Below, one piece after another: positions 1 through 64,000 of a stretch of 64,000 bases of DNA; within the stretch, counting starts at the first letter, position 1, and every line of letters begins with the position of its first letter. Below the pieces are notes generated by a model. That model made no database searches, had not been told where the DNA came from, and saw only the letters and a program-made list of their open reading frames with translations. The stretch spans positions 1-64,000 of the forward strand of contig NZ_MEDS01000010.1 in assembly GCF_001724135.1 (NCBI RefSeq). Direction: 5' to 3'. A program made the position numbers and the translations under genes. The DNA is from Comamonas sp. SCN 65-56 (GTDB lineage Bacteria; Pseudomonadota; Gammaproteobacteria; Burkholderiales; Burkholderiaceae_C).

Positions 1-1
1 G

Positions 2-1951
2 TATCCAGAAGAACTGCTCACCCAGGTGGCGGCGCTGCCGCCGCTGCCAGGCGTGTACCGCTACTTTGATGCGCAAGAGCAGCTTTTGTACGTGGGCAAA
101 GCGCGCAATCTCAAGCGTCGCGTCTCCAGCTACTTCACCAAGCAGCACGGCGGCACGCGCATCGGCCACATGGTGAGCAAGATCGTGCGGCTCGAAACGA
201 CGGTGGTGCGCTCCGAGGCCGAGGCGTTGCTGCTGGAAAACAACCTCATCAAGACGCAGCACCCCAAGTACAACATCCTCTTTCGGGACGACAAGAGCTA
301 TCCCTATCTCAAGATCAGTGGCGTCGCGGCCAGGGATGGCACGACGGATGATCCTTCGCAGCGCTTTCCGCGCATCTCGTACTACCGCGGCAGCGTGGAC
401 AAGAAGAACCGCTACTTCGGCCCTTACCCCAATGCCTGGGCGGTCAAGCAGACGATCGAGCTGATCCAGAAGGTGTTTCACCTGCGCACCTGCGAGGACA
501 CGGTGTTCGCGCACCGCACGCGTCCCTGTCTGCTGTATCAGATCAAGCGTTGCAGCGCGCCCTGCGTGGGCACCATCTCTCCCGAGGATTACGCCGAAGA
601 CGTGCGCGGCGCCGAGGCGCTCTTGCGTGGTGAAACCGATGAACTGCTCAAGAAGCTGGAGGCGCGCATGCTGGCGCACGCCGAAAAGCTGGAGTTCGAG
701 CAGGCCGCCGCAGTGCGCAACCAGATCACCGCGCTCTCGCGCGTGCTGCACCAGCAGGCGGTGGAGAGCGTGGGCGACAAGGACGTGGACATCCTGGCGG
801 TGCGCGTGCAGGGCGGGCGAGCCTGCGTGAACCTGGCGATGGTGCGCGGCGGGCGCCATCTGGGCGATCGGGCGTACTTCCCATCGCAGGTGCAAGAGGC
901 CAGCGGCGTCTACAGCGCCGAGGAGGCTGAGGATGCGGTGCGTGCCGAGCTGTCGGTGGACGTACAGTTGGCGGTGCAGGTGCTCGAAGCCTTCATCGCC
1001 CAGCATTACCTGGAGGTGGCGGTGCCGCCGGTGCTGATCACCAGCGAGGCGGTCGATCCCGCGCTGATCGAGGCGCTGACCGAGCAGAGCGGCGTGCGCG
1101 TGTCCATCGTGCACCAGCCGCGCGAGCAGCGGCGCGCCTGGCTGGAGATGGCGCAGGCGAACGCGAAGATTCAGCTCGCCCGCCTGCTGGCCGAGGAGGG
1201 CTCACAGCAGGCGCGCACGCACGCACTGGCCGAGGCGCTGGCGCTGGATGTGGAGAACCTGGACGAGCTGACCGCCGAATGCTTTGATATCTCGCATACC
1301 GCCGGGGAGCAGACGCAGGCCTCGTGCGTGGTGTTTCATCATCACAAGATGCAGCACGGGGCCTATCGGCGCTACAAGATCGAAGGCATCACGCCGGGCG
1401 ACGACTACGCCGCGATGCGCCAGGTGCTCGAGCGCCGCTATGCGCCTGTGGCGCAGGCGCAGCAGGAAGCGGGTGGTGCCGAGGTCACTCGTCGCGAGCT
1501 GCGCCTGCCCGATCTGGTGCTGATCGACGGCGGGCGTGGCCAGGTGGCGATGGCGCGCGAAGTGTTTGAAAAGCTGGGCCTGGATCTCTCACGCATTGTC
1601 GGCGTCGAGAAGGGCGAGGGCCGCAAGGTGGGGCTGGAAGAGCTGGTGTTTGCCGATGGCCGCGAAAAGGTTTATCTCGGACACGATTCGGCTGCGCTGA
1701 TGCTCGTCGCGCAGATTCGCGACGAGGCGCACCGCTTTGCGATCACCGGCATGCGGGCAGCGCGTGCGCGCGTGCGTACCGGAGGCAGCCGGTTGGAAGA
1801 CATTCCGGGGATAGGCCCGCGTCGGCGAGCGCGGCTGCTGCAGCGCTTTGGCGGTGTCAAGGGCGTGCAGGGTGCGAGCGTGCAGGATCTGATGACGGTC
1901 GAGGGTGTCTCGCACCAGCTCGCCGAGGCGATCTACCGCGCGCTGCGCTGA
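2..1951 (+). CDS. uvrC: UvrABC excinuclease subunit C (5' end outside window)
   Basis: UvrC makes the dual incisions around bulky DNA lesions once UvrAB has marked them. The reading frame is open from base 2 and already encodes the PGVYRYFD and [12 protein letters not shown] motifs of the N-terminal GIY-YIG nuclease within the first 35 codons. A UVR domain ([15 protein letters not shown]) lies about a third of the way in. The RNase H-like C-terminal nuclease follows ([11 protein letters not shown] and a Asp-His-rich stretch), and a helix-hairpin-helix pair ends the protein ([16 protein letters not shown]). A GTG at 26 could start translation, but the in-frame codons before it (YPEELLTQ) look like UvrC, so the true start is probably just upstream of the window. 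About 650 residues are visible, near full length for the family. Confidence 0.96.
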
Positions 1952-1960
1952 ATGCTGCAG

Positions 1961-2077
1961 TCAGCAAATGGCGCACAGGCTTTGAAATATCCGCTGCTCA
2001 TGCGGTGTCAAGGTCTGATGGCAGCGCGTCATGAGGCGCCGGATCAGGCCGTTGATCTCGAAGTCGGAGAAGGGCAT
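1961..2077 (-). CDS. possible 38-aa small protein
   Basis: A short frame between uvrC and pdxH starts with ATG, with a GGGAG-type ribosome-binding site about 8 nt ahead. It reads MPFSDFEINGLIRRLMTRCH and continues to a C-terminal CAIC. The composition (Arg, Glu, Ile, Leu, few Ala/Gly/Pro runs) is more protein-like than the usual shadow frame in DNA this GC-rich. No family is recognised. It could be a real small protein, a fragment of a longer lost gene, or chance. Confidence 0.35.
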   Translation of the reverse strand: MPFSDFEINGLIRRLMTRCHQTLTPHEQRIFQSLCAIC

Positions 2078-2187
2078 GGGTGGTCTCCCGTGGCTATCCT
2101 GGTGTCGAGACAACGATACATCGCCCCACCGTTGGCTAAGCCCGAAAAAGCAGGGTGTTGGACGGCGGATTTTGTTCGCGCAAGCAC

Positions 2188-2841
2188 TCAAGGTGCGAGC
2201 CGGGCCCGATTCCACTGTCCCTGATCCAGTTGGTAGCGCAGCCGGTCGTGCAGACGGCTTTTCCGGCCCTGCCAGAATTCCCAACGATCCGGAACCAGGC
2301 GAATGCCGCCCCAGTGCGGTGGGCGCGGCGGTTGCAGCAGAAATTGCGCGCCGTAGCGTGCGGCGTTGGCCACCAGCACGCCGCGGCTGGCGATGACCTG
2401 GCTCTGCGGGCTGGCCCAGGCACCTATGCGTGAATCCAGCGGGCGGCTTTGGTAGTAGGCATCGCTTTCTTCCTTGCTTGCTTTGTGCACCTGACCTTCG
2501 ATGCGCACCACGCGCTCCAGCTCCACCCAGTGAAACTGCAGTGCGCCAAACGGGTTGCCGGCCAGCTCATGGCCCTTGCGGCTCTCATAGTTGGTGAAAA
2601 AGACGATGCCGCGCTCGTCGTAGCCTTTGAGCAGCACGATGCGCGTACTGGGGCGCAGGTTGCTGCCGACGCTTGCCAGGGTCATGGCGTTGGGCTCAGG
2701 CACTTGCGCGGCCAGGGCTTCCTTGAGCCATTGGTCAAATTGCGCCAGCGGATCGGCCTGCGAAGCTTCTTCGCTCAGTTCGGCGCGCTCGTAACTTTTG
2801 CGCAGGTATGCGATGGACTTTGACAGCGGGGATGTGCTCAT
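2188..2841 (-). CDS. pdxH: pyridoxamine 5'-phosphate oxidase
   Basis: PdxH is a cytosolic FMN enzyme that oxidises pyridoxine or pyridoxamine 5'-phosphate to pyridoxal 5'-phosphate, the last step of vitamin B6 synthesis and salvage. The 217-residue product has the family order: [11 protein letters not shown] near the start, then [21 protein letters not shown] and [19 protein letters not shown] (FMN and substrate binding), then [14 protein letters not shown], and the terminal WNRARLAP. The frame stays open upstream, but the ATG at 2841 gives the normal family length and overlaps the stop of the preceding gene by 4 nt (ATGA). It is therefore translationally coupled to the gamma-glutamylcyclotransferase gene. 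Confidence 0.96.
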
Positions 2842-3431
2842 GGGTCGATTTTGCCCGCTTGCGCTGCGTGCATGATGCGCGCAAGGGCGCGATCGCGGAT
2901 GCCCAGCCGCTGCAACTCCCGCAGTGTGGATTCGGCATAGTCGCGCGTGCTGCCATAGATGCCTTGCGCATGGGCAAAGATGCGCCGGTATTCGCCGTCG
3001 GTCAGCGCTGCAGTGAAGTACGGGCTGCGCCGGGACAGCGTGAACCCCAGCGCTCGCACGCTGCCCTGTGGTGTGCGGCACAGCAACCACCGCGGGTCAT
3101 AGACGGGCATGGGCATTTCGCGCTGCCACAGCGCTGGAAAGACGGACGGCACCAGGGTTGCCGGCACCCGAAAAACCATGCCCTGGCAACTACCGCCCGA
3201 GAGCAAGGCGAACACCAGGCCGGGGCATTCGGGCGTGCCGCGGTTGACGTGGCTCCACATCTGCAGCGCCCGATGCCAGCCGTGGACCGTGGCGCGCCGT
3301 TGTTCGCTGTAGGGCAGATCGGGGCGCCAGATGAGCGAGCCGTAGCCGAAAACCCAGAGATCGCCGTTTTGCGACCGCCATTCCTGCATCGTGCGTGCAA
3401 GCAACGCATCCGGCGCGTGACTCGTGTTCAT
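2838..3431 (-). CDS. gamma-glutamylcyclotransferase (ChaC-like)
   Basis: Proteins of this family act on gamma-glutamyl peptides, in the ChaC branch glutathione, releasing 5-oxoproline. The 197-residue product contains the signature substrate loop [15 protein letters not shown] near residue 30 and the conserved [13 protein letters not shown] segment, where the usual motif is GTPExPG. The C-terminal part ([20 protein letters not shown]) matches the family tail. It overlaps pdxH by 4 nt and is first of the pair; why a glutathione enzyme should be coupled to B6 synthesis is not clear from the sequence. Substrate specificity is inferred from the family. Confidence 0.88.
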
Positions 3432-3570
3432 GGCTCGGTATTGTTGCGCGTGGCAAGGTCAATGCCGGACGCCGCCGCAATGCAGCGCACTAAAATGCGG
3501 GCCATTGCCAAGGCCATCTGCGTTTGCCGCAGGTGGTCTCTTGTTTTGGACCTTCCTTCTTTGCATTGCC

Positions 3571-4047
3571 ATGGCTACCTTTCCCATCACCAAACGGGGC
3601 GCGGAAAAGCTCAAAACCGAATTGCAGCGGCTCAAGACCAAGGAGCGCCCTGCCGTCATCGCTGCGATTGCCGAGGCGCGTGCGCAGGGCGACTTGAGCG
3701 AAAACGCCGAATACGATGCGGCCAAAGACCATCAGGGCTTCATCGAGGGGCGTATCGCCGAGATCGAGGGCAAGCTCTCGGCGGCGCAGATCATCGACCC
3801 GGCAACCCTGGATGCGGAAGGGCGCGTGGTGTTCGGCGCCACGGTGGACCTGGAGGACGTGGACACGGGCGATGCGGTGACCTACCAGATCGTGGGCGAG
3901 GATGAGGCGGATCTCAAGCACGGTCTGATCAACATCGGCAGCCCGATCGCACGCGCGCTGATTGGCAAGGAGGTGGGTGATACCGCCGACGTGCAGGCGC
4001 CGGGCGGCGTGCGCTCCTGGGAAGTGATGGCGGTGCGCTACCTCTGA
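3571..4047 (+). CDS. greA: transcription elongation factor GreA
   Basis: GreA enters the secondary channel of RNA polymerase and stimulates cleavage of backtracked transcripts. The 158-residue product has the N-terminal coiled coil ([19 protein letters not shown]), the catalytic-loop region [14 protein letters not shown] with the conserved acidic residues, and a C-terminal FKBP-like domain ([15 protein letters not shown]). The frame is open upstream to 3424, but the ATG at 3571 gives the standard [14 protein letters not shown] start. DUF4149 follows 8 nt downstream. Confidence 0.96.
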
Positions 4048-4055
4048 AGCCGACC

Positions 4056-4496
4056 ATGCACGCACGCATGCCGATCTTTCTCGCCGCGTTGTGGTGGAGC
4101 AGCCTGTCGGTCATCGGCTTCGTTGCGGTGCCGCTGGTGTTCATGCGCATACCGCAGCGCATGTTGGCGGGCTATATGGCAGCAGGCCTGTTCGAGGCGC
4201 AAGCTTATATTTCAATAGCTTGTTGCGCGCTTCTGCTGGTGATTTCAAGGAAAAAACATTCTCAATCCATTGAAACATGGGCGCAAAGCGCTCTTGTTTT
4301 CGTGATTCTCGGCATGTTGCTGGCGCTGGTGCTGCAGTTTGGCGTAGCGCCACGCGTCATTGCCTACCATGGCATACGCCTGTGGCACAACCTGGCAACC
4401 GGCTTGTACATCGGGCAGTGGCTGTGCGCGTTCGCGGTACTGTGGATGGTGACGCGGCGCGATGAAAGCTCAGACCATGCCGTCACCGATCGTTGA
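4056..4496 (+). CDS. DUF4149 membrane protein
   Basis: A 146-residue integral membrane protein with about four hydrophobic segments: FLAALWWSSLSVIGFVAVP, a second around AYISIACCALLLVI, a third around ALVFVILGMLLALVLQFG, and a fourth near LYIGQWLCAFAVLW. Size and the early WWSSL motif fit DUF4149, whose function is unknown. It sits 8 nt after greA and overlaps the Kdo hydroxylase gene, so the three are probably cotranscribed. The middle loop (SRKKHSQSIE) is Lys/Ser-rich, lower in GC than the rest, and resembles a dispersed repeat reported separately. Confidence 0.8.
   Translation: MHARMPIFLAALWWSSLSVIGFVAVPLVFMRIPQRMLAGYMAAGLFEAQAYISIACCALLLVISRKKHSQSIETWAQSALVFVILGMLLALVLQFGVAPRVIAYHGIRLWHNLATGLYIGQWLCAFAVLWMVTRRDESSDHAVTDR
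4207..4257 (+). repeat. in-gene copy of dispersed ~50 bp repeat (weak)
   Basis: An AT-rich patch inside the DUF4149 gene (atttcaatagcttgttgcgc, ending gatttcaagg) resembles the consensus tttgatagctg...gcgctagagg...attt seen at 39987. The match is partial. Confidence 0.4.
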
Positions 4497-5373
4497 GTTG
4501 GAGCGGGCGAGCTGGGATGCAGACACCCCAGCCGACCCGCAGTGGACTGCTGCGGTCGAATCCGGCAAGGTGTTGCTGTTCCCGCGCCTGGCGTTTGCGC
4601 TGTTGCCGGAAGAACGCGCGCTGCTGCGCGAGGACATGCTTTCGCCCAAGGCGCGCAATGTCAGCCTGCGCTCGGACGGCGTGCTCAAGGGAGCGAGTGG
4701 AACGGCGCTGGAGCAGGCGCGGCTCGCAACCATGATTGCCCGCTTTCGCGCTCAGGCGCTGTCACTGGTGGATAGTCTGTTTCCCGCCTACCGCGGCGCG
4801 TTGTCGACCGCGCCCACCAGCTTTCGGCCGCGTCGCGTGGAGACGCGCACGCAGTCGGTGCGGGCGGATGACCGGCGCATGCATGTCGATGCCTTTCCGT
4901 CGCGCCCCAATTACGGCGAGCGCATCCTCAGGGTGTTTGCCAATATCAATCCCGATGGCGTGCCGCGCGTCTGGCGCGTCGGTGGTGATTTCGAGTCGGT
5001 GGCGCGCCAGTTTCTGCCTCGTGCCAAGCGGTATTCGCTGTGGCAGGCAAAGGCGCTGCAGGCCTTGCATGTGACCAAATCCCTGCGCAGCGAGTACGAC
5101 CACCTGATGCTGCAGTTGCACGATCGCATGAAATTCGACGAGCAGTGGCAGCAGCAGGGCCGGCAATGGCGCGTGCCATTTCCTGCGGGCAGCTGCTGGG
5201 TGTGTTATTCCGACCAGGCGGTGCACGCGGTGATGGAAGGTCAATACATGATGGAGCAGACGCTCTATCTGCCACCCGGACGGGAAGCGGACCCGGCGGC
5301 CAGCCCGCTGGGCATTCTGACGCGCCTGATGGGGCGACCGCTGGTGGGCGCGGGCGCCGGCGTCGGGCGCTGA
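4462..5373 (+). CDS. kdoO: Kdo hydroxylase (Fe(II)/2-oxoglutarate dioxygenase)
   Basis: KdoO hydroxylates carbon 3 of the Kdo sugar in the lipopolysaccharide inner core, giving Ko, a modification known from Burkholderia and Yersinia. The roughly 300-residue product has the HxD pair in RRMHVDAFPSRPNYG, a distal His in SDQAVHAVMEGQYMMEQT, and the family phrases LRVFANINPDGVPRVWRVG and GSCWVCYSD. A C-terminal tail (READPAASPLGILTRLMGR) also fits the family. Translation may start at ATG 4462 or ATG 4477; both overlap the end of DUF4149 and neither has an obvious ribosome-binding site. The nearby heptosyltransferase gene supports a role in core LPS assembly. Assignment is by family resemblance. 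Confidence 0.85.
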   Translation: MKAQTMPSPIVELERASWDADTPADPQWTAAVESGKVLLFPRLAFALLPEERALLREDMLSPKARNVSLRSDGVLKGASGTALEQARLATMIARFRAQALSLVDSLFPAYRGALSTAPTSFRPRRVETRTQSVRADDRRMHVDAFPSRPNYGERILRVFANINPDGVPRVWRVGGDFESVARQFLPRAKRYSLWQAKALQALHVTKSLRSEYDHLMLQLHDRMKFDEQWQQQGRQWRVPFPAGSCWVCYSDQAVHAVMEGQYMMEQTLYLPPGREADPAASPLGILTRLMGRPLVGAGAGVGR

Positions 5374-5413
5374 TGGCAGGGCGCGCAGGTTTCATCAGGG
5401 TTGCCTGAAACGG

Positions 5414-6376
5414 TCAGGCCGCGGTGGTTTGCAAGCGCGCCAGTGCCGCCATGACATCGGCGCGTGTCGGAATCTGGCGTTTGCCGCCCAGGCTGATGAC
5501 CGGCCCCGAGCCGGTCACGCCCGCCAGGCCAGGCTCGTAATCGCAGTAAATGCCCAGCGTTGGCCTGCCGAGTGCCGCCGCGATGTGGGTCAGGCCGGTG
5601 TCGAGCCCGACCACCGTCTGCGCCTGCGCCATCAGTTGCATGGCCTGCTCGACACTCAGGAAAGGCGGCACCACCGCGCAGCTCGCCTGCACGATGCGCT
5701 GCGCGCGTTCGTGTTCGGCGGGGCTGCCCCACAGCACGACCACCTGTTGGCCGAGGGATTTCAGGTGGCGCGCGAGGGCGGTCCAGTCGGCTTCGGGCCA
5801 AAGCTTTTCGGGCCGACTGGCGCAGGGCACGAGCACGCTGAACGGTTGCCGGCCTTCGGGCAGCCAGGTGGCCGCGCCCGGCTGCAGCCCGAAATCCGGT
5901 GGCGTTGCAGGTAGCGCGTAGTCCAGCAGTTGAGCCACCATGGTGCGGCAGCGGTGCACGGCGTGGGCGCTCCAGGGTGCGTTGGCCTTGCGCTGGTAGA
6001 GCAGCGACACCATGGGTTCGCGCGCGCTGCTCCAGTTCCAGCCGCCGCGCGGTCCGTGGGCCAGGCAGGCGAACAGAGCGCTCTTGATGAGGCCTTGCAT
6101 GTCGATTACGAGGTCGTACGGTTGCAGCGTCAGTTGCGCTTTGAAGTCGCGCAGTGCAGTCATCGAATCGGCGCTCAGCAGGCGCTTGCGCCACTTGCGC
6201 CACTGCAGGGGGATGACGCGCGCCACCGCCGGATGGTGCGCGGGGATGCTGGCAAAGCTTTGCTCGACCAGCCAGTCGATGCGGATGCCGGGCATGGCGC
6301 GCGCCATGTCGCTTGCCGCCGGCAGCGCGTGCACTATGTCGCCCATCGAACTGGTCTTGACGATGAGAACACGCAT
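5414..6376 (-). CDS. waaC: lipopolysaccharide heptosyltransferase I
   Basis: WaaC transfers the first L,D-heptose onto Kdo2-lipid A at the cytoplasmic face of the inner membrane. The 320-residue product begins MRVLIVKTSSMGDIVHALPA, typical of glycosyltransferase family 9. It carries YDLVIDMQGLIKSAL, a nucleotide-sugar region (SRPEKLWPEADWTALARHL) and the C-terminal GLDTGLTHIAAALGRPTLGIY motif. Length matches WaaC. Its start codon overlaps the stop of the DUF4254 gene by one base (TGATG). The gene faces kdoO, whose product modifies the Kdo to which WaaC attaches heptose. Confidence 0.93.
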   Translation of the reverse strand: MRVLIVKTSSMGDIVHALPAASDMARAMPGIRIDWLVEQSFASIPAHHPAVARVIPLQWRKWRKRLLSADSMTALRDFKAQLTLQPYDLVIDMQGLIKSALFACLAHGPRGGWNWSSAREPMVSLLYQRKANAPWSAHAVHRCRTMVAQLLDYALPATPPDFGLQPGAATWLPEGRQPFSVLVPCASRPEKLWPEADWTALARHLKSLGQQVVVLWGSPAEHERAQRIVQASCAVVPPFLSVEQAMQLMAQAQTVVGLDTGLTHIAAALGRPTLGIYCDYEPGLAGVTGSGPVISLGGKRQIPTRADVMAALARLQTTAA

Positions 6377-7047
6377 CAGTTCGCGGCCCGGGTGCGCTCC
6401 GCCACGAGCGCAGGGTTCATGCGCGCGTCGTTGTACATCTTGAACTGGCGATAGACCTTGAAATAGGCGCGTCCGGCGCGCGCATCGGCCATCAACGCAT
6501 CAAAGCACGCGCCCAAATCGGTGCGCTGCTCGGTCAGGCGCGCCAGCCGGGTGGTGCAACTGGCGCGGTGCGCGTCGTCCACATCGGTGCGCAGCGTCTG
6601 CGCGTGCATCGCGTGGATCTTGAGCGCCATGATGGACATGCGGTCGATGATGCTGCCGGCGGTTTCGCTGTTGAGCCGGGCGCCTGCAGGGGGATGGCTG
6701 GTGGGCGCGTCGCTGCGCGCGGCCTGCGCGGTGATCCAGCCCAGGCCGGTCAGCAGGATTTCATCCATGCGCTCGATCGCGTCGTTGCGGGCCTGATTGA
6801 AGCCGTCGATGGCGCGTTTGTTGCGGGCGATCTCGCTGTCGCTTACTTGCGTGCGGCGCGCCAGGTCTTCCTCGGCCCACAGGCTGCTGTTGAAGTGGTG
6901 GTTGGCGCACAGCCAGTAGCGCAGTGGATCATTGGAAAGCAGCGCTTCGGATGGGTGAGCGGCGGGCAGGCTGGGGTTGGCGCGCAGGGCATCGTCGTGC
7001 AATTGGGCGATGGTCTGGCCGACCAGCGTGGGGGTGGCAATGGGCAT
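6376..7047 (-). CDS. DUF4254 protein
   Basis: A 223-residue soluble protein without signal peptide or membrane segments. It has the DUF4254 pattern: LRYWLCANHHFNSSLWAEEDLARR near residue 50, RNKRAIDGFNQARNDAIERMD, then TAGSIIDRMSIMALKIHAM. It is mostly predicted helix. Members of this family often lie in LPS or capsule loci; here the gene is directly coupled to waaC (TGATG), which suggests a part in LPS core biosynthesis. Biochemical activity is unknown. Confidence 0.85.
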   Translation of the reverse strand: MPIATPTLVGQTIAQLHDDALRANPSLPAAHPSEALLSNDPLRYWLCANHHFNSSLWAEEDLARRTQVSDSEIARNKRAIDGFNQARNDAIERMDEILLTGLGWITAQAARSDAPTSHPPAGARLNSETAGSIIDRMSIMALKIHAMHAQTLRTDVDDAHRASCTTRLARLTEQRTDLGACFDALMADARAGRAYFKVYRQFKMYNDARMNPALVAERTRAAN

Positions 7048-7067
7048 GCAGGTCTGCTCTCGGCTTC

Positions 7068-7541
7068 TCAGTGGCCGCTTTGGCGCTTTTTCACGGATGT
7101 TTGCCTGGGCTTGGCGCGCTTGATCTGCCCACCGGCCGTCAGGCGCTGGTTGCCCAGCACCTTGAGCTGTTTGATCTCGGGGCGCTGACCCGGGCGACCG
7201 AACTTGAGCACCTTCACCTCTTTCGGGCCGGGCATGCGGTCTTCGTCGGTGGCTTTGTGCTTCTCCGGGATCGGGCGCCAGAGCACCAGCAGCTTGCCAA
7301 TATGCTGAACGGGTGCCGCCGCGAGTTCTTCGGCCACGCGCAAATACATCGCCTCGCGCTCGCTGCGCTCGTCATTGAACACCCGCACCTTGATCAGACC
7401 GTGGGCATTCAGCGCTGCGTCGATCTCCTTGAGCACCGCAGGCGTGAGCCCGTCGGTGCCGATGTGCACGACCGGGTCGAGGTGGTGGGCGTCGGCGCGG
7501 TGGGCGCGCCGCTCGGCAGCGGTCAGAATGATTTGGGCCAT
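7068..7541 (-). CDS. yhbY: YhbY-family RNA-binding protein
   Basis: YhbY carries a CRS1-YhbY (CRM) RNA-binding fold and is linked to assembly of the 50S ribosomal subunit. The 157-residue product starts [20 protein letters not shown] and has [38 protein letters not shown] and [12 protein letters not shown] in the order expected for the roughly 95-residue domain. A basic tail of about 50 residues follows ([14 protein letters not shown]...[11 protein letters not shown]), longer than in E. coli YhbY. It is divergent from rlmE with only 20 bp between start codons, another ribosome-assembly gene. Confidence 0.92.
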
Positions 7542-7561
7542 GGCCGTATTATCCCAGCGCT

Positions 7562-8215
7562 ATGAAGATCCAGACCAAGAGCAAAAAAGTCAACAAGGCG
7601 TGGATGCACCAGCAGGCCAACGATCCGTGGGTCAGGCTCGCGCACAAGGAAGGCTACCGAGCGCGCGCGGCCTACAAGCTCAAGGAAATCGACGAGCGCC
7701 TGCATCTCTTGCGGCCGGGACAGGTGATCGTCGATCTGGGCAGCACCCCGGGCGCCTGGAGCCAGTACGCGCGTCGCAGACTGGCGCCGCAGGGTGCTGC
7801 CGCCGGTGCGCTGGACGGCACGCTGGTGGCGCTGGACCTGCTGGAGATGGAGCCCATCGAAGGCGTGACCTTTTTGCAGGGCGATTTTCGCGAGGACGCG
7901 GTGCTGGCGCGTTTGCGCGAGGCGGTCGCGGGCCACCCCGTCGACGTGGTGATTTCCGACATGGCGCCCAATCTCTCCGGCGTGGCCGCAGTGGATGGCG
8001 CACGGGTCTCGCACTTGGTCGAGCTCGCGGTGGATTTCGCGGCGCAGCACCTGCACCGCGACGGTGCGCTGGTGGCCAAGGTGTTTCACGGCAGCGGCTA
8101 CGCCCAGCTGGTGGAGCTGTTTCGCCAGCACTTTCGGGCGGTCAAGGTGATCAAGCCCAAGGCCTCACGCGACCAGTCGGCCGAAACCTATCTGGTGGGA
8201 CTGGGCTTGCGCTGA
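7562..8215 (+). CDS. rlmE: 23S rRNA 2'-O-ribose methyltransferase RlmE
   Basis: RlmE (RrmJ/FtsJ) methylates the 2'-O of U2552 in 23S rRNA late in 50S assembly. The 217-residue product shows [18 protein letters not shown] with the first catalytic Lys, the SAM-binding [16 protein letters not shown] loop, [15 protein letters not shown] with the catalytic Asp, [11 protein letters not shown] with the second catalytic Lys, and [18 protein letters not shown] at the end. The gene precedes ftsH, the same order as in E. coli (rrmJ-ftsH). Confidence 0.96.
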
Positions 8216-8342
8216 GCCCTGAATGGGCGCAGCACCCACAGGGGAACGGGCGTGCTGCAGGGGTTGAAACGCCTACAATGACCCCCAATTGCCTCTTGCT
8301 TTTGCTTTGGGCGGCAAGGTGCCGTCGTTTCTGGAGTTGCGC

Positions 8343-10259
<1,917 letters not shown>

Positions 10260-10276
10260 GCGTCACACTTGTCTCC

Positions 10277-10300
10277 ATTGAGCGCCGCGCGGCGCTCAAT
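10277..10300. terminator. perfect 24-nt palindrome between ftsH and folP
   Basis: A 12-bp perfect inverted repeat (attgagcgccgc and its complement with no spacer) lies 17 nt after the ftsH stop. In RNA it would form a GC-rich hairpin, but the following bases (tgctttctc) are only moderately T-rich. It may attenuate transcription between ftsH and folP or protect the 3' end of the ftsH message. Confidence 0.5.
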
Positions 10301-10309
10301 TGCTTTCTC

Positions 10310-11167
10310 ATGTACTGGCAGACCACGCGCTTTGCAATCGACCTGTCGCGCCCGCGCGTGATGGGCATCGTCAACGTCACGCCGGATTCCTTTTCCGACG
10401 GCGGCGACCACGCCTCGGCCGGGGCCGCCATCGCACACTGCGAGCGGCTGGTGAAGGAAGGCGCCGACATTCTGGATATCGGTGCCGAATCCACCCGCCC
10501 CGGCAGCCCGCCGTTGCCGCTGCACGACGAGCTGGAGCGGCTGCTGCCCGTGGTACGGACGGCGCTGACGCTGGGAGTGCCCGTATCGGTGGATACCTAC
10601 AAACCCCGGGTGATGCAACAGGTGCTGGATCTGGGTGCGGACATCATCAACGACATCTGGGCGCTGCGTCAGCCGGGAGCGGCAGAACTGGTTGCGCGCC
10701 ATCGCAATTGCGGCATCTGCCTGATGCATATGCACCGCGAGCCACAGACCATGCAAAGTGCACCCATGCAGGGCAGTCCGATCCCGCAAGTACTATCGTT
10801 TTTGGAGCTTGCAGCGCGCTCCATGATTGCGCTGGGGGTCGAAAAAGCTCGTATCGTGATCGACCCCGGCATAGGCTTTGGCAAGACCGTGGAGCAGAAT
10901 TTTGCGCTCCTGGCGCGCCAGCGGGACCTGCTTGCATTGGGCTATCCTGTGCTGGCAGGCTGGTCGCACAAATCGTCGCTTGGCGCAGTGACAGGGTTGC
11001 CGGTGCGCGAGCGTGTGGCGGTCAGTGCCGTGGCTGCGGTCCTCGCGGTCCAGGGCGGCGCTGGCATCGTGCGCGTGCACGATGTCGCCGAGACGGTGGC
11101 GGCACTCGCCGTCTGGCGGGCGGTGCAGGCAGGGCGGGGTCAGCCAACGCAGGAGACAGACCAGTGA
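10310..11167 (+). CDS. folP: dihydropteroate synthase
   Basis: FolP condenses p-aminobenzoate with 6-hydroxymethyl-7,8-dihydropterin pyrophosphate in folate synthesis; it is the sulfonamide target. The 285-residue TIM barrel shows [87 protein letters not shown], and [16 protein letters not shown]. The ATG at 10310 is the first plausible start after the palindrome. It overlaps glmM by 4 nt (GTGA). The [20 protein letters not shown] stretch is encoded by bases that resemble a dispersed repeat. Confidence 0.95.
10791..10848 (+). repeat. in-gene copy of dispersed ~50 bp repeat (weak)
   Basis: Within folP the bases tttttggagcttgcagcgc followed by gcgctgggggtcgaaaaag resemble the two arms of the dispersed repeat at 39987. 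The encoded residues align with FolP without a gap, so if this is a copy it overwrote coding sequence rather than lengthening it. Confidence 0.35.
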
Positions 11168-12495
11168 CACGCAAATTCTTTGGCACCGACGGCATTCGCG
11201 GCACCGTCGGGCACGAGCCCATCACGCCGGATTTCGTGCTGCGCTTGGGCCACGCGGTTGGCAGCGTGCTGCGTCGCAGTGAAGAACGCCCACGGGTGTT
11301 GATCGGCAAGGACACCCGGATTTCGGGCTATATGCTGGAGTCGGCACTGGAATCCGGCCTGAATTCCGCCGGCGCGGATGTGGTGCTGCTCGGACCCTTG
11401 CCGACCCCTGGCGTTGCCTATCTGACACGTGCGCTGCGCGCCAGCCTTGGCGTGGTGATCTCCGCTTCGCACAACCCGTTTGCCGACAACGGCATCAAGT
11501 TTTTCAGTGCCCAGGGCTCCAAGCTGCCGGATGCCTGGGAGCTGGATGTCGAGGCGGCGCTGCAGCAGCCTCCGCACTGGGCGAATGCGGCCGGCCTGGG
11601 CAAGGCCGCGCGGCTGGACGACGCCGCCGGGCGCTACATCGAGTTTTGCAAGAGCACCTTTGCACATGACCTCACGCTCAAGGGCTTGAAGATCGTGGTT
11701 GATGCGGCGCATGGGGCCGCCTACCACATCGCACCCAAGGTGTTCCATGAGCTCGGCGCCGATGTCATCTCCATCGGCTGCGCGCCCGACGGGCTGAACA
11801 TCAACGACCAGGTGGGTGCCACCCACCCGGATGCGCTGGTGCGATCCGTGCGCGCCAACCATGCCGACTTCGGCATTGCGCTCGATGGCGATGCCGATCG
11901 CCTGCAGATGGTCGACGCCCAGGGGCGGCTGTATACCGGCGACGAACTGCTCTACGTCATCGCCGCAGATCGGCTGAACCGCGGCCAGACGGTCTCTGGC
12001 GTGGTCGGCACCTTGATGACCAACATGGCGGTCGAGCGCGCGCTGGTGCAACGCGGCGTTCAATTGGTCCGCGCCAAGGTGGGCGATCGCTATGTGCTGG
12101 AAGAACTGCTGGCGCATGGCTGGCTGCTCGGCGGCGAAGGGTCTGGCCATCTGCTGGTGCTGGACAAGCACAGCACCGGCGATGGCCTGGTGAGCGCGCT
12201 GCAGATCCTGCAGACCTGCGTACGCCAGCATGCGCAGCTGCCGGATTTGCTCCAGGGCCTGGCGCTCTTTCCGCAGGTGCTGGTCAACGTGCGGCTCAAT
12301 GCCGGCCAGGACTGGCGCGCCAATGCGCAGCTCCAAAAGGCAATCCACGATGCAGAGCAGACGCTGGGCGAGCGGGGCCGGGTGCTGGTGCGCGCCAGCG
12401 GTACCGAGCCTTTGCTGCGCATCATGGTCGAAGCGCAGGATGCACAGCAGGCCAACGCGTGTGCGCAGCATCTGGCCCAGGTGGCGCGCGCCTGA
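11164..12495 (+). CDS. glmM: phosphoglucosamine mutase
   Basis: GlmM converts glucosamine-6-phosphate to glucosamine-1-phosphate on the way to UDP-GlcNAc for peptidoglycan and LPS. The GTG at 11164 overlaps the folP stop (GTGA) and gives the family start [15 protein letters not shown]. The active-site serine loop [17 protein letters not shown] has the phosphorylated Ser at residue 102. The metal-binding loop [15 protein letters not shown], sugar-binding [19 protein letters not shown] and the phosphate loop [15 protein letters not shown] follow in order. It has 443 residues. ftsH-folP-glmM is a conserved proteobacterial order. Confidence 0.96.
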
Positions 12496-12543
12496 CCACC
12501 GGCCGCTGGCGCTAACATGTCGCCTCCTGGAGAGGAGGTGGCC

Positions 12544-14151
12544 ATGGCGGAAGGCGAAGACCTGCGATCACTGCTCAGGCGTCTTGAGCAGCTCAACGAG
12601 GTGGGGGCAGCGCTCTCGGGCGAACGCGATCTCGGGCGGCTGCTCGAGTTGATTCTGGATGCGGCGCAAACGCTCACGGGTGCCGATGGCGGAACGCTCT
12701 ACCGCATGATGGACGACCGGCAGGCCTTGCGCTTCGTGCTGATGCGCACCCAGTCGCTGGGCATTCGACGTGGCGGCAAGGGGGAAACGCCGCTGGACTT
12801 TCCGCCATTGCCGCTGTATCTGGCCGACGGCGCGCCCAATGACCATATGGTGGCGGTGCATGCCGTGCTGCACGATACGACGGTTGTCGTTGACGATGCC
12901 TACGACAGTACGAATTTTGATTTCTCCGGCACGCGCGCCTTTGACCAGCGCACAGGCTACCGCTCACGTTCCTTCCTCACGGTTCCGCTGAAGAACCACG
13001 AGGGCGAGATCATTGGTGTGCTGCAGCTCATCAACGCCATCGATCCGGTCAGTAAATCCGTGCGGGCTTTCTCGCCTGCAGAGCAGCGCATCGCCCAATC
13101 GCTGTCTTCACAGGCCGCGATTGCGCTCACCAACCGCTTGCTCATTGATCAACTCGAGCGCTTGTTCGAATCGTTCGTCAATTTGATCAACCAGGCGATT
13201 GACGAAAAATCGCCCTACACGGGCGGCCATTGCCAGCGCGTGCCGCAGCTCACCATGATGCTGGCCGAAGCAGCCCACGCGACCCGCGAGGGCCCGCTCG
13301 CGGCTTTCGTGATGACCGAACGCGACCGCTACGAACTCAAGATGGCCGGTCTGTTGCACGATTGCGGCAAGATCACGACACCGGTGCATGTCGTGGACAA
13401 GGCGACCAAGCTGCAGACCATCTACGACCGCATCGCAACCATAGATACCCGCTTTGAAGTGCTCAAGCGCGATGCCGAGATCGATGCCTTGCGGCGCCAG
13501 CTCGCGCTGCGCCCGGTGGTGGATGAAAAGGCGGAAGCCGCGATTGCCGAGGATCTGCGCGCGCAAGGCGCAGAGCTGGAGGCAGAACGTGAATTTTTTC
13601 GCGCGTGCAATCGCGGCAGCGAAGCGATGCAGCTGCACGACGCGGAACGCGTGCGCGCCATTGCAGTGCGCCGCCAGTGGCGCAACCCTGAAGGCGTGCT
13701 GACCGCATTGCTGACGGCCGACGAGATTGAAAACCTGACGATTCGCAGCGGCACCCTGACCCAGGCCGAGCGCGATGTCATCAACTACCACATCGTGAGC
13801 ACGATACGCATGCTGGAGAGCCTGCCCTGGCCGCGTCACTTGCGCAACGTACCGGAATACGCTGGCGGTCACCACGAGCGCATGGACGGCAAGGGCTACC
13901 CACGCGGCCTCACGCGTGAGCAGATGTCGTGGCAGGCTCGCATGCTGGGCATTGCCGACATCTTCGAGGCTCTGACAGCGGTGGATCGACCCTACAAGCA
14001 CGGCATGAAACTCTCGCAGGCGCTGACCATCATGCGCAAGATGTGTGACGGCGGGCATATCGATCCCGACCTGTTCGAGGTGTTTGTGCAAAGTGAGGTG
14101 TACCTGGACTACGCGCGGCAGTTTCTGGATGCGTCACAGATCGACGGCTAG
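12544..14151 (+). CDS. GAF / HD-GYP domain phosphodiesterase
   Basis: Likely a cytosolic sensor that hydrolyses cyclic di-GMP. The ATG at 12544 follows a strong GAGGAGGT ribosome-binding site; an ATG at 12517 is less likely. Residues about 15-185 form a GAF domain (LILDAAQTLTGADGGTLYRM, YRSRSFLTVPLKNHEGEIIGVLQLIN). The HD-GYP domain follows: YTGGHCQRVPQL, LLHDCGKITTPVHVVDKATKL, AGGHHERMDGKGYPRGL, and LGIADIFEALTAVDRPYK, so the metal-binding HD and the GYP triad are kept. Between KATKL and the next HD-GYP helix lies an extra, mostly helical and charged stretch of about 130 residues. It is a single gene facing an HNH endonuclease gene; the signal sensed by GAF is unknown. Confidence 0.88.
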   Translation: MAEGEDLRSLLRRLEQLNEVGAALSGERDLGRLLELILDAAQTLTGADGGTLYRMMDDRQALRFVLMRTQSLGIRRGGKGETPLDFPPLPLYLADGAPNDHMVAVHAVLHDTTVVVDDAYDSTNFDFSGTRAFDQRTGYRSRSFLTVPLKNHEGEIIGVLQLINAIDPVSKSVRAFSPAEQRIAQSLSSQAAIALTNRLLIDQLERLFESFVNLINQAIDEKSPYTGGHCQRVPQLTMMLAEAAHATREGPLAAFVMTERDRYELKMAGLLHDCGKITTPVHVVDKATKLQTIYDRIATIDTRFEVLKRDAEIDALRRQLALRPVVDEKAEAAIAEDLRAQGAELEAEREFFRACNRGSEAMQLHDAERVRAIAVRRQWRNPEGVLTALLTADEIENLTIRSGTLTQAERDVINYHIVSTIRMLESLPWPRHLRNVPEYAGGHHERMDGKGYPRGLTREQMSWQARMLGIADIFEALTAVDRPYKHGMKLSQALTIMRKMCDGGHIDPDLFEVFVQSEVYLDYARQFLDASQIDG

Positions 14152-14243
14152 CGCCGGACTGTTGAGGCAGTCACCGGTTCCATATGGCCGGTTCGAGTCA
14201 TCCTGGTGCGCGGCCGCAAAGCCGTTTGACTTCGCAGCCCGGC

Positions 14244-14807
14244 TCAGTGCAGCAGCCGCGAGGTTCGCGGCACATGGGCCATCAGAAAGTCCATCTGGTC
14301 CGCAAGAATGCGGCGGTTGCGCAGGATGAAATCTTCCCAAAGACTGGGGACATAGGGCGCGTACAGGAGCGGCATGCGCGCCTGCTCGGGCGTGCGTGAG
14401 GCCTTGCGGTGGTTGCAGGCGCGGCAGGCGGTGACGACGTTCATCCAGTGGTTGGCGCCGTGGTGCGCCACGGGCACGATGTGCTCGCGTGTCAGGTCTT
14501 CTTCGTGAAAATGCCCGCCGCAGTAGGCGCAGATGCCGCGGTCGCGCTGAAACAGTTTGGCGTTGGTGAGGCTGGGCTGCAGCTCAAAGGGGTTGATGTC
14601 GGGTACGCCGCGGGTGCCGATGATGCTGCTCACCGCGATCTGCGATTGCAGGCCGGTCTGTGCGTTGTGGCCGCCGCGAAACAGCGCGATTTGCGTGCCC
14701 AGCTCCCAGCGCACCTCGCCGCAGGCGTAGTGGGTGACGGCCTGCTCCAGCGAGATCCATGATTGCGGCAGGCCTTGTGCCGACAGCTTCAAGACTTTCA
14801 CGAACAT
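14244..14807 (-). CDS. HNH endonuclease
   Basis: A 187-residue protein with a C-terminal HNH nuclease fold: a CAYCGGHF zinc knuckle, DLTREHIVPVAHHGANHWMN carrying the catalytic His pair, and TACRACNHRKASRTPEQA with the second CxxC and Asn/His. The N-terminal half (VLKLSAQGLPQSWISLEQAVTHYA) is typical of the stand-alone chromosomal HNH proteins common in proteobacteria, whose role is not established. The chosen start, ATG 14807, gives MFVKVLKLS; the frame extends upstream with low-complexity residues that look non-coding. It is monocistronic, convergent with the HD-GYP gene. Confidence 0.85.
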   Translation of the reverse strand: MFVKVLKLSAQGLPQSWISLEQAVTHYACGEVRWELGTQIALFRGGHNAQTGLQSQIAVSSIIGTRGVPDINPFELQPSLTNAKLFQRDRGICAYCGGHFHEEDLTREHIVPVAHHGANHWMNVVTACRACNHRKASRTPEQARMPLLYAPYVPSLWEDFILRNRRILADQMDFLMAHVPRTSRLLH

Positions 14808-14889
14808 CCCCTGGCACGCGCTGCAACCTGGCGGCGGCACTGCGTGCCTGGCATTGCCACCGCTCGCACGCAATATACTCGCATTTATG

Positions 14890-14940
14890 GAAAAATAGTT
14901 AATGGCGCCATGATGGTAAAGCGCTGCAAGCTATAAAAAT
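14890..14940 (-). repeat. intergenic copy of dispersed ~50 bp repeat
   Basis: Upstream of ribF the minus strand reads tttttatagcttgcagcgct, then ccatcatggcgcc, matching the dispersed repeat at 39987 in reverse orientation. It lies between the divergent HNH and ribF genes, so it may overlap their promoters. Confidence 0.55.
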
Positions 14941-14952
14941 AGAAGTTATCGA

Positions 14953-15990
14953 ATGAATATATTCCACGGTCTGCACGCCAGCGGAGTAGCCCAGGCCTGT
15001 GCGCTGACCATAGGCAATTTCGATGGTGTGCACCGCGGCCACCAGGCGATGCTGGCGCTGCTGGTCAATGAGGCGTGCCATAGGGATGTACCCAGCTGCG
15101 TGTTGACGTTTGAGCCGCATCCGCGCGACTATTTCGCCAGCGTACAGCGCAAGCCGGATCTGGCACCGGCACGCATTGGCACGCTGCGCGACAAGCTCGC
15201 CGAGTTGGCGCGCTGCGGAGTCGAGCAGACGGTGGTTCTGCGCTTCAATCAGGAACTTGCGGCACTGTCGGCGCAGGCCTTCGTCGATGACGTGTTGCTG
15301 CGCGGACTGGGTGCCCGCTACGTGCTGGTAGGCGATGATTTTCGCTTTGGCGCCAAGCGCGTGGGTGACTACGCCATGCTGGATGCCGCAGGGCGCGCAC
15401 AGGGCTTTGATGTGGCGCGCATGATGAGCTACGAAGTGCATGGCGACCGGGTATCGAGCACGGCCGTGCGTACGGCTTTGGCGGTCGGCGATATGCCTGA
15501 GGTGGAACGCCTGCTGGGGCGCCGCTATGCGATTTCCGGCCATGTGGTGCATGGCCGCAAGCTGGGCCGGGCCCTGGGTGAGCGCCATGCCGGTGCACAG
15601 GATGGTTTTCGCACGCTCAACCTGCGCTTTGCGCACTGGAAACCGGCTGCCACCGGGATTTTCGTGGTTCTGGTGCATGGTCTGGCCGGCATGGCGCTGA
15701 TGGGCGTGGCCAACCTGGGTGTGCGCCCGTCGCTGGATGCGCGGGATGTGAATGGCGGCCAAGTGCTGCTGGAGGTGCACTGCCTGGACTGGCCGGCGCA
15801 ACTGGGACCTGAGGGGGGCTACGGTAAAATCATCCGCGTGGAACTGCTGCACAAATTGCACGACGAAATCAAGTACGAGGGCCTTGCCGAGCTCACCGCC
15901 GGTATCGCGCGCGACTGCGAAGCGGCGCGCCAGTACTTCGCCACCACCTACGCGCAAACCCGTCGCCAGACCACGCGCGACCGAATTTGA
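14953..15990 (+). CDS. ribF: bifunctional riboflavin kinase / FAD synthetase
   Basis: RibF phosphorylates riboflavin to FMN and adenylates FMN to FAD. The adenylyltransferase half comes first ([21 protein letters not shown] with the HxGH nucleotide motif, [45 protein letters not shown]). The riboflavin kinase half has [27 protein letters not shown] and LLEVHCLDW. One deviation: RibF kinase domains usually continue GRxLGFPTAN after GRKLG, and here the sequence reads [20 protein letters not shown], so this loop has changed or gained residues. It has 345 residues, slightly longer than usual. Followed 79 bp later by ileS, the normal ribF-ileS-lspA order. Confidence 0.93.
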
Positions 15991-16069
15991 CGCGCGCGCT
16001 GCGCTTTCACCGCCTTCAGCCGTCCTTCAGGCGCGATGCCTGAAACGCCCTCTATTTGCAAGGTTTCCC

Positions 16070-18925
16070 ATGTCCGATTCCAAATCCAAGCCCGCGCCCG
16101 AAAGCGCCTACCGCGCCACGCTCAACATGCCCGATACGCCGTTCCCGATGCGCGGCGATTTGGCCAAGCGCGAGCCCGGCTGGGTCAAGGAATGGAACGA
16201 GAAGGGCCTGTACCAGAAGCTGCGCGATGCGCGCCACGGCGCGCCCAAATTCATCTTGCACGACGGCCCGCCGTATGCCAATGGCCAGATCCACATCGGC
16301 CACGCGGTCAACAAGATCTTGAAGGACATGATCGTCAAGGCGCGCCAGCTCGAAGGCTTTGACGCGCTCTACACGCCCGGCTGGGACTGCCATGGCCTGC
16401 CGATCGAAAACGCGATCGAGAAGACGTTCGGCCGCAACCTGCCGCGCGACGAGATGCAGGCCAAGGGCCGCGCGTTTGCCACCGAGCAGATCGCGCAGCA
16501 AATGCAGGATTTCAAGCGCCTGGGTGTGCTCGGCGAGTGGGACAACCCCTACAAGACCATGGATTTCGCCAACGAGGCTGGGGAGTTGCGAGCGCTGAAG
16601 GTGGTGATGCAGCGCGGCTTCGTCTACCGGGGTCTCAAGCCCGTGTACTGGTGCTTCGATTGCGCTTCGTCGCTGGCGGAATTCGAGATCGAATACCAGG
16701 ACAAGGGCAGCCAGACGCTGGACGTGATGTTCCCTGCCGCCGATCCGGCGCGCCTGGCCGCTGCGTTCGGGCTGGCCAAGCTGGACAAGCCCGCGTTCGC
16801 CGTGATCTGGACCACGACCGCGTGGACGATTCCGGCCAACCAGGCGCTCAACGTCAACCCTGAACTCGAATACAGCCTGGTCGATACCGAGCGCGGCCTG
16901 TTGATCGTCGCCTCGGCATTGGTCGAAAAGTGCCTGGAGCGCTGGCAACTTCAAGGGAAAGTGATTGCTACTGTGGTGGGGCAAAAGCTCGATCACATGC
17001 CCTTCAAGCACCCGCTGGCGCACGTGGACAAGGGCTTTGATCGCCTCTCGCCCGTCTACGTGGCCGATTACGCCACGGCCGAGGACGGCACCGGCATCGT
17101 GCACAGCGCGCCCGCCTACGGCGTGGAGGACTTCAACTCCTGCGTCGCCAACGGCATGAAATACGAGGACATCCTCAATCCGGTGCAGGGCAATGGCGTC
17201 TACGCGCCGGATTTGGGAATGTTTGCCGGGCAGTTCATCTGGAAGGCCGTGCCCGTCATCATCGACGCGCTTAAAGTGGCCGGGCGGCTGATGGACACGC
17301 GCCACATCACCCACAGCTACCCGCACTGCTGGCGCCACAAGAGCCCGGTGATCTACCGCGCCGCCGCGCAGTGGTTCGTGCGCATGGACGAGGGCGAAGG
17401 CGTGTTCACTGATCCGGCACAAAAAACGGCTCAAACGCTGCGCCAGATTGCGCTGGCAGCTATCGAAAACACCAGTTTTTACCCTGAGAATGGCAAGGCG
17501 CGGCTGCGCGACATGATCGCCGGGCGCCCCGACTGGTGCATCTCGCGCCAGCGTTCCTGGGGCGTACCGCTGCCCTTCTTCCTGCACCAGGATTCGGGCG
17601 AGCTGCATCCGCGCACGCTGGAAATCATCGACCAGGCGGCCGAGCTCGTGGAGCAAGGCGGCATCGAGGCCTGGAGCCGCCTGAGCGCCGAGGATGTTCT
17701 GGGTGCCGAGGACGCGAAGCACTACACCAAGAGCACCGACATCCTCGAAGTCTGGTTCGACTCCGGCTCAACCTTCTGGCACGTGCTGCGCGGCACGCAT
17801 CCGCATCTGCACCACGACCAGGGCCCTGAGGCCGACCTGTACCTGGAAGGGCACGACCAGCACCGCGGCTGGTTTCATTCTTCTCTGCTGCTGGCGAGCG
17901 CCATCTACGGCCGCGCGCCGTATCGCGGCTTGCTCACCCACGGCTTCACCGTGGACGGCCAGGGCAAGAAGATGAGCAAGTCGCTGGGCAACACCGTCTC
18001 GCCGCAAGACGTCAGCAGCAAGATGGGCGCGGAGATCATTCGCCTGTGGTGCGCAGCCACCGACTATTCGGGTGACCTGGCGATTGACGACAAGATCCTC
18101 GCGCGCGTGGTCGATGGCTACCGGCGCATCCGCAACACGCTGCGCTTTCTGCTGGCCAACGTGAGCGACTTCGATCCGGCCAAGGATGCGGTGCCCGATG
18201 CCGAACTGCTCGAAATCGACCGCTGGGCGCTGGCGCGCACCGCGCAGTTGCAGCAGGACATCCTGGCGCATTACAAGGTCTACGAGTTCCACCCTGTGGT
18301 GGCCAAGCTGCAACTGTTTTGCTCCGAGGACCTGGGCGGCTTTTATCTGGACGTGCTCAAGGACCGGCTCTACACCACCGGCGCCAAATCCCAAGCGCGG
18401 CGCAGCGCGCAGACCGCGCTCTTCCAGATCACGCATGCGCTGCTGCGCTGGATGGCACCTTTTCTCTCGTTCACGGCTGAAGAGGCGTGGAAGATATTTG
18501 GCAGCTCGGAATCGATTTTTCTGGAAACCTGGCAGAGCCTGGCCGAGCCCGATGCGGCGCTGCTGGCCAAGTGGCAGCGCATCCTGGACATCCGCGCGTT
18601 GGTCAACAAGGAGATCGAGAATCAGCGCGCCGCCGGCGTGGTCGGCTCGTCGCTGCAAGCGGTGGTGCGCTTGGCCGTGCCACCCGAAGACCATGCATTG
18701 CTGACCAGCCTGGGTGATGACCTCAAGTTCGTGTTCATCGTATCCACTATTGAATTGGAAGCAGCTGACGCTTTGCAGGCAAGCGTTACAGCAAGTTTTG
18801 ATCATAAGTGTGAACGCTGCTGGCACTATCGTGCCGATGTCGGGCAAGACAGCGCTCACCCGACGATCTGCGGGCGCTGCGTGAGCAATCTGTACGGCTG
18901 TGGCGAGCAGCGCACCCATGCCTGA
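16070..18925 (+). CDS. ileS: isoleucyl-tRNA synthetase
   Basis: IleS charges tRNA-Ile and edits misactivated valine. The 951-residue class I synthetase starts at ATG 16070 ([20 protein letters not shown]). HIGH is at residues 75-78 and KMSKS at 634-638. The editing domain contains [15 protein letters not shown], and the C-terminal zinc finger reads [13 protein letters not shown]...[10 protein letters not shown]. At least two short segments, [19 protein letters not shown] and [20 protein letters not shown], are encoded by in-frame copies of a dispersed repeat. It overlaps lspA by 8 nt. Confidence 0.96.
17419..17470 (-). repeat. in-frame dispersed repeat inside ileS (copy 1)
   Basis: On the minus strand this reads ttttcgatagctgccagcgc, then gcgcagcgtttgagccgttttttg, following the dispersed-repeat layout (tttgatagctgc-tagcgc ... 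gcgctagaggcc-gatttttg). On the plus strand it is translated in frame as part of IleS without a stop. Confidence 0.6.
18748..18803 (+). repeat. in-frame dispersed repeat inside ileS (copy 2)
   Basis: Bases ttggaagcagctgacgcttt and caagcgttacagcaagttttgat follow the two arms of the dispersed repeat. The copy lies just before the zinc-finger codons and is read through in frame; local GC is visibly lower than in the flanking ileS sequence. Confidence 0.65.
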
Positions 18926-19445
18926 GGCCGCCGCCCGCGCGCCTCGCGTCTGGCCTTGGCTGGCCTGGGCGCTGCTGCTGTTGGTGCTCGATCAGCGTAC
19001 CAAGGCGCTGATCCTGCAGCAGTACCAGCTGGGCGACGCCACGCCCATCACCGGCTTCTTCAACATCGTGCGCGCGCACAACACCGGCGCGGCGTTTTCG
19101 TTCCTGGCCGGTGCCGATGGCTGGCAGCGCTGGCTGTTCGTGGGCATTGGCGTGGTGGTCGGCGGGTTCATTGTCTGGCAGCTGCTGCGCCACCCGGGCC
19201 AGCGTCTGTTCGCGTTTGCGCTTTCGAGCATTCTGGGCGGTGCGGTGGGCAACGTGGTGGACAGGCTGCAACATGGCTATGTCGTCGATTTCCTCGACTT
19301 TCACTGGCCTTTCCTCGCGGGCATCTTCTACCGCGGGCACTTTCCTGCCTTCAACCTGGCGGATTCGGCGATCACCGTGGGCGCGGCCTGTCTGATCCTG
19401 GACGAGGTGTTGCGCAGTCGACGCAAGCCGATCAGCCCCGCTTGA
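18918..19445 (+). CDS. lspA: lipoprotein signal peptidase
   Basis: LspA cleaves prolipoprotein signal peptides in the inner membrane after diacylglyceryl transfer. The 175-residue product has four hydrophobic helices ([65 protein letters not shown]). The catalytic Asp pair is in [19 protein letters not shown] and [11 protein letters not shown], and NTGAAFSFL is present. ATG 18918 overlaps the ileS stop by 8 nt; a GTG at 18900 is a possible longer start but less likely. Confidence 0.95.
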
Positions 19446-19480
19446 ACGGCTGAACGCCTGCGCGGGGAGTAATTTCGCCG

Positions 19481-20374
19481 CTATGGCCTGTGGCCTGCCT
19501 GCTCAGAGGCTTCGTGGCGCAGCAGTGCCGCCATCGCCACGCGCTCGCTGTGCAGCGTGGCTGCCTGTGGATGTGGAGCGATCAGTTCGCAGTGCGGGCG
19601 CAGCGCTGCACGCAACGCGTCGTTGCGTGTCACGCCGCCGCTGATGCTCAGGCGCGTGAGGCCGGTGCGCCGTAGCGCCTTGAGCGCCTGCGCGCTGAGC
19701 TGGTGCACGACCGCCTCCTGCACGGCCGCGGCCAAGTCGGCGCGTGGCTGCTCGCACGGGCTGCCTTCGAGCGCACGGGCGCGCTCAAGCGCGGCATCCC
19801 TGAGTTCGGCGAAACGGAAGTCGAGTGATTGCGCATCCAACGTCGGGTGGGGCAGCTCGCAGGCCTCGGCCATGCCGAAATCGGCCATGCGCGCCAGCGT
19901 CGCGCCGCCTGGCAGGTCCATGCCCCATTGCTGTGCCAGGCCGTCAAAGACGGCGTCGGCGGCGATGTCGAGCGTTTGACCAAGCGGCGTATAGCGCCCC
20001 GGCGCATCGACGCGCGCCAGCAGCGTGTGTTTGGCCGTCGCCACCAGCGCGACGCAGGCGCTCACCGGCTCGGCGCGTGCACCCCAGGGGGCCAGCAGGT
20101 GCCCCTCGATCGCGTCGATGGCCAGCGCGGGCGCGCCTGGCACCAGCGCGGCCAGCAGCGGGTTCATGCTGGAGCAGCCGGTGCCGACGACGGACGCCGC
20201 CAACAGTGGCGCGCCATTGGCATCGCGCAGCGTGCGCAGGCCATCGAGCCCCGCGCACAGGCCCTGGGCCAGCCGTTGGATGACTCCGTCGGAGCCGCGC
20301 TCGAGCAGCGTGTAGTCCACCCTGCCGCCGTGCGCGGCGGTGCCCAGTGCCCTCGTGTGTTGCGCTTGTGCCAT
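19481..20374 (-). CDS. TsaD-like protein, catalytic site degenerate
   Basis: A 297-residue paralogue of TsaD (Kae1/OSGEP family), the enzyme that puts threonylcarbamoyl on A37 of ANN-decoding tRNAs. Family segments are clear: AIDAIEGHLLAPW (85-97), GRYTPLGQTLDIAADAVFDG (127-145 region), LPGGATLARMADFG, SLDFRFAELRDAAL, PRADLAAAVQEAVV, and LSISGGVTRNDALR. Key residues are lost. The metal-binding HxxxH becomes AxxxH (A88, H92). The usual SGGHT is ATAKHT. The C-terminal metal-binding Asp of the CTDNGAM motif is replaced (LHSERVAM). The N-terminal roughly 50 residues with the GIETSCDET nucleotide motif are absent. The gene has no frameshift or stop, so it is probably expressed with a changed role rather than recent debris. 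Confidence 0.75.
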   Translation of the reverse strand: MAQAQHTRALGTAAHGGRVDYTLLERGSDGVIQRLAQGLCAGLDGLRTLRDANGAPLLAASVVGTGCSSMNPLLAALVPGAPALAIDAIEGHLLAPWGARAEPVSACVALVATAKHTLLARVDAPGRYTPLGQTLDIAADAVFDGLAQQWGMDLPGGATLARMADFGMAEACELPHPTLDAQSLDFRFAELRDAALERARALEGSPCEQPRADLAAAVQEAVVHQLSAQALKALRRTGLTRLSISGGVTRNDALRAALRPHCELIAPHPQAATLHSERVAMAALLRHEASEQAGHRP

Positions 20375-20473
20375 GCCGTGCGGGAGTGTAGGGCGCGCGG
20401 TCGGCCGCGAAGGTATGCTGTGCGTTTACACACGCACCCATGAAGCACATGGTGCGCGTGCATCACCAAGAAC

Positions 20474-22138
20474 ATGAAACATCTGCTGAATTTGCTGGCC
20501 GCGATTGCCCTGCTGATCTGGGGCATGCATCTGGTGCGTACTGGCGTGCTGCGGGTGTTTGGCGCCACTCTGCGGGCCTGGCTGGCGCGCAGCCTGGGCA
20601 ATCGCTTCACCGCGGCGCTCTCGGGCATAGGGGTGACGGCGCTGGTGCAGTCGAGCACGGCCACCGGGCTGATGACGGCTTCCTTCGTCGGTCAGGGTCT
20701 CATCACGCTGCCGGCGGCGCTGGCGGTGATGCGCGGCGCGGACATCGGCACGGCGCTGATGGCGGTGCTGCTGTCGCTGGATCTGTCCTGGCTCTCGCCG
20801 CTGTTTGTCCTGGTCGGCGTCACGCTGTTCATCACGCGCCAGGCGAGCACCCCCGGGCGGATAGGGCGCATTTTCATCGGCCTCGGGCTGATGCTGCTGG
20901 CGCTTGAGAGCATCGTGCAGGCCAGCGGCCCCATCCTTGCCTCGCCGCTCACGCCCACCATCCTGGAAGCCATGGGGGGTGACTTGCTGGCCGAGATCGT
21001 GATCGGCGCGGTGCTGGCCATCGTCTCCTATTCCAGCCTGGCGGTGGTGCTGTTGATCGCCGCGATGGCCAACACGCATGTGGTACCGGAGGCCATGGCG
21101 CTCGGGCTGGTGCTGGGGGCCAATCTGGGCAATGGTCTGGCCGCCGTGCTGACGCTGGCGCGCTCCGAAGCCGAGGTGCGGCAGGTGACGGTCGGCAACC
21201 TGCTGTTCAAGATCATCGGGGTGCTGGTGATGGCACCCTTCGTCGGCCTGTGGGTGGGCCATGTGCAGCCGCACATGCCGGGCGCCGGGCATGGGGTGGT
21301 GCTGTTTCACCTGGCCTACAACGTGATCATCAGCGTCGGTTTCATAGGCCTCACGCAATGGGTGGCCAAGCTGGTGGCGCGCGTACTGCCCAAGCCCGAG
21401 CAGGGGCCGGGCTACCGGCCGCACCATCTGGACCCGTCGGCGCTGTCGACTCCGTCGCTGGCGATCACGCTGGCGGTGCGCGAGGCGCTGTACCAGGCCG
21501 ATGTGGTCGAGACCATGCTGGTCGGCATGATCGACGTGATTCGCCACAACGATGAACCCTTGGCGATCAAGCTGCGCAAGATGGACGATGAGGTCGATTC
21601 CACCTATTCCGCCATCAAGTACTACCTGACCAAGATTCCCCGCGACGACCTGGGCGAGAAGGAAAGCCGGCGCTGGACCGACATCATCAGCTTCACCATC
21701 AACATGGAGCAGATCGGCGATATCGTCGAACGCATCCTGCAGGACGTGGAAGAGAAAAAAATCGCCAAAGGCACGAATTTCTCGGAAGCCGGCATGGCGG
21801 AAATCTCCGACCTGCACCAGCACCTGCTGGGCAACCTGCGCCTGAGCATGGGCGTGTTCCTGGACGGCACGGTGCGCGACGCGCAGCGCCTGCTGGAGGA
21901 AAAAGGGCATTTCCGCGCGCTGGAACGTACCTACGCCGCCAACCACCTGGCGCGCCTGGCCGATCGCTCCACGCAGAGCATGGAAACCAGCTCGCTGCAC
22001 ATCGACCTGCTGTCCGAGCTGCGCCGCATCAATTCCCTTCTGAGCGCCACCGCCTACCCCATCCTGGAGCAGGCCGGCAAGCTGCCCACGCCCGGCGAAC
22101 GGGCCCGCGGGCACGAAGGCGGCCTGCCTTCGGTCTGA
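20474..22138 (+). CDS. Na/Pi cotransporter family protein with PhoU-like domain
   Basis: A 554-residue inner-membrane protein of the sodium-phosphate symporter (NptA/YjbB) type. The N-terminal half, about residues 1-310, has eight or more hydrophobic segments and the paired repeats ALSGIGVTALVQSSTATGLM and GAVLAIVSYSSLAVVLLIAAMA, each with the QSS or SS motif that marks the inverted transport repeats. A soluble C-terminal part from about residue 330 is helical and PhoU-like (VVETMLVGMIDVIRHNDEPLAIKLRKMDDEVDSTY, MEQIGDIVERILQDVEEKK). It probably moves phosphate, in or out, with sodium. It stands alone, divergent from the TsaD-like gene. Confidence 0.88.
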   Translation: MKHLLNLLAAIALLIWGMHLVRTGVLRVFGATLRAWLARSLGNRFTAALSGIGVTALVQSSTATGLMTASFVGQGLITLPAALAVMRGADIGTALMAVLLSLDLSWLSPLFVLVGVTLFITRQASTPGRIGRIFIGLGLMLLALESIVQASGPILASPLTPTILEAMGGDLLAEIVIGAVLAIVSYSSLAVVLLIAAMANTHVVPEAMALGLVLGANLGNGLAAVLTLARSEAEVRQVTVGNLLFKIIGVLVMAPFVGLWVGHVQPHMPGAGHGVVLFHLAYNVIISVGFIGLTQWVAKLVARVLPKPEQGPGYRPHHLDPSALSTPSLAITLAVREALYQADVVETMLVGMIDVIRHNDEPLAIKLRKMDDEVDSTYSAIKYYLTKIPRDDLGEKESRRWTDIISFTINMEQIGDIVERILQDVEEKKIAKGTNFSEAGMAEISDLHQHLLGNLRLSMGVFLDGTVRDAQRLLEEKGHFRALERTYAANHLARLADRSTQSMETSSLHIDLLSELRRINSLLSATAYPILEQAGKLPTPGERARGHEGGLPSV

Positions 22139-22275
22139 TCGACGCCGTGGCAAGGCCGCCCGCAGGCCCTGTTTTCAACTGTTGCTAAAAGGCGAAACCC
22201 AGCGTGCATGCCGTCGGGCGGCCGCTTCCGAGCGCGCCGAGGGCTTTTTCCTGTTCGCATCAGGGGCACTACGGA

Positions 22276-22304
22276 TTGTGTCGTTCAAGGCACTAAACTA
22301 CTAT
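22276..22304 (+). promoter_or_regulatory. candidate promoter of nrdAB
   Basis: TTGTGT (22276-22281) and TACTAT (22299-22304) are separated by 17 bp, 46 bp ahead of the nrdA start. The hexamers match the sigma-70 consensus only in part (3/6 and 4/6). No convincing NrdR box was seen. Confidence 0.35.
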
Positions 22305-22349
22305 CCCTAGCGTCTTATCCTGTTTGTCCAGTCCAAGGAGCACCCCCGC

Positions 22350-24872
22350 ATGATCGAATCAGTCACCAAGCGCGACGGCCGCGTCGAGTCGTTCACCCCG
22401 TCCAAGCTCAACGGCTGGGGCGAATGGGCCGCCAAGGCCCTGGGGCCGGACATGGACTGGTCCTCGGTGGTGCTCGAGACGGTAACCGACATGCCCGAGC
22501 AGGTGACGACGACGATGCTGCAGCAGCAGCTCATCAAGAACTGCCTGCAGTCCGACTCGTGGCTCTATAACCGCATGGCCGGGCGCCTGTACGCGGCGCT
22601 GATGCACAAGGAGGTGCACGGCGTCTTCATGCCGACGGTGCTGCAACTGCACCGGCGCCTGCAAAAGCTGGGCTACATGGAGCATCTCGATTACTCCGAT
22701 GCGGAATACGCCGAGGTCGAGAAACTGATCGATCACGACCGCGACTACGGCTACGCCCACTACCAGCTGCACACGCACCTGTCGAAATACGCGATTGCCG
22801 ACCGCGTGAAAAACCGCATCTACGAAACCTCGCAGTTCATCTACATGCGCATGGCGATGGCGCTGGCGGTCGATCAGCCGCGCGAGCGCCGCATGCATGA
22901 CGTGGCGCGCTGGTACGAGCACCTCTCGATGAACCGCATCAATGCGCCCACGCCCAACCACATCAACCTGGGCACCCCCCTGCGTGGCTACGCCAGCTGC
23001 TGCCTCTACACCACCGCGGACAGCGCGCGCTCGATTGCAGTGGGCAACCACATTGCCTACACCATGACCTATATGAGTGCGGGCATCGGCTCGCACATGA
23101 ACCTGCGCTCGGTCAACGACCCGGTGCGTGGCGGCGTGATCCGCCACCAGGGCAAGCTCCCCTATTTGCGCGCGGTGGTCTCCGAGGTGAAATCCAGCCT
23201 GCAAAACGGCCGCGGCGGCGCTTGCACCAGCTACTTTTCGATCTACGACCCCGAGGTCGAAACCCTGCTGCGCCTGAAGAACCCGATGTCCACCGAGGAC
23301 AAGAAGATCCGTGGCATGGACTACTCCTGGGGCAGCAACCGCCTGTTTGCGCGCAAGGTGGCGCGCAACGAAGAAATTTTCCTGTTCAACAGCTTCACCG
23401 CGCCCGATCTGTACGAGGCGCTTTACAGCAGCGACGAGGAACGCTTTGAGCGGCTGTATGAGAAGTACGACAAGAACCCGCTGTTTCCCAAGCGCTACCT
23501 CAACGCGCGTGAAATTCTCATCACCGCCTGCAACGAGTGGAACGAGACCGGCCGCATCTACGAGCACAACATCCATGAGATGAACCGGCATACGCCGTTC
23601 AAGGAGACGATCTACAGCTCCAACCTGTGCTCCGAGATCGACCTGCCCACGGGCGCCTACAACCACATCACCGAGATCTACCAGGCGGCGGATGTCTCTT
23701 TCATCGAATTCGAGGACGAGGAAGGCGGCACGCATCGCCTGAGTGGTGAAAAGCCCGTGCAGACCCAGCGTGGCATGGTCTACCCGCTGGAGCTGCAAGT
23801 GGGCGACGTGGTGCAGGGCGCCACCATTCACAAGATTACCCAGCGCTCCTCGCCCGAGGTGGCCACCTGCAACCTCGCCGGCATCTGCGTGGACAACATC
23901 GAATCGGATGAGCAGTACGAAGAGGTCGCCTACTACGCACTCCTGATGATCGACAAGTGCATTCACCTGGCCGAATACGAACTGCCGCACATCGGTTACA
24001 CCTCCAAGGCACGCCTGAATGCCGGTGTCGGCATCCTGGGCCTGGCGCATCTCATGGCGCGTTCGCACCAGCGCTACACCACGGCCGAGGGCAAGCAGTT
24101 CATTCACCAGACGGCCGAACGCCACTTCTACCATCTGCTCAGCGCCAGCCTGCGCCTGGGCCGCGAGCTGGGCAACGCCCCCTGGATCCACAAAACCCGC
24201 TGGCCCGAGGGCTGGCTGCCGCTGGATACCTACAACCGCAACGTCGATCAGATCGCGCCGCTGCACAACCACTACGACTGGGAGCAACTGCGCGCGGCCA
24301 TCATCGCCAATGGCGGCATCCGCAATTCGGTGCTGGCGGCGCACATGCCCACCGAGACCTCGGCCAATGCCTCGGGCACGACCAACGGCGTCTATCCGAT
24401 CCGCGAGCTCACGCTCATCAAGACCGACAACCAGCGCGTGAACTACTGGGCGGCACCCGAGGGCGAAGAGCTTGCCCCCTGGTATGAATCCGCCTGGGAT
24501 ATTCCCGCCAAGGACATGACCGAGGCCTACGCCATCCTGCAGAAATGGACCGACCAGGGCATCTCCGCCGACTTCTACCGCAAGGTGATCGGCGACGCCT
24601 TCATCGGCTCCAGCGAGATGATTCAGGACTACCTCTACCGCATCAAGATGGGCCTCAAGAGCAAGTACTACATGAACCAGAAGACCTCGGCGGGCTTCAA
24701 GGAACTGAGCGAAGCCGATGCCGAACGCCACGAGTTCGTCGGTCGCATGGTCGGCAGCGCCATGGCTGCTGCCACCCACGAGAAGCAGGGCGAGGCGGGT
24801 GATCTCGAGGCTTCGGATGCACAGAGCGTGCTCGATGCGGATCCGCAGTGCAACGGCGCCTGCACCCTCTGA
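22350..24872 (+). CDS. nrdA: class Ia ribonucleotide reductase, large subunit
   Basis: NrdA reduces ribonucleoside diphosphates to deoxyribonucleotides, using the radical made by NrdB. The 840-residue product starts with an ATP-cone-like segment (VTKRDGRVESFTPSKLNGW) and has YASCCLYT (redox Cys217, equivalent to E. coli C225) and SSNLCSEIDLPT with N425, C427 and E429. The second redox Cys is C507 in ATCNLAGI. The usual PTETSANASGTTNGVYP region follows, and the tail ends in a thiol-transfer pair, CNGAC. C427 and C507 are 80 residues apart; in E. coli the same two are 23 apart. The extra 57 residues contain GEKPVQTQRGMVYPLELQVG, discussed as a finding. An AAGGAG site precedes the start; nrdB follows 17 nt later. 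Confidence 0.95.
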   Translation: MIESVTKRDGRVESFTPSKLNGWGEWAAKALGPDMDWSSVVLETVTDMPEQVTTTMLQQQLIKNCLQSDSWLYNRMAGRLYAALMHKEVHGVFMPTVLQLHRRLQKLGYMEHLDYSDAEYAEVEKLIDHDRDYGYAHYQLHTHLSKYAIADRVKNRIYETSQFIYMRMAMALAVDQPRERRMHDVARWYEHLSMNRINAPTPNHINLGTPLRGYASCCLYTTADSARSIAVGNHIAYTMTYMSAGIGSHMNLRSVNDPVRGGVIRHQGKLPYLRAVVSEVKSSLQNGRGGACTSYFSIYDPEVETLLRLKNPMSTEDKKIRGMDYSWGSNRLFARKVARNEEIFLFNSFTAPDLYEALYSSDEERFERLYEKYDKNPLFPKRYLNAREILITACNEWNETGRIYEHNIHEMNRHTPFKETIYSSNLCSEIDLPTGAYNHITEIYQAADVSFIEFEDEEGGTHRLSGEKPVQTQRGMVYPLELQVGDVVQGATIHKITQRSSPEVATCNLAGICVDNIESDEQYEEVAYYALLMIDKCIHLAEYELPHIGYTSKARLNAGVGILGLAHLMARSHQRYTTAEGKQFIHQTAERHFYHLLSASLRLGRELGNAPWIHKTRWPEGWLPLDTYNRNVDQIAPLHNHYDWEQLRAAIIANGGIRNSVLAAHMPTETSANASGTTNGVYPIRELTLIKTDNQRVNYWAAPEGEELAPWYESAWDIPAKDMTEAYAILQKWTDQGISADFYRKVIGDAFIGSSEMIQDYLYRIKMGLKSKYYMNQKTSAGFKELSEADAERHEFVGRMVGSAMAAATHEKQGEAGDLEASDAQSVLDADPQCNGACTL

Positions 24873-24889
24873 CCCAAAGGAAATGCACC

Positions 24890-25987
24890 ATGACCGACAC
24901 CGTCTTCAACTACGCCAAAACCGACTACGACAAGCCGCTGCTCTTCCTTGGCGACAAGCAAGGCCTGTTTGACACCATCAACCGCCACTACCCGCGCATC
25001 TGGGAGCTGTACAAGACGCAGAAATCGCTGGACTGGGACGAGAACGAATTCGACTACTCCAGCTGCAACGCCGACTTCAAGAAAGCCAGCCGCTCCACCT
25101 ACGACATGATGATAAAGACGCTGGCCTGGCAGTGGGAGGCCGACAGCGTCGCCAGCCGCGCCATCGCCCCGGTGCTCGCGCCCTTCATCACCAGTAGCGA
25201 GCTCTGGGCTGCGTGGCAGCGCGTTTCGGACAACGAAGTCATCCACGCCGCCACCTATTCCGAGATCGTGCGCAATTCGTTTGACGACCCGTCCGTGATC
25301 ATCGACGAGATCCTCAGCGTGCAGGAGGCGCATGCGCGCCTGGCCCGCGTCGTGAAGGCCTTTGAAGACGGCTATACCGCCTCGCACCAATACGCGCTAG
25401 GGGCATTGGGCAACGACCAGGACACCTACAACGCCATCTTCATGATGCTCGTCGCGCTCTTCTGCATGGAACGCATCCAGTTCATGGCGAGTTTCGCCGT
25501 GACCTTTGCCATCTGCGACACCGGCATGTTCCAGCCGATAGGCAAATCCATCCAGAAGATCGCGCAGGACGAGCTGGAAATCCACGCCGAGCTCGACCGC
25601 GCCGTGCTGCAGAACGAGCTGACGACAGCCCGCGGCCAGACCGCCTTCGCGCAGAAGCGCGAAGACATCGAGCAGCTCATCGCCGAAGTGGTGGACAGTG
25701 AACTCGCCTGGATTGAATACCTCTTCTCCGAAGGCCGCGAACTCGTCGGCATGAACGCCGAGCGCCTGTCGGCCTGGACGCGCTACTGCGCCAAGGACGT
25801 CTACCAGACGCTGGGCCTGGAGACGACCAAATACGAATTCCCCAAGGCCAACCCGCTCAAGTTCATGGAAAAGTGGCTCAACATCAGCAAGACGCAGGCC
25901 TCACCGCAGGAGCAGGACATTGCGGCGTACAAGGTGGGGGTGATGCGGAGGAATGATGAGGGGGTGGTGTTTGAGGTGGATTTTTGA
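24890..25987 (+). CDS. nrdB: class Ia ribonucleotide reductase, small subunit
   Basis: NrdB houses the diiron-tyrosyl radical that powers NrdA. The 365-residue product begins at ATG 24890 with AAAGGA just upstream. Iron-ligand segments are visible: WQWEADSVASRAI (early Glu/Asp region), VIHAATYSEIVRNSF with the Glu-x-x-His pattern and adjacent Tyr, and QDELEIHAELDRAVL. The radical-transfer tail ends DEGVVFEVDF, of the family type with terminal acidic residues and Phe. It is cotranscribed with nrdA. A remnant of a toxin gene begins 4 bp after its stop. Confidence 0.96.
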   Translation: MTDTVFNYAKTDYDKPLLFLGDKQGLFDTINRHYPRIWELYKTQKSLDWDENEFDYSSCNADFKKASRSTYDMMIKTLAWQWEADSVASRAIAPVLAPFITSSELWAAWQRVSDNEVIHAATYSEIVRNSFDDPSVIIDEILSVQEAHARLARVVKAFEDGYTASHQYALGALGNDQDTYNAIFMMLVALFCMERIQFMASFAVTFAICDTGMFQPIGKSIQKIAQDELEIHAELDRAVLQNELTTARGQTAFAQKREDIEQLIAEVVDSELAWIEYLFSEGRELVGMNAERLSAWTRYCAKDVYQTLGLETTKYEFPKANPLKFMEKWLNISKTQASPQEQDIAAYKVGVMRRNDEGVVFEVDF

Positions 25988-25990
25988 GGG

Positions 25991-26056
25991 GGCTTTGTCT
26001 GGCGCTTCGTCCATGCCACGCAGGTCGCAATTGCGGATTGCCACGGAAAGGAGCTC
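25991..26056 (+). pseudogene. remnant of higB toxin (C-terminal end only)
   Basis: The bases read in frame as GFVWRFVHATQVAIADCHGK, which resembles the C-terminal strand pair of HigB/RelE toxins (typically ICFRW...A..VEIVDYH). There is no start codon and nothing upstream, since nrdB ends 3 bp before. The frame runs into higA without a stop. This fits a deletion that removed most of higB and joined the remainder to the nrdB 3' end. The identification rests on a short stretch. Confidence 0.55.
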
Positions 26057-26059
26057 TTT

Positions 26060-26362
26060 ATGGCGCGAGACATTCCATGGCCGCACCCCGGCGAAACCCT
26101 GTTGCATGAGTTTATGGAGCCTATGGGCCTGACCCAGTACCGGCTCGCCAAGGAGATCGGCGTGTCGCAGCGCTGCATCGGCGAAATCGTGGCTGGAGCG
26201 CGGTCGATCACGGTGGATACCGGGCTGCGTCTATCCAAGTTCTTCGGTACGTCGGATGGGTTCTGGACGAGGTTGCAGTTTGATCACGATACTGCGGTGG
26301 TGAAAGAGCAGATGGCTGAAGTATTGGGGCGGATCAGGCGATTTGAACAGGAGCGTTCCTGA
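26060..26362 (+). CDS. higA: HigA-type antitoxin (orphan)
   Basis: A 100-residue XRE-family protein of the HigA (VapI-like) group. It opens with IPWPHPGETLLHEFMEPMGL, typical of HigA, then a helix-turn-helix (LTQYRLAKEIGVSQRCIGEIVAG) and the GLRLSKFFGTSDGFWTRLQ segment. HigA neutralises the HigB mRNA interferase and represses its own promoter. Here the partner toxin is reduced to a short remnant, so the antitoxin is either a leftover, a free-standing regulator, or an anti-addiction gene. An AAAGGAG site precedes the ATG by 6 nt. Confidence 0.88.
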   Translation: MARDIPWPHPGETLLHEFMEPMGLTQYRLAKEIGVSQRCIGEIVAGARSITVDTGLRLSKFFGTSDGFWTRLQFDHDTAVVKEQMAEVLGRIRRFEQERS

Positions 26363-26513
26363 GTTGCGCGGTGGTTGGTTGGCGAGTGAAATTTTAAGTA
26401 AATGCGCGAATGCTATTTTGCAAGATATGGCCCCAAAGCCGTGGTGGCCCAGAAATTTCAGAGAAACCTCGGTTGCAAATTAGTTGGGACGGTAATTTTG
26501 GATCAAAAGGTGA

Positions 26514-27548
26514 ATGATGGGCAGGTACGCACTCTGGAATAATAAAGGCGGAGTAGGGAAGAGTTTCCTCACCTTTTCGCTTGCGTGTGAGTATGCAATA
26601 ACTCATCCGGATGAAGAGGTGTTGGTTCTTGATCTTTGTCCACAAGCGAATACCACAGAAATGTTTCTTGGAGGCAAAGATGGTGCGATAGCTCAGCTTC
26701 AAACGATGTATGGAGAGAAACCGAGACGCTCTATCGGAGGGTATTTCGAGTCACGTCTGACGTCGCCGTTTATACCAATGCCTAGTGTACAGGATTTCCT
26801 TTATAAACCCAGTTCCACCAATCGAAATATTCCAGAAAATCTTGTTTTGGTTGCAGGCGACAATTTGTTGGAACTCCTCGCTGAGGCAATGCGTGGCGTC
26901 TCACAACTTGCATTGCCAAATGACGCGTGGGCGAAAGTTATGCGTTGGTTGAATGATTTAATACGCACATTCACTGAGGCGTCACAATATAGCGACGTAA
27001 CAACGTTTATTGATTGCAATCCAAGCTTCTCTATGTACACGCAAGTTGCGCTCTGTGCAGCTGAATATGTCGTTGTTCCGTTCACTGCTGATGATAGTTC
27101 TAGAAGAGGTATTGAAAACGTCTTGGCGTTGTTATATGGAATTGCTTCGAGTGAGTTACAAGGTTACGCTAGGCTGAGTTTTTCTTCGAGAGCATCGCAG
27201 GACGGCGTGGACCTCCCCCGCCTGCATACGTTCGTGAGTAATCGTGTGACGATGTATAAAGGCAAGCCAAGTTCAGCCTTTCAGGCAAAGAGCGCACCCA
27301 TCAAGTTGCTTGTGGATAATGCATTGTCCCAAGGAAAAAAATATTTTGCTAACTACAAAATATCTACTGATTTATTTGTTGAGATGCCAGATTATCATTC
27401 GGTGGCTGTGGTGGCTTCTTCCGAAGGTTGTCCTTTGTCTCGGCTTAAGTCTGGACATCATGGTGTAGATGGAGATATCGTACAAGTTAACCAGAACGCT
27501 ATCGAAAAATATACTAAGGCAGTTGCCAAACTCGTCCAGAGATTGTAA
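26514..27548 (+). CDS. ParA-type ATPase in AT-rich two-gene module
   Basis: A 344-residue P-loop ATPase of the ParA/MinD/Soj class. The deviant Walker A is NNKGGVGKS at residues 9-17, a second acidic motif LDLCPQANTTEMFLGG is at 39-54, and the Walker B-like FIDCNPSFSMYTQVAL is at 166-180, followed by VVVPFTADDSSRRGIENVLAL. The middle (residues 60-130) and C-terminal third match nothing recognised and are longer than in minimal ParA proteins. No parB-like gene or centromere-like repeat cluster follows; instead the next ATG directly abuts the TAA. The gene is much poorer in GC (40-47 per cent in lines counted by hand) than its neighbours, which indicates recent transfer. Translation may begin at either Met of the MMGRYA start. 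Function unknown; a role in defence or in locating the partner protein is inference. Confidence 0.85.
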   Translation: MMGRYALWNNKGGVGKSFLTFSLACEYAITHPDEEVLVLDLCPQANTTEMFLGGKDGAIAQLQTMYGEKPRRSIGGYFESRLTSPFIPMPSVQDFLYKPSSTNRNIPENLVLVAGDNLLELLAEAMRGVSQLALPNDAWAKVMRWLNDLIRTFTEASQYSDVTTFIDCNPSFSMYTQVALCAAEYVVVPFTADDSSRRGIENVLALLYGIASSELQGYARLSFSSRASQDGVDLPRLHTFVSNRVTMYKGKPSSAFQAKSAPIKLLVDNALSQGKKYFANYKISTDLFVEMPDYHSVAVVASSEGCPLSRLKSGHHGVDGDIVQVNQNAIEKYTKAVAKLVQRL

Positions 27549-28154
27549 ATGTCTTCTTCGGTAGCTTTGAGTAAATTTTCCGCTTCGGTGGCAGGTGCAC
27601 GGGTACTCGCCGGATTCCACGGAAACGTAAGTAATGCTAGCCCAAACCAGAGATTTACTGATACGTGTGTGCTAAGCGCTGCGGTTGCTCATGGCGTAGG
27701 CTGTTGGGAAGGCTATCTTGAAGCGGTCTTACGAGAATTTGTCTCAAAAACGCGGATACAAGCTCATAGGCGAGCTTGGACTTTGATTGTCCAATTTGAA
27801 GCTCTCGTTGATAAGGCGGCCTCAGAATTAAATACCCCAAGTTGGGATAAGTGTCGTGATTTGATTTTGAATATCACTGGCATGGATGTATACCCGTCAT
27901 GGATTTGGAATGCGAAATTTTCAAATCAAACCGATACGAAGGCATTTTTTGATGGAGTCCTCAGAGTTCGGCACTCTTTTGCTCATGGTTTTTCTATTCC
28001 GAACGATATTCCTGGGTTAATTTTGGCTGGCAATTTAGATAAAGCGTATGTTGCCAATGCGATTTCTTGCGTGGAATTCTTCGCACAAAAAACAGATTTA
28101 TTACTGGAATATGAATTAACCCATCGTCATGGGTGCTCGAATGGTTGGAACTAA
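27549..28154 (+). CDS. HEPN-motif protein, candidate RNase partner of the ParA-type ATPase
   Basis: A 201-residue mostly helical protein with no signal peptide or membrane segment. The RxxxxH motif of HEPN ribonucleases is at residues 141-146 (RHSFAHG), and an early helix, GCWEGYLEAVLREFVSK (51-67), fits the WExYL-type first helix of the RiboL-PSP-HEPN (MAE_28990/MAE_18760-like) group. The start codon directly follows the TAA of the ATPase gene, so the two are translated from one message. Low GC is shared with the ATPase gene and ends abruptly after the stop. In known HEPN toxins the Arg and His form the RNA-cutting site; that this protein cuts RNA, and that the ATPase restrains or positions it, is inferred from the motif and the pairing. 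Confidence 0.7.
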   Translation: MSSSVALSKFSASVAGARVLAGFHGNVSNASPNQRFTDTCVLSAAVAHGVGCWEGYLEAVLREFVSKTRIQAHRRAWTLIVQFEALVDKAASELNTPSWDKCRDLILNITGMDVYPSWIWNAKFSNQTDTKAFFDGVLRVRHSFAHGFSIPNDIPGLILAGNLDKAYVANAISCVEFFAQKTDLLLEYELTHRHGCSNGWN

Positions 28155-28158
28155 TTTT

Positions 28159-28192
28159 TCGCGGTCGCAGGGTCATCGCGGTCGCAGGGTCA
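28159..28192 (+). repeat. perfect 17-bp tandem duplication at island edge
   Basis: The unit tcgcggtcgcagggtca occurs twice head to tail directly after the AT-rich module, where GC content jumps back to the chromosomal level. Confidence 0.9.
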
Positions 28193-28204
28193 GGTCTTGC
28201 AATC
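28190..28204 (+). repeat. direct repeat, left copy
   Basis: The 15-mer tcaggtcttgcaatc recurs at 29646-29660. Both copies are followed by a variant of cattNNggctga. The two copies flank the mazEF-ccdAB block. Confidence 0.8.
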
Positions 28205-28267
28205 ATTCATTAGCTCAGTTGGCTGATAATTTTCAGAAATATTTGCGCTGATGCAGGCTTTTGCCTT

Positions 28268-28588
28268 TCAGACAGCAAACAACTCCTGCAAAGTGTGCAG
28301 AACCTGCGCCTGCGTCTTGGCGGACGCAGCACCCAGCCACTTGACCAGCCGGGTTTTGTCAATGGCGCGCATCTGATCGAGCACCACCAGTCCCTTGGTT
28401 CCTGCATGGGTGATCGGCACCCGAAACGGCGCAGCAAAGCCTTTGGAGGTCATCGGCGCGACGATGACGGTGCGCAAGTGTTCGTTGAGCTCTGGGGGCG
28501 AGATGACGATGCAGGGGCGGCTTTTCCTGATTTCGCTGCCTACCGTGGGGTCGAGGTTGACCAACCAGATGTCGCCGCGCGCTACCAC
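28268..28588 (-). CDS. mazF: MazF/PemK-type endoribonuclease toxin
   Basis: A 106-residue MazF-family mRNA interferase. It shows the family start RGDIWLVNLDPTVGSEIRKS, RPCIVISPPELN, the TVIVAPMTSK strand, FRVPITHAG, and the C-terminal GLVVLDQMRAIDKTRLVK block with the conserved Asp-Gln and Arg. The frame is intact, so the toxin is probably active. Its start overlaps the antitoxin gene by 7 nt, the usual coupled arrangement. It is transcribed on the opposite strand from ccdAB. Confidence 0.92.
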   Translation of the reverse strand: MVARGDIWLVNLDPTVGSEIRKSRPCIVISPPELNEHLRTVIVAPMTSKGFAAPFRVPITHAGTKGLVVLDQMRAIDKTRLVKWLGAASAKTQAQVLHTLQELFAV

Positions 28589-28836
28589 GCCAGATCCTCG
28601 TCTTCGGCATTGGCGAATTCGCTCATCAGCAGTTCCTCTGTTTCGGCGGTGGCGATGGCCTGCGCGGCCGCTGCCCAGTCGGTGCGTGGCGCTGACGAGG
28701 GTTTGCGCAGCACGATGGCTCCGTCTTCGATGCTGAGGGTGACGCAGTCGCTGTCGGCCAACCCGGCCTGTGCCAGCACGGGCTTGGGCAAGACCACCCC
28801 TTTGCTGTTGCCTATGGTACGAATGGTGATATCCAT
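28582..28836 (-). CDS. mazE: MazE/AbrB-type antitoxin
   Basis: An 84-residue antitoxin with an N-terminal SpoVT/AbrB DNA-binding fold (MDITIRTIGNSKGVVLPKPV, then SDCVTLSIEDGAIVLRK). The C-terminal half is acidic and probably disordered (ETEELLMSEFANAEDEDLAW), the part that typically wraps MazF. A GGAGG ribosome-binding site precedes the ATG. It is first in the mazEF pair and likely autorepresses through the inverted repeat just upstream. Confidence 0.9.
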   Translation of the reverse strand: MDITIRTIGNSKGVVLPKPVLAQAGLADSDCVTLSIEDGAIVLRKPSSAPRTDWAAAAQAIATAETEELLMSEFANAEDEDLAW

Positions 28837-28853
28837 GCTGCCTCCTGGAAAGT

Positions 28854-28869
28854 TAATACGATGTTATTA
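28854..28869. promoter_or_regulatory. candidate MazE operator
   Basis: A 5-bp inverted repeat (taata...tatta, 6-bp spacer) lies 18 bp ahead of the mazE start, just beyond the ribosome-binding site. The position suits autoregulation by the AbrB-fold antitoxin. Confidence 0.35.
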
Positions 28870-29002
28870 CGTTTTATGGATGGCGACAAGACGATGGCGT
28901 AAGCATGTTCCGGTTGTTCAAAGCGGTGCGTGGTGTGGGGCTTGCAGGCGACGAGTGCAAGGCACTTCACCGTGCCGTGCGTTCTGTAGTCTTGTCCGAT
29001 TA

Positions 29003-29021
29003 ATGCGCATAAGATGCGCAT
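29003..29021. promoter_or_regulatory. paired palindromes abutting ccdA start
   Basis: The self-complementary octamer atgcgcat occurs twice, at 29003-29010 and 29014-29021, with 3 bp between, and the second copy ends directly at the ccdA ATG. This looks like an operator for the CcdA ribbon-helix-helix protein. No Shine-Dalgarno sequence is visible between it and the start. Confidence 0.5.
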
Positions 29022-29276
29022 ATGCAAACCTTGGTACATGCTCAGGGGCGCAAGCGTCCTGTCAATCTCACGCTGAACGCCGAGTTGGTCGATGAGGCGC
29101 GCGCGCTCAGCGGGAACCTGTCGGCTGCTGTAGAGGCGATGCTCACCGAGTACGTGGCGCGTGAGCGCAGCAAGCAGGCGCAGGAACGCCTGTCGGCTGC
29201 GGCCGCGTGCCGCACCTGGAATGCTGTTCTGCAGGCGCACGGCGGCTCTTTCGCCGACGAGCACTCGCCGCTTTGA
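29022..29276 (+). CDS. ccdA: CcdA-type antitoxin
   Basis: An 84-residue antitoxin. The N-terminal part (KRPVNLTLNAELVDEARALSGNLSAAVEAMLTEYV) is a ribbon-helix-helix DNA-binding domain. The C-terminal part (AACRTWNAVLQAHGGSFADE) is the CcdA toxin-binding tail, in which a W/N...GxFADE pattern is conserved. It precedes ccdB by 16 nt. No ribosome-binding site is seen; palindromes run right up to the ATG, so translation may be leaderless or coupled to repression. Confidence 0.9.
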   Translation: MQTLVHAQGRKRPVNLTLNAELVDEARALSGNLSAAVEAMLTEYVARERSKQAQERLSAAAACRTWNAVLQAHGGSFADEHSPL

Positions 29277-29292
29277 AGCGCCTGGTTGGCAT

Positions 29293-29622
29293 ATGGCGCA
29301 GTTTGACGTTCACGCGTACAAAGGTCGGCAGCGTGCTGACGTGGCCTATGTGGTGCTGGTGCAGTCTGCCCTGTTTGACGACTACCGCCGCCGCGTCGTG
29401 GTGCCGCTGGTCAGGCTCAGTGCGGTGCCGAAGGGGGCGTCTGTTCTCGGCTCGCGCCTGAACCCGGTTTTTCAGGTTCTGGGGGTGGATGTGGTCTTGC
29501 ACCCGCTGGATATGGTCTCCATGGATATGGTGGCCTTGGGCGAAAAGGTGACGTCGCTGGCCGAGCAAGGCCAGGCAATTGCCGGTGCGCTCGATGAGCT
29601 GTTCACGCGTTCATGGGGCTGA
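29293..29622 (+). CDS. ccdB: CcdB-type gyrase toxin
   Basis: CcdB poisons DNA gyrase by trapping its cleaved complex. The 109-residue product starts MAQFDVHAYKG, has VAYVVLVQSALFDDYRRRVVVPLV and SRLNPVFQVLGVDVVLHPLDM, and ends RSWG. The terminal Trp-Gly pair corresponds to the residues of F-plasmid CcdB needed for gyrase poisoning, so it looks functional. The frame is open upstream inside ccdA, but ATG 29293 gives the standard length. It forms an operon with ccdA. Confidence 0.92.
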   Translation: MAQFDVHAYKGRQRADVAYVVLVQSALFDDYRRRVVVPLVRLSAVPKGASVLGSRLNPVFQVLGVDVVLHPLDMVSMDMVALGEKVTSLAEQGQAIAGALDELFTRSWG

Positions 29623-29645
29623 GGTTTGCGGCGGGGGATTGAGGT

Positions 29646-29660
29646 TCAGGTCTTGCAATC
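29646..29660 (+). repeat. direct repeat, right copy
   Basis: The second copy of tcaggtcttgcaatc, 24 bp after the ccdB stop. See the left copy at 28190. Confidence 0.8.
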
Positions 29661-29932
29661 CATCCATTGGCTGACGATGGCACCTGCATCCAGGTGCGTG
29701 GCCTGTGGATCGAGGCTTCGGCCAACATGGCTGGTACAGTGCGCGCGGACAGTGCACGCCCGCTGGAATCGTCACGCGAATGTAATCAATGGATTCCATA
29801 ATTGCCGCTGTCTGGCAATCCGTGATTTCCCCTGAACCTGACCATGACCTGCATGGCTGGACGACGGGGTGATCAAAATGCACCGCTGCCAGGCGCAGAC
29901 AGAGTGCACGGTTTTTTCATTGCAATACTCCG
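29661..29932. other. gene-free stretch after ccdB
   Basis: About 270 bp with no credible coding frame on either strand. GC is lower than in neighbouring genes. It contains no recognisable tRNA or transposase remnant. It leads into a strong plus-strand terminator, so it may be the 3' untranslated region of ccdAB or hold an undetected small RNA. Confidence 0.5.
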
Positions 29933-29963
29933 AGGAGCGGTTGGTGGACCGCTCCTTTTTTTT
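29933..29963 (+). terminator. strong rho-independent terminator
   Basis: A perfect 9-bp stem (aggagcggt / accgctcct) with a 6-nt loop runs into eight T residues. The T tract lies on the plus strand, so it ends a plus-strand transcript: ccdAB, or an unseen RNA in the preceding gap. Confidence 0.9.
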
Positions 29964-30006
29964 GGGTGCTTCGCGAGCGCCGAGCGCATCCATGCCAGCG
30001 CGCCAG

Positions 30007-30033
30007 CGAAAACGCCGCGCAGGGCGCGGCGTT
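30007..30033 (-). terminator. terminator of the porin gene
   Basis: On the minus strand, 41 nt past the porin stop, a 10-bp GC-rich stem (aacgccgcgc / gcgcggcgtt, 3-nt loop) is followed by a short T run. Confidence 0.8.
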
Positions 30034-30073
30034 GTCGGGATGCTGCGGCGCGGCGACGGGCTGCCGCGCGGCA

Positions 30074-31051
30074 TCAGAAGCGGTGCACCATGCCCACGCC
30101 GAAGGTATTGGAGCCCGTGGTGCCGTTGATGGCCTTGCCTTCCTTGTTCAGGCCGCCGTAGCCTGCGTACAGCAGGGTGCGCTTGGACAGTTTGTAGTTG
30201 GCAAACAGTTCGATGGCGGTTGCGCCTTCGCGGGTGGCGCTGGGGTTGCTCGTCACGCGGGCCACCTGGGCGCCCACCGTTAGCGCGCCCAGGGGAACGG
30301 CCACGCCCAAGCCGAAGCCCTTGCCGGTGGTGCGCGATTCGTCCTGCGTGTACAGGCCGCTCACGATGAACGAGCCGAAGTCATAGCGTGCGCCCAGTGC
30401 AAAACCGGTGCGATCGGCGCTGCCTTCGGCCATCTTGCTGGCCACGACGATGCCCAGGTTCAGGGGGCCGCTTTTGTAGCTGGCGGCAAGCTGGTACGAG
30501 GTCTTGCGCGTGTCGGCGGCGCCCGCGGCGGGGGCAGTCTTGTTTTCCTTCAGTACCACCGAGGCGCGGGCCTGAAAGCCGCTCATCGTCGGCGAGGTGT
30601 ACATGAACTGGCTGTTGGCGCGGTTGCCGCCCAGGCTGCCATCGGCTCTCAAGCCCAGGTTTTTCAGGGCCGAGGTGGCGTTGGCCGTGCCGTTCAGATC
30701 GAACACGCCCATGGTGTCGCTTTGAGGCGTGGTCCTACGGCCCATGCTGAATTCGCCAAAGCCGCCGCCCATGCCCACGTAGGCTGCGCGGTTCCAGGAG
30801 CCGCCTGCGCCGGTTTTGAGGTCGACTTCCTGCTCGAAGTTGAAAATCGCCACCCGGCCACCGCCCAGATCTTCCCGCCCGCGCAGGCCCAGCATGCTGG
30901 TTTCCTTGTAGCTGCTGGTCATCTGTGCCTTGCCGCCAAAGGCTTTGCCCAGACCGCCATCGGCGCGGCCATACAGGGTGACGTTGGACTGGGCCGAAGC
31001 AATGGTGGCGACGCTGCCCAGCACGGTCAGGGCGATCAGTGATTTTTTCAT
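30074..31051 (-). CDS. Gram-negative porin (Omp32-like)
   Basis: A 325-residue outer-membrane general porin of the betaproteobacterial type. The signal peptide MKKSLIALTVLGSVATIASA precedes QSNVTLYGRADGGLGKAF. The body alternates short amphipathic strands with Gly/Asn/Asp loops, and the constriction-loop region has the familiar MGRRTTPQSDTMGVFDLNG pattern. The last residue is Phe (GVGMVHRF), required for assembly by BamA. It forms a trimer for passive uptake of small solutes. A hairpin terminator follows the stop. It is monocistronic. Confidence 0.95.
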   Translation of the reverse strand: MKKSLIALTVLGSVATIASAQSNVTLYGRADGGLGKAFGGKAQMTSSYKETSMLGLRGREDLGGGRVAIFNFEQEVDLKTGAGGSWNRAAYVGMGGGFGEFSMGRRTTPQSDTMGVFDLNGTANATSALKNLGLRADGSLGGNRANSQFMYTSPTMSGFQARASVVLKENKTAPAAGAADTRKTSYQLAASYKSGPLNLGIVVASKMAEGSADRTGFALGARYDFGSFIVSGLYTQDESRTTGKGFGLGVAVPLGALTVGAQVARVTSNPSATREGATAIELFANYKLSKRTLLYAGYGGLNKEGKAINGTTGSNTFGVGMVHRF

Positions 31052-31336
31052 GGGAGAACTCCAAGGGGTGTTGAGGTGAAACGTGATCGCGTTTCAATAC
31101 GAGAAACATCGAGAACACCCCTGGATTACGCCTTTCGGATATGACAGCCCTGAAACAACGCCTGGTTTGTATTCAAATAACAACAAAGTGGGGTATGCGC
31201 GGCGCAACGTGACGGGCACCGGCCTATGGATGCAGTGCGTTGGCGGCGCGGCGGGTTTGCATTCAGCAAACACCGTGGAGCATCAATTTTCGTAGCTGTC
31301 CGCGCTGGTTGCATAAGCGATACAGCCATTTTTTAT
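31052..31336. other. gene-free region upstream of porin
   Basis: 285 bp of lower GC than the surroundings, holding the porin leader and promoter. The inverted repeat gaaacg/cgtttc just ahead of the start (around 31078-31095) could be a regulator site or an RNA stem near the ribosome-binding site. No gene was recognised. Confidence 0.5.
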
Positions 31337-32107
31337 CTAAATTCTCTGGTTGCCAGCGGGTGGCAGCGCCGTGGCTTGCTTGCCTTGGAGCCGCGCCAGC
31401 TGTTCGGCATCCAGCCAGCACCATTGCCCCGGCGCGAGGTCGGCGGGCAGCGCCAGGCCGCCGATGCGCGAGCGGTGCAGCGCCTCCACGCGGTTGCCCA
31501 CGGCGGCCACCATGCGCTTGACCTGGTGGTATTTGCCCTCGGTCAGGGTGAGAAGCAGGCGGTGTTCGGCCACGGCCTCGCAGGCGGCGGCGCGCACGGG
31601 CTGCGGGTCGTCCATCAGCACCACGCCGCTGAGCAGTTGCTCGATCTGCCGTGCCTCCACCGGGTGGCGGGTGGTCACTTCGTAGACCTTGGGCACGTGG
31701 TGGCGCGGCGAATTCATGCGGTGGATGAAGGCGCCGTCGTCCGAGAGCAGCAGCAGGCCGGTGGTGTCCTGATCGAGCCGGCCCACCGCCTGCACGCCCT
31801 GGGTCTTGCCGGGGGCAGGGCGCTGGCGCAGTGGCGCGGGCAACAGGGTGTAGATGCTGGGCCAGGCGCCTGGGCGCTGGGAGCATTCGGTGCCCGCCGG
31901 TTTGTGCAGCATGAGGTAGGCGAGCCTGCGGTAAGGCCACCGTTGGCCTTGCACGGTAAAGTTGAACGCCGGGTCCTCCACCGGGCATTCGGTGGCCGGG
32001 TCGTCGCAGGGCAGCCCCTGCATGCTCACCAAGCCCTGCTGAATCAGACCGGCGCAGACGCGGCGGGTACCAAAGCCCTGGGTGAAAAGCAGTTCATCAA
32101 GACGCAC
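31337..32107 (-). CDS. RsuA-family rRNA pseudouridine synthase
   Basis: Isomerises a uridine in ribosomal RNA to pseudouridine. The 256-residue product has an N-terminal S4-like RNA-binding segment (MRLDELLFTQGFGTRRVCAG), YLMLHKPAGTECSQ, the catalytic motif VGRLDQDTTGLLLLSDDG with the nucleophilic Asp, PKVYEVTT, and EGKYHQVKRMVAAVGNRVEALHR. This order is that of the RsuA/RluB/E/F group; the S4 part and size fit RsuA (16S U516) best, but the exact target cannot be read from sequence. Confidence 0.88.
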   Translation of the reverse strand: MRLDELLFTQGFGTRRVCAGLIQQGLVSMQGLPCDDPATECPVEDPAFNFTVQGQRWPYRRLAYLMLHKPAGTECSQRPGAWPSIYTLLPAPLRQRPAPGKTQGVQAVGRLDQDTTGLLLLSDDGAFIHRMNSPRHHVPKVYEVTTRHPVEARQIEQLLSGVVLMDDPQPVRAAACEAVAEHRLLLTLTEGKYHQVKRMVAAVGNRVEALHRSRIGGLALPADLAPGQWCWLDAEQLARLQGKQATALPPAGNQRI

Positions 32108-32134
32108 GGATATTCTTTTCCCTTTCGCCCGGGC

Positions 32135-32836
32135 TCATGCGGGCGAATCCGTGCCCGCGCTGCGCTGTGCGGCCCCCTGCATCGCGCCGGAGGTCAGCAG
32201 TACGCGGCCCGACGCAGTGGGCACGGTCTGTGCCAGCGCAGCCGCGACATCCGCAGCGGCTATGGCCTGCCATTGGCGCGGGATGAGGGGGCGCAGCAGA
32301 TCGTTCAGGCGTTCGCCCCAGATTTCGCCGCTGCGCGTGTGCTGACCAAGCGCTGCGCGGTCGCCACGCAGCAGCGAGGGGCGGGCAATCACCAGCGCTT
32401 CAAAGCCCAGGCCCGCGAGCGCCTGTTCCAACTCGCCCTTGATGCGGTTGTAGAACACCGGCGATGCCGCGTTGGCGCCCATCGCGCTGATCAGGCCCAG
32501 GCGGGTGGCGCCCGCGGCGCGGGCGGCGCGGGCCAGTGCCAGATTGGCGTCCACGTCGATGGCGCGCATCGCGGCCTGGCTGCCTGCCACCTTGATGGTG
32601 GTGCCCAGCGCCAGGTACATCTCATCGAGTGGCGGCAGCGTGATCGGCACTGAAAAATCGACCGCCAGCATGTGCAGCTTGGGGTGGGTGAAGCCGGGCG
32701 CGCGCCGCGCCAGCGCATGCACGCTGGCGACGCCTGGATCGTTGCACAAGGCTTGCACGATCTGGCTGCCGATCAGGCCGGTGGCGCCGGCGACGGCGAC
32801 GCGGCGATTACGCCGCGGATCGGATTTCATTGGCAT
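32135..32836 (-). CDS. NAD(P)-binding Rossmann protein (NmrA/HTATIP2-like)
   Basis: A 233-residue atypical short-chain reductase fold. The nucleotide loop is VAVAGATGLIGSQIVQAL (GxxGxxG). YLALGTTIKVAGSQAAMRAID and LISAMGANAASPVFYNRIKGELEQAL match the HTATIP2/YraR-like group, with the Tyr-x-x-x-Lys pattern (YNRIK). The substrate is unknown. It lies between the pseudouridine synthase and the molybdenum oxidoreductase on the same strand, with short gaps that permit cotranscription. Confidence 0.82.
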   Translation of the reverse strand: MPMKSDPRRNRRVAVAGATGLIGSQIVQALCNDPGVASVHALARRAPGFTHPKLHMLAVDFSVPITLPPLDEMYLALGTTIKVAGSQAAMRAIDVDANLALARAARAAGATRLGLISAMGANAASPVFYNRIKGELEQALAGLGFEALVIARPSLLRGDRAALGQHTRSGEIWGERLNDLLRPLIPRQWQAIAAADVAAALAQTVPTASGRVLLTSGAMQGAAQRSAGTDSPA

Positions 32837-32866
32837 GCCTGTGCATTCGGAATCGGTGCGCGAACT

Positions 32867-35113
32867 TCAGGCAAACGCCACCTGCCTGGCGAACGGCATT
32901 TCGCGCAGCCGCACGCCGGTGGCGGCAAAAATGGCGTTGGCCAGTGCCGCGGGGGCGGGCGGCACGGGAGGTTCGCCCGCGCCGCGGATTTTGTGGCCGT
33001 TTTCCAGCCCGCGCACGAAGATCTCCGGGCATTGGTCAAAGCGCATGCCCATGTGTTCGTGGAAATTGCTCTGCTGCGCCTTGCCGTCGGCGTAGGTGAT
33101 TTCGGCATTCATCGCATGCCCCAGTCCCCAGACCACGCCGCCCTTGACCTGGTTGTCGAAGTTCACCGGATCGACGACCTTGCCCACATCGAGCGCCACC
33201 CAGACCTTGTCGACACGCAGGCCCTGGGGTGTTTGGGCGACTTCGACCACCTCGGCGCAGGGCACGCCGAAGGACTCGATGAAGGCCACGCCGCGCCCGC
33301 GCCCTTCGCCGAGTTGGGCGCCCTTCCAGTCGCACATTTCGGCGACGGCTTCCAGCACCTTGCGCGCCACCGGGTCGTTGGCCAGGCGCAGGCGCTCGTG
33401 CAGGGGGTCGGCACCGGCGGCGTGGATCAGCTCGTCCAGAAAGCCATCGGCAAAAAAACCGGCGGACGATGCACCGACCGAGCGCCAGGAGCTCGTCGGC
33501 GCCAGTTCCGGCACGCGGTAGGCGCGCATGCGGTAGTGCGCCAGTGCGTAGGGCAGGTTCCACGCACCGGCCGGGATTTGTCCGTCGGGCCCGGGCATCG
33601 GCTGACCGAGGCGCCCCATTTGCGAGGCGCTGGAGGAGACGGAGGCTATATCGAGCGCCATGGCCTGCACTTGGCCGTTGGCGACCGTACCGCGCCCGCG
33701 TGCCATGGTGATCTGGCGCGGGAAGTCGTGGGCGAAGTCTTCCTCGCGGCTGAAGGTCAGCTGGATGGGGATGCCGGGCATCTGCCGGGCAATCTCCGCC
33801 GCCAGCGTGATCTGCTCGGATTCCAGCCGGTGGCCGAAGCTGCCGCCGCAGTATTGATTGTGGACATGCACCCGCTTGGTATCCAGGCCGGCAATCTTGG
33901 CCACTTTTTCCTGGACGAAGCGCGGTACCTGGCTGCCTGACCAGACATCGACCTGCTCCGGCGTGTAGCGCACGACGGCAGTGAGCGGCTCCATGGGCGC
34001 ATGCGCCACATAGGGCGCGCGGTATTCGGCGCTGATGGCATCGTTGCCCAGCGCGGATTCGACATCGCCGTCGTTGCGCCAGACCTTGTCCAGCCGTTCG
34101 GCGGTGAAGGAATCCGCCACGGCCTTCCAATGCTCCGCCTGCTCTGCCGGGTAGGGCGCGGGGCCCCATTCGCAGGTGATGGCGTTGACGGCCTGGAAGG
34201 CGCGCCAGGTGTTGTCCGCCACCACGGCCACGCCGCCTGACACGGGCAGGATTTTCTTCACGCCGCGCAAACCTTCTGCGCCCTTGGCATCAAAGCGGAT
34301 CAGCGCGCCACCCTGGCGCGGATTGACCTTGACTGCGGCATGCAACATGCCATCCATGCGCAGGTCAATGCCGTAGCGCAGCGCGCCGGTGGACTTGGGC
34401 GCCACGTCCAGCCGCGGCATGGGCTTGCCGATCAGGCGCCACTGGCTGGGCTCGCGCAGCGTGACCTGCTGCACCGGTTTTTCCGATGCGGCCAAGGCTG
34501 CGAGCGCGGTGTAGGGCAGGCGCTTGCCATCAGGCAGAACGACGGCGCCCTTGTCCGTCTTGAGCTGGTCCACGGGCACGCCCGACTGCCGCGATGCGGC
34601 TTGCTTGAGCGTTTCGCGCGCAACCGCACCGGCCTGGCGCAGCTTGACGAAGCTGTCGGCCACGGTGCTGGAGCCGCCCGTCATTTGCAGACCCATGACC
34701 TTGAACAGCGCGCCCATGGTGGCGCGCATGGCTTCGGCCGGAAGACTTTCATCGGTCGAGAGAAACGGCACCTGTTCTTCGGCCAGCGCGCTGTTGTAGT
34801 ACGCGGCGCCGGGTGCGCCAGGGTCGGCCACGAAATCGAACTGTCCCCAATCCAGATCCAGCTCTTCGGCGATCAGCGCTGCCTGCACCGAGCGCACGCC
34901 TTGACCGACATCGGTATGCGGCGCGATCAGCGTGATGCCCTTGGCATCGATCGTGACCCAGGGGTTGAAAACGGCCTGACCGGGCTTGGAGGTGGCGTCC
35001 AGCGGGTTGGCTGGCGTTTTGCGCACCAGCCAGGTGCCGAAAGCCACGCCCCCGGCAAGGCCAACGGAGCCGACGAGAAAGCCGCGGCGGGCGATGGTGG
35101 CGTTGCGGCTCAT
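32867..35113 (-). CDS. iorB: molybdopterin-binding oxidoreductase large subunit (IorB-like)
   Basis: Large subunit of an isoquinoline 1-oxidoreductase/aldehyde oxidase-type enzyme of the xanthine oxidase family. The 748-residue product starts at ATG 35113 (4-nt ATGA overlap with the small subunit) with a Tat signal, [20 protein letters not shown]. Cofactor regions include [35 protein letters not shown], and [21 protein letters not shown] with the conserved Glu near the C-terminus. Enzymes of this type carry molybdenum-cytosine dinucleotide and hydroxylate N-heterocycles or oxidise aldehydes in the periplasm. No FAD subunit lies nearby, matching the IorAB class, which passes electrons to cytochrome c. 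Substrate unknown. Confidence 0.88.
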
Positions 35114-35571
35114 GTCTTGGCCTCCAGCAGCTTGGCGGCCGCGTGCACCGCCTCGCGGATGCGCGGGTAGGTGCCGCAGCGACAAAGGTTGGCCGAGAGC
35201 GCGGCAGCGATCTCTGCATCCGTGGGTGCAGGGTTTTGGGCGAGGAAGGCTGCCGTCGTCATGATCTGCCCCGGCTGGCAATAGCCGCACTGCGCCACCT
35301 GGTGCGTGATCCAGGCCTGCTGCACGGCATGCAGGGTGTTGGCCGGCGCCAGCCCTTCAATCGTGGTGACGGCTCCCTTGACCTCACCCACGGGCAGCGA
35401 GCAGGAGCGCACCGCAGCGCCATCCACATGCACGGTGCAGGCACCGCAGACGCCGATGCCGCAGCCGTACTTGGGCCCGGTGATGTTCAGCTCGTCGCGC
35501 AGCACCCAGAGCAGCGGCATTTCGGGTTCGATGTTCAGCTCGTGTTGCTGGCCGTTGATCGTCAATTGCAT
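35110..35571 (-). CDS. iorA: (2Fe-2S)-binding small subunit (IorA-like)
   Basis: A 153-residue iron-sulfur subunit. The plant-type 2Fe-2S motif is [16 protein letters not shown] plus a later Cys, and the second cluster is bound by [11 protein letters not shown] and [12 protein letters not shown]. It moves electrons from the molybdenum centre of IorB. It is translated just ahead of iorB with a 4-nt overlap. No signal peptide of its own is seen, so it would be exported piggyback with the Tat-targeted large subunit. Confidence 0.92.
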
Positions 35572-35595
35572 CGTGGTGCACCCCGGTAAAACAAG

Positions 35596-37167
35596 TCAGG
35601 CTGTCGCTTTGGTTGCCGTATAGCTCCTGGCCATGTTCGCGGCGATGCGCTTTTGCCACTCGGCCGGCCCGGTGATGTGCTGGCTGGTGCCGGTGGAATC
35701 CACCGCCACGGTCACCGGCATGTCGACCACGTCAAACTCGTAAATCGCCTCCATGCCCAGGTCTTCAAACGCCAGCACGCGCGCATGTTTGATGGCCTTG
35801 CTGACCAGGTAGGCGGCGCCACCCACGGCCATGAGGTAGGCGCTCTGGTGCTTCTGGATGGCGGCAATCGCCTCGGGACCGCGCTCGGATTTGCCAATCA
35901 TCGCGATCAGGCCGGTCTGCGCCAGCATCATTTCGGTGAATTTGTCCATGCGCGTGGCGGTGGTGGGGCCGGCCGGGCCGACGACTTCATCGCGCACCGG
36001 ATCGACCGGGCCGACGTAGTAGATCACGCGGTTGGTGAAATCCACCGGCAGCTTCTCGCCCTTGGCCAGCATCTCCTGGATGCGCTTGTGCGCGGCGTCG
36101 CGCCCGGTCAGCATCTTGCCGTTGAGCAAAATGCGCTCGCCGGATTTCCAGCTTGCCACTTCTTCCCGGGTCAAGGTGTCGAGATCGACGCGGCGCGATT
36201 CAGCGTAGTTGGGCGCCCAGTCGAGCTTGGGCCAGAGGTTCAGGTCCGGCGCATCGAGGTAAACCGGGCCGGAGCCATCCATCACGAAATGCGCGTGGCG
36301 CGTGGCGGCGCAGTTGGGGATCATCGCCACCGGCTTGCCGGCCGCGTGCGTGGGGTAGAGCGCGATCTTCACGTCGAGCACGGTGGAAAGCCCGCCCAGG
36401 CCCTGCGCGCCTATGCCCAGGGCGTTGACCTTCTCGTACAGCTCCAGCCGCAGCTCTTCGACCTGGCTGAGTGTTTCGCCCTTGGCCGAGCGCTGTTGCA
36501 GCTCGTACATGTTCAGGTCTTCCATCAGGCTTTCCTTGGCCAGCAGCGCGGCCTTTTCCATGGTGCCGCCCACGCCTATGCCCAGCATGCCGGGCGGGCA
36601 CCAGCCGGCGCCCATGGTGGGCACGGTCTTGAGCACCCAGTCCACCAGGCTGTCGCCGGGGTTGAGCATGGCGAGCTTGCTCTTGTTTTCGCTGCCACCG
36701 CCCTTGGCGGCGACGGTCACTTCCAGCGTGTTGCCGGGCACCAGCTGCACGTGGGTGACAGCGGGCGTGTTGTCTTTGGTGTTCTTGCGCGCGAAGAGCG
36801 GATCGGCAACCACGCTGGCGCGCAGGGTGTTTTCTTCAGAGAGATAGGCGCGGCGCGTGCCTTCGTTGGCCGCGTCTTCCACCGCCTGGCCGGCCGGAAA
36901 GCCCTCGAAGCGCACGTCCATGCCGATTTTCAGAAACACGTTGACGATGCCGGTGTCCTGGCAGATCGGGCGGTGGCCCATCGCGCTCATCTTGCTGTTG
37001 GTCAGGATCTGCGCCATCGCGTCCTTGGCGGCTGGGCTTTCCTCGCGTTCAAAGGCGCGTACCAGATGCTGGATGTAGTCCGCAGGGTGGTAGTAGCTGA
37101 TGTACTGCAGCGCGGCGGCGATGGATTCCACCAGGTCGGCGTAGCGGATGGTCGTGGTTGTCGTCAT
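35596..37167 (-). CDS. fumA: class I (4Fe-4S) fumarate hydratase
   Basis: Interconverts fumarate and malate in the citric acid cycle with an oxygen-sensitive 4Fe-4S cluster. The start chosen is ATG 37167 (MTTTTTIRYADLVESI), because residues upstream do not resemble the family. The 523-residue product shows MGHRPICQDTGIVNVFLKIG, VQLVPGNTLEVTVAAKGGGSENKS, GIGVGGTMEKAALLAKESL, the GPAGPTTATRMDKFTE block and MIGKSERGPEAIAAI. A second, iron-free fumarase (fumC) lies 1.4 kb away on the other strand. Confidence 0.94.
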   Translation of the reverse strand: MTTTTTIRYADLVESIAAALQYISYYHPADYIQHLVRAFEREESPAAKDAMAQILTNSKMSAMGHRPICQDTGIVNVFLKIGMDVRFEGFPAGQAVEDAANEGTRRAYLSEENTLRASVVADPLFARKNTKDNTPAVTHVQLVPGNTLEVTVAAKGGGSENKSKLAMLNPGDSLVDWVLKTVPTMGAGWCPPGMLGIGVGGTMEKAALLAKESLMEDLNMYELQQRSAKGETLSQVEELRLELYEKVNALGIGAQGLGGLSTVLDVKIALYPTHAAGKPVAMIPNCAATRHAHFVMDGSGPVYLDAPDLNLWPKLDWAPNYAESRRVDLDTLTREEVASWKSGERILLNGKMLTGRDAAHKRIQEMLAKGEKLPVDFTNRVIYYVGPVDPVRDEVVGPAGPTTATRMDKFTEMMLAQTGLIAMIGKSERGPEAIAAIQKHQSAYLMAVGGAAYLVSKAIKHARVLAFEDLGMEAIYEFDVVDMPVTVAVDSTGTSQHITGPAEWQKRIAANMARSYTATKATA

Positions 37168-37288
37168 GGGGCGGATGGCTTCGGGGTGAATGGCAGACGC
37201 GCTTTGGTGGCGCGCCGCGGTTGGGCGTATGCTTGCAGCGCAGGCACGCCGCGTGCACCCCTCTATTTTGACAGCGGAGTAGCAGGTC

Positions 37289-38539
37289 ATGAGAAACGCC
37301 ACCATTGCATGCATCTCGTCCCTCGTGTTGGCTTTGTCCCTCACGGCCTGTGACGATGGGGTTGAGGAAGGCGAGGCCGATACGGCGCCACGCTATGGGC
37401 TGGCGGCGGGCGAGGAGATGGTTTCCGAGCCAAGCAGCGCGCCAGAGCCTGCGCAAGCGGCACCCCAGCCTGCGCAGAACCCGCGCCCGGCGCGGCAGAG
37501 CGGGGCCGAGCGGCCGGCAACGGCCGTCAGCACCAAGCACCTGCAAGCCGTGCAAATCATGGATCCAAGCGGCTTTGCCCAACCCGTCGTGGCGGCGAAC
37601 GCGCAGATTCCGCAGGGCTGGAAGCTGGTGGGTGGCATCCAGTGGAACCCGGGCACACCCTGCGGCAACAATCAGCTGCGCATCAACTGGGGTGCGGTCG
37701 CGCCCGATCAGATCACCGCCATCGGTGCGCTGCCGGGCTTCAACTGGCAGGTGGCCGGTGCGGCGCAGCAGTTCAACCCGTGCCCGGTGGTGGCGGTGCG
37801 CGGCGCGCGCGAGTTTCTGGAAGCCACCGCGCGCAATCTGCGCCAGGGGGCGCAAATCCAGGGCTATGAAGACCAGACCGCCGAGGCAATGCGCCAGCTC
37901 AAGCAGCCCCTGACTGCGGGCAAGCAACTCGATGCCGGGCAGCTTCTGATTGCCTATACCGAAAACGGCGTCCCGATGCAGGAGCTGCTGCGGGCGGCGG
38001 TGCACTTCAGCACCGTCGGAAGCTCGACGATGGGGCAGGTTTACATGGTGTATGGGCACCGGGCGCGTGCCGGGCAGCTCGATGCCGAACTGTTTTCCAC
38101 CGTGGTTGCGAGCGTGCAGGGCAACCCCGAATGGCAGCAGGCGGCGATGACGCGCATCAGCAAAGCCATCAAGCAGCACCACGACGGCATCAACGCCGAC
38201 ATCAACGCCTGGAACGCACGCGAGATGGCCAAGATCAACGCGCGTGGCGCGGCCGATCGTGCGGCGATACGCGCGCAGACGAACCGCGAGATTGCCGCGA
38301 TCAACAGCCAGACGGCGGCCAACACCGCAGCCACCAACGACCGCATGCACCAGCGCACGCTGGAGGGCATAGGCGAGTACAACACCTACAACGGCGTGGG
38401 CGGTACGGCGGTGCAAAGCAGTATCCACGGCGGCGCACGGGTGTTTCAGGATACGAACAATCCGAACAACGCCTACAGCACCGATCAACCCTACGCACAG
38501 CCGCCTGGCGGCTATGTGGAGTTGGAACGCAGGCGCTGA
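37289..38539 (+). CDS. predicted lipoprotein of unknown function
   Basis: A 416-residue exported protein. The N-terminus [21 protein letters not shown] is a signal peptide with the lipobox LTAC, so it should be lipidated on Cys21. A Pro/Ala/Gln-rich linker follows (about residues 45-75). The middle holds two GxNWxxVxPxQI-like patches ([31 protein letters not shown]). Residues about 290-360 are helical and rich in Ala, Asn, Arg and Gln ([20 protein letters not shown]), resembling a coiled coil. No family is recognised. It stands alone between fumA and fumC. Confidence 0.75.
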
Positions 38540-38598
38540 TGCGCCGGTTCATTCCCGCGCGGCAATCGATTTTTCAGAGAAGGAAGCAAAGAAGCGAC

Positions 38599-39987
38599 AT
38601 GACGAAGACTCGCATAGAACATGACACCCTGGGCAATGTCGAAGTGCCCGCCGAGCACCTCTGGGGCGCACAGACGCAGCGCTCCAAGCTGAACTTCGCG
38701 ATCAGCGGCGAGCACCAGCCGGCCGAGATCATCCACGCGCTGGCGACGGTGAAGAAGGCGTCGGCCAAGGTGAACCACGCGCTCGGGCTGCTGGATGAAA
38801 AGAAAAGCCGGGCCATCATAGCCGCCGCCGACGAGGTCCTGGCGGGCCAGCACCCGGATGAATTTCCGCTGGTGGTCTGGCAGACCGGCTCGGGCACGCA
38901 GACCAACATGAACGTCAACGAGGTGCTGGCCAATCGCGCGAGTGAACTCATGGGCGGCGAGCGCGGCGAGGCGCGCCTGGTGCACCCCAACGACGACGTG
39001 AACAAGAGCCAGTCGAGCAACGACGTTTTCCCCACCGCGATGCATGTGGCGGCAGTCGACGCGATCACGAAAAAGCTCCTGCCCGCGATTGCCAAGCTGC
39101 ACGCCACGCTCGCAGCCAAGGCCCGGGCGTTTGACGACATCGTGAAGATCGGCCGCACCCACTTGCAGGATGCGACACCGCTGACCCTGGGGCAGGAGAT
39201 CTCGGGCTGGGCCGCGCAGCTCGCGCATGGCGAGGCGCATATCCGTGCGGCGCTGCCGCATCTGTGCGAGCTGGCGCTGGGTGGCACGGCCGTCGGCACC
39301 GGGCTCAACGCCCCCAAGGGCTACGCGCAGCAGGTCGCGGCGGAGCTCGCGCGCCTGACCGGCCTGCCGTTCGTCACCTCGCCCAACAAGTTCGAATCGC
39401 TCGCGAGCTGCGATGCGCTGGTGCATGCGCATGGCGCGCTGAAGACGCTCGCCGCGACCATGATGAAGATCGCCAACGACGTGCGCTGGCTGGCCAGCGG
39501 CCCGAGGAGCGGCATCGGAGAGATCAGCATTCCCGAGAACGAACCGGGCTCTTCCATCATGCCGGGCAAGGTCAACCCCACGCAGTGCGAGGCCGTCACC
39601 ATGCTGGCCGCGCAGGTGCTGGGCAACGATGTGGCGATCAATGTCGGCGGCAGCTCGGGCAACTTCGAGCTCAACGTGTTTCGCCCCATGATTGCGCACA
39701 ACTTTTTGCAGAGCGTGCGGCTGCTGGCCGATGGCATCAATAGCTTCAACGACCACTGCGCCGTGGGGATTGAGCCCAACCGCGCGCGCATTGATGAACT
39801 TGTCGCGCGCTCGCTGATGCTGGTAACCGCGCTCAACACCCATATCGGCTACGACAAGGCCGCCAAGATCGCCAAGAAGGCGCACCATGATGGCACCAGC
39901 CTGCGCGAATCGGCGCTGGCGCTGGGGTTTTTGACGGCGGAGCAGTTCGACGAATGGGTGGTGCCGGGCAAGATGGTGGGGCGTTGA
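38599..39987 (+). CDS. fumC: class II fumarate hydratase
   Basis: The iron-free fumarase of the aspartase/fumarase superfamily. ATG 38599 gives the family start [20 protein letters not shown]; the frame is open further upstream through the lipoprotein gene end. The 462-residue product has [20 protein letters not shown], the [20 protein letters not shown] substrate loop, and the signature [16 protein letters not shown] with the catalytic Ser. FumC commonly backs up the oxygen-sensitive FumA under oxidative stress or iron shortage; that division is inferred here from both genes being present. A dispersed repeat begins at its stop codon. Confidence 0.96.
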
Positions 39988-40045
39988 TTTGATAGCTGAT
40001 AGCGCTTGATGATAGGACGCTAGAGGCCGATTTGATTGGTATTTT
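39987..40045 (+). repeat. dispersed ~50 bp repeat, reference intergenic copy
   Basis: tttgatagctgatagcgctt, then gacgctagaggccgatttga: two arms around a short centre, partly self-complementary (agcgctt/gacgct). This layout recurs at several sites in the window, both orientations, between and inside genes. It starts right at the fumC stop. Confidence 0.75.
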
Positions 40046-40049
40046 TACT

Positions 40050-40160
40050 CCTTCCCCCTTTGGGGGAGGGTAGGGATGGGGGCAAGGGAGCCAGCGTAAC
40101 GACCAGCCTTGTTTAACACCGCCGGCCCCCACCCCAACCCTCCCCCAGAGGGGGAGGGAG
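40050..40160. repeat. C/G-rich hairpin repeat pair
   Basis: Two related hairpins, one centred near 40060 (ttccccctttgggggagg) and one perfect at 40138-40158 (ccctccccc, 3-nt loop aga, gggggaggg), form a larger inverted unit with about 70 bp between them. The same hairpin type occurs in frame within gcvP. It lies between fumC and a DUF2945 gene and could act as a bidirectional terminator-like structure. Confidence 0.75.
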
Positions 40161-40175
40161 TTTTCCGAGGCATGC

Positions 40176-40385
40176 ATGCACACAGGTTTCAAGGTAGGTG
40201 ACCACGTGGGCTGGAACTCGGAAGCGGGCCATGTCTCGGGTACCATCGTTGCGGTACACGTGAGCGATTTCGACTACAAGGGCCATCGCCACCACGCGTC
40301 ACCCGAGCGGCCCCAGTACGAAATCAAGAGCGACCAGACCGACCATATCGCCGCGCATTACGCAAGCGCGCTGACCAAGTTATGA
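40176..40385 (+). CDS. DUF2945 (hypervirulence-associated TUDOR-like) protein
   Basis: A 69-residue protein with the DUF2945 pattern: FKVGDHVGWNSEAGHVSGTI, then VHVSDFDYKGHRHHASPERP, then QYEIKSDQTDHIAAHYASAL. It is a small SH3/TUDOR-like beta fold of unknown role. It overlaps the DUF488 gene by 4 nt (ATGA), a pairing also suggested by the similar small size and stress-type genomic context of such genes. Confidence 0.88.
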   Translation: MHTGFKVGDHVGWNSEAGHVSGTIVAVHVSDFDYKGHRHHASPERPQYEIKSDQTDHIAAHYASALTKL

Positions 40386-40915
40386 GCCTGCCATTTTTCA
40401 CCGTTGGCCACTCCACGCACAGCCTGGAGGAGTTCGCTGCCTTGCTTCAGGAGGCGGGCGTGGAGCGCGTGGTGGACATCCGCAAGATGCCGGGCTCGCG
40501 CAAGTTCCCGCAGTTCAATGAGGACGCGCTGGCGGTCAGCCTGCCCGCGCACGGCCTGGCCTATGAGCATGTGGCGCATCTGGGTGGTTTGCGTGGCAAG
40601 ACGGCCGATGTGGCGTCGGACGTCAACGCCTGGTGGGAGAACCAGAGCTTTCACCGCTATGCCGATTACGCTTGCACACCCGATTTCGACGCCGGGCTGG
40701 CGCACCTGATCGAACGGGGGCGCGAGCAACGCTGCGCGCTGATGTGCTCCGAGGTGCTGTGGTGGCGCTGCCACCGGCGTATCGTCACCGATCACCTGCT
40801 GGCGCGCGGCGAGGCGGTGTGGCACATCATGGGGCCGGGCAAGCTGGAAGCGGCGCACTTGAGCGCGGGCGCCGTGGTGGGGCAGGGTGGGGCGGTGACT
40901 TACCCCGCGCCCTAG
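40382..40915 (+). CDS. DUF488 family protein
   Basis: A 177-residue cytosolic protein. FFTVGHSTHSLEEFAALLQ opens the fold, VVDIRKMPGSRKFPQFNED follows, and the C-terminal CSEVLWWRCHRRIVTDHLL carries the conserved Cys, Trp and His/Arg residues of DUF488. Function is not established. Coupled to DUF2945 by a start/stop overlap. A 157-bp inverted-repeat element starts 2 bp after its stop. Confidence 0.9.
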   Translation: MSLPFFTVGHSTHSLEEFAALLQEAGVERVVDIRKMPGSRKFPQFNEDALAVSLPAHGLAYEHVAHLGGLRGKTADVASDVNAWWENQSFHRYADYACTPDFDAGLAHLIERGREQRCALMCSEVLWWRCHRRIVTDHLLARGEAVWHIMGPGKLEAAHLSAGAVVGQGGAVTYPAP

Positions 40916-40917
40916 GT

Positions 40918-41074
40918 GCCTGTCGGACTTGGAAATCGTCGGCTGCAAATCGACCGCAACGGCCCATTTTTCACCGTCTTTTTGCCCAATAGCTCGGCTA
41001 TTGGGCTGCAAATCCAGCAAAAACTGTGCTCGCTGGAGTCGATTTTCGCTATCGACGCTCCAAGTCCGACAGGC
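40918..41074. repeat. 157-bp element with perfect 16-bp terminal inverted repeats
   Basis: The ends are gcctgtcggacttgga (40918-40933) and its exact complement (41059-41074). Just inside, the arms keep partial complementarity (aatcgtcggctgcaaatcg against the complement of the right arm). The centre has its own hairpin, gcccaatagc/gctattgggc (around 40985-41007). There is no coding capacity. It looks like a non-autonomous (MITE- or REP-type) mobile repeat between the convergent DUF488 and argF genes. Confidence 0.8.
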
Positions 41075-41090
41075 TCCCAGGCAGAAGCGC

Positions 41091-42020
41091 TTACGCCGCT
41101 TCGCTGATGCGGCCCAGCAGAAGGTATTCCATCACCGCCTTTTGCACGTGCATGCGGTTCTCGGCCTCGTCCCAGACGACGGACTGCGGGCCATCGATGA
41201 CCTCAGCCGTCACTTCCTCGCCGCGGTGTGCGGGCAGGCAGTGCATGAAGAGGGCGTCGGGCTTGGCGACGGCCATCATTTTTTCGTCCACGCACCAATC
41301 GGCGAAGGCCTTGCGCCGCGCTTCGTTCTCGGCCTCGTAGCCCATGCTGGTCCAGACATCGGTGGTTACCAGATCGGCGCCTTGGCAGGCCTGCATCGGG
41401 TTTTGGAAAATTTTGTAGCAACCAGCGCGCGGCTGGCGGGCGCCAAAGGCCAATTTTTCATCTACTTCATAGCCTCTGGGCGTGCTCAGGTGCACGGTAA
41501 AACCCAGCAGGTCGGCCGCCTGCAGCCAGGTGTTGGCCATGTTGTTGCCATCACCCACCCAGGTCACCACCTTGCCGGCGATGCTGCCGCGGTGCTCGAT
41601 CAGGGTGAACAGGTCGGCCATGATCTGGCAGGGGTGGAATTCGTTGGTCAGGCCGTTGATCACCGGCACGCGCGAGTGCTGGGCAAAGCGCTCGATGCGC
41701 TCCTGTCCGAAGGTGCGGATCATCACGATGTCGGTCATGCGGCTGATGACGCGCGCGGTGTCTTCGATGGATTCGGAGCGCCCGAGCTGGCTGTCGGTGC
41801 TGGTGAGGTTGACCACGGTGCCGCCGAGCTGTCCCATCCCCGCCTCAAAGCTCACGCGGGTGCGCGTGCTGGCCTTCTCGAAGATCATCGCCAGCGTGCG
41901 ATCCACCAGCGGGTGGTATTTTTCGTAGGCCTTGAACTTGCGCTTGATGATCGCGGTGCGCTCGAACAGATAGGCATAGTCGTCGGCGCTGAAATCGCTG
42001 AATTGCAGGTAGTGCTTCAT
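41091..42020 (-). CDS. argF: ornithine carbamoyltransferase
   Basis: Makes citrulline from ornithine and carbamoyl phosphate in arginine synthesis. The 309-residue product has the carbamoyl-phosphate motif FEKASTRTRVSFEAGM, the FHPCQIMADLFTLIEH block, GDGNNMANTWL with the ornithine region, TDVWTSMG, and MHCLPAHRGEEVT with the active-site Cys. Between GYEVDEKLAFGA and QNPMQACQGADLV the sequence reads RQPRAGCYKIF, encoded by a copy of the dispersed repeat. The start overlaps the argD stop by 4 nt. Confidence 0.95.
   Translation of the reverse strand: MKHYLQFSDFSADDYAYLFERTAIIKRKFKAYEKYHPLVDRTLAMIFEKASTRTRVSFEAGMGQLGGTVVNLTSTDSQLGRSESIEDTARVISRMTDIVMIRTFGQERIERFAQHSRVPVINGLTNEFHPCQIMADLFTLIEHRGSIAGKVVTWVGDGNNMANTWLQAADLLGFTVHLSTPRGYEVDEKLAFGARQPRAGCYKIFQNPMQACQGADLVTTDVWTSMGYEAENEARRKAFADWCVDEKMMAVAKPDALFMHCLPAHRGEEVTAEVIDGPQSVVWDEAENRMHVQKAVMEYLLLGRISEAA
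41405..41459 (+). repeat. in-frame dispersed repeat inside argF
   Basis: Plus-strand bases aattttgtagcaaccagcgc, then gggcgccaaaggccaattttt, match the dispersed-repeat arms. It lies within argF (coded on the other strand) and introduces no stop or frameshift. Confidence 0.65.
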
Positions 42021-43231
42021 GCGGGAACCTCGCTCGTTTCGGCAAGAAAGGCTTGCACCACGGGGGTGAGGAGCGCCACGATTTCGTCGGCCTCGGCGGT
42101 GGTGAGGATGAGCGGCGGCACGATGCGGATCACGCTGTCGGCCGTCACCGAGATCAAAAGCCCCGCCTCGGCGGCGCGGTTGATGAGCACGCCGCAGGGG
42201 CGGTCCAGCTCGACGCCGATGATGAGCCCCTGGCCGCGGATTTCATTCACGCCGGGCAGATTGCCCAGAGCCTGCTGCAGCGCGGCCTTGAGGTGCGTGC
42301 CGACTTCGGTCGCGTTGGCCAGCAGCCGGTCTTGCTCCATGATGGTGAGGGTTTCCACGCCTGCCCGCATCGCCAGCGGGTTGCCGCCGAAGGTGGTGCC
42401 GTGGTTGCCGGGCTGGAACACGCTGGCCGCCACGCCTTTGGCCAGCACCGCGCCCACCGGCACGCCTGACGCAAGGCCCTTGGCCAGGCTCATCACATCC
42501 GGCATGATGCCGGCCCACTGGTGGGCAAACCATTTGCCGGTGCGGCCCATGCCGCACTGGATCTCATCGAGCACCATGAGCCAGCCACGCTCGTCGCACA
42601 GTGCGCGCACCTGCTGCAGGTATTCGGCGCGCATCGGGTGCAGGCCGCCTTCGCCCTGAATGGGTTCAAGCATCACGGCAACGATGTCCGGGTTGTTTGC
42701 GGTGGCCGCTTGCAGCGCCGCCAGGTCATTGACCGGCACGCGCAGAAAGCCTTCCATCAGCGGGCCGAAACCGCTTCTCACCTTCTCGTTGGCCGTGGCG
42801 GCCATCGTCCCGAGCGAGCGGCCGTGAAAAGCGTGCTCGTAGACCACGATCACCGGCTTGGCGATGCCCTTGTCCACGCCGTACTTGCGCGCGATCTTGA
42901 TCGCCGCCTCGTTGGCCTCCAGGCCGGTGCTGCAGAAGAACGCCTTGTCCATGTGCGCGCGTTCGGTCAGCAGCGTCGCGAGCTGCTCCTGCCCGGGCAC
43001 GTGGTAGTAGTTGGAGCAGTGGATGAGCTTGGCCACCTGGTCCTGCAGCGCAGGCACCAGCCTGGGATGGTCGTGCCCCAGCGTGCTGACGGCAATGCCC
43101 GCGAGCGCGTCCATGTATTCCTTGCCGTTCACATCCCACACGCGCACACCGCGGCCTCGCTCAAGCGCGATCGGCACCCGGTTGTAGGTGTTCATCACGT
43201 GGGGCGAGGCGGCAGCAATCGGTGCGCTCAT
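42017..43231 (-). CDS. argD: acetylornithine aminotransferase
   Basis: A PLP enzyme of arginine synthesis that converts N-acetylglutamate semialdehyde to N-acetylornithine. The 404-residue class III aminotransferase shows LDALAGIAVSTLGHDHP, FCSTGLEANEAAIKIARK, YEHAFHGRSLGTMAATANEKV, EPIQGEGGLHP, VLDEIQCGMGRTGKWFAHQ with the cofactor Asp, and MSLAKGLASGVPVGA with the PLP lysine. It is followed directly by argF (ATGA overlap), a short arginine operon. Confidence 0.95.
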   Translation of the reverse strand: MSAPIAAASPHVMNTYNRVPIALERGRGVRVWDVNGKEYMDALAGIAVSTLGHDHPRLVPALQDQVAKLIHCSNYYHVPGQEQLATLLTERAHMDKAFFCSTGLEANEAAIKIARKYGVDKGIAKPVIVVYEHAFHGRSLGTMAATANEKVRSGFGPLMEGFLRVPVNDLAALQAATANNPDIVAVMLEPIQGEGGLHPMRAEYLQQVRALCDERGWLMVLDEIQCGMGRTGKWFAHQWAGIMPDVMSLAKGLASGVPVGAVLAKGVAASVFQPGNHGTTFGGNPLAMRAGVETLTIMEQDRLLANATEVGTHLKAALQQALGNLPGVNEIRGQGLIIGVELDRPCGVLINRAAEAGLLISVTADSVIRIVPPLILTTAEADEIVALLTPVVQAFLAETSEVPA

Positions 43232-43336
43232 GAAGGCTCTCCAAAGGGTGCGGACAACACATGGGCTGACCGCAGGGGAAAGCCCGATATTCTAGGGCGA
43301 TGCGCTCATCGGTGTTTGCCGATGGCGGAGCAGGGT

Positions 43337-44587
43337 TCAGCCGCGTGCGGGTCGATCGGCGTACTTGCCCAGCTCCCACTTGGCGATGGCGTTGCGGTGC
43401 ACTTCATCCGGACCGTCGGCAAAGCGCAGCGTGCGCGCATTCGCGTAGGCGTAGGCGAGCGGGAAATCATCGCTGACTCCGCCGCCGCCATGCACCTGGA
43501 TGGCCCAGTCGATCACCTGGCAGGCCATGGCTGGCGCAACCACTTTGATCATTGCGATCTCAGTCTTGGCGACCTTGTTGCCCGCGGTGTCCATTATCCA
43601 TGCGGCCTTGAGCGTGAGCAGGCGCGCCATGTCGATCTTGCAGCGTGCTTCGGCGATGCGCTCCTGCGTGACGGTCTGCTGCGCGATGGTCTTGCCAAAG
43701 GCGACGCGGCTGCTGGCGCGCCGGCACATGAGCTCCAGCGCGCGTTCGGCCTGGCCGATCAGCCGCATGCAGTGGTGAATGCGGCCCGGGCCGAGGCGCC
43801 CCTGCGCAATCTCGAAACCGCGGCCTTCACCCAGCAGGATGTTGCCGACGGGCACGCGCACGCGGTCGAAGATCACTTCCGAATGCCCGTGCGGTGCATC
43901 GTCGTAGCCAAAGACGTTGAGGTTGCGCAGCACGGTGATGCCGGGGGTGTCGGCGGGCACGACGATCATGCTTTGCTGCGAATGCCGGGGTGCCTCGGGG
44001 TCGGTCTTGCCCATGGTGATGTAGACCTTGCAGCGCGGGTCGCCCGCGCCGCTGGTCCACCACTTGCGGCCGGAGATGACGTAATCGTCGCCGTCGCGCG
44101 CTATGCGGGTGGTGATGTTGGTCGCGTCGCTGCTGGCCACCTCCGGCTCGGTCATGGCAAAGCCCGAGCGGATGCGGCCCTCAAGCAGCGGCTTGAGCCA
44201 CTCGGCCTTGATGGCCTCGCTGCCGTAGCGGGCAATGGTTTCCATGTTGCCGGTGTCGGGCGCCGAGCAGTTGAAGACTTCGCTGGCCCAGAGCACGCGG
44301 CCCATGATTTCGGCCAGTGGCGCGTATTCCTGGTTGGTGAGGCCGGCGCCGTGGTAGCCCGAGGCTTCAGCGGTATCGACTGGCAGAAACAGGTTCCACA
44401 ACCCGGCAGCCTGTGCCTTGGGCTTGAGGTTTTCGATGGTCTTGAGCGGCGTCCAGCGCTTGCCGGCCTGGGTATTGGCAGCGAGTTCCGTCGCGTGCTC
44501 CTTCTCGGCCGGGTAGATGTGGTCATCCATGAACTGCGTCAGTTTTTTCTGCAGTTCGCGCGTCTTGGGGGAGTATTCGAAGTCCAT
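43337..44587 (-). CDS. acyl-CoA dehydrogenase
   Basis: A 416-residue flavoprotein that oxidises an acyl-CoA to the trans-2-enoyl-CoA. Features: [37 protein letters not shown] (FAD and substrate loop), [46 protein letters not shown], and [45 protein letters not shown]-type C-terminal signature. It resembles the ACAD10/11-like long-chain group. The gene follows a phosphotransferase gene by 27 bp; this pair recurs in many bacteria and as a fusion in animal ACAD10/11. Confidence 0.9.
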
Positions 44588-44614
44588 GGGTTTCCTCGTG
44601 GAGATGGAAGGGTG

Positions 44615-45700
44615 TCACGCCTTGCGGGCGAAGGACCAGGCCAGTTCGGCCATCGGGCGGGCCTGCGCTCCGGCGGCCCTGGCCTCGCTGCTGGCGGCCG
44701 TGCCGGCCTCCACGCGCTTGGCGATGCCTTGCAGGATGGCGGCGATGCGAAACAGGTTGTAGGCCAGGTAGAAGTTCCAGTCAGCGTGCAGGCTGACGGT
44801 GTCGACGATGCCGGTGCGCTCGCAGTAGCGGTGGATGTAATCGCGCTCTGCAGGAATGCCCAGCGCTGCCAGGTCCAGCCCGCCAATGCCGCGCCCCAGG
44901 GCGTGGGGGATATGCCAGCTCATGCAGTGGTAGGCAAAGTCCGCCAGCGGGTGGCCCAGCGTGGACAGCTCCCAGTCCAGCACCGCGATGACGCGCGGCT
45001 CGCTGGGATGGAACATCAGGTTGTCCAGGCGGTAGTCGCCGTGGACGATGCAGACGCGGCTTTCATCGCGCGCGCTGGCAGGCATGTGGGCGGGCAGCCA
45101 GTCCATCAGTTGGTCCATCTCAGCGATGGGCTGGGTGATGGAGGCGCGGTACTGCTTGCTCCAGCGGCCGATCTGGCGCTCGAAGTAGTTGCCGCCCTTG
45201 CCGTAGCTTGACAGGCCTTGTTGGGCGACATCCACGCTGTGCAGCGCGGCAATCACCTGGTTCATGGCGTCATAGATGGCGCCGCGCTCGGCGGGGCTCA
45301 TGCCGGGCAGGGATTGGTCCCAGAGCACGCGGCCCTGCATATGCTCCATGAGGTAGAAGGCGCGCCCGATGACGGCTTCGTCCTCGCACAGCGCAATCAT
45401 TCGGGGCACCGGAACGTCGGTGCCCGCCAGACCTTGCATCACCGCGTATTCGCGCTCGATGGCATGGGCCGAGGGCAGCAGCTTGGCCACCGGACCGGGT
45501 TTGGAGCGCATGACGTAGCTCTGCGTGGGCGTGACCAGCTTGTAGGTGGGGTTGGATTGCCCGCCCTTGAAAAGCTCCACCTGCAGCGGGCCGGCAAAGC
45601 CGGGCACATGCCGCGCAGCCCAGGCGGCGAGCGCGTCGATATCAAAAGCCTGCTTGCCGGACATCGGGCGCGTGCCTATGAATTGGTCGTAGGATGGCAT
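44615..45700 (-). CDS. aminoglycoside-phosphotransferase-like kinase (ACAD10/11-type)
   Basis: A 361-residue protein with a choline-kinase/APH fold. FKGGQSNPTYKLVT and YVMRSKPGPVAKLLPSAHAIEREY form the nucleotide lobe. The catalytic loop is RVCIVHGDYRLDNLMFHP, followed by IAVLDWELSTLGHPLADFAYH (metal-binding Asp). In the animal ACAD10/11 fusions the kinase domain phosphorylates 4-hydroxyacyl-CoA so that the dehydrogenase domain can remove it; the adjacent dehydrogenase suggests a similar route for hydroxylated fatty acids here, by inference. Confidence 0.87.
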   Translation of the reverse strand: MPSYDQFIGTRPMSGKQAFDIDALAAWAARHVPGFAGPLQVELFKGGQSNPTYKLVTPTQSYVMRSKPGPVAKLLPSAHAIEREYAVMQGLAGTDVPVPRMIALCEDEAVIGRAFYLMEHMQGRVLWDQSLPGMSPAERGAIYDAMNQVIAALHSVDVAQQGLSSYGKGGNYFERQIGRWSKQYRASITQPIAEMDQLMDWLPAHMPASARDESRVCIVHGDYRLDNLMFHPSEPRVIAVLDWELSTLGHPLADFAYHCMSWHIPHALGRGIGGLDLAALGIPAERDYIHRYCERTGIVDTVSLHADWNFYLAYNLFRIAAILQGIAKRVEAGTAASSEARAAGAQARPMAELAWSFARKA

Positions 45701-45796
45701 GGCAGACGGTTCAAAAATGAGAGTGGCTTGCGCACATCAGACAAGCGCTTGCACGCAATTTGGCTTGATTTTTCCAGTGCAACCAGCCGCACAGTT

Positions 45797-46516
45797 CTAG
45801 AGCGCGCTTTCGGCAATGCGCATCAACGCTTCGCGCTCGCGCACCACCAGGCCGCCGAGTTCGATGCGGATGGCATTCTCGCGCTCCATCGCCTTGAGTT
45901 CCTGGTTCACGCGCTGGCGCGAGGCGCCCAGCAGCTGCGCCAGCTCTTCCTGCGCCAGATGCAGACCGATGCGGATCTCGCCCTCGTTGGCCAGACTGGT
46001 GACGCCATAGCTGCGCGCCAGGTGCAGCAGCTGCTTGGCCAGGCGCGCGCGCAGCGGCAGGGTGTTGAGGTCTTCCACCAGCCCGAAGAGCTGGCGGATG
46101 CGCCGTGCCTGCAGCCGCAAGAGCGCTTCGTAGAGTTCCGTGTGCTGGGAGAGGATCTTGCGGAAATCCGCCCGTGCCACGCAGACGATCGTGGTCTCGC
46201 CATGCGCGTAGGCATCGTGCGTGCGCTGGTCGCCATCCAGGATCGCCACGTCGCCAAACCAGATGCCCGGCTCCACGTAGGTGAGGGTGATCTGCTTGCC
46301 CGAAAGCGAAGTGGAACTGACGCGTACCGCGCCGCGTGCGCAGGCGATCCATTCTTCGGCCATGTCGCCGCGGGCGGCGATCAGCGTCCCATCGCGAAAG
46401 CGTCTGACGTAGGTGCATCGAAGAATGTCGTGTCGCAGCGATGGCGAGAGGGAGGAAAACCAGCGACCGGAATTGATCGCCTCGCGTTCTTCAATCGTAA
46501 GGATGGGTTCATCCAT
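45797..46516 (-). CDS. Crp/Fnr family transcriptional regulator
   Basis: A 239-residue regulator. Residues about 20-140 form a cyclic-nucleotide-binding-type beta barrel (DGTLIAARGDMAEEWIACARGAVRVS, ITLTYVEPGIWFGDVAILDG). The long dimer helix follows, then a winged helix (LHLAQEELAQLLGASRQRVNQELKAMERENAIRIE). No Cys cluster like that of Fnr is present. ATG 46516 is chosen since the frame upstream reads as low-complexity. It is divergent from nothing obvious; targets and ligand are unknown. Confidence 0.88.
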   Translation of the reverse strand: MDEPILTIEEREAINSGRWFSSLSPSLRHDILRCTYVRRFRDGTLIAARGDMAEEWIACARGAVRVSSTSLSGKQITLTYVEPGIWFGDVAILDGDQRTHDAYAHGETTIVCVARADFRKILSQHTELYEALLRLQARRIRQLFGLVEDLNTLPLRARLAKQLLHLARSYGVTSLANEGEIRIGLHLAQEELAQLLGASRQRVNQELKAMERENAIRIELGGLVVREREALMRIAESAL

Positions 46517-46559
46517 GGTCTGTCTTTTGGGTGACTGGGGTTGACGGCGCGATGATGCC

Positions 46560-47375
46560 TCAGCGCGCGGCGCCGTTGCCGCCGTGGCGCGCCATCGGGG
46601 GGATGTCGGCATCGAGCGAGCGCAGGTCGGCCACGGGTTCGGCGCCAAAGTCGGCGCGATGCAGCCATGCCAGCACGCGCTGGGCGGCAGCGTCGGTGCT
46701 GGCGAGTGCGTGCGCCTGTTTCAGCTGGACGAAGCGCGCGTGGTCGGGAAAGTCGCTCGCCTGGGCGCCACGCAGCTGGACCTGCATGTCGGTGTCGATG
46801 ACGCCGGGCGCCAGAGCGCAGACGCGTGCACCCTGCGGTTTGCCGGCTTCTTCCAGTGCCAGGCAGCGGGTGAAGTGGTCCATGCCGGCCTTGGCGGCGC
46901 AGTAGGCGGCAGTGGAGGCCATGGGCCTGCGCCCCAGGCCGGATGAAATATTGAGCACCTTGCGCGGTGCCTTCCAGTGCCCGGTGGCGCTGAGGAAGAC
47001 GGCGGACAGCAGCATCGGTGCCTCCAGCCCCACGCGCAGTGCGGTGGCCAGCGCTGCCTGCCCGGCGGCGTCGGCGCTCTGGCTCAGGGGCACGATGGGC
47101 GGTATCACGCCGGCGTTGTTGATCAGCGTGGCGCTGGCGTGGCGTGCGGGGGGCTGGTCGGCGAGCCATTCGCGCAGCCGTTCGGCGGCGAGCGCGGCAT
47201 CGGCCAGGTCGTGCTGCCATTGCTCCAGCCGGGCGCCCGGTGGGGCGCTGAGCTGTGGATGGACGTTGCGCGAGACAAGAATCAGCGTGTGCCCGGGTTG
47301 CATCAACTGGCGTGCGAGCGCCAGGCCAAGGCCACGGGATGCGCCGGTGATGATGGTCAGGTGGGAAGAGGACAT
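46560..47375 (-). CDS. short-chain dehydrogenase/reductase
   Basis: A 271-residue classical SDR. NAD(P) loop TIITGASRGLGLALARQL, LINNAGVIPP, the catalytic Ser in VLNISSGLGRRPM, the YxxxK pair in AAYCAAKAGMDHF, and LAPGVIDTDMQ are all present. Arg in SRNVHP after the second strand suggests NADPH preference. It resembles sepiapterin reductase or benzil reductase-type proteins. Substrate unknown. Confidence 0.87.
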   Translation of the reverse strand: MSSSHLTIITGASRGLGLALARQLMQPGHTLILVSRNVHPQLSAPPGARLEQWQHDLADAALAAERLREWLADQPPARHASATLINNAGVIPPIVPLSQSADAAGQAALATALRVGLEAPMLLSAVFLSATGHWKAPRKVLNISSGLGRRPMASTAAYCAAKAGMDHFTRCLALEEAGKPQGARVCALAPGVIDTDMQVQLRGAQASDFPDHARFVQLKQAHALASTDAAAQRVLAWLHRADFGAEPVADLRSLDADIPPMARHGGNGAAR

Positions 47376-47436
47376 GCGGATGGTGCGGCGGGTGGTGTGC
47401 GCGCTGGTGCGGCGCCATCACCTGCATTCTGGTGCA

Positions 47437-48102
47437 TCAAAAAGGGGGTGGCGCATTGAACTCCATCCATGTGCCGGTCGCTGGATGGGCAAAACCCAGT
47501 TTCCAGGCATGCAGCAGCAGGCGCGGGCTGGCGGCGGCCAGTTCCGGCGCGGCATAGAGTGCATCGCCCAGGATGGGGTGTCCGATATGCGCCAGATGCA
47601 GGCGCAGCTGGTGGGTGCGGCCGGTGAGCGGTGCCAGCTCCAGCCGCGTGCGGTGGCCGGTGGCATCGTGGAGCAGCGTGCGCCAGCGCGTCTGGCTCGC
47701 CTTGCCCCGGGCGACATCCACTTTCTGCAGCGGACGACGCGGCCAATCGGCCATGAGCGGCGCGTCTATGGTGCTCCAGCCGTCGGCGTCGGCGTCTTCC
47801 CGGGGCTGGCCGTGGACGATGGCCAGATAGCGCTTGGCCATCGTGCGCGCCGCAAACGCGTGGCTCAGGCTGCGCTGGGCAACGCCATGGCGTGCCATCA
47901 GCACCAGCCCCGAGGTGGCCTGATCGAGCCGATGGACGACGAGCGCATCCGGGTAGTGCTGCTGCACGCGCCGGCTCAGGCAGTCTTGCTTGTCCGCTCC
48001 ACGGCCGGGCACGCAGAGCAGCCCGGCAGGCTTGCACAGCAGCAGCACATCGTTGTCCGCGTGCACGCACTGCAGGCACGCCACTGCGTCATTGGCGGCC
48101 AT
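47437..48102 (-). CDS. RluA-family pseudouridine synthase
   Basis: A 221-residue pseudouridine synthase of the RluA group without S4 domain. VLLLCKPAGLLCVPGRG, VVHRLDQATSGLVLMARH with the catalytic Asp, AKRYLAIVHG, LELAPLTGRTHQLRLHLAHIGHPILGDALY, and RLLLHAWKLGF fit RluA itself (23S U746 and tRNA U32), which is of the same size. The exact RNA target is an inference. Its start overlaps the end of the histidine-kinase gene by 14 nt. Confidence 0.88.
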   Translation of the reverse strand: MAANDAVACLQCVHADNDVLLLCKPAGLLCVPGRGADKQDCLSRRVQQHYPDALVVHRLDQATSGLVLMARHGVAQRSLSHAFAARTMAKRYLAIVHGQPREDADADGWSTIDAPLMADWPRRPLQKVDVARGKASQTRWRTLLHDATGHRTRLELAPLTGRTHQLRLHLAHIGHPILGDALYAAPELAAASPRLLLHAWKLGFAHPATGTWMEFNAPPPF

Positions 48103-50257
48103 CGATGAGCCGGTCCACCGTTTCGCACAGCTCCTGCACGTCGTTGGGCTTGTGGATCAGAGCCCGCGCACCTTCCTGCAGCGCGGCTTGCTCGATGTCG
48201 GCGGTGATGTAGCCCGAAGCCAGCGCCACCGGCAGATCGCCGCGGATCTGGCGCGCGGCGCGCAACAGCTGCACGCCGGAATGGCCGGGCATGTTGTAGT
48301 CGGTGACCAGCAGGTCGTAGCCATCCGGGTCTTGCGCCAGCGCTGCCGTGGCCGCCTGCGGATCGGTGAAGCCGCTGACCTCGTAGCCGCGGCGTGCCAG
48401 CAGCCGCTGCACCAGAAACACCAGTGCCTGGTCATCGTCGACATACATCACATGGCGCTTGCGTGCGGGTGTGGCGGGGGCCTGCGCTGCAGGCATGCCG
48501 GGCAAGGCTTGCTGGCGGGTGTCGGCCTGACGTTGAACTTCCTGCTCCACCGCAGGGAAATACAGCGTAAAGCAACTTCCCTGCCCGGGTGCACTCTGCA
48601 CATCGACCGCGCCGCCATGCGTGCGCATCACGCCATGCACCACCGGCAGACCCAGCCCGGTGCCCTGGCCGACGGGCTTGGTGGTGTAAAACGGCTCGAA
48701 GATGCGCGCGCGCGTGGCGGCGTCCATGCCCGGCCCGTCATCGATCACGTCCAGCGCTACGTAGAGGCCGGGCGTGAGAGTCAGGCGCTCTGCCAGGCGT
48801 TGCTGCGGTTGCACGCGCCGAGCGCGCATGCGCACTTGCCCGGCCTGGGTGCCCAGAGCCTGGACGGCGTTGGTGCAGAGGTTGAGCAGCGCCTGTTCCA
48901 CCTGCGTAGCATCGGCCAGGATGGCCGGCAGGCGCTCCGGCGCTTCCACCAGCAGCGTGACGCCGGGCGGCAAGGTGACATGCAGCAGGCGTTCGGTCTC
49001 GTGCATCAGCTCGGGCAGCTGCACGGCGCGCCGCTCGGGTGCTTCATTGCGGCTGAAGGCAAGAATCTGGCGCACCAGATCGCGCGCACGGCGTGCGGCT
49101 TTTTCGATCTCGTGCAGGCTCTCCAGCACGCGCGCATCGGCGGCGGGGGCCTCGGCATCGGCCTTGGCCAGTTCGACGTTGCCTAGAATGGCATGCAGGA
49201 TGTTGTTGAAATCATGCGCGATGCCGCCCGCCATGGTGCCCACGGCCTGCATCTTCTGGGATTCGCGCAGCTGCCCTTCCAGTTCGCTGCGCCGCGCCTC
49301 GGCGCGCTTGTGCGCGGTCAGATCGCGTGCGAAGACGGTGGTGGTCACACGCCCCTCGTGGTGCTCGAACGCCATGTTCACTTCCACCGCCAGCGGCTGG
49401 CCGGCGGCGGTGCGCGCCTGCACCTCGCCCAGGGCCGCCTGCGTGGTGAGCTGGGCGTAGGCCGGCGCGCGGTCCAGTTCGGGGAAGAAGCGCGCCAGCG
49501 GACTGCCCAGCGCGTCGCGCGTCGGGCACTGGAAAAGCGCGGCGGCGGTCGGGTTGAAGACGGTGATGCGCTGGTGCTCGTCGATGCAGATGATGGCGTC
49601 GAGCGCGGAGTTGATCACCGCCTCCAGCCGCTCCTCGCTGGCGTGCAGCTGCTCGTTGCGCTGCTGCAGCGTCTTGCGCTCGGCCAGCAGCGGGCCCTGG
49701 TCAATCACGGCGCACAGAAACTGGCGCAGCGGTTCGCCTTGGGCCAGCGGAATCTCGGCATAGGCAATGTGCAGATCGCCCGTGATCTGGCGCTCGCGCC
49801 CGATGCGAAACACCACCTCGGAGCTGTCGCTGCGTCCCTGAACGCGGGCGATGGCAAAGGCGCGGTGGACCCGGTCGGCATCGGTGTCGCTGACAAAGGG
49901 CATGAGCGAGGTCAGTGGCCGATCGGCCTCGGTCGGCTGAAACGAGCGATGCGCCATCGCATTCGCCTGCACCACCATGTCATGCTCGTCCAGCACCATG
50001 AGCGCCAGCGGCACGCTGGCAAACAGCGCCTCGAAGCGCTCGGACGCGCTTTCCGCCACCTGCTGGCTGTAGAGCAGCTCCTTGTTCTGGACCTGCAGCT
50101 CGCGCTGCGCCGTCTGAAGCTGCTCTATCACCTCGCTGATCGGCCCTTCGAAGCGGTCGGCGCTGCGGCGCTCCACGGTCACCTGTCCGGGCCGGGCCGC
50201 ATCGGGTGCCTGGGGTGTTCCGTTCTGGCCCAGGAATGACAGATCAGGGAGGTTCAT
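48089..50257 (-). CDS. PAS-PAS hybrid histidine kinase with receiver domain
   Basis: A 722-residue cytosolic sensor kinase; no membrane segment is seen. A short coiled coil (VIEQLQTAQRELQVQNKELL) precedes PAS 1 (about residues 70-190) and PAS 2 (about 210-330, INSALDAIICIDEHQRITVFNP). The HisKA domain has MAGGIAHDFNNILHAILGN with the phosphorylated His. The HATPase has LNLCTNAVQAL, DDGPGMDAATRARIFEPFYTTK and GTGLGLPVVHGVM. A C-terminal receiver starts VMYVDDDQALVFLVQ and has the phosphoacceptor Asp in LLVTDYNMPGHSG and Lys in LIHKPND. The signal and output partner are unknown. Confidence 0.92.
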   Translation of the reverse strand: MNLPDLSFLGQNGTPQAPDAARPGQVTVERRSADRFEGPISEVIEQLQTAQRELQVQNKELLYSQQVAESASERFEALFASVPLALMVLDEHDMVVQANAMAHRSFQPTEADRPLTSLMPFVSDTDADRVHRAFAIARVQGRSDSSEVVFRIGRERQITGDLHIAYAEIPLAQGEPLRQFLCAVIDQGPLLAERKTLQQRNEQLHASEERLEAVINSALDAIICIDEHQRITVFNPTAAALFQCPTRDALGSPLARFFPELDRAPAYAQLTTQAALGEVQARTAAGQPLAVEVNMAFEHHEGRVTTTVFARDLTAHKRAEARRSELEGQLRESQKMQAVGTMAGGIAHDFNNILHAILGNVELAKADAEAPAADARVLESLHEIEKAARRARDLVRQILAFSRNEAPERRAVQLPELMHETERLLHVTLPPGVTLLVEAPERLPAILADATQVEQALLNLCTNAVQALGTQAGQVRMRARRVQPQQRLAERLTLTPGLYVALDVIDDGPGMDAATRARIFEPFYTTKPVGQGTGLGLPVVHGVMRTHGGAVDVQSAPGQGSCFTLYFPAVEQEVQRQADTRQQALPGMPAAQAPATPARKRHVMYVDDDQALVFLVQRLLARRGYEVSGFTDPQAATAALAQDPDGYDLLVTDYNMPGHSGVQLLRAARQIRGDLPVALASGYITADIEQAALQEGARALIHKPNDVQELCETVDRLIDGRQ

Positions 50258-50284
50258 GGCTGTCGGTCGGCTGCGGCGCGGGCG

Positions 50285-50686
50285 TCAGTGCTTGACGGCC
50301 AGCAATTCCACTTCAAAGGTCAGCGTGGCATTGGGCGGGATCACGCCGCCCGCGCCACGCGAGCCGTAGGCGATCTGCGGCGGACAAATGAGCTTGGCCT
50401 TGCCGCCCACCTTCATTTTCTGTAGCCCCTCGGTCCAGCAGGGGATGACGCGGCCCAGCGGGAACTCGGTGGGCTCGCCGCGCTGGTAGGAGCTGTCAAA
50501 GACCTTGCCATCGGCGAACATGCCCTTGTAGTGCACCTTGACGATGTCGCTGGCCTTGGGCGCGTCGCCCTGGCCTTCGGTGATGGCTTCATAGATCAGG
50601 CCGCTGTCGGTGGTGACCGGCGTGGCCTGCACAGCGGTGGCGGCAAGCGCCAGCAGCGTGGCGAACAGGATGGGAGCAGGGCGCAT
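50285..50686 (-). CDS. periplasmic FKBP-type peptidyl-prolyl isomerase
   Basis: A 133-residue exported proline isomerase. The signal peptide MRPAPILFATLLALAATAVQA is followed by TPVTTDSGLIYEAITEG and one FKBP domain: VKVHYKGMFADGKVFDSSYQRGEPTEFPLGRVIPCWTEGLQKM-type core with GSRGAGGVIPPNATLTFEVELL at the end, the active-site aromatic and Asp residues kept. It assists folding in the periplasm. The gene lies 27 bp upstream of the kinase gene on the same strand. Confidence 0.93.
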   Translation of the reverse strand: MRPAPILFATLLALAATAVQATPVTTDSGLIYEAITEGQGDAPKASDIVKVHYKGMFADGKVFDSSYQRGEPTEFPLGRVIPCWTEGLQKMKVGGKAKLICPPQIAYGSRGAGGVIPPNATLTFEVELLAVKH

Positions 50687-50805
50687 GGGGAGTGTCTGAA
50701 AAAAGAGGGTGAAACCAGCGCTGCAGATCGCGCATGGAGGTGCAGGAACCGAAATGATAGGGGCTTGCAGCAGCCGCCTGGGCGAATGGAACCCGCAAGC
50801 GCTCG

Positions 50806-51786
50806 CTATGACGCCGCGGGCGTCTGCATGCGCATGCCGTCGGTGGTGATCTCGACGTGATCCACCTTGCCCAGCAGCTCGGGGAAACTTTCAAACCCGT
50901 ACTCCTGCCAGTTCCAGCGCGGCTTCACGTACTTGCCAACCGCGTCAAGACTCGCCCAACCCTTGGCGCTTTTGAATTTGTTGCAAGCCTCGTCAAGCAA
51001 CTTGACGAGATCGCCAAAAGGGATTTTTCGGCAATACATGCGGTTGGCTTCGTCAGTGCGGAATTGCAGGCCTCGCAGCTCGCGCAGCATGCCGGAGAGT
51101 TTGGCGTAGCCGTAGCTGCGCGAGTCGAAGTCCGGCCGCGTTTCGCTGATGATGTTGCCGATCTTGCCGACGAAGGCCCAGCCGGTGGTTTCGTCGGTCG
51201 CGTCCTTGATCGACTTGTTCAGCAGGCTCTTGATGGCGGTGTCCATTTGCCGCGGCTTGGCTGCGGACTTGGCGGCGTCGGGCGGATCGACCGGGGCCGC
51301 GGTCGATGCGGCCCCGGTTTCATTTTTGTTTTTTCCCGCTTCACCGAGGTTTTCAATATAGAAGAACCGGTCGCAGGCTTGCCGGAAGGCTTCCGGCGTC
51401 TTGGTTCGGCCGAATCCGTAAACCACTCGACCCGAGGCCCGGATGCGTGAGGCCAGAGGCGTGAAGTCGCTGTCGCTGGAAACCAGGCAAAAACCGTCGA
51501 AGTGGCCGCTGTAGAGCAAATCCATCGCGTCGATGATCAGCCCCATGTCGGTGGCGTCCTTGCCCTTGGTGTAGGCGAACTGCTGGATCGGCACCAGTGC
51601 GTGCTTGAGCAAAATGCTGCGCCAGCCGCTGAGCAGCGGACTGCTCCAGTCGCCATAGATGCGCTTGACGCTGGCGATGCCGTATTTGGCGATTTCCTCC
51701 AGCAAGTCTTGCGCGCAGGCAGCCGTCGTGTTGTCGGCGTCGATGAGGACGGCCAGCTTTTCAGGTTTCAGGCTTTCGCTGGCCAT
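50806..51786 (-). CDS. NYN domain protein with OST-HTH/LOTUS domains
   Basis: A 326-residue protein. Residues about 10-150 form a NYN (PIN-like) nuclease domain with the acidic residues in VLIDADNTTAACAQDLL, GKDATDMGLIIDAMDLLY and FCLVSSDSDFTPLASRIR. A Lys/Ala-rich linker (GEAGKNKNETGAAST) leads to OST-HTH/LOTUS-like regions (WAFVGKIGNIISETRPDFDSRSYGYAKLSGMLREL and a following winged part). Such proteins are thought to bind RNA and cut it, but bacterial targets are not known. The start is ATG 51786, 25 bp after the gcvP stop on the same strand. Confidence 0.88.
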   Translation of the reverse strand: MASESLKPEKLAVLIDADNTTAACAQDLLEEIAKYGIASVKRIYGDWSSPLLSGWRSILLKHALVPIQQFAYTKGKDATDMGLIIDAMDLLYSGHFDGFCLVSSDSDFTPLASRIRASGRVVYGFGRTKTPEAFRQACDRFFYIENLGEAGKNKNETGAASTAAPVDPPDAAKSAAKPRQMDTAIKSLLNKSIKDATDETTGWAFVGKIGNIISETRPDFDSRSYGYAKLSGMLRELRGLQFRTDEANRMYCRKIPFGDLVKLLDEACNKFKSAKGWASLDAVGKYVKPRWNWQEYGFESFPELLGKVDHVEITTDGMRMQTPAAS

Positions 51787-51811
51787 CCGGATTCCTCGAT
51801 ATGCAAAAACC

Positions 51812-54742
<2,931 letters not shown>

Positions 54743-54754
54743 GGGAGGGATCTT

Positions 54755-54815
54755 GGTTAAATATGCTTGCAACTGGCGCCCATCAAGCGCTGGTTACTCT
54801 CTCTTTGATAGCTCA
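54755..54815 (-). repeat. intergenic copy of dispersed ~50 bp repeat
   Basis: Between gcvH and gcvP, the minus strand reads gagctatcaaagagagagta, then ccagcgcttgatgggcgcc, like the dispersed repeat at 39987. Confidence 0.55.
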
Positions 54816-54928
54816 AAGTTCAGCGTTGAGGAACAGGTTCAGCGTTTGGCGTTGAGCGTTCAGCGTGAACTTCCGCAAGCGTCTGGATTCTCCACACGCT
54901 CAACGCTCAACGCTCAACGCTCAACCTC
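54815..54928. repeat. heptamer repeat cluster between gcvH and gcvP
   Basis: Near the gcvH end the unit gctcaac is repeated four times in tandem (about 54899-54927). Upstream lie complementary copies (gcgttgagcgttcagcgtg, about 54852-54872). The two blocks could pair into a long hairpin in the gcv transcript between gcvH and gcvP. Confidence 0.75.
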
Positions 54929-54931
54929 TAC

Positions 54932-55303
54932 TCACGCCTTGGTGAAATCGTTGTAAGCGGCTTCGTCCATCAGCGCGTCGGCTTGACCGGCGTTGGCGAG
55001 CTTGAGCTTGAAGAACCAGCCCGCGCCCATCGGGTCGGTGTTGGCGAGCGAGGGGTCGGCGCGCAGCTGCTCGTTGACTTCCACCACTTCGCCCGCAACA
55101 GGCATGTAGATGTCGGACGCGGCCTTGACCGATTCGACGACACCGGCCACGTCGCCCGCGGCATAGGTCTTGCCCACTTCGGGCAGATCGACGAACACCA
55201 CGTCGCCGAGTGCGTCCTGCGCATGCGTGGTGATGCCGACTGTGGCGGCGGCGGCGTTGGAAGCGTCGACCCACTCGTGGTCTTTGGAAAAGCGAATCGT
55301 CAT
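54932..55303 (-). CDS. gcvH: glycine cleavage system H protein
   Basis: The lipoyl-carrier protein of the glycine cleavage system. The 123-residue product begins MTIRFSKDHEWVDASN, has YAAGDVAGVVESVKAASDIYMPVAGEVVEVNE with the lipoylated Lys in ESVKAASD, and ends NDFTKA. The ALGDVVFVDLPEVGKTY segment is typical. It lies between gcvT and gcvP and shuttles intermediates between their products and the lipoamide dehydrogenase, which is not in this window. Confidence 0.96.
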   Translation of the reverse strand: MTIRFSKDHEWVDASNAAAATVGITTHAQDALGDVVFVDLPEVGKTYAAGDVAGVVESVKAASDIYMPVAGEVVEVNEQLRADPSLANTDPMGAGWFFKLKLANAGQADALMDEAAYNDFTKA

Positions 55304-55348
55304 GTGCGGGGTCTCCGTGTGTCAGGTTGGGAAGCGGGGATTGTGAGG

Positions 55349-56476
55349 CTAGCCGCGGTGGTAGCGCGGCGGCAGGAAGGGCGTGGCTGCGACTTCCATC
55401 GGCACGTTTTTGCCGCGCACCAGGGCGTTCACGCGCGTGCCGACGGCGGCCAGCTGCGGCGGCAGATAGCCGAGCGCGATCGGTTTGTCCACGCTGGGCG
55501 CCAGCAGTCCGCTGGTGACGACGCCGACCTTCTGGCCGCTCTCGTCGTGCAATTCGACGTGATCGCGCACCGGCACGCGCTCGAGCGCGACGAGGCCCAC
55601 GCGCTTGCGGGTGAGTGTCGATGGGTCGACGATCTGCGCGAGGATTTTTTCCGCGCCGGGAAAACCCCCGGCGCGCTCGCCGCCGCTGCGGCGCACCTTC
55701 TGGATGGCCCAGTTCAGTCCGGCCTCGGGCGGCGTGGTGGCGGTGTCGATGTCGTTGCCGTACAGGCACAGGCCGGCTTCCAGGCGCAGCGAGTTGCGCG
55801 CGCCCAGGCCTATGGGCTTGACTTCGGGCTGCGCCAGCAGCGCTCGCGCCAAGGCCTGGGCCTGGTCGCCGGGCAGCGAGATTTCAAAACCGTCCTCACC
55901 GGTGTAGCCGCTGCGCGTGATGAAGAGCGGCGTGCCCTGCCAATCGGCGTGGATGCCGTTCATGAACACCAGTGGCTGCACGGCGGGCACCAGGCGTGCC
56001 AGCGCGCTGGCAGCCCGCGGGCCTTGCAGCGCCAGCAGGCCGTGATCGGGCAGGGTTTCGATGGTGCAGCGCGCGCCGATCTTTTCGCGCATGTGGGCGA
56101 TGTCGCCCACCTTGCAGGCGCCGTTGACGATGAGAAAGAAGACGTCTTCGGCCTCGCGGAAGAACATCAGGTCGTCGATGATGCCGCCCGCGTCGTTCAG
56201 CAGCAGGCCGTAGCGCTGCTTGCCCACGGCCAGGCCCGCGACGTCCACTGGCATCAGGCTTTCCAGCGCGGCGGCCGCATCCGGCCCCTTGACCCTGAGC
56301 TGGCCCATGTGCGAGACGTCGAACAGCCCGGCGTGCTCGCGCACGTGCAGGTGCTCGGCCATCAGGCCGGTGGGATATTGGACCGGCATGGAATAACCGG
56401 CGAAGGGCACCATGCGCGCGCCCAGCTCCTGGTGCAGGTGGGCAAGCGGTGTATTGAGCAGGGCGGTATCGGACAA
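55349..56476 (-). CDS. gcvT: aminomethyltransferase, T protein
   Basis: Transfers the methylene group from aminomethyl-lipoyl GcvH to tetrahydrofolate and releases ammonia. A TTG start at 56476 is chosen: GAGGAG lies 7 nt ahead and the product then begins SDTALLNTPLAHLHQELGAR as in the family; longer starts would run into the riboswitch. The 375-residue product has MVPFAGYSMPVQYP, HAGLFDVSHMGQ, DAGGIIDDLMFFR, RSGYTGEDGFEISLPG, LGARNSLRLEAGLCLYGND and VGVVTSGLLAPSVDKPIALGY. It is first in the operon behind a glycine riboswitch. Confidence 0.94.
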   Translation of the reverse strand: MSDTALLNTPLAHLHQELGARMVPFAGYSMPVQYPTGLMAEHLHVREHAGLFDVSHMGQLRVKGPDAAAALESLMPVDVAGLAVGKQRYGLLLNDAGGIIDDLMFFREAEDVFFLIVNGACKVGDIAHMREKIGARCTIETLPDHGLLALQGPRAASALARLVPAVQPLVFMNGIHADWQGTPLFITRSGYTGEDGFEISLPGDQAQALARALLAQPEVKPIGLGARNSLRLEAGLCLYGNDIDTATTPPEAGLNWAIQKVRRSGGERAGGFPGAEKILAQIVDPSTLTRKRVGLVALERVPVRDHVELHDESGQKVGVVTSGLLAPSVDKPIALGYLPPQLAAVGTRVNALVRGKNVPMEVAATPFLPPRYHRG

Positions 56477-56542
56477 GCGCGGACTCCTCGATGGAAATTC
56501 GATGGCAAGGCAGGCCACGCCACGGGGCGTGGGCATGCCCGG

Positions 56543-56757
56543 CTGTCCGCTTTACCTGAGAGATTCACGCGGGGTGGGCCGCGCTTGCTCCTTCGGTGGA
56601 GGCGGGCGGTGGATCACCGCGCGCCCCTCTCTCCAGCAGGGATGCGCCCCGACGAGCGGAGCACTTGCCAGTCCTTTTGCCTGAGCGTTTGGGCATTGAG
56701 CCTCGCGCCTTCGGCGGCGCCTGGCCATGCTGGCTGCGGCGCTCTCTCCTGACAGGC
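56543..56757 (-). ncRNA. tandem glycine riboswitch
   Basis: Read on the minus strand, two glycine aptamers lie in tandem in the gcvT leader. Aptamer 1 has tcaggagagagcgcc, gccgaaggcgcgagg and acgctcaggcaaaaggactg; aptamer 2 has ctggagagaggggcg, ccaccgaaggagcaagcg and ctctcaggtaaagcggac. The GGAGAG, CCGAAGG and CTCAGG-TAAA blocks are the conserved glycine-binding core. In this class glycine binding usually switches the downstream gcv operon on. The 3' end is about 65 nt ahead of the gcvT start. Confidence 0.95.
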
Positions 56758-56784
56758 GCGGATTCTATCCGCTGCGTGCCGCGC

Positions 56785-57867
56785 ATGGCGGCGGATTCCA
56801 AGACAGCGGACGGCACGCCCCTTGAAGGCCATGGCCTGGCCTATCCCTGCGATCCTGCGCCCGAGGCCGGCCAAGCCAAGGAGGTCGCCCCTGGCCTGTG
56901 GTGGATACGCATGCGCCTGCCGTTTGCGCTCAACCACATCAACCTCTGGGCACTGCGCGACAAGGACGATGCGGGTGAGGGCTGGGCATTGGTCGATACC
57001 GGCATCGGCGGGGCCGTCACGGCAACCGCATGGCAGGAACTGTTTGCCGGCCCGCTGGCGGGCCGCATCACGCGCGTTTTCATCACCCACATGCACCCGG
57101 ACCATATCGGCATGGCGGGCTGGATCACGCGCAAATTTGGCTGTCGCATGTGGATCAGCCGCCTGGAATACCTGAGCTGCCGTGCGCTCATCTCCGACAC
57201 CGGGCGTGAGGCGCCCGATGACGCACTGAGCTTCTACCGCCGCGCCGGCTGGAGCGAGGAGGCGCTGGAGACCTACCGCACGCGCTTTGGCGGCTTCGGC
57301 AAGATGATCCATACGCTGCCCGACAGCTACCGGCGCCTGCACGATGGTGAAACCATCACCATCGGCCAGGACGCATGGCGCGTGGTCATGGGCAACGGGC
57401 ATTCGCCCGAGCACGCCTGCCTGTATTGCCCCGAGCGCCGGCTTTTGATCTCGGGTGACCAGGTACTGCCGGGAATTTCATCGAACGTTTCGGTGTTTCC
57501 GACCGAGCCCGACGCCGATCCGCTGAGCGGCTGGCTGGCGTCGCTGGACAAGTTGCAGCGCGAGGTGCCCGACGATGTGCTGGTGCTGCCAGCGCACAAC
57601 CAGCCATTTCGCGGGCTGCATGCGCGGCTGGAGCAACTCAGGCGCAGCCACCATGACACGCTCGACCGTCTGCGCCAGGCGCTTGCCGAGCCGCGGCGGG
57701 CGGTGGACGTGTTCGGTGCGCTGTTCGCGCGGCCCATCACCGCCGATCAGGTGCTGCTGGGCCTGGCCACGGGCGAGGCGCTGGCGGATCTCAATTACCT
57801 GGTCGGTCGGGGCGAAGTGCGTGCGACGCTGGAAGACGATGGGTGCCTGTGGTACCAGCGGCAGTGA
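56785..57867 (+). CDS. MBL-fold metallo-hydrolase
   Basis: A 360-residue metallo-beta-lactamase-fold hydrolase. The metal-binding motif is THMHPDHIGMAGWI, with a further His in NGHSPEHACLYCPERRLLISGDQVLP, where the bridging Asp lies, and a last His in VLVLPAHNQPFRG. A C-terminal helical domain follows (LRRSHHDTLDRLRQAL...LADLNYLVGRGEV). This architecture resembles the glyoxalase II-like/LACTB2-type group. ATG 56785 begins 28 bp beyond the riboswitch on the other strand; the frame upstream reads through it and is not credible as protein. Substrate unknown. Confidence 0.87.
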   Translation: MAADSKTADGTPLEGHGLAYPCDPAPEAGQAKEVAPGLWWIRMRLPFALNHINLWALRDKDDAGEGWALVDTGIGGAVTATAWQELFAGPLAGRITRVFITHMHPDHIGMAGWITRKFGCRMWISRLEYLSCRALISDTGREAPDDALSFYRRAGWSEEALETYRTRFGGFGKMIHTLPDSYRRLHDGETITIGQDAWRVVMGNGHSPEHACLYCPERRLLISGDQVLPGISSNVSVFPTEPDADPLSGWLASLDKLQREVPDDVLVLPAHNQPFRGLHARLEQLRRSHHDTLDRLRQALAEPRRAVDVFGALFARPITADQVLLGLATGEALADLNYLVGRGEVRATLEDDGCLWYQRQ

Positions 57868-57940
57868 GGTTGGGCAGGCACAGGCTGGTGCGCCATTGAG
57901 GGGGCTGCCTGATCGTGGTGTGATCCGGAGCAGCGCCGCG

Positions 57941-57988
57941 ATTTATTTTGCAAAATTACTTGACATTTAAACTATTCACAAATAAATT
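57941..57988 (+). promoter_or_regulatory. promoter and candidate MarR operator of the aminobenzoyl-CoA operon
   Basis: TTGACA (57960-57965) and TAAATT (57983-57988) are 17 bp apart, 40 bp before the first gene: a good sigma-70 promoter in an AT-rich patch. An 8-bp inverted repeat (atttattt at 57941, aaataaat at 57980) brackets it and tatt-cac-aaata overlaps the -10 region. This is a likely binding site for the MarR protein encoded in the operon. Confidence 0.65.
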
Positions 57989-58027
57989 ACGTCCATCTTC
58001 CAGCCACAGCACACCAGAGGTTCAACC

Positions 58028-60385
<2,358 letters not shown>

Positions 60386-60390
60386 GCGGC

Positions 60391-61185
60391 ATGAACGCCG
60401 TTGCACCTGCCTGGAATGAGCGCCACTGCCTGGTGACGGGCGGTGCTCGCGGCATTGGTCTGGCCGTGACGCAGGCGCTGCTCGCCCGTGGCGCGCGCGT
60501 GACCATGCTGGGGCGCAGCACGGTGGCTGAGGAGCGTCTGATTGCCTTGGCCGGCAATGCCGAGGTGGCCGCGCGACTGCAGGCGGTGTCGGCCGATGTG
60601 GCCGATCCGGCGGCCGTCGGCGCCGCGTTTGCCCAGGCGGTCGAGCGCTTTGGTGCCATCGACACGCTGGTCAACAACGCCGGCCAGGCCGAAAGCTTGC
60701 CGTTTGCCAAGATGGACATGGCGCTCTGGCACCAGATGCTGGCCGTGAACCTGACCGGCACCATGGTCTGCACCCAGGCCGCGCTGCCGGGCATGCTGCG
60801 CGCTGGCTGGGGGCGCATCATCAACGTCGCCAGCACCGCAGCGCAGCGCGGCTATGCCTATGTCAGCGCCTACTGCGCGGCCAAGCATGGGGTGCTGGGC
60901 CTCACGCGCGCCCTTGCGCTGGAGCTGGCCACCAAGGGCATCACGGTCAACGCGGTCTGCCCCGGCTACACCGAGACCGACTTGCTCAAAGACAGCATTG
61001 CCAATATCGTCGCCAAGACCGGACGCAGCGAAGCTGAGGCTCGCGCGCAGTTGGCCGCGGGCAACCCGCAAAAACGCCTGGTGCAGCCCGAGGAAGTCGC
61101 CAGCGCCGTGCTGTGGTTGTGCGAAGGCAGCGCCGCTGCGGTGACCGGCCAGGATATTTCCGTCAGTGGCGGAGAGGTGATGTGA
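60391..61185 (+). CDS. SDR oxidoreductase of the aminobenzoyl-CoA operon
   Basis: A 264-residue SDR: CLVTGGARGIGLAVTQALL, DTLVNNAGQAESLPF, INVASTAAQRGYAYVSAYCAAKHGVLGL with Ser, Tyr and Lys of the catalytic set, and VCPGYTETDLL. It resembles 3-hydroxyacyl-CoA dehydrogenases. In this operon it probably oxidises a hydroxyacyl-CoA made after ring opening. ATG 60391 lies 5 bp past the preceding stop; an in-frame GTG at 60382 that overlaps that stop is also possible. Confidence 0.88.
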   Translation: MNAVAPAWNERHCLVTGGARGIGLAVTQALLARGARVTMLGRSTVAEERLIALAGNAEVAARLQAVSADVADPAAVGAAFAQAVERFGAIDTLVNNAGQAESLPFAKMDMALWHQMLAVNLTGTMVCTQAALPGMLRAGWGRIINVASTAAQRGYAYVSAYCAAKHGVLGLTRALALELATKGITVNAVCPGYTETDLLKDSIANIVAKTGRSEAEARAQLAAGNPQKRLVQPEEVASAVLWLCEGSAAAVTGQDISVSGGEVM

Positions 61186-61186
61186 G

Positions 61187-61666
61187 ATGGCGCCTGTAGA
61201 CATGGAAGCCCGCGCCCACGCGGGTCACCCGGAAGAATTGCGGCTGTGGCTGCGCATGCTGACCTGCACCCAGCTGATCGAGCGCGACCTGCGATCGCAC
61301 CTGCGCGAGCAGTTCGAGACCACCTTGCCGCGCTTTGACCTGATGGCGCAGCTGGAGCGCAAGCCCGAGGGGCTGCGCATGAGCGAGCTGTCCAGGCGCA
61401 TGATGGTCACCGGCGGCAACGTGACGGGCGTGACCGACCAGCTGGAGAAAGAAGGATTGGTCGAGCGCGTGACCGACGAGGATGACCGCCGCGCCTTTCG
61501 CGTGCAGCTCACCGCCAAGGGGCGCCAGGAGTTTCACGCCATGGCGCAGGCGCATGAAGAGTGGGTGGTAGCCGCGCTGGGCGGCCTCGCACCTGAAGAA
61601 ATTCGCACCTTGCACCAGCTGCTGGGCAAGGTCAAACGCCACTATCTGGAACTGGAGACCACATGA
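61187..61666 (+). CDS. MarR family transcriptional regulator
   Basis: A 159-residue winged-helix regulator: [50 protein letters not shown] is the typical DNA-binding core, flanked by dimerisation helices. MarR proteins in aryl-CoA operons are usually released from DNA by the CoA thioester. Its gene sits inside the operon, one base after the SDR stop codon and overlapping the next gene by 4 nt, so it would autoregulate, with the AT-rich promoter at 57960 as the likely target. Confidence 0.9.
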
Positions 61667-62520
61667 AACACTACATCTCGTCCAACAACCCGATGCGCCC
61701 CCAATTTGGCGCGCGCTTCAGCTATCAGGCGCAGCATTTCGCGTGGGAGTGCGGTGACGATGGGGTGGCCACCGTCATGCTCAACCGGCCGGATCGCAAG
61801 AATCCGCTGACGTTCGACAGCTACGGTGAGCTGCGCGATCTGTTCAATGGTCTGCGCTACGCCACCGACGTCAAGGTGGTGGTGGTGACCGGCGAGGGCG
61901 GCAATTTCTGTTCCGGCGGCGATGTGCACGACATCATCGGGCCGCTCACCAGGATGACCATGCCCGAGCTGCTGGAGTTCACCCGCATGACCGGCGATCT
62001 GGTCAAGGCCATGCGCCACTGCCCGCAGCCCATCATCGGCGCCATTGATGGCGTTTGCGCCGGTGCCGGTGCCATGATGGCTTTGGCCTGTGACCTGCGC
62101 TACGGCAGCGAGCTGACCAAGACGGCGTTCCTGTTCACCCGCGTAGGCCTGGCAGGCGCCGACATGGGTGCCTGCGCGCTGCTGCCGCGCGTGATCGGCC
62201 AGGGCAGGGCGAGCGAGCTGCTGTTCACCGGTCGCGCGATGAGCGGGCACGAGGGCCTGGCCTGGGGCTTCTTCAATGCCTTGCATGAGAGCGGCGAGTT
62301 GCTGGCCAAGGCGCAAGCCATGGCGCGCCAGCTGGCCGCAGGCCCGATGTTCGGCCATGCGATGACCAAGAACATGCTGAATCAGGAATGGGCCATGACC
62401 ATAGACCAGGCGATCGAGGCCGAGGCGCAGGCGCAGGCCATCTGCATGCAGACGCAGGATTTTCGCCGCGCCTACGAGGCCTTCGTGGCCAAGCAAAAGC
62501 CTGTGTTTGGAGGTGACTGA
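61663..62520 (+). CDS. enoyl-CoA hydratase family protein
   Basis: A 285-residue crotonase-fold enzyme. [41 protein letters not shown] (first oxyanion strand), [27 protein letters not shown] (second oxyanion Gly), and [24 protein letters not shown] are in family order. Acting with the SDR it would hydrate or open a ring-derived enoyl-CoA in the aminobenzoyl-CoA path. ATG overlaps the marR stop (ATGA); its own stop overlaps the next start (TGATG). Confidence 0.9.
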
Positions 62521-63749
62521 TGAGTGCCGGCATCTTGCAGGCCACGCACCTGCGCCCCTCCGCGTCGCACCTGGCGCTGCCGTTCTTCGACGAGGCGCAC
62601 CGGCGCATTGCTGCCGAGCTGCCCGACTGGACCAACGCCCAGCGTGTCGATGAAACCGATGACCGCGCGGCTTGCCGCGATTGGGTCAAGCGCTTAGGGC
62701 AGGGCGGCTGGCTGGGCTACTGCGTGCCGGGTGAATTCGGCGGTGCATTGCCCGAGCTCGATTCGCGCGCATTGGTGATGCTGCGCGAGACGCTGGCGTT
62801 CTATTCGCCGCTGGCGGACTTTGCCTTTGCCATGCAGGGCTTGGGCAGCGGCGCCATTTCGCTCGGCGGCAGCGAGGCCACGCGCCGCGCCTATCTGCCC
62901 GAGGTGGCTGCCGGCCGCAAGATCGCCGCGTTTGCGCTGTCCGAACCCGAGGCAGGCTCCGACGTCGCTGCAATGAAATTGAGAGCTACTGGCGCCCGTC
63001 CGGATTGCGTTGCAGGTCAAAAAGAGGATTATTATTTTCTGGATGGCCAGAAAACCTGGATCAGCAATGGCGGTATCGCCGACTTTTACTGCGTCTTTGC
63101 CAAGACCGATCCCGATGGCGGCAGCCGCGGCATCAGCGCCTTTGTCGTCGATCGCGGCAGCGAGGGCCTGGACGATAGCGCGCACATCCCGGTGATGGCG
63201 CCGCATCCGCTGGCCACACTCACGTTCACGCGCTGCCGCGTGAGCGCAGAGCAGATGTTGGGCGAGCTCAATGCCGGCTTCAAGATCGCCATGCAGACGC
63301 TCGACATCTTCCGCGCCAGCGTGGCCGCGGCCGCGCTGGGCTTTGCGCGGCGTGCGCTGGCCGAGGCGATCGATCATGCGAAGAAGCGCAAGATGTTCGG
63401 TCAGACGCTGGCCGATTTTCAGCTGACGCAGGCCAAGCTGGGCGAGATGGCGGCGCTGATCGACGCCGGGGCCTTGCTGACCTACCGCGCCGCCTGGATG
63501 CGCGATACCCAACAGGGCGACCAGCGCGAACGCAGCGTGGCCGCGGCCATGGCCAAGATGACCGCCACCGAAAACGCCCAGCGCGTGATCGACATGGCGC
63601 TGCAGATGCATGGCGGTTTGGGCGTGATGGTCGGCAGCAAGGTGGAATCGCTCTACCGGGATATCCGTTCGCTGCGCATCTACGAAGGTGCGACCGAGGT
63701 GCAGCAGCTCATCATTGGCAAGGCCGCCCTGCAGGAGATGAGAAAGTGA
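62520..63749 (+). CDS. acyl-CoA dehydrogenase of the aminobenzoyl-CoA operon
   Basis: A 409-residue acyl-CoA dehydrogenase. GWLGYCVPGEFGGALPELDS, FALSEPEAGSDVAAM, DGQKTWISNGGIADFYCVFAKTD, LGFARRALAEAIDHAKKRKMFGQTL, and the C-terminal MALQMHGGLGVMVGSKVESLYRDIRSLRIYEGATEVQ are present, so the catalytic Glu region EGATEVQ is intact. Between SDVAAM and YYFLDGQ the segment KLRATGARPDCVAGQKED is longer than usual and its bases resemble a dispersed repeat. Starts at ATG 62520 with one base of overlap; its end overlaps the ligase GTG. Confidence 0.9.
   Translation: MSAGILQATHLRPSASHLALPFFDEAHRRIAAELPDWTNAQRVDETDDRAACRDWVKRLGQGGWLGYCVPGEFGGALPELDSRALVMLRETLAFYSPLADFAFAMQGLGSGAISLGGSEATRRAYLPEVAAGRKIAAFALSEPEAGSDVAAMKLRATGARPDCVAGQKEDYYFLDGQKTWISNGGIADFYCVFAKTDPDGGSRGISAFVVDRGSEGLDDSAHIPVMAPHPLATLTFTRCRVSAEQMLGELNAGFKIAMQTLDIFRASVAAAALGFARRALAEAIDHAKKRKMFGQTLADFQLTQAKLGEMAALIDAGALLTYRAAWMRDTQQGDQRERSVAAAMAKMTATENAQRVIDMALQMHGGLGVMVGSKVESLYRDIRSLRIYEGATEVQQLIIGKAALQEMRK
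62972..63040 (+). repeat. in-gene copy of dispersed ~50 bp repeat (weak)
   Basis: gaaattgagagctactggcgc and gcgttgcaggtcaaaaag follow the arm layout of the dispersed repeat; the patch is lower in GC than the flanks and codes for residues that lengthen a loop of the dehydrogenase. Confidence 0.45.
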
Positions 63750-64000
63750 CTGTTGCATCCGCTCACACAGATTCCTTCGTGCGCGACCGTCTGCCGCCCA
63801 AGGCGCAGTGGCCCGAGTTTCGTTACGACCTGCCTGAGCAGCAGATCCCGGACCAGGCGAACGTGGTGTCCGCGCTGTTTGCCCAGGCGCTGGCCAACGG
63901 CCGGGGCGACAAGCCGTTTTTGCGTTCACCCAGCCAAACGCTGAGCTACGCGCAGGCCGAAGCCGAAGTCAACCGCATCTGCGGCGTGCTGCTGGGCGAG
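63746..64000 (+). CDS. aryl-CoA ligase, N-terminal part (2-aminobenzoate/benzoate-CoA ligase type)
   Basis: The GTG at 63746 overlaps the preceding stop (GTGA) and opens a frame to the window end, 85 codons. It reads TVASAHTDSFVRDRLPPKAQWPEF, then ALANGRGDKPFLRSPSQTLSYAQAEAEVNRI, the N-terminal pattern of AMP-forming 2-aminobenzoate- and benzoate-CoA ligases. It would activate the aromatic acid to its CoA ester, the substrate for the monooxygenase/reductase at the operon head. The AMP-binding motifs lie beyond the window. Confidence 0.8.
   Translation, partial: MTVASAHTDSFVRDRLPPKAQWPEFRYDLPEQQIPDQANVVSALFAQALANGRGDKPFLRSPSQTLSYAQAEAEVNRICGVLLGE

Follow-up and report, generated by a model that had tools for sequence, protein, structure and literature searches.

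The locus considered here lies within a window of 64,000 nucleotides from Comamonas sp. SCN 65-56 (contig NZ_MEDS01000010.1, positions 1 to 64,000) and consists of two genes on the same strand, one encoding a ParA-family ATPase and the other a predicted HEPN-domain protein (Table 1). The initial annotation had described the two genes as abutting and as AT-rich within DNA of higher GC content, and both observations hold: the TAA of the ParA gene is followed by the ATG of the HEPN gene without a gap in the open reading frame coordinates, and the GC content is 44.9% in the ParA gene and 43.7% in the HEPN gene, compared with 64.3% in the window. At third codon positions, the GC fraction of the pair is 0.42 and 0.37, as against 0.87 in nrdA and 0.56 in nrdB.

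Table 1. Features of the ParA-HEPN gene pair, in window coordinates
Feature	Position	Strand	Remarks
ParA-family ATPase gene, first gene of the pair	26514-27548	+	344 aa; PF13614 E=8.2e-17
ParA Walker A' motif KGGVGKS, residues 11-17	26544-26564	+	K11-K16 invariant in 14 intact pairs
HEPN-domain gene, PF18735-type, second gene of the pair	27549-28154	+	201 aa; ATG abuts the ParA stop codon
RxxxxH motif, R141-H146 codons within RHSFAHG	27969-27986	+	invariant in 14/14 intact pairs

The first protein scores 62.1 bits against PF13614, for which the cut-off is 27, and matches the phage ParA family PHROG 164 with an E value of 1.5e-34. The deviant Walker A lysine and the Walker A' and Walker B aspartates are present, so that the protein fits the ParA/Soj (SIMIBI) type, with K11, K16, D40 and D167 being presumably the ParA signature lysine, Walker A' and Walker B residues. 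A deviant Walker A motif had been singled out in the initial annotation; the motif is there, but NNKGGVGKS is the standard ParA form and is not unusual within the family. The predicted model of the ParA protein is poor (pLDDT 68.1), and no result given here rests on it.

The second protein scores 28.3 bits against PF18735 (RiboL-PSP HEPN), just under the curated cut-off of 28.4, while all seven of the other pair HEPNs scanned singly exceed that cut-off (29.6-47.1 bits), and PF18735 matches all 10 members of a ten-row HEPN profile (A3) at E <= 1. The RHSFAHG motif and the WEGYL helix noticed earlier are both borne out, as RHSFAHG spans R141-G147 and is kept in 14 of 14 intact pairs, and the WEGYL stretch, with the invariant W53 and Y56, falls in a predicted helix of residues 32-69. 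In the same model, R141-H146 lies at the end of a predicted helix of residues 127-146, and among the VIA matches the HEPN toxin 7ae6 ranks second; the HEPN profile found nothing better than E 1.4 among PDB sequences. The HEPN identity that had been proposed for this protein is thus backed by profile, which assigns it to the family PF18735, with structural support from the predicted model that is moderate only.

The distribution of the pair was examined by using the window ParA as query against GTDB species genomes, from which the best 80 of 409 confirmed loci were taken; 44 of these loci contributed to a first ParA tree of 58 rows, from which L072 (truncated) and L073-L107 (distant or partial) were left out. 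One clade of this tree, with support of 100/99, unites the window ParA with 11 ParAs at 44-75% identity, and its 12 members come from beta-, alpha- and gammaproteobacteria, Cyanobacteria and Poribacteria. An intact HEPN gene follows at -1 to +10 bp after the ParA gene in 10 of the 12, including L028 and L029, whose ParAs are 75% identical to the window ParA and are each followed by the same HEPN gene; the exceptions are L033, in which the HEPN gene is interrupted, and L036, in which it is absent. Around the 46 ParAs outside the clade, which share about 30-43% identity with the window ParA, no match to the HEPN profile was found in the fetched DNA of genomes, six plasmid loci and two phages (0/46), the downstream DNA covering at least 1,568 bases in 43 cases and 282, 456 and 591 bases in the other three. 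The counts 10/12 and 0/46 comprise loci obtained by ParA or whole-genome ParA searches; G272 (= L028) was found first by HEPN and then again by ParA, and four later pairs found by HEPN are left out of both. These four further intact pairs, one in a cyanobacterium and three on IMG/VR contigs, came from HEPN-led searches, and all 15 paired ParAs (L033 counted) together with L036 form a single clade supported at 100/99. The pair is therefore a genuine, conserved two-gene module, but a sparse one; the proposal of the initial annotation depended on the two genes being neighbours in other genomes, and they are, in 10 of 12 clade members and the four HEPN-found loci.

The sparseness is evident from the HEPN searches. 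Among 300 genomes of the order, five matched, the window's own included: G272 (= L002/L023/L028) is a true pair (ParA 75%, HEPN 67%), L003/L024 retains only a C-terminal HEPN remnant without ParA, L005 receives no support from the HEPN profile, and the remaining match is a distant HEPN without this kind of ParA in 3.4 kb. A two-row HEPN profile (A2) matched the window only among 369 genomes of the class, and in a search of 249 genomes of the phylum the ten-row profile recovered, besides the window, distant HEPNs with a different type of motif in five genomes; the weak HEPN matches L004 and L156-L162, with an RG-type RxxxxH, lack this kind of ParA in the 3.2-3.6 kb fetched. A cyanobacterial HEPN search matched two of 194 genomes, with the query genome included. 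The window HEPN matched nothing among 72,556 plasmids and 50,697 phage records, and the HEPNs of L030 and L037 gave four and three weak plasmid matches, respectively, that of L030 matching no phage record. On viral contigs, single-sequence and two-row HEPN scans returned no match, and the ten-row profile found five loci in IMG/VR, of which three are pairs. In L152 and L153, which are viral contigs, a lone HEPN gene with the motif RHSVAHG lies among phage genes, including one for a tail protein in L152, which indicates that the HEPN protein need not be accompanied by this ParA.

The two genes appear to share a history. Among the 14 intact pairs, for which the start codons of L148, L151 and L154 were set by hand with a possible error of one to three codons, a Mantel comparison of the ParA and HEPN identity matrices gives r = 0.940, a value reached in none of 5000 permutations. 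Invariant across these pairs are RHSFAHG, W53, Y56, N95-P97, R103 and D113 in the HEPN protein, and K11-K16, D40 and D167 in ParA; K11, G12, G13, G15, K16, D40 and D167 are also kept in all 46 of the ParAs that lie outside the clade. Purifying selection acts on both genes in the pairs that were compared: dN/dS is 0.13 and 0.16 for the two genes between the closely related Poribacteria loci L035 and L037, and pN/pS lies at 0.19-0.29 in three comparisons among the window, L028 and L029, in which synonymous sites are saturated. These results bear on the view that the two genes have no common function and adjoin by chance or only because they were transferred together. Although ParA relatives without HEPN and HEPN relatives without this ParA do occur, as that view would allow, the adjacency persists across phyla with ParA identity down to about 44%, and the histories match, which strongly disfavours it. 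With conserved adjacency, a supported clade and agreeing identity matrices, chance neighbourhood was rejected and is regarded as very improbable.

In the window, the pair lies among other toxin-antitoxin genes, as had been stated initially, although their number is five and not four: a HigA antitoxin gene, MazE/MazF and CcdA/CcdB, with no room for HigB upstream of HigA. The reading of this neighbourhood as a defence setting is less well supported, as such a neighbourhood was not seen by eye at the other pairs; in L029-L032, L034, L035, L037 and L038, inspected in the same way, the pairs mostly lie amid ordinary chromosomal genes that vary by locus, and this variation suggests that the module moves as an independent cassette. 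Compared with that of its flanks, its GC content is clearly lower at the loci of the window, L028, L029 and L031, a little lower at L034 and L038, and much the same at L030, L032, L035 and L037. In all six same-genus genomes fetched, out of seven with a matching NrdB, DNA similarity to the window breaks off where nrdB ends or no more than 15 bases from that point, and approximately 7 kb of downstream DNA contained none of the eight subsequent window genes tested. A ParA of this family was absent at E <= 1e-40 from eight other genomes of the genus, two of them less than 90% complete. An alignment of three upstream regions gave merely scattered identical columns before the start codon and no conserved site, and promoter- and terminator-like sites occurred at chance level.

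Several pairs lie near genes of phage type. In L028 and L154 the pair is followed directly by an integrase gene, while in L151 an integrase gene (2.6 kb off) and a CI-type repressor gene about 3 kb away lie on opposite sides; an endolysin gene is located less than 1 kb from the pair in L150, and an N-acetylmuramidase gene lies near the pair in the Delftia locus L029. Three pairs are carried on putative viral contigs, adjoining or near integrase or lysis genes. Places beside the integrase and lysis genes of temperate phages commonly hold accessory conflict genes. That the pair occurs in widely separated bacteria and also in DNA of prophage character suggests a candidate phage-defence or toxin-antitoxin module.

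As the first gene belongs to the ParA family, a role in partition must be considered. The window ParA is a member of a long-form ParA family with relatives on plasmids (230 matching records) and temperate phages, and its PHROG match is annotated as "ParA-like partition protein". The ParA could therefore belong to a partition, incompatibility or positioning module, in which it would act on replicon DNA and the HEPN protein would serve as a non-catalytic adaptor replacing ParB; a parallel is provided by ParI, an orphan ParA that destabilizes IncP-7 plasmids (PMC9178275). The initial annotation had reported neither ParB nor centromere repeats, which is correct for ParB_N on this contig and for direct repeats upstream; a 17-bp tandem repeat lies after the HEPN gene of the window. 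Four ParB_N (PF02195) matches exist in the genome, on contigs C6, C9, C47 and C51, and a profile search found none on the window's contig, C10; the gene directly after ParA encodes HEPN and not ParB. Upstream of the pair, positions 26300-26620 contain three weak inverted repeats and no direct repeats, and upstream direct repeats at p <= 0.05 are rare elsewhere (L021 and L051, without HEPN, and the pair locus L035). With a contig free of ParB_N genes and an upstream region free of direct repeats, an ordinary partition operon was rejected. A ParB or partition gene set likewise did not emerge as the normal context of the relatives, since no annotated ParB lies beside them in six plasmid and three phage regions, the plasmid gene tables being incomplete; in the phages phi297 and ST11-VIM1phi8.2, the ParA gene is located downstream of a CI-type repressor gene.

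Direct repeats at p <= 0.05 within the 300 bases after the pair occur in 5 of 11 pair loci (the window, L029, L032, L035 and L037), versus 4 of 45 loci outside the clade. Their greater frequency after the pair favours a partition role, and a cis-acting site there would be conceivable. However, these repeats are 9-22 bases long with no sequence common to the loci, and for this reason they are not read as one centromere. Several pairs are, moreover, chromosomal and surrounded by ordinary genes, and the strict conservation of RHSFAHG would suit catalysis better than an adaptor role. Overall, a partition or positioning function for the pair is considered quite unlikely.

The combination of the two protein kinds has a precedent. 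In 2013, Anantharaman et al. predicted a dyad of a ParA/Soj ATPase and a HEPN protein of the MAE_18760 family as a toxin-antitoxin system, described as less common, with the ATPase proposed as the antitoxin (PMC3710099); in its listing, the Ribo L-PSP HEPN family appears as "operon with ParB" (PMC3710099). Of the claim of an undescribed conflict module, the part concerning conflict is strengthened by the three pairs on putative viral contigs, while "undescribed" is less well supported, given the dyad predicted in 2013, albeit with another HEPN family. In both cases, a gene for a ParA-type ATPase adjoins one for a HEPN protein with RxxxxH, but the HEPN family of the dyad is MAE_18760/MAE_28990 (PF18737), and the window HEPN has no PF18737 match at E <= 1; that profile weakly matches three of 10 HEPN members of the window family, at 0.031 at best. 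A PF18737 search of 194 cyanobacterial genomes matched 30, giving 30 loci of which five have ParA before HEPN, namely L142, L143, L146, L147 and L141, the last with a stop inside the HEPN match. These ParAs carry KGGVSKT and DSDPQ/DTDPQ, in contrast to KGGVGKS and DLCPQAN in the window ParA, and the cyanobacterial KGGVSKT dyads are probably the dyad of 2013.

A second tree of 81 ParAs, to which 16 of L073-L107 and the phage locus L027 were added, groups the pair clade with 47 other long-form ParAs (59/59 rows, 100/99), apart from the five dyad ParAs, although the program warns of long branches meeting at the split between dyad and long-form ParAs. Membership of the PF18737 dyad was accordingly rejected, the HEPN family differing by profile and the ParA lineage by tree. 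In the one dyad HEPN scanned, that of L146, PF18735 scores 59.4 bits versus 22.6 bits for PF18737, and a profile of four cyanobacterial dyad HEPNs aligns with the window family over most of its length (hhalign probability 52%, E 1.4e-4). Since L146 fits PF18735 while its ParA is placed in another part of the tree, it appears, on sequence comparison, that a ParA and a PF18735-type HEPN came together on more than one occasion, or that one of the two was replaced. From the differences in HEPN family and ParA lineage, the window pair would be a separate variant from the 2013 dyad, yet of a kind already predicted at that time. No experimental test of a ParA-HEPN pair was found in the literature searched.

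Several other known systems invite comparison. HEPN proteins of PF18735 are listed for the anti-phage systems PD-T4-2, PD-T4-5, PD-T7-3 and ApeA, so that PD-T4-2 and the window pair have this Pfam family in common (PMC10952713). PD-T4-2, however, has a DUF262 domain where the window pair has a PF13614 ParA ATPase gene; the PADLOC model PD-T4-2_B is matched by only one of 10 HEPN members, at 0.0025, and the window ParA matches nothing in PADLOC at E <= 1. Membership of PD-T4-2 was rejected on the basis of the partner, a PF13614 ParA and not a DUF262 protein. The MNT-HEPN system (HepT-MntA) is likewise a two-gene module with HEPN and is the source of the structural match 7ae6, but its partner is a nucleotidyltransferase, while the window partner matches ParA-type ATPase profiles, and its HEPN toxin has 147 residues, compared with 201 in the window HEPN. 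The HEPN-like protein HepS is an anticodon nuclease, and the HEPN profile has no sequence match to it (PDB 9oik, 9oij) at E <= 10. In the prophage Gifsy-1, the genes STM14_3218-3220, which begin with an orphan ParA-like gene, are required for activation of the RNA repair operon, an activation thought to answer cut tRNA, although plasmid-borne complementation succeeded only in part or not at all and STM14_3211, a HEPN gene as annotated by the authors, is dispensable (PMC9879122). STM14_3218, at 840 bp, is shorter than the window ParA. Judged by size (663 bp versus a chain of 218 residues), STM14_3220 may be HepS, in which case Gifsy-1 would also hold an orphan-ParA and HEPN neighbourhood. Orphan ParAs of plasmids and phages resemble the window ParA in full-length homology at 35-41% identity and in the NNKGG, CPQ and NPSF motifs, but differ in that no HEPN gene adjoins them at the eight loci retrieved. 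Carriers of such ParAs include the phages phi297 and ST11-VIM1phi8.2 and plasmids of Xanthomonas, Pantoea, Salmonella, Cryobacterium, Acinetobacter and E. coli. DefensePredictor includes HEPN systems, and the term "ParA" is absent from the main text of its report (PMC13092281).

The reading preferred here is that of a horizontally moving two-gene conflict module, in which the ParA-type ATPase would control the downstream HEPN RNase and the pair would act against phage or a competing replicon; this account appears slightly more probable than improbable, and it gains from the three pairs whose putative viral contigs carry integrase or lysis genes close to the pair. In the proposed mechanism, the upstream ATPase would bind and hydrolyse ATP and control the downstream HEPN protein, a predicted RNase, which it would keep checked or poised in the resting state. 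Phage infection, prophage induction or the entry of a competing replicon would then alter the nucleotide- or DNA-bound state of the ATPase and release the RNase, which would cut cellular RNA (tRNA or mRNA), so that growth or phage multiplication stops. Interaction of the two proteins, an active HEPN RNase, regulation by ParA, toxicity and the defence outcome are all points that we infer.

A plain toxin-antitoxin addiction module would need no sensing of phage: the HEPN protein would be the toxin and ParA the antitoxin, blocking HEPN by a nucleotide-dependent change or by modification as proposed for the MAE_18760 dyad (PMC3710099), and addiction itself would keep the pair. The two-gene cassette with the same two protein kinds as in the 2013 prediction (PMC3710099), the adjoining MazEF and CcdAB genes in the window and the sporadic distribution are all consistent with such a module. 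On the other hand, the larger first gene would have to be the antitoxin, although its kin outside the clade lack such a toxin beside them in 46 of 46 cases, and HEPN relatives in L152 and L153 stand without an adjoining ParA of this kind. Simple addiction is thus a possible but minority explanation. The prophage settings, together with the relatives in PF18735, make defence likelier than pure addiction, both functions being predicted.

A bolder form of the conflict-module reading is offered tentatively and as doubtful: the pair may represent an unnamed, prophage-carried immune module found across phyla, in which a partition-type ATPase acts as the sensor, detecting a rival phage or plasmid and activating a HEPN RNase. 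The nucleotide- and DNA-bound state of the ATPase would report the arrival or replication of the competing element, possibly through that element's own partition proteins. If this were true, partition-type ATPases would constitute a recurrent class of immune sensors in bacteria, and HEPN RNases would have been joined to them at least twice, in the pair clade and in the cyanobacterial KGGVSKT dyad. Most orphan ParA genes, which lack a ParB gene next to them and are known from plasmids, prophages and chromosomes, have so far found no explanation. A ParA clade tied to a predicted RNase offers a compact and testable case among them, in which a partition ATPase may have become the controller or sensor of a growth-stopping enzyme, and through its close orthologues the 2013 proposal of a ParA-HEPN system could be put to a direct test in a laboratory host.

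The region downstream of nrdB is a variable site. Similarity between the window and six genomes of the same genus ends at the nrdB stop codon or just before it (25987-26060), and the DNA 3' of nrdB is unlike between two of these six, the two for which ORFs are listed. The HigA-type gene next to nrdB is an orphan antitoxin, as the space upstream of it is too small to hold a HigB toxin gene.

Immediately beyond the ParA-HEPN pair, a perfect tandem repeat was identified. The 25 bases made up of its second copy and the flank to the right are unique in the genome when up to two mismatches are allowed. Short direct repeats exceeding chance expectation were found within 300 bases 3' of the pair at 5 of 11 pair loci, comprising the window, L029 from Delftia, L032, and L035 and L037 from Poribacteria, with a different sequence at each. 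In the surroundings of the L037 pair, two IscB-like RRXRR proteins, one of them with HNH, and a short array resembling direct repeats were also observed.

Features near ParA-HEPN pairs and on IMG/VR contigs
Feature	Locus	Position	Remark
HigA-type antitoxin gene	window	26060-26362	immediately 3' of nrdB
Perfect 17-bp tandem repeat	window	28159-28192	just 3' of HEPN gene
IscB-like RRXRR proteins and repeat-like array	L037	293-1327, 10421-12316, 12617-13026	
Lone HEPN gene with RHSVAHG	L152	4893-5636	IMG/VR contig, phage genes around
Lone HEPN gene with RHSVAHG	L153	1585-2268	IMG/VR contig, phage genes around

Neither of the two HEPN genes on IMG/VR contigs is accompanied by a ParA of the paired kind. 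A second ParA-HEPN dyad, characterized by KGGVSKT in the ParA and RRNKIAH in the HEPN protein, is present in cyanobacteria (L141, L142, L143, L146, L147) and is probably the one predicted in 2013 (PMC3710099); the L146 HEPN protein matches the PF18735 profile better than PF18737.

Long-form ParAs outside the paired clade (L006-L011, L018-L022, L025, L026, L039-L071) are distributed over plasmids, phages, and chromosomes, none beside a HEPN gene or, where loci are annotated, beside ParB. The cysteine preceding PQ is invariant in this family, in 46/46 ParAs outside the clade and 12/12 paired rows.
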